A stretch of 13,481 bases of DNA from an uncultured Coriobacteriaceae bacterium (GTDB taxonomy: Bacteria > Actinomycetota > Coriobacteriia > Coriobacteriales > QAMH01). The stretch covers positions 1 through 13,481 of the forward strand of contig CACZQA010000006.1 of assembly GCA_902783175.1 (NCBI GenBank), read 5' to 3'. The notes beneath the pieces were generated by a model that ran no database searches, was not told the DNA's origin, and saw only the letters and a list, made by a program, of their open reading frames with translations. Every line of letters starts with the position of its first letter. The first letter of the stretch is position 1. The position numbers and the translations under genes are program-made. Positions 1-13,481 of the stretch are shown one piece after another.

Positions 1-2
1 AG

Positions 3-629
3 CTGCCCGAGGATTTTGCGGGATCGAAGCTGCAGGTCCTCGCGGAGCTCTCGAAACTGCGCGAGCTGTGCTGCGACCCGAGCCTGCTCTACGGCAACTA
101 CACGGGCGGCTCCGCCAAGCTCGACACCTGCATGGAGCTTATCTCGACTGCGCTCGAGGCAGACCACTCGGTTCTCCTGTTTTCGCAGTTCACGAGCATG
201 CTCGACCTCATCGCAGCGCGCCTCGACAGCGATGGCGTGGCCTACCAGATGCTCACGGGCTCGACGAGCAAGGAAGAGCGCATGCGGCTCGTCAAGCGCT
301 TCCAGGAATGCGCGGTGCCGGTCTTCCTCATCTCGCTCAAGGCCGGCGGCGTGGGCCTCAACCTCACGGCCGCCGACATCGTCATCCACTACGACCCCTG
401 GTGGAACGTCGCGGCGGAAAACCAGGCGACCGACCGTGCACACCGCATCGGGCAGACGCGCACGGTCACCGTCTTCAAGCTCATCGTCAAGGACACGATC
501 GAAGAGGGCATCCTGGCGCTGCAGCAGCGCAAGCGCGAGCTCGCGGATTCCGTGGTGGGCGGCGAGGCGCTCGGCTCCACGAGCATCACGCGCGACGACG
601 TGCTCGCGCTGCTCGACGCGGGTCGTTAG
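3..629 (+). CDS. SNF2-family DEAD/DEAH helicase, C-terminal part (5' end outside window)
   Basis: The frame is open from the first complete codon at position 3 and ends in TAG, giving the last 208 residues of a larger protein. It is the second RecA-like lobe of a Swi2/Snf2 ATPase: LLFSQFTSMLDLI (residues 58-70 of the visible part), LISLKAGGVGLNLT (109-122, motif V), YDPWWN (130-135) and QATDRAHRIGQTR (141-153, motif VI with the arginine finger). The ending, an EEGI...QQRK helix followed by a short acidic tail, is usual for bacterial members of 900-1100 residues. Such proteins are ATP-driven DNA translocases that remodel nucleic acid-protein complexes; the specific role in bacteria is mostly unknown. 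The N-terminal lobe, any zinc-binding SWIM domain and the start are outside the window. It converges on the acyl carrier protein gene, with only 25 bp between the two stops. The family is certain; the biological job is not. Confidence 0.93.
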   Translation: MPEDFAGSKLQVLAELSKLRELCCDPSLLYGNYTGGSAKLDTCMELISTALEADHSVLLFSQFTSMLDLIAARLDSDGVAYQMLTGSTSKEERMRLVKRFQECAVPVFLISLKAGGVGLNLTAADIVIHYDPWWNVAAENQATDRAHRIGQTRTVTVFKLIVKDTIEEGILALQQRKRELADSVVGGEALGSTSITRDDVLALLDAGR

Positions 630-654
630 CTGCCGTGCTACGGCTGCGCCCCCG

Positions 655-912
655 CTAGCTCGTGCGGTATTTGAGGATTGCGTCGGCCAGCTCGGAGAGC
701 GTGTGGATGTCGTTCCACACGCCGTCGGGGACCTTCGAGCCGTATTCGGCCTCGAGGGTGGTGAGCACGTAGATGAAACCGAGCGAGTCGACGCCGCCCT
801 CCAAGTCGAGCGGCGTGTCGGGGCCGATCTGCTCGGGGTGCTCGGGCTCGGTCTCGACCTGCTCTGCGATGATCTGCTTTGCGCGCGCCATTATCTGCTC
901 TTTCTCGGGCAT
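655..912 (-). CDS. stand-alone acyl carrier protein
   Basis: An 85-residue acidic protein that starts MPEKEQIM. The start is set by a perfect AAGGAGG 7 bases upstream; that Shine-Dalgarno lies inside the 3' end of the ligase gene, which this gene overlaps by 22 bp (891-912). The phosphopantetheine attachment motif is GGVDSLGF (39-46), with Ser43 the expected 4'-phosphopantetheine site. It is followed by the usual helix II (IYVLTTLEAEYG) and helix III region. Length and acidity fit a type II ACP. The sequence departs from the near-invariant fatty acid synthase ACP (DSLD/E...EFG), so this is more likely a dedicated carrier than the housekeeping AcpP. It is the last gene of an operon with an acyl ligase and a fatty acid isomerase-like flavoprotein, so it probably carries the acyl group activated by the ligase. 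That partnership is inferred from gene order only. Confidence 0.9.
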   Translation of the reverse strand: MPEKEQIMARAKQIIAEQVETEPEHPEQIGPDTPLDLEGGVDSLGFIYVLTTLEAEYGSKVPDGVWNDIHTLSELADAILKYRTS

Positions 913-2306
913 CGCGCAACCTCCTTTGCAATCTTCCAACGTTGGATATCGCCGCCTGCCGTACGCGGCAGCGGATGCCCCAGCTCGACGACGCGCACGA
1001 TGCGAGCGTCGCGGCCTTCGGACAGGCGCATGCCGCGCAGCTTGCGCGTGAGCTCCCCGACGTTCCAACCGCGCTCCTGCCCCGTCGGCGAGAACTCGCC
1101 GCAGACGAGCACGGGCATTCCTTCGGAAACGACGACGGCAAGGTCGTCTTGGCCGAGCTCATCCCGAAGACGCTGCTCGCAGCTGGGGAGGTGCAGCTTG
1201 ATGCCCGAGTCGAGCACGACCACGTCGCGCCCTCGGCCTCTCACGTGCAAAAGCCCCGCATCGTCGATGAAGCCGACGTCTCCCGTGTGGAGCACTCCCC
1301 CCTCGAGCGCGCGGCGCGTGTCCTCGGGCCTGCCGTAGTAGCCCTGCATCTGGCAGGTCGGCGCGCTCACGAGCAGCTCCCCCGCGGCAGAGACCTCCAC
1401 CTTGCATTCGGGGCACAGCGTGAGTGCCCCAGTGTCCTCTCCCAAGGAAAGCGCCACGCCGGAGCTCGTCTCGGTGAGCCCGTAGCCGCAGTGCACCTCG
1501 AGCCCTGCGCTGCGCGCCAGCTCCACGAGCTCTGGCGGACAGGGAGCGGCGCCCGTGAGCACGAGGCGCAGCTCGGGGTTGAACAGGTGATGGCGCAGAA
1601 AGAAGCGCAGCAGCGCGGGCACGAGCGGCATGACCGTCGGGCGAAAGGTCCGGGCATCGTCGAGCAGGTGCCTCTTGCCGCGCCCCAGCGCGATGCGCGC
1701 ACCGCAGGAAAGCCCCCACAGCACCCCGCAGACAAAGCCGAACACATGCGAGAGCGGCAGCACGTCCAGCACGCAGTCGTCCTCGCCGAGCGGTAGCAGC
1801 GTCGAGCCGTTGTACGCGCTTGCCATCAAGCTGGTATCCGTCAGCGCAACCGGCTTTGCGCGAGACGTCGTCCCGCTCGTGAAGAACAGGATGCGACCGA
1901 ATTCGGGCCGCTCGATGCGCTCGTCATCGCCGCGCAAGGCTTCGCGCACCTCACCTACGGCGCACGAGGGAGGCCAGACGGCATCGGCATCGCCCGCCGC
2001 GACAAGCTCTGATGCCTCCTGCTCGGGAACATCGGCGGCGGCGAGCACCACCTGGATGCCGGCCTCCGCACACGCGAACACCTCGACGATGCATGCAAGC
2101 GAGCCATCGGCAAACACCGCCTCGCAGGCGCGCGCATCGCCTCTCAGCTCAGCTGCGCGCGCCTGCACGCGGGCGGCAAAGTCGTTCCACGTGACGCCTT
2201 CGACCCTGCCCGCCCGCTCGTGCACGAACGCCACCTGGCACCCGCGCTCGCGCGCCCCCGCCTCGACAAGCTCGGAAAAACCGGTGTACTTTCTCGGCGG
2301 ACGCAT
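891..2306 (-). CDS. AMP-forming acyl-CoA/acyl-ACP synthetase-like protein (ANL superfamily)
   Basis: A 471-residue adenylate-forming enzyme, shorter than usual (500-560). ANL core motifs in order: A3 P-loop FTSGTTSRAK (142-151), the segment LPLSHVFGF (183-191), A5 GYGLTETSS (274-282), A7 LHTGDVGFIDD (339-349) and A8 RGRGRDVVVLDSG (357-369). These activate a carboxylic acid as acyl-AMP and pass it to a thiol. The A10 motif, normally PxTxxGKxxR, reads PRTAGGDIQR (447-456), so the catalytic lysine is Asp453; Lys458 lies a few residues further on. The chosen start (MRPPRK) is 10 bp beyond the stop of the isomerase gene, with a weak AGGG upstream, suggesting translational coupling; the frame is open further upstream but would overlap that gene. 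The ligase stop overlaps the ACP gene. A fatty acyl substrate and ACP as acceptor are inferred from the neighbours; CoA is equally possible. Confidence 0.88.
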   Translation of the reverse strand: MRPPRKYTGFSELVEAGARERGCQVAFVHERAGRVEGVTWNDFAARVQARAAELRGDARACEAVFADGSLACIVEVFACAEAGIQVVLAAADVPEQEASELVAAGDADAVWPPSCAVGEVREALRGDDERIERPEFGRILFFTSGTTSRAKPVALTDTSLMASAYNGSTLLPLGEDDCVLDVLPLSHVFGFVCGVLWGLSCGARIALGRGKRHLLDDARTFRPTVMPLVPALLRFFLRHHLFNPELRLVLTGAAPCPPELVELARSAGLEVHCGYGLTETSSGVALSLGEDTGALTLCPECKVEVSAAGELLVSAPTCQMQGYYGRPEDTRRALEGGVLHTGDVGFIDDAGLLHVRGRGRDVVVLDSGIKLHLPSCEQRLRDELGQDDLAVVVSEGMPVLVCGEFSPTGQERGWNVGELTRKLRGMRLSEGRDARIVRVVELGHPLPRTAGGDIQRWKIAKEVARCPRKSR

Positions 2307-2316
2307 GGCGCATGCC

Positions 2317-3681
2317 CTACTCGGCGAAGAAGCGCTCGACCAGCTCGCGGCTGTACTCGGCCGTCTCATCCATGTCGCCGAAGCTCATGACCTCGCCGGC
2401 GTAGTACGTGTCGTACTTGCCCTGCATGGCCTCGACCTCGTCGTACCAGCCCGCCGCGTAATCGTCGGTGAGCACGTGCGGGAAGTAGTACCACTTGCCC
2501 TCGTCGATGACCTTCTCGGCCGGGTTGCCCATGACGGCAAGGTCGTCGAGTACCTGCTTCTTGGTTTCCTCGTAGCCGAGCTCCTCGCCGCCAGCGTGCT
2601 TGCGCAGCGTGTAGGTCACGTACGGTTGGTCGATGGTGTCTGCCCAGCGACGGTAGTAGACCATCAGATGTCCAAGGCGCTCGGGCACCATGTTCTCCAT
2701 GATGTAGTACGAGATCTCCGGCGCATCCTCGGGCTTGGTGAGGAAGGCCTGCGTGTCGTAGCGCTCGAACTCGATCTTGTCGAAATGCGCCTTCTCATCG
2801 TCGCGGATGTCGGCGTACTGGCCGAAGAACTGCAGCGGCGCGGTCACGATGAGCTTGTCGAACACCTCGACGCGGCCGTTGACCGTGATGGTGACCTTGC
2901 CGTCGGCGCGCGTGACGTCCGTGATGTCGGAATTGAGCAGCGCCGGGTGCTTGAGGGCGGCGTTGAGCGTCTCCCAGATGGACTGCGTGCCTTCCTTCCA
3001 GGTCCACAGGTTGACCTTGACGAAGTTCATCGTGGTCTGGAAGTCGAGGTACTTGAGCACGTATGCCGCGGGAATCTCGTCGAAGTAGCCGTAGCCGAAG
3101 CTCGTGAACGGCCCGATCCAGATCTGCTGGACCAGCGGCACGCCGTTTTTCTCGCAGAACTCCTTGAAGGGAAGCGCGAGGTCCTTGAGGTTCTCGTTCT
3201 CGCCCTCGATGTGCTCGCGCTGCGGGGTGACCGCGTCGCCGTCGTAGCGGCCCTGCGCCACGCCGCGGTGGCCGTTGACGTCATAGCCCTTGTACTTGGT
3301 GGCGAGCAGCTCGCCGAACTTCTTGACCTGGTTGCGCATCTCGCCCACGAGCTCCACGCGCGCAGGGTCGCTCGCGTCGAAGGGGTCTATGACGTTGCCT
3401 TGAAGGTCCTTGTAGTTGCGGTTGAGCTTGGGGCCGCCCTCGTGCGTCACGCCGCAGAACTCCTCGACGTCGTGGACGGCGTAGTACGAGGGAACGCCCA
3501 TGATGGCGCCCATCTCGTAGCGGCGCCCCTTGTAGTTGGGCGAGTGGCACTTGCCGCCCACCCAGCCGTTGCGCTCGAAGATGACGTAGTTCTCGAACCC
3601 GGCCTTCTCGAGGTACATGCCGGCAGAAAGACCTGCAGGGCCGCCGCCGATGATCGCGATGCGTTCGTTCTTGTCAACCAT
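2317..3681 (-). CDS. FAD-dependent polyunsaturated fatty acid isomerase-like flavoprotein
   Basis: A 454-residue flavoprotein of the amine oxidase / protoporphyrinogen oxidase fold. The start MVDKNE has GAGGAGG 5 bases upstream; the frame is open further but that part lies in the promoter region. Seen: Rossmann motif IIGGGPAG (10-17), ribose-binding Glu36, KCHSPNYKGRRYEMGAIMG (44-62) and a C-terminal FAD-contacting segment YYAGEVMSFGDMDE (426-439). From memory these blocks, with FGYG (195-198), AAYVLKYLDF (205-214) and ERLGHLMVYY (334-343), match the P. acnes polyunsaturated fatty acid isomerase (PAI, 424 residues) almost word for word. PAI moves double bonds in free linoleate by flavin hydride transfer. 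Arg88 here falls where PAI has its substrate-gating Arg88, also by memory. About 20 extra residues lie near 138-168. First gene of an operon with ligase and ACP. The family is strong; the exact substrate and product are not shown, and a related oxidase or desaturase remains possible. Confidence 0.85.
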   Translation of the reverse strand: MVDKNERIAIIGGGPAGLSAGMYLEKAGFENYVIFERNGWVGGKCHSPNYKGRRYEMGAIMGVPSYYAVHDVEEFCGVTHEGGPKLNRNYKDLQGNVIDPFDASDPARVELVGEMRNQVKKFGELLATKYKGYDVNGHRGVAQGRYDGDAVTPQREHIEGENENLKDLALPFKEFCEKNGVPLVQQIWIGPFTSFGYGYFDEIPAAYVLKYLDFQTTMNFVKVNLWTWKEGTQSIWETLNAALKHPALLNSDITDVTRADGKVTITVNGRVEVFDKLIVTAPLQFFGQYADIRDDEKAHFDKIEFERYDTQAFLTKPEDAPEISYYIMENMVPERLGHLMVYYRRWADTIDQPYVTYTLRKHAGGEELGYEETKKQVLDDLAVMGNPAEKVIDEGKWYYFPHVLTDDYAAGWYDEVEAMQGKYDTYYAGEVMSFGDMDETAEYSRELVERFFAE

Positions 3682-3718
3682 GAGTTCCTCCTCAACCTTG
3701 TCTGACCAGAATCCCCAT

Positions 3719-3731
3719 CTGGTAATACCAG
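3719..3731. promoter_or_regulatory. putative GntR/FadR-type operator O1
   Basis: CTGGTAATACCAG is a 13-bp palindrome, perfect apart from the central base. Its 11-bp core, read on the minus strand, is identical to the core at 3819-3829. The CTGGT-N3-ACCAG layout is like the FadR operator known from Escherichia coli (recalled) and fits GntR regulators of the FCD type. It lies 44 bp (centre) upstream of the isomerase start, where a repressor could cover the -10 or the transcription start. The divergent GntR protein is the obvious ligand, by inference. Confidence 0.7.
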
Positions 3732-3732
3732 T

Positions 3733-3761
3733 ATCGTAACAAGGTCTACAGAGAAGTTCAG
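3733..3761 (-). promoter_or_regulatory. candidate promoter of the isomerase-ligase-ACP operon
   Basis: On the minus strand CTGAAC (3756-3761) and TACGAT (3733-3738) are 17 bp apart, about 7 of 12 matches to the sigma-70 consensus. This would put the start of transcription near 3726, inside the palindrome at 3719-3731, so binding there would block the promoter. Assigned by eye and weak; another pair in this AT-rich stretch could serve instead. Confidence 0.3.
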
Positions 3762-3763
3762 AC

Positions 3764-3794
3764 TTGTAATTATCACCGTTCGAACTATTATAAT
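3764..3794 (+). promoter_or_regulatory. candidate promoter of the gntR-lysR unit
   Basis: TATAAT (3789-3794) is a perfect -10 hexamer in the AT-rich divergent region, with TTGTAA (3764-3769) 19 bp upstream as the likely -35. The -10 sits in a short palindrome (CTATTATAATAG, 3785-3796), so a -10-like hexamer is also present on the other strand. The start of transcription would be near 3801, leaving a roughly 50-base leader that contains the second operator. Confidence 0.45.
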
Positions 3795-3818
3795 AGACAG
3801 CGATAAAACTAGTGTTTT

Positions 3819-3829
3819 TGGTATTACCA
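3819..3829. promoter_or_regulatory. putative GntR/FadR-type operator O2
   Basis: TGGTATTACCA is an 11-bp palindrome, perfect apart from the central base. It is the reverse complement of the core of the site at 3720-3730, with centres 99 bp apart. Its centre is 28 bp upstream of the gntR ATG and just downstream of the predicted start of transcription, as expected for autorepression. Two identical cores, each in front of one divergent unit, are unlikely by chance. Confidence 0.7.
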
Positions 3830-3846
3830 CATTCCAGAGGAAGTGG
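3827..3846 (+). promoter_or_regulatory. possible hairpin over the gntR ribosome binding site
   Basis: CCAC-A-TTCC (3827-3835) can pair with GGAAGTGG (3839-3846), with one bulged A and a 3-base loop. The Shine-Dalgarno AGAGGAAG (3836-3843) lies in its loop and 3' arm, 8 bases before ATG 3852. The structure could lower translation of the regulator. It is a short stem, seen by eye only. Confidence 0.3.
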
Positions 3847-3851
3847 TCTCC

Positions 3852-4556
3852 ATGGCATTCCACAAGATCAGCTCGCCTTCGCTCACCGAGATGTTCGTCG
3901 AGCAGCTCGAGGGGATGATCCTTTCCGGCGAGCTCAGGACGGGAGAGCAGCTCCCCTCCAGCCGTTCGCTGTGCGAGATGATGGGTGTGAGCCGTCCCGT
4001 CGTCACCGCGGGGCTCGCCCAGCTCGAGCAGATGGGCTTCGTCAAGATCCGCCCGCGGCGCGGCGTCTTCGTCACCGATTACCGACGCAAGGGCACCATC
4101 GAGACACTCGACGCCATCATGCGCTACAACGGCGGGCGCATGCGCAAGGAAGAGGTGCAGTCGCTGTTCGAGGTGCGCGACTCGCTCGACCGCCTGGCCG
4201 CGCGTCTCGTGGTCGAGCGCGCGACGCAAGACGACCTCGCGCGCCTGCGGCAGCTCGCCGCCGAGGCGCGCGCCACCACCACGCCCGAGCAGGAGGCGGA
4301 GGCCGCCTACGCCTTCTACCACGAGGTCACCGTAATTTCTGGCAACATGATCCTGCCGCTCGTGTACCACTCGTTCAAATCGGAGAGCGAGTACCTGTGG
4401 ACCAAGTCCGTGCGCCTGTCGCACAAGGGGCTGCTCGTCGACGACATCGAGGCGGTGCTCGGCGCGCTGCTCGAGCGCGATGCCGACGAGGCGGCACGGC
4501 AGCTCGACGCAATCTGGACCAACGCCCTCATCCACGTCGACGAGCTCGCCAACTGA
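3852..4556 (+). CDS. GntR-family transcriptional regulator, FadR/FCD type
   Basis: A 234-residue regulator. ATG 3852 is preferred over an in-frame GTG at 3843 because AGAGGAAG stands 8 bases before it. The N-terminal winged helix-turn-helix is typical GntR: LPSSRSLCEMMGVSRPVVT (34-52), then LEQMGFV and the wing RPRRGVFV (68-75). The C-terminal half (about 95-232) is the helical FCD ligand domain: FEVRDSLDRLAARL (106-119), HEVTVISGN (157-165) and SHKGLL (190-195). The metal or ligand residues look incomplete: the Asp four residues before His157 is a Tyr, and the last His position appears to be Trp222. FCD regulators usually bind carboxylates or acyl-CoA and repress neighbouring genes. Divergent to the isomerase operon, with two identical palindromic sites between, it is the likely repressor of both units. 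The effector is unknown; a fatty acid or acyl thioester is a guess. Confidence 0.92.
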   Translation: MAFHKISSPSLTEMFVEQLEGMILSGELRTGEQLPSSRSLCEMMGVSRPVVTAGLAQLEQMGFVKIRPRRGVFVTDYRRKGTIETLDAIMRYNGGRMRKEEVQSLFEVRDSLDRLAARLVVERATQDDLARLRQLAAEARATTTPEQEAEAAYAFYHEVTVISGNMILPLVYHSFKSESEYLWTKSVRLSHKGLLVDDIEAVLGALLERDADEAARQLDAIWTNALIHVDELAN

Positions 4557-4576
4557 GCGGACGGGAGGCAACGCAC

Positions 4577-5473
4577 ATGCAAAGCGACTACCTCATCGAA
4601 TTCGTGACCATCGCGCGCGAGGGCTCGCTCGCCCGCGCGTCGCGTGCCTTGAACAGCTCGCAGTCAACGTTGAGCCGCCACCTCAAGGCGCTGGAAAAAT
4701 CGCTCGACATGGAACTGCTCGAACGTCGTAGCGACGGCGTCGTCCTCACGGACGCCGGCACCTACGTCTTCAACCGCGCGGGCGACATGGTCGACGCGCT
4801 CGACGACATCGCGTTTTACGCACGCCACCGCAGCACGTCGCGCGTCGTGACCATCGCCGGCATGACGATATTCCCCTCCGTGATGGGACGCGTCGAGCAC
4901 CTGGCCGCCGAGCACGCCGGCAGCGTGCGCTACAAGGTGCTGCCGCCCGGCAGCTTCGCGGATGCAGAGATCGCCGAGCTGCTCGACACCAAGCAGGCAG
5001 ACGTCTACCTCACCATGAGCACCGACGAGCGGCTCGACGCGCTTGACGGCCGCTACGACATCGTCGAGGCGTTTCGCACGCCGGTGGTGGCCGTCATGCA
5101 GCGCACGCACCCGCTTGCCAAGTCGGGGACGCTCGAGCCTCACGACCTCGACGGCTGCCTGCTGCTCCACGCGCAGACGAGCTTCGATGGCGAGAGGATC
5201 AACTGGGCAGACACCCGCCGCGCCCTGCTCAAGCTCGGCGTCGACTACCGCTCCAAGACCTGCACGCTACGCGACAGCTCCGACCTCATGTCCAACCTCA
5301 AGTCCGGGATCATCCTGCTGCCCGAGGCGTACGAGGGGGTCACCATGCTGCGCAACACGGGCCGTGCGGTGATACCGGTCCACGGGATCGTCAAGCGACT
5401 CGTCGCCGTGTGCCGCACGGGAAGCGGCATGGCGGAGGTTATCTCGTCGCTCGAGCTCGGAACCCTGCCCTAG
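4577..5473 (+). CDS. LysR-family transcriptional regulator
   Basis: 298 residues, normal for the family. ATG 4577 has GGGAGG 8 bases upstream and comes 20 bp after the gntR stop, so the two are probably one transcript. The N-terminal winged helix-turn-helix is clear: YLIEFVTIAREGSLARASRA (5-24), then LNSSQSTLSRHLKALEKSL (25-43), ELLER and LTDAG (57-61). The rest is the periplasmic-binding-like effector domain, roughly residues 90-295. LysR proteins usually activate a nearby target in response to a small ligand. Here the target could be the SRPBCC gene downstream, the isomerase operon, or a distant gene; nothing in the sequence decides. Two regulators of different families in one unit next to a three-gene operon suggests that more than one signal is read. 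The effector cannot be named. Confidence 0.93.
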   Translation: MQSDYLIEFVTIAREGSLARASRALNSSQSTLSRHLKALEKSLDMELLERRSDGVVLTDAGTYVFNRAGDMVDALDDIAFYARHRSTSRVVTIAGMTIFPSVMGRVEHLAAEHAGSVRYKVLPPGSFADAEIAELLDTKQADVYLTMSTDERLDALDGRYDIVEAFRTPVVAVMQRTHPLAKSGTLEPHDLDGCLLLHAQTSFDGERINWADTRRALLKLGVDYRSKTCTLRDSSDLMSNLKSGIILLPEAYEGVTMLRNTGRAVIPVHGIVKRLVAVCRTGSGMAEVISSLELGTLP

Positions 5474-5480
5474 GACCTTC

Positions 5481-5519
5481 TGCCGGCCAGATCACCAACC
5501 TCAAATCTGGATAGCGGCA
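5481..5519 (+). promoter_or_regulatory. two-part stem-loop after lysR (weak terminator or regulatory element)
   Basis: TGCCG (5481-5485) pairs with CGGCA (5515-5519) and, nested inside, CCAGAT (5487-5492) pairs with ATCTGG (5505-5510) around a 12-base loop. It starts 8 bases after the lysR stop, but no T-run follows, so it is not a standard intrinsic terminator. ATCTGG is also the sequence at the left edge of operator O1 (3717-3722). The rest of the 177-bp gap up to 5650 shows no gene and no promoter I would defend. Confidence 0.35.
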
Positions 5520-5650
5520 CCGTCAGATATGGAATGCCCCTCCCCCATTTCCTTGCGTCCCTTGCATCATGGCGGGCGGGGCAGATCGACTGGCAGACGG
5601 CGATAATCGAATCAGAGGGATTGGGAAAAGAGAGAAACGAGGCGATTATC

Positions 5651-6691
5651 ATGGAAGTCCTGACAACCATCTTGACGGTCATCGGCATCATCTTGCTCGT
5701 CATCATCGCACTGGCGATCTGCATGCTGATCGGCGTCCACTGCTTCTACCTCTGGGGCAAGAAGTGCTACGCGACGCCCGAGGAGTGCGCGCTCGCCTAC
5801 CCCGGCGACGAGCTCATGGACCGCTTCGACCAGAGCAAGATCGAGACCGTGACGGCGGCCATCACCATCGACAAGCCGGTCGAGGACGTGTACCCGTGGA
5901 TCTACCAGTGGGGCGGCACGAAGAGCGGCTCGCTGTCGTCCGAAGTGCTCGAGCGCGTCTTGGGGCGCATGTCCATCTTCAACCGCTACGAGCTGTGCGA
6001 GGAATGGCAGATGCCCGACTCGTTCATGCCCGGCGACTTCATGGACTGGGACCGCTCCGGCATGGGCAGCGAGGCGACCGACGTCGTCGCCGACAAGTAC
6101 ATCATGTCGTTTTCCGATATGAAGCACCCGCCGCGCGCCCGCGGCGCCTACGCCATCGCCGGCGGCGACTGCGACGACATGAACTTCATCTGGGGCTGGT
6201 ACTTCGTCCCGCTCGAGGGCGGCAAGACGCGCTTTCTGTGCCACTGGAAGTACTACGGCACCCAAAGCGGCGCCACGAGGTTCGCGCTGCGCAACTCCAT
6301 CCTGAAGTGCGGCACCGCCATGCAGCGCTGGCAGATGGAGTACACGAAGAAATGCGCCGAGGGCACCATGCCCGTCCACAAGCACGTCAAGCGCTACCGC
6401 AAGATCTTCGGGCAGTACCACTACGCGCCCGATGAGGTCCAGGAGAGCTTCGATTGCCCGCAGATCCGCGACGGGCGCGAGAACCCCGCGGTCAACGAGG
6501 TGCGCCCCGCCCGCATGGCAGACCCCGCCTGGCCGCCCGCAGACGGCCCCTGGGCCATCGACCGGGAGTACTACCGCGAGCGCATTCCCCGTGCCATCGC
6601 AGAGATCGAGGAGAAGGCGGCAAAGCAGCAGCATGCGGCCGAGCTCAAGATCGCCGCGCTCAAAGAGGAGCTGGCAGCGCTCGACGAGTAG
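5651..6691 (+). CDS. membrane-anchored SRPBCC (START-like) domain protein, ligand unknown
   Basis: 346 residues. The start MEVLTTIL at 5651 gives a hydrophobic N-terminal anchor (about 3-29) and has a modest GAGG 9 bases upstream; an in-frame ATG at 5534 would add a poor 39-residue tail. The body (about 65-235) looks like the SRPBCC/Bet v1-like helix-grip fold: ITIDKPVEDVYPWIYQWG (71-88) is the usual first strand and helices, then GRMSIFNRYELCEEWQ (105-120), GDFMDWD (128-134) and a late strand KTRFLCHWKYYG (192-203). A C-terminal charged helix (305-345) may form a coiled coil. Such domains hold hydrophobic ligands in a central cavity. One anchor and a large body on one face of the membrane is the likely topology. 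It lies downstream of the lysR gene and near the fatty acid locus, so a lipid ligand is a reasonable guess, but no catalytic motif supports a specific role. Confidence 0.75.
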   Translation: MEVLTTILTVIGIILLVIIALAICMLIGVHCFYLWGKKCYATPEECALAYPGDELMDRFDQSKIETVTAAITIDKPVEDVYPWIYQWGGTKSGSLSSEVLERVLGRMSIFNRYELCEEWQMPDSFMPGDFMDWDRSGMGSEATDVVADKYIMSFSDMKHPPRARGAYAIAGGDCDDMNFIWGWYFVPLEGGKTRFLCHWKYYGTQSGATRFALRNSILKCGTAMQRWQMEYTKKCAEGTMPVHKHVKRYRKIFGQYHYAPDEVQESFDCPQIRDGRENPAVNEVRPARMADPAWPPADGPWAIDREYYRERIPRAIAEIEEKAAKQQHAAELKIAALKEELAALDE

Positions 6692-6742
6692 CGCTTGCGA
6701 GCTGCACAGCGCCCCAGCACGGGAACGCGCAGGGCAGACAGC

Positions 6743-6782
6743 CACGAAGGGCAGTCCGGAAAGCATCGGGCTGCCCTTCGTG
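6743..6782. terminator. bidirectional terminator-like hairpin between convergent genes
   Basis: CACGAAGGGCAG (6743-6754) and CTGCCCTTCGTG (6771-6782) form a perfect 12-bp stem. The inner T-CCG/CGG-G extends it to about 16 bp with an 8-base loop. It lies 51 bp after the stop of the SRPBCC gene and 64 bp after that of the opposing membrane protein gene. There is no T-run on either side. A second, smaller hairpin with GGCAGG/CCTGCC (6809-6833) lies directly after the opposing gene's stop. Confidence 0.65.
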
Positions 6783-6846
6783 CATGAACGGGGTTCTGAG
6801 GCGATTGCGGCAGGCGCGAGAGACGGTCCTGCCACCGCGCGTACGG

Positions 6847-7704
6847 CTAGATGAGGCCCGCCTCGTAGGGACGATTGCACTGGGGGGCGCTGAGCGGGCA
6901 GTTCTTGTGGCAGAGCGGGCAGGTGCCAGACGCGCCGCTGGAAGAGCCAGAGCCCGAAGACGAGCCAGAGCCGCCGCTTGCGCCGGAGCCGTCCCCGTAC
7001 GTCCCTTGGCCCAAAGTCCCCGAAGAGACCTCATGACCGCGGCGCCTGCGCTCCCCCGTACCCGAGCCGCTGCCGGATCCGCTGCCGGATCCGCTGCCGC
7101 TGCCGGAGCCGTTCACATTCGAAGCCTGGGACCCAACCGATGCGAGCGCGTCTCCCGCAGCGCCAAAGCCCGTCGCGCCCAAGGCGACGGCCCCGACGAC
7201 CGCGACCGTGTTCACCGCAGCCCCGATGGCCTTGCGGCGCGCCGGGTTGTACGGGACCTTGAAGAGGCTCGCGACGGCAATCCAGTGCATGGCCAGGTGG
7301 ACGACGACAAGAGCGCACAGCAGGTACGAGCTCGCGACGTGGACGAGGTACCATACCTCCCCCGTGCCCGCAACGGCCAGGCTGATGCCCGCCGAGGACA
7401 GGACCTGGCTGATCATCAGGGAACTGACCACAAGAGCGATCATGGCGAGTGCGAGCAGGATGCCCATGATGGCGAGCAGCCAGCGGCGAGCCGTCATGCG
7501 CTTGCCCTTGATCGCCGCGGACGTGCCCGCTATCCACGCACGCGACAAGACGAGATGGGCGGCGATGCAGATAAAGAACACAACCCCGAGCACCTCGTGC
7601 AAAAAGTCGCCGGTCAGCTGGAAGAACATCTCCACGACGAGCAGGGCGGAAAGAATCGCATCGAACGCGATGCGGGCTTTGAACGTGTGCGGTTTCGAGC
7701 TCAC
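6847..7704 (-). CDS. DUF4405-like multi-histidine membrane protein with Gly-Ser linker and four-Cys tail
   Basis: About 285 residues. I prefer GTG 7704, which has AAGG 8 bases upstream; GTG 7722 in the same frame lacks a good site but cannot be excluded. Hydrophobic segments at about 13-32, 37-57, 77-98, 117-145 and perhaps 159-180 form a small helical membrane core. His36 (FLHEVLG), His50, His122, His136 and His140 sit in or at the ends of these helices, as in cytochrome b-like DUF4405 proteins, so heme b binding is possible. After the core comes a Gly-Ser repeat linker (199-217), an RRRR patch, a second Gly-Ser stretch (238-260) and a tail CPLCHKNCPLSAPQC (262-276), whose four cysteines could bind zinc or an iron-sulfur cluster. 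Family assignment is from the histidine and helix pattern recalled; electron transfer is inferred. Monocistronic, minus strand, between the convergent hairpin and the tRNA genes. Confidence 0.7.
   Translation of the reverse strand: MSSKPHTFKARIAFDAILSALLVVEMFFQLTGDFLHEVLGVVFFICIAAHLVLSRAWIAGTSAAIKGKRMTARRWLLAIMGILLALAMIALVVSSLMISQVLSSAGISLAVAGTGEVWYLVHVASSYLLCALVVVHLAMHWIAVASLFKVPYNPARRKAIGAAVNTVAVVGAVALGATGFGAAGDALASVGSQASNVNGSGSGSGSGSGSGSGSGTGERRRRGHEVSSGTLGQGTYGDGSGASGGSGSSSGSGSSSGASGTCPLCHKNCPLSAPQCNRPYEAGLI
6938..6981. repeat. low-complexity Gly-Ser coding stretch (second)
   Basis: Short degenerate repeats of Ser and Gly codons on the minus strand encode the second flexible segment of the membrane protein, just before its cysteine tail. 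This is low-complexity coding DNA, not a mobile or CRISPR repeat. Confidence 0.6.
7064..7110. repeat. GGATCC-rich Gly-Ser coding repeat
   Basis: Near-repeats of a 12-base unit (GCTGCCGGATCC on the plus strand) encode the run of alternating Gly-Ser residues in the linker of the membrane protein. Such runs expand and contract by slippage, so its length may differ between strains. Confidence 0.7.
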
Positions 7705-7735
7705 GAGAGGTGCCTTTCTCACGGGGAGTCTTGCT

Positions 7736-7753
7736 TAGGATGAGACCATCCTA
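7736..7753. promoter_or_regulatory. inverted repeat upstream of the DUF4405-like gene
   Basis: TAGGAT-N6-ATCCTA, 18 bp, sits 14 bp upstream of the upper candidate start and 32 bp upstream of the preferred one. TAGGAT on the minus strand could itself be a -10 hexamer, but I find no convincing -35 at the right distance. It could be an operator. The remaining bases up to about 7860 show no gene. Confidence 0.25.
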
Positions 7754-7860
7754 GCCGCCCATGCTGAAATCTACCTGAAAGCACGGCTGCCGAAACCGCC
7801 CGGCCCACTCGAATACCGGCAGCGCCACGACCTCACATGCCCACCGGAAAAGGCTCGGGA

Positions 7861-7894
7861 AACAAAACGGCCCCGACACGAAGTGTCAGGGCCG
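7861..7894 (-). terminator. intrinsic terminator of tRNA-Val
   Basis: On the minus strand a 12-bp GC-rich stem (arms 7868-7879 and 7883-7894, a G-T wobble on this strand, 3-base loop) is followed by TTTTGTT. This is a classic Rho-independent terminator for transcripts leaving the tRNA-Val gene. A further hairpin with AGACGGAA/TTCCGTCT arms (7899-7920) lies between it and the tRNA and may help 3' processing. Confidence 0.85.
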
Positions 7895-7930
7895 AAAGAG
7901 ACGGAATGCGCTTTCCGTCTGGCAAACCCA

Positions 7931-8005
7931 TGGTGGGCAATACTGGGTTCGAACCAGTGACCCCCGCCGTGTGAAGGCGATGCTCTCCCACTGAGCTAAT
8001 TGCCC
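7931..8005 (-). tRNA. tRNA-Val (anticodon CAC)
   Basis: A complete cloverleaf can be folded by eye: acceptor GGGCAAT/ATTGCCC, D arm GCTC...GAGC, anticodon stem TCGCC/GGCGG with loop TTCACAC (anticodon CAC, reading GTG valine codons), T arm ACTGG-TTCGAAC-CCAGT, discriminator A. The 3' CCA is encoded (7931-7933). GTG is a frequent codon in this GC-rich genome. It lies downstream of tRNA-Asn on the same strand, with a terminator between them. Confidence 0.96.
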
Positions 8006-8013
8006 ATGTGCGC

Positions 8014-8033
8014 GATGATGATACCACATCATC
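8014..8033. promoter_or_regulatory. inverted repeat between the two tRNA genes
   Basis: GATGATG (8014-8020) and CATCATC (8027-8033) form a perfect 7-bp inverted repeat with a 6-base spacer, 8 bp upstream of tRNA-Val. The minus strand here also reads TATCAT (8018-8023), a possible -10 for a separate tRNA-Val promoter, with a poor -35. It may instead be a processing hairpin in a read-through transcript. Confidence 0.3.
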
Positions 8034-8041
8034 ACAAGAAC

Positions 8042-8069
8042 AAAAGAAGGCCGCTCATCGCGGCCTTCT
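8042..8069 (-). terminator. intrinsic terminator of tRNA-Asn
   Basis: The minus strand has a perfect 10-bp GC-rich stem (AGAAGGCCGC / GCGGCCTTCT, plus-strand arms 8045-8054 and 8060-8069, 5-base loop) whose 3' arm runs into TTTTG. It starts 8 bases after the encoded CCA of tRNA-Asn. It separates the two tRNA genes, so tRNA-Val depends on read-through or its own promoter. Confidence 0.85.
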
Positions 8070-8077
8070 GAAAGTGC

Positions 8078-8152
8078 TGGCTCCCCGGGTAGGATTCGAA
8101 CCTACAACAACTCGATTAACAGTCGAGGGCTCTGCCGTTGAGCTACCGAGGA
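8078..8152 (-). tRNA. tRNA-Asn (anticodon GTT)
   Basis: The cloverleaf folds by eye: acceptor TCCTCGG/CCGGGGA with one T-G pair, D arm GCTC...GAGC, anticodon stem CTCGA/TCGAG with loop CTGTTAA (anticodon GTT), T arm GTAGG-TTCGAAT-CCTAC, discriminator G. The 3' CCA is encoded (8078-8080). All invariant bases are in place. Confidence 0.97.
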
Positions 8153-8180
8153 ATCTCGTGCGCTTGCGACGCAAGACGTT

Positions 8181-8208
8181 AGTATAGCGAAAAGCCTTTC
8201 AGATGCAA
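8181..8208 (-). promoter_or_regulatory. promoter of tRNA-Asn
   Basis: On the minus strand TTGCAT (8203-8208) and TATACT (8181-8186) are 16 bp apart, close to the sigma-70 consensus. Transcription would start near 8174, some 22 bases before the mature tRNA 5' end. The leader contains CTTGCG-A-CGCAAG (8163-8175), a small inverted repeat. Confidence 0.65.
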
Positions 8209-8227
8209 GTGCCTTTTTGGAATTCTC

Positions 8228-8851
8228 TTAATTCGCGTGCAGGTACTCGTTGACGTGCTTCTCGTAGCGCATCGTCGAGCGTGGCCCATGCCCGGAAAAG
8301 ACGATCGTGTCGCCGGGAAGCCCGGAAAGCTTGTCGCGCATGGACGCGACGATGTCATGAAAGCTCCCGTCCTCGAAGTCGGTGCGGCCGTAGCCGCCGT
8401 GGGCAAACAGCGTGTCTCCCGCGAACAAGACACCCTCGGACGCGCAGTACAGGCAAATCGAGCCCGGTGTGTGGCCCGGCGTCTCGATGACGGAGAACGT
8501 GCACTCCCCCACGCTCACCTCGTCGCCCTCGTGCAGCAGGCGGTCGATGTGCGGCGCGCCGTGCCCGCGCGCGATGTCGTGGCCGCCATCGACGCTTTGC
8601 CCGTCGACGCGCGGCGCATCCACCGCAGACATCGCCGCCGGCGCCCCCGTGGCCTCCTCGAGCGCAGAGAGCGCGCTCACGTGGTCGAAGTGGCAGTGCG
8701 TGAGCACGATCTCTTTGACGGGGCGCCCGTCGAGCACCTCGAGGATCTTGTCGGCTTCGTCGCCGGGGTCGATGACGATCGTCTCGCCGGCGTCTTCGAC
8801 AATATAGCAGTTGGTCTGGATCGGCCCGACCACGAGATTCGTTAGCTTCAT
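8228..8851 (-). CDS. MBL-fold metallo-hydrolase, glyoxalase II-like
   Basis: 207 residues from ATG 8851, chosen because AGGGAG stands 5 bases before it; an in-frame GTG lies two codons upstream. It is a single-domain metallo-beta-lactamase fold: metal site HCHFDH (52-57), then TPGHTPGS, LFAGDTLF with the bridging Asp, GGYGRTDFEDGS, and the final metal His in FSGHGPRST near the C-terminus. These are the ligands of a two-metal hydrolase. The length is that of the short bacterial YcbL-like group, which lacks the long C-terminal substrate domain of true glyoxalase II. A thioester hydrolase is the usual guess; the true substrate is uncertain. It begins 37 bp after rel, probably in the same transcript, an arrangement common in this type of genome by recollection. 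No strong terminator is seen before the tRNA-Asn promoter. Confidence 0.9.
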   Translation of the reverse strand: MKLTNLVVGPIQTNCYIVEDAGETIVIDPGDEADKILEVLDGRPVKEIVLTHCHFDHVSALSALEEATGAPAAMSAVDAPRVDGQSVDGGHDIARGHGAPHIDRLLHEGDEVSVGECTFSVIETPGHTPGSICLYCASEGVLFAGDTLFAHGGYGRTDFEDGSFHDIVASMRDKLSGLPGDTIVFSGHGPRSTMRYEKHVNEYLHAN

Positions 8852-8888
8852 GTTCACTCCCTGCGATAGATCGCAGCCGCAGTGCCTG

Positions 8889-11225
8889 CTAGCTGCGCTT
8901 GCCTTTCTTCTTGGACTTGGGGCGGTCGTTTGCGCCGGGCATCATGCGCGTAGCGTCGAACACGCCGTCGACCGCCTTGATCGAGTTGATGATCGAGCCG
9001 ATGCGCTCGGTCTCGCCTACCTCGAACAGGAAGCGCATCTCGACGATCTCGTCTTTGTGGGTGTTCGTGGAGCTCGAGATGATGTTGACCCCGGCGTCCG
9101 CGAGCGTCATGACAATGTCCTGCAGGAGGCGCAGGCGATCAATGGCCTCGACGTAGATCTCAACCTGGTAGACGCTCGCCTCGATCTCGGACTCCCACGC
9201 GACGTCGATCATGCGCTCGGGATGCTTGAGCAGGTCGGCCGCGTTCGGGCAGTCCGCGCGGTGCACCGAGACGCCGCGCCCGCGCGTGATGAAGCCGATG
9301 ATGTCGTCGCCCGGCAGCGGATTGCAGCAGTGCGAGAGGCGGACGTACACGTCGTCGAGGCCCTTGACCACGACGCCCGTCTTGTTGTGGGCGCTGCGGC
9401 GGCTGCGCTCCTGCGGCGAGCGGGGCTTTGCCGTGATGTTCGAGCCGTTCGTCAGGTAGAGCTGGTCGATGACCGGCTTGTCGGCCTCCTCCTCGACCTC
9501 GGCTTCCTTGTTCATCGCGTGGATGATGCGATGGGCGAGCTGCTTGGCGGAGTACTTGCCCGAGCCGACGGCGACGAGCAGGTCGTCGGTGCTCTCGTAG
9601 CTGAGCTCGACGGCGACGCTTTCCAGGTACGGCAGCGCCTTGGCCGCCGCGACCCCGACGCCGTCTTTGCGCAGCTCGTGCATGACCAGGTCGCGGCCGC
9701 GTACCTGGTCGTCGTTGCGCGTGATCTTGGAGAAGTACCCGCGGATCTTCGAGCGGGCGCGCGGCGACTTGACGATGCCGAGCCAGTCGCGCGACGGCGT
9801 TGCGTTTTTCTGCGTCAGGATCTCGACGCGGTCGCCCGTCTGCAGCGTGTACGTGAGCGGCACAATCGAGCCGTTGACCTTAGCTCCGATGCAGTGGTTG
9901 CCCACCTCGGTGTGGATCGCGTAGGCAAAGTCGAGCGGCGTCGAGGACGCGCGCAGGCTGATGACCTCGCCTTTGGGCGTGAAGCAGAAGACCTCGCTCT
10001 CGAACAGGTCGACCTTGAGCGACTCCATGAACTCGTGGGGGTCGTTGGTCTCCTGCTGCCAGTCGAGCATCTCGCGCAGCCACGTGAGCTTCTGGTCGAA
10101 GTCCACTGCATCGCGCTTCTTCGAGCCGCCGCCTTCCTTGTAGCGCCAGTGCGCGGCGATGCCGTACTCGTTCATGCGGTGCATCTGCTCGGTGCGGATC
10201 TGAATCTCGAGCTGGCGCGCCGCAGGTCCCATGACCGTCGTGTGCAGCGACTGGTACATGTTGAACTTGGGCATCGCGATGTAGTCCTTGAAGCGTCCGG
10301 GAATCGGGTGCCACAGGTTGTGCACGGCCCCGAGCGAGCTGTAGCACTGGGGAATCGTGTCGACGATGATGCGCAGGCCGATCAGGTCGTAGATCTCGGA
10401 GAAGTCCTTGTCCTTCTTCGACATCTTCTGGTAGATGGAGTACAGGTGCTTGGGCCTGCCCGAGATCTTGGCATCCTGCAGCCCGACCTCGTCGAGCTCG
10501 GCGCGCAGGGCGTCCATGGCCTGGGCGAGGTACTTCTCGCGCGCCTCGCGCGTCTCGCTCACCATCTTCTGGACCTGCTGGTACTTCGCGGGCTCCAGGT
10601 AGAAAAACGACAGGTCCTCGAGCTCCCACTTGATCGAGCTCATGCCCAGGCGGTTGGCGAGCGGCGCGTAGATCTCCATCGTCTCGCGCGCCTTGAAGAT
10701 GCGCCGGTCTTCTTTGAGCGCCATGAGAGTGCGCATGTTGTGCAGACGGTCCGCCAGCTTGACGACGATGACGCGGATGTCGCGGCTCATGGCCACGAGC
10801 ATCTTGCGAAGCGTGCGAACCTGTGCCTCGCTCAAGGACTCGACCTCGATCTTGTTGATCTTCGTGACGCCGTCGACGAGCTCGGCAACCGTCGCGTTGA
10901 AGCGCTTGGTCAGGTCGTCCAAGGTGACGTCGGTGTCTTCGACCGTGTCGTGCAGAAGCGCCGCGCACAGCGTGTCGACGTCCATGTGCAACTCGGAGAG
11001 GATGATGGCAACTTCCACCGGGTGCATGATGTAGGGCTCGCCGCTCTTGCGGAACTGCCCGTTGTGCGATTTCTTGGCAAACTCGTACGCATCCGTGATC
11101 GTGCGCATCTCGTCTGGGTCCAGGTACTCGGAGACCTTGTCGAGCAAGACGTCGAAGCGATCCGACTTTTCGGGCTGGCGCACGCTCTTGTCAACGCCGG
11201 CAATATGCTGTTCCTGCGCGCTCAT
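8889..11225 (-). CDS. rel: bifunctional (p)ppGpp synthetase/hydrolase, RelA/SpoT family
   Basis: 778 residues, full length for a long RSH enzyme. ATG 11225 has GAGGAG 8 bases upstream. Domains in order: HD hydrolase (about 45-190) with intact metal ligands His54, His92-Asp93 and the EDT pair at 96-98; synthetase (about 250-365) with GRPKHLYSIYQKM, DLIGLRIIV, the bifunctional-type RFKD (311-314), MYQSLHTT and LEIQIRT; TGS (about 411-470, EVFCFTPKGE); a helical and zinc-finger-like region with HCCNPLPGDDIIG (632-644); ACT (about 687-762). All catalytic motifs of both halves are kept, so it should make and degrade the stringent response alarmone according to ribosome and nutrient state. The tail is basic (SKKKGKRS). 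It lies 117 bp downstream of the RecJ-helicase gene and 37 bp upstream of the metallo-hydrolase gene. I see no clear promoter in the 117-bp gap. Confidence 0.98.
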   Translation of the reverse strand: MSAQEQHIAGVDKSVRQPEKSDRFDVLLDKVSEYLDPDEMRTITDAYEFAKKSHNGQFRKSGEPYIMHPVEVAIILSELHMDVDTLCAALLHDTVEDTDVTLDDLTKRFNATVAELVDGVTKINKIEVESLSEAQVRTLRKMLVAMSRDIRVIVVKLADRLHNMRTLMALKEDRRIFKARETMEIYAPLANRLGMSSIKWELEDLSFFYLEPAKYQQVQKMVSETREAREKYLAQAMDALRAELDEVGLQDAKISGRPKHLYSIYQKMSKKDKDFSEIYDLIGLRIIVDTIPQCYSSLGAVHNLWHPIPGRFKDYIAMPKFNMYQSLHTTVMGPAARQLEIQIRTEQMHRMNEYGIAAHWRYKEGGGSKKRDAVDFDQKLTWLREMLDWQQETNDPHEFMESLKVDLFESEVFCFTPKGEVISLRASSTPLDFAYAIHTEVGNHCIGAKVNGSIVPLTYTLQTGDRVEILTQKNATPSRDWLGIVKSPRARSKIRGYFSKITRNDDQVRGRDLVMHELRKDGVGVAAAKALPYLESVAVELSYESTDDLLVAVGSGKYSAKQLAHRIIHAMNKEAEVEEEADKPVIDQLYLTNGSNITAKPRSPQERSRRSAHNKTGVVVKGLDDVYVRLSHCCNPLPGDDIIGFITRGRGVSVHRADCPNAADLLKHPERMIDVAWESEIEASVYQVEIYVEAIDRLRLLQDIVMTLADAGVNIISSSTNTHKDEIVEMRFLFEVGETERIGSIINSIKAVDGVFDATRMMPGANDRPKSKKKGKRS

Positions 11226-11342
11226 GAGAAAACTCCTCAGGCTCTACGGATTAAGTTGTATGGACGTATCCTAGCGCAGACGGGGACAATACGCGCCGCG
11301 ACGTAGCCTTTCTGCAAGACGGCATACCGCGAACATACCCTT

Positions 11343-13481
11343 TCACGCCCCCGTGAGGTCTTCCGGGTGGCGCGGGAGGATGGGGCGGTTGAAGCGCTTG
11401 AGCAGGTCGTCTTCACTTGCCCCAAGGGCCCACTTCTTAAACGACGCAAAGTCGTCGCGCTCTTCTTGACCCTCACGGTAGCGCACGGAGTCGGAAAGCT
11501 CCATATGCTGCGGGCCCTCGACCATGCGGATCCTGCGCGCGACGCTTTTCCCCTTCGTCTCCAGAAACCCGAGCTCGCGAAAGACCGAGATCCCGCACGA
11601 GACGGCGGATTCGTCCAGGTTCGTGCCCCGGACCAGGCGCCGCGCCTGCTCGGCGAGCTCTGCGTTGCTGACGGCAAAGTCATCCTGCCCGAGGGCCGCG
11701 GCTTCCTTTGCCTGAGCGCGCAGGGCCTTGTACAGCGCGATCATCTGCTCGCGCGAGGGCGCCGACGAGGAAAGGATCTTCTCGTTGATGCGCGCGTCGC
11801 CGTACGAGTACAGCAGGTGCACGGTGGCATCGCGTCCGTCGCGGCCGGCGCGGCCCGACATCTGGTTGAACTCGATGTCGTTGAACGGGAGGTGGAACAG
11901 CGCCACGTGCTCGACATCGGGGATGTCGATGCCCTCGCCGAAGGCACTAGTGGACACGATGACCTGCAGCTCCCCGACGCGAAAGGCATTCTCGATGCGC
12001 TTGCGGTCTGCCTTGGATAGACCAGCGTTGTAGAACGCCACGCGACAGGCGAGCTCGGGCAGGCGCTTGCGCAGCATGCGCGTGAGCTTCATGGACTGCT
12101 CGCGCGAGTTGACGTAGGCGATGCACTTGCCGCCACTCGCCGCGATGCGCGCGAGGTAGTTCTCGCGGTCGCGCAGGTCGCGCTTGTCGTCGATGTGCAG
12201 ATTCTCGCGCACCGTGGGGTCGAGCACGACCCGCTCAATGCCGAGCGTGGAGCAGATGGAGCGCGCCTCGTCGTCTCCGGCGGTCGCGGTGACGGCGAGC
12301 ACGAGCGGGTTGCCCAGCTCTTCGAGCGTCTTCGACAGCCCCGCGTAGGCAGGGCGGTTGCCGGCGCGCGACAGGCCCACGTGGTGTGCCTCGTCGACGA
12401 CCACGAACCCGACGCGTCCGGTGCACGCGAAACGCTCCGCATGGATGGAGAGGAACTCCGGCGTGGTCAAGAGCACGTCGACGCTGCCATCGGCAAGCCC
12501 ACCGAAGACGCGCGTGCGCTCCTCCTCGTCGCTTTCGCCCGTGAGCACGCAGACCTGCAGGCCGAACTTCGAGAAGGCCGTCTGCAGGTGGAAGGCCTGG
12601 TCTGCCACGAGCGCGCGCAGCGGGTACATGAAAATGCTCGCCTTGCCCTGCTTAAGGGCCGTCCGGGCGGCATGCAGGTGGAAGATGAGGGACTTTCCGC
12701 GCCCTGTTGCCATGATGGTGAGCGTCGAGTGCCCCTGGGCGAGGTTCTCGAGCGTCTTTGCCTGGGCAGCGTGCAGCTGATGCGAGCCGATGAGGGCCTC
12801 GCGCAGCCTGTCGTCGAGCTCGTCTGCCGCGACTTCGCCCCAGGCGTCCTTCGTCTGCGCGAGCTGGAGCTGGGAGCCGCTCGCATCCGCTTGGCTCGCC
12901 TCGTCGAGGTCGTCTCTGCGCACGACGATGTTCACGCCGTAGCTGCGGTCCACGACGCCCGGGTCGCGCACGCCCAGCGGGCCGGGGGCGCGCACGTCGT
13001 CGCGGCCCGAGGCATGCTCGGGACCTCCCGTGATTGCCGATACGGCAGCGCTGTAGGGCACGCCCTCGTCCATGACGGCGGCAAGGCGCTTCGCGAGCCT
13101 GCGGTTGAGGAACCCGAGCTGGGTCCCGTCCAGCAGCTCGACTGCAATCGCGTTCTCGTCGAACTCGTTGTAGGGCTGCCGCACGAGCGAAAGCTCCACA
13201 CCTGCCTCGATGCTGGAGAGCACCGCCTGACGGTTCTCGAACGTGACTCCCACGATCTTGGTGTTGAAGCGGGCCATCTGCGTGATGCCGGCGTAATCGC
13301 CCACGTCGGTGATCTCGAGCGCGTGCCCGAACAGCTCGTCGACGCGTTGGCTGATCTCGGTCTTGGGCTCGGCAGCGGGGGCATGGACGAAGATGTCGCG
13401 GGTCATGAGTTTGGCGGTGAAGCGGCCCTGCCACTCGTCGACCGTCGGCTCGAACAGGATGTCGCACGCGGAGTCGCAGGC
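11343..13481 (-). CDS. recJ: RecJ-HIRAN-RecQ-like helicase fusion, C-terminal 712 residues (5' end outside window)
   Basis: The frame is open to the right edge, so the Met at 13406 is internal. Numbering from the first visible residue: 4-32 (DILFEPTVDEWQGRFTAKLMTRDIF) is the typical last strand region of RecJ exonuclease. It is followed by a HIRAN domain (about 75-152: VGVTFENRQ, LVRQPYNEFDENAIAV, LGFLNRRLAKRL) and a charged linker. A RecQ-like superfamily 2 helicase completes the protein: Walker A ATGRGKS (258-264), DEAH (363-366), TATA (398-401), YVNSREQS (456-463), STSAFGEGIDIPD (510-522), QMSGRAGRDGR (540-550). A winged-helix-like tail follows. RecJ (5'-3' single-strand nuclease) and RecQ act together in RecF-pathway resection, so fusing them is logical; HIRAN may bind DNA ends or gaps. 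The nuclease active site (DHH) is outside the window, so that half is inferred from its tail only. Confidence 0.85.
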   Translation of the reverse strand, partial: ACDSACDILFEPTVDEWQGRFTAKLMTRDIFVHAPAAEPKTEISQRVDELFGHALEITDVGDYAGITQMARFNTKIVGVTFENRQAVLSSIEAGVELSLVRQPYNEFDENAIAVELLDGTQLGFLNRRLAKRLAAVMDEGVPYSAAVSAITGGPEHASGRDDVRAPGPLGVRDPGVVDRSYGVNIVVRRDDLDEASQADASGSQLQLAQTKDAWGEVAADELDDRLREALIGSHQLHAAQAKTLENLAQGHSTLTIMATGRGKSLIFHLHAARTALKQGKASIFMYPLRALVADQAFHLQTAFSKFGLQVCVLTGESDEEERTRVFGGLADGSVDVLLTTPEFLSIHAERFACTGRVGFVVVDEAHHVGLSRAGNRPAYAGLSKTLEELGNPLVLAVTATAGDDEARSICSTLGIERVVLDPTVRENLHIDDKRDLRDRENYLARIAASGGKCIAYVNSREQSMKLTRMLRKRLPELACRVAFYNAGLSKADRKRIENAFRVGELQVIVSTSAFGEGIDIPDVEHVALFHLPFNDIEFNQMSGRAGRDGRDATVHLLYSYGDARINEKILSSSAPSREQMIALYKALRAQAKEAAALGQDDFAVSNAELAEQARRLVRGTNLDESAVSCGISVFRELGFLETKGKSVARRIRMVEGPQHMELSDSVRYREGQEERDDFASFKKWALGASEDDLLKRFNRPILPRHPEDLTGA

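Follow-up and report, generated by a model that had tools for sequence, protein, structure and literature searches.

A linoleate isomerase-type flavoprotein linked to a ligase-fold protein and an acyl carrier protein in an uncultured Coriobacteriaceae bacterium: a candidate locus for processing free polyunsaturated fatty acids

The analysed window, a stretch of 13,481 nucleotides from an uncultured Coriobacteriaceae bacterium, carries a gene set that, judging from its sequence, probably turns polyunsaturated fat from the diet into conjugated fat. The locus is a derived, Coriobacteriia-type form of a gut and rumen locus. In related bacteria, many of them from the rumen, the same genes lie beside two reductases and are candidates for the poorly known fat-hydrogenating genes of the gut. 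On balance we lean towards one explanation for the whole, a locus that processes free polyunsaturated fatty acids by a four-step route in Bacillota, the route stopping at the conjugated acid in the clade of the window. Every enzyme activity named here, for the three-gene as well as for the six-gene set, is one that we infer.

The three genes of the window, with the neighbouring regulators and a further reading frame, are listed in Table 1. Pfam domains were amino-oxidase/NAD_binding_8 in the isomerase (ISO), AMP-binding in the ligase (LIG) and PP-binding in the acyl carrier protein (ACP). The spacing given by the first-pass annotation was exact according to both the reading frames and the sequence, with a gap of 10 bp between ISO and LIG (2316-2307) and an overlap of 22 bp between LIG and ACP (912-891). 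The serine motif DS[LM] is present in the PP-binding domain of the window ACP and matched in 74 of 77 ACP rows, copies included; among the exceptions L122 reads VDSMEF by eye, while L001 and L075 end before the motif.

Table 1. Features of the window that belong to or surround the isomerase locus
Feature	Position	Strand	Remarks
ACP, stand-alone	655..912	-	85 aa; phosphopantetheine site GGVDSLGF; PF00550 E 5.4e-9
LIG, ANL (adenylate-forming) ligase	891..2306	-	471 aa; Asp in place of the A10 lysine (codon 950-948)
ISO, PAI-type FAD-dependent polyunsaturated fatty acid isomerase	2317..3681	-	454 aa; ATG after GAGGAGG
Palindrome TGGTAATACCA, candidate GntR operator	3720..3730	none	first of the two TGGTNNNACCA occurrences in this stretch
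Palindrome TGGTATTACCA, candidate GntR operator	3819..3829	none	second site, 99 bp away; gntR and ISO flank the pair
GntR/FCD transcriptional regulator transcribed divergently to ISO	3843..4556	+	PF00392, PF07729
LysR-type regulator between gntR and ORF6	4583..5473	+	PF00126; membership of the system uncertain
ORF6	5651..6691	+	N-terminal hydrophobic segment and SRPBCC/Bet v 1-like domain

ISO matched the structure 2B9W, the isomerase PAI of Propionibacterium (Cutibacterium) acnes, at E 5.4e-141 and 473.6 bits in phmmer, in two stretches covering residues 2-139 and 165-452 of 454, and this was the only whole-length match among 20 PDB sequences at E<=1e-3. The homology to the P. acnes linoleate isomerase over the entire protein, previously claimed, is thereby borne out, and the best structural match is PAI, not an amine oxidase or desaturase. 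The two proteins also share the FAD motif, GGGPAG in the dinucleotide-binding site of ISO, and the residues Arg88, Phe168 and Phe193 of PAI, which we take to be its fatty-acid contacts. The equivalents are Arg, Phe and Phe in the window and are kept in 100 of 101 aligned rows (seven of them re-fetched copies; L001 and L082-L085 were left out), the sole exception being L132 of isomerase group C, which differs at all three positions. Unlike PAI, ISO has an insert of about 25 residues in place of a short loop and is linked to a ligase and an ACP. Rumen MAGs with PAI-like genes have already been reported (PMC10019597), so isomerase homologues alone are not new.

The linkage of ISO and LIG is far above chance. 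Of the best 80 of 139 confirmed genome loci, chosen by isomerase similarity alone, 73 extend 600 bp or more on the relevant side, and LIG adjoined ISO in 72 of them; both LIG and ACP were linked to ISO in 63 of 64 loci with enough flank, so that the gene order proposed from a single sequence is not specific to this strain. In an Oscillospiraceae-type family, LIG and CrtI were present in all 12 genomes with a close ISO, and LIG was absent from all 21 of the others tested, the count over ISO-negative genomes being 0/20; two of the 12 (G510 and G588) carry LIG and ISO on different contigs. None of the ten group C loci has ligase-cluster partners. No description of an isomerase linked to a ligase, an ACP and a thioesterase was seen among the literature matches listed, from a search with subscription papers largely outside its reach.

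In Bacillota, mostly uncultured and largely from the rumen, the locus comprises six genes in the arrangement thioesterase-ACP-ligase / isomerase-CrtI-type FAD enzyme-NADH:2Fe-2S reductase, the partner domains being Acyl-ACP_TE, the CrtI family and a BenC/PaaE-like reductase. Where Bacillota-type loci had enough flank, CrtI was found in 58/58, the reductase in 50/50 and the thioesterase in 50/51; locus L064 has 2,461 bp beyond ISO and no CrtI. Apparently the set forms a pathway of isomerisation, loading, reduction and release that resembles rumen biohydrogenation. What the ligase and the CrtI-type enzyme act on we infer solely from gene company. Biosynthetic clusters often use an ANL ligase and a separate ACP as a loading pair, and weak matches to the cispentacin pair AmcH/AmcB fit an alternative in which ligase, ACP and thioesterase feed the (conjugated) chain into another use, such as a special lipid or an acylated metabolite, in place of hydrogenation and release. 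We consider this unlikely. The thioesterase in 50 of 51 loci fits release as a free acid, and no acyltransferase, ketosynthase or condensation family occurs among the annotated recurrent families, annotation having covered, of the families present in at least three loci, the main cluster families, F7, F11 and ten more (F10, F12, F13, F18, F20, F22-F24 and genes occurring in fewer than three loci lay outside it).

The window belongs to a Coriobacteriia clade, clade A, recovered as a single clade with SH-aLRT 95 in a tree from which the copies L115-L120 and L123 were left out. The A10 lysine of ANL ligases is normally needed to make the acyl-adenylate. In ligases longer than 400 aa and free of masked stretches, this position is Asp in the window and in 9/9 distinct clade-A ligases that reach that end, and Lys in 57/57 Bacillota-type ligases. 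Motifs A3, A5, A7 and A8 and the ANL fold are present in the window LIG, as in the acyl-ACP synthetase 8HSY and FadD13 (3R44), from which it differs by the Asp; since it lacks the lysine, we class it by its ANL fold and not as an established adenylating enzyme. The clade-A loci also differ in gene content. Neither CrtI nor the reductase was matched in the window or in ten clade-A loci, four of which are contigs of at most 6.2 kb. CrtI gave no strong match in G000 or in seven further genomes of clade A, the best being a 76-residue fragment at E 2e-10, and the Bacillota-type control G086 gave E 2.9e-268 in the same search; neither thioesterase nor CrtI was found in G000, an 83% complete MAG. ORF6, whose product is probably membrane-anchored and SRPBCC-like, lies directly upstream of ISO in other clade-A loci, and gntR and lysR intervene in the window; among 20 loci of the G-numbered genomes a relative of the LysR gene was seen only in L122 (45%), where it adjoins ORF6. 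L121 and L122, which are Coriobacteriia loci with ORF6, keep the A10 lysine and have no linked CrtI, so loss of the reductase and loss of the lysine are not strictly coupled.

The lost lysine and the absence of a linked CrtI or reductase in all ten loci could also mean that ligase and ACP of clade A are decaying remnants and that ISO alone matters. This has little probability, since the clade-A ligases, from records of several families, retain the remaining motifs, the serine of the ACP is conserved, and dN lies well below dS. Eleven of the 21 clade-A ligase pairs, those with more than 60% identity and none of them including the window, gave dN/dS of 0.11-0.29; L002/L003 gave dN 0.144 against dS 0.503, and L004/L007 dN 0.231 against dS 2.035, where a dS above 1 is unreliable. 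By these sequence comparisons the clade-A ligase is under purifying selection despite the Asp at A10, and an ANL clade so maintained is a mechanistic puzzle.

The same residue bears on the order of events. It had been suggested that LIG loads linoleate on ACP and that ISO then isomerises the ACP thioester. The packing of ISO, LIG and ACP as one operon, a linkage that almost all of the nearest loci share, speaks for such an order, which we nevertheless regard as highly doubtful: the contact residues are conserved whether or not a ligase is linked, including in 9/10 group C isomerases with no ligase or ACP nearby; the insert is common to group C isomerases as well and is therefore no adaptation for ACP docking; the clade-A ligase lacks the adenylation lysine; and P. 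acnes PAI expressed in L. lactis turns over free linoleic acid (PMC2885616). It is more likely that the free acid is isomerised and that, in the six-gene relatives alone, activation and reduction follow. The other half of the earlier suggestion, that the chain is used further as a thioester, is likely for the Bacillota clusters, with their acyl-ACP thioesterase and two redox proteins. That the locus acts on some other unsaturated lipid, for example an isoprenoid or a plant acid, through a PAI-like protein with changed substrate has little probability: the FAD partner has carotenoid desaturases and isomerases as its closest relatives, and most of its named relatives in NCBIfam and PDB are carotenoid enzymes, but ISO resembles PAI closely and retains the fatty-acid contacts, and another partner is of the acyl-ACP thioesterase family.

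A GntR-type palindrome appears, from its placement, to link the promoters of ISO and CrtI in the loci that have gntR. Relatives of gntR are adjacent in L017, L019, L021, L022, L024 and L121. The window has two TGGTNNNACCA sites against 0.08 expected; of 200 shuffles, one had two or more. Five of the 80 loci bear gntR, and they represent few lineages: L017/L022/L024 form one near-identical group in the tree and L019/L021 another. In these five, 12/12 sites fall in the 350 bp upstream of ISO or of CrtI; the other 75 loci (966 kb) hold four sites, none of them so placed. Placement was 2/2 in the window and 2/2 in L121.

In the favoured reading of free-acid processing, the PAI-type flavoenzyme would first isomerise free linoleic or linolenic acid to a conjugated acid, probably of the trans-10 type, as homology and the kept residues suggest. 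In the Bacillota relatives a dedicated ligase may then load the conjugated acid on a dedicated ACP, the chain may be hydrogenated by the CrtI-family FAD enzyme fed by the NADH:[2Fe-2S] flavin reductase, and the product would be released by the acyl-ACP thioesterase. The GntR/FCD regulator, expected to respond to a fatty acid or acyl thioester, would control the gntR-bearing loci through TGGTNNNACCA. In the window's clade the route would stop at the conjugated fatty acid, and LIG would most likely act on ACP without canonical ATP-driven adenylation, because a linked reductase pair is missing, ORF6 has joined the locus and the ligase, with Asp at A10, is under purifying selection. The proposal names concrete genes for every step from isomerisation through activation and reduction to release, and for their control.

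Several known systems invite comparison. Saturation of linoleate by Lactobacillus plantarum is likewise a multi-enzyme bacterial process; it proceeds by hydration and dehydration chemistry on free acids and, to our knowledge, has no PAI, ACP or ligase. Another is the rumen biohydrogenation of Butyrivibrio, a linoleate isomerase followed by a CLA reductase; the Bacillota cluster likewise combines an isomerase with an FAD/2Fe-2S redox pair suited to NADH-reduction of a conjugated diene. A ratio of NADH to rumenate of 1:1 and a membrane-associated reductase are reported for that process in a source which also states that the reductase was absent from KEGG, COG and Pfam in 2015 though its sequence was published (PMC4478896). 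No match named B. fibrisolvens CLA reductase was among our best 120, and a study of Butyrivibrio genomes reports no linoleate isomerase gene in those examined (PMC6249431). The dedicated ACP, ligase and acyl-ACP thioesterase of the Bacillota cluster do not appear in the descriptions of Butyrivibrio biohydrogenation that were consulted, and the window differs from that system in having no linked reductase. The rumen bacteria that form trans-10 intermediates have been called unclear in identity (PMC7339423), and a rumen strain that forms t10,c12-CLA, an isomer that depresses milk fat, is stated to have been unavailable until C. acnes AP1 (2024) (PMC11770317). Coriobacteriia correlate with the trans-10 shift (PMC9853040), and the locus gives a genetic reason to look at them. 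More tentatively, the Bacillota six-gene cluster, GntR-controlled in some, might be the long-missing (trans-10) biohydrogenation set, working on a private ACP outside fatty-acid synthesis and beta-oxidation, and the Coriobacteriia clade an evolutionary truncation that leaks conjugated acid, its Lys-less ligase having a new ACP chemistry. If so, it would explain why Coriobacteriaceae and Olsenella track the trans-10 shift behind milk-fat depression.

The layout of the isomerase operon in the window was checked against ORFs and sequence, and the three genes, the 10 bp gap between isomerase and ligase and the 22 bp overlap of ligase and ACP were exactly as the first-pass annotation had described them. 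Its claim that the first gene resembles the polyunsaturated fatty acid isomerase of P. acnes (PAI, 2B9W) over the whole length was confirmed, as 2B9W was the sole whole-length match among 20 PDB sequences with E ≤ 1e-3 (E 5.4e-141, 473.6 bits); the runner-up was a Rossmann stretch (E 2.9e-9). The window carries equivalents of PAI Arg88, Phe168 and Phe193, which we take to be substrate contacts, as do 100 of 101 relatives in the alignment, seven of these rows being duplicates of others. The exception, locus L132, was changed at all three positions.

Features of the window and genes beside related isomerase loci
Feature	Position	Strand	Remark
SNF2-type helicase gene	3-629		convergent with ACP gene; open at window edge; identified by eye
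ACP	912-655	-	ORFs and sequence
Ligase	2306-891	-	ORFs and sequence
A10 position of ligase	948-950	-	Asp for catalytic lysine
Isomerase	3681-2317	-	ORFs and sequence
GntR/FCD regulator	3843-4556		divergent from isomerase operon
LysR regulator	4583-5473		divergent from isomerase operon
ORF6	5651-6691	+	divergent from isomerase operon
Cytochrome b561/DUF4405 membrane protein	6847-7722	-	long low-complexity Gly-Ser tail
RelA/SpoT-like gene	8889-11225		by eye
tRNA-Arg (gcg)	9381-9457	+	ARAGORN call, antisense within gene 8889-11225; probably false
F7 flavoprotein	L004:4025-6637; L010:4077-6689; L049:2698-5373; L124:6303-8867		among others
Second ligase-like gene	L052:3923-5254; L053:3970-5301		35-36% to window's ligase

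Scanning a single genome from each species yielded 139 isomerase relatives. Neighbourhoods were taken from the best 80 of these, the ligase, ACP and other recurrent genes being located by tblastn and partner families assigned by Pfam and NCBIfam; organism names are as labelled in the records, mostly MAGs. Among those of the best 80 with enough flank, the ligase lay beside the isomerase in 72 of 73 loci and ligase plus ACP in 63 of 64, so the three-gene linkage holds beyond this strain. In the exception to ligase linkage, L019, a ligase sits elsewhere in the genome. Two architectures were observed, one of the window's Coriobacteriia clade (clade A) and one of Bacillota type. Clade A loci run ORF6-isomerase-ligase-ACP in one direction, with ORF6 adjoining the isomerase in all eight testable loci; the window departs from this order, its gntR, lysR and ORF6 pointing away from the isomerase. 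ORF6 has a hydrophobic N-terminal segment, no match in Pfam or NCBIfam, and 71-78% identity to eight of nine orthologues (64% to that of L122); its domain is tentatively SRPBCC/Bet v 1-like. In clade A loci L002 and L003 the gene after the ACP encodes an acyl-ACP thioesterase, which L004, L007 and L011 lack at that place. In Bacillota order, thioesterase-ACP-ligase diverge from the isomerase, a CrtI-type FAD enzyme and an NADH:[2Fe-2S] flavin reductase. Many such loci came from ruminants, according to record labels, and three Coriobacteriia records (L037, L056, L080) share the arrangement. Where flank sufficed, Bacillota-type loci had CrtI (58/58), reductase (50/50) and thioesterase (50/51, L019 lacking it); in L064, CrtI was absent from 2,461 bp downstream. 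The second ligase-like gene of two Clostridiales loci adjoins the thioesterase, with a MatE transporter alongside. Ten further recurrent neighbour families (MatE transporter, dehydrogenase, SWIM, amylase, malic enzyme, sensor kinase, CobW, vitamin transporter and two without match) were scanned, and none hinted at another use for the acyl chain.

Within the window's order, isomerase matches of at least 370 bits occurred in 36 of 395 genomes, and two more had fragments only. Half of the isomerase-bearing genomes (18) belong to a separate group C (45-57% identity), and ligase, ACP, thioesterase and CrtI were absent from ten of its loci, one just 3.5 kb long; an NfnA-like oxidoreductase was present at four of the ten. 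In several lineages the cluster is adjoined by F7, an Fe-S flavoprotein resembling NfnA/GltD (about 890-990 aa), which also lies beside isomerase loci without ligase; it is a possible electron source. In one Oscillospiraceae-type family the isomerase was found in 13 of 250 genomes (E ≤ 1e-60), and ligase and CrtI were searched (E ≤ 1e-30) in these and in 20 of the 237 isomerase-negative genomes. All 12 genomes with an isomerase of at least 78% identity had the ligase, on a different contig in G510 and G588, and CrtI, always on the isomerase's contig; G415 (isomerase 55%) had neither. Isomerase-negative genomes gave no ligase (0/20) and two CrtI matches, both 28% paralogues.

Clade A is a single branch (SH-aLRT 95) of a quick isomerase tree, in which the PAI and L132 branches are long. 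Its nearest neighbour, L012, carries CrtI and a divergent ligase, which suggests that clade A may have lost the reductases. No strong CrtI match was found genome-wide in the window's MAG, G000, and seven other clade A genomes. Reductases are unlinked in the window, which is contig C6 of G000, and neither CrtI nor thioesterase was found in this 83% complete MAG. The A10 lysine is highly conserved in aryl-CoA, acyl-CoA and fatty-acyl-CoA ligases, according to excerpts of PMC8388817, and an NRPS adenylation domain without it did not accept its amino acid (excerpts of PMC7966384). This position is Asp in 9/9 distinct clade A ligases and Lys in 57/57 Bacillota-type ligases; L121 and L122 keep Lys. 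Motifs A3, A5, A7 and A8 of the window ligase are intact, its AlphaFold model has the ANL fold (pLDDT 85.1), and pairwise dN is well under dS among clade A ligases (11 pairs, window excluded). The window ligase is chemically altered.

Two copies of the motif TGGTNNNACCA, presumably a FadR/GntR-type operator, are present in the window (0.08 expected; at least two in 1 of 200 shuffles), both lying between gntR and the isomerase, spaced 99 bp. Locus L121, of another Coriobacteriia genome, has the same pair at the same spacing. A gntR gene is adjacent at five of the 80 loci, which represent few lineages (L017, L022 and L024 are near-identical in the tree, likewise L019 and L021). There, each of the 12 sites is found no more than 350 bp upstream of isomerase or CrtI, those ahead of CrtI also adjoining gntR; the other 75 loci hold 4 sites in 966 kb, none upstream of either gene. 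These candidate operator sites put isomerase and CrtI-type enzyme into one regulon in the five gntR loci.

Judged from predicted activities, the Bacillota cluster would isomerise, load onto ACP, reduce and release, and the likeliest product of the window locus would be a conjugated acid. The unusual linkage remarked on in the first-pass annotation stands, but isomerisation on the thioester was not supported. Among the search results and excerpts of the literature on the subject, no description of an isomerase-ligase-ACP-thioesterase cluster was found. Those excerpts report the linoleate isomerase gene as absent from the Butyrivibrio genomes examined (PMC6249431), the biohydrogenation reductase as missing from KEGG, COG and Pfam though its sequence was reported (PMC4478896), a lack of rumen strains (PMC11770317), and the bacteria making trans-10 intermediates as unclear (PMC7339423). 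They also describe rumen MAGs with PAI-like genes, one correlating with milk t10,c12-CLA (PMC10019597), and a trans-10 shift linked to Coriobacteriaceae and Olsenella (PMC9853040).
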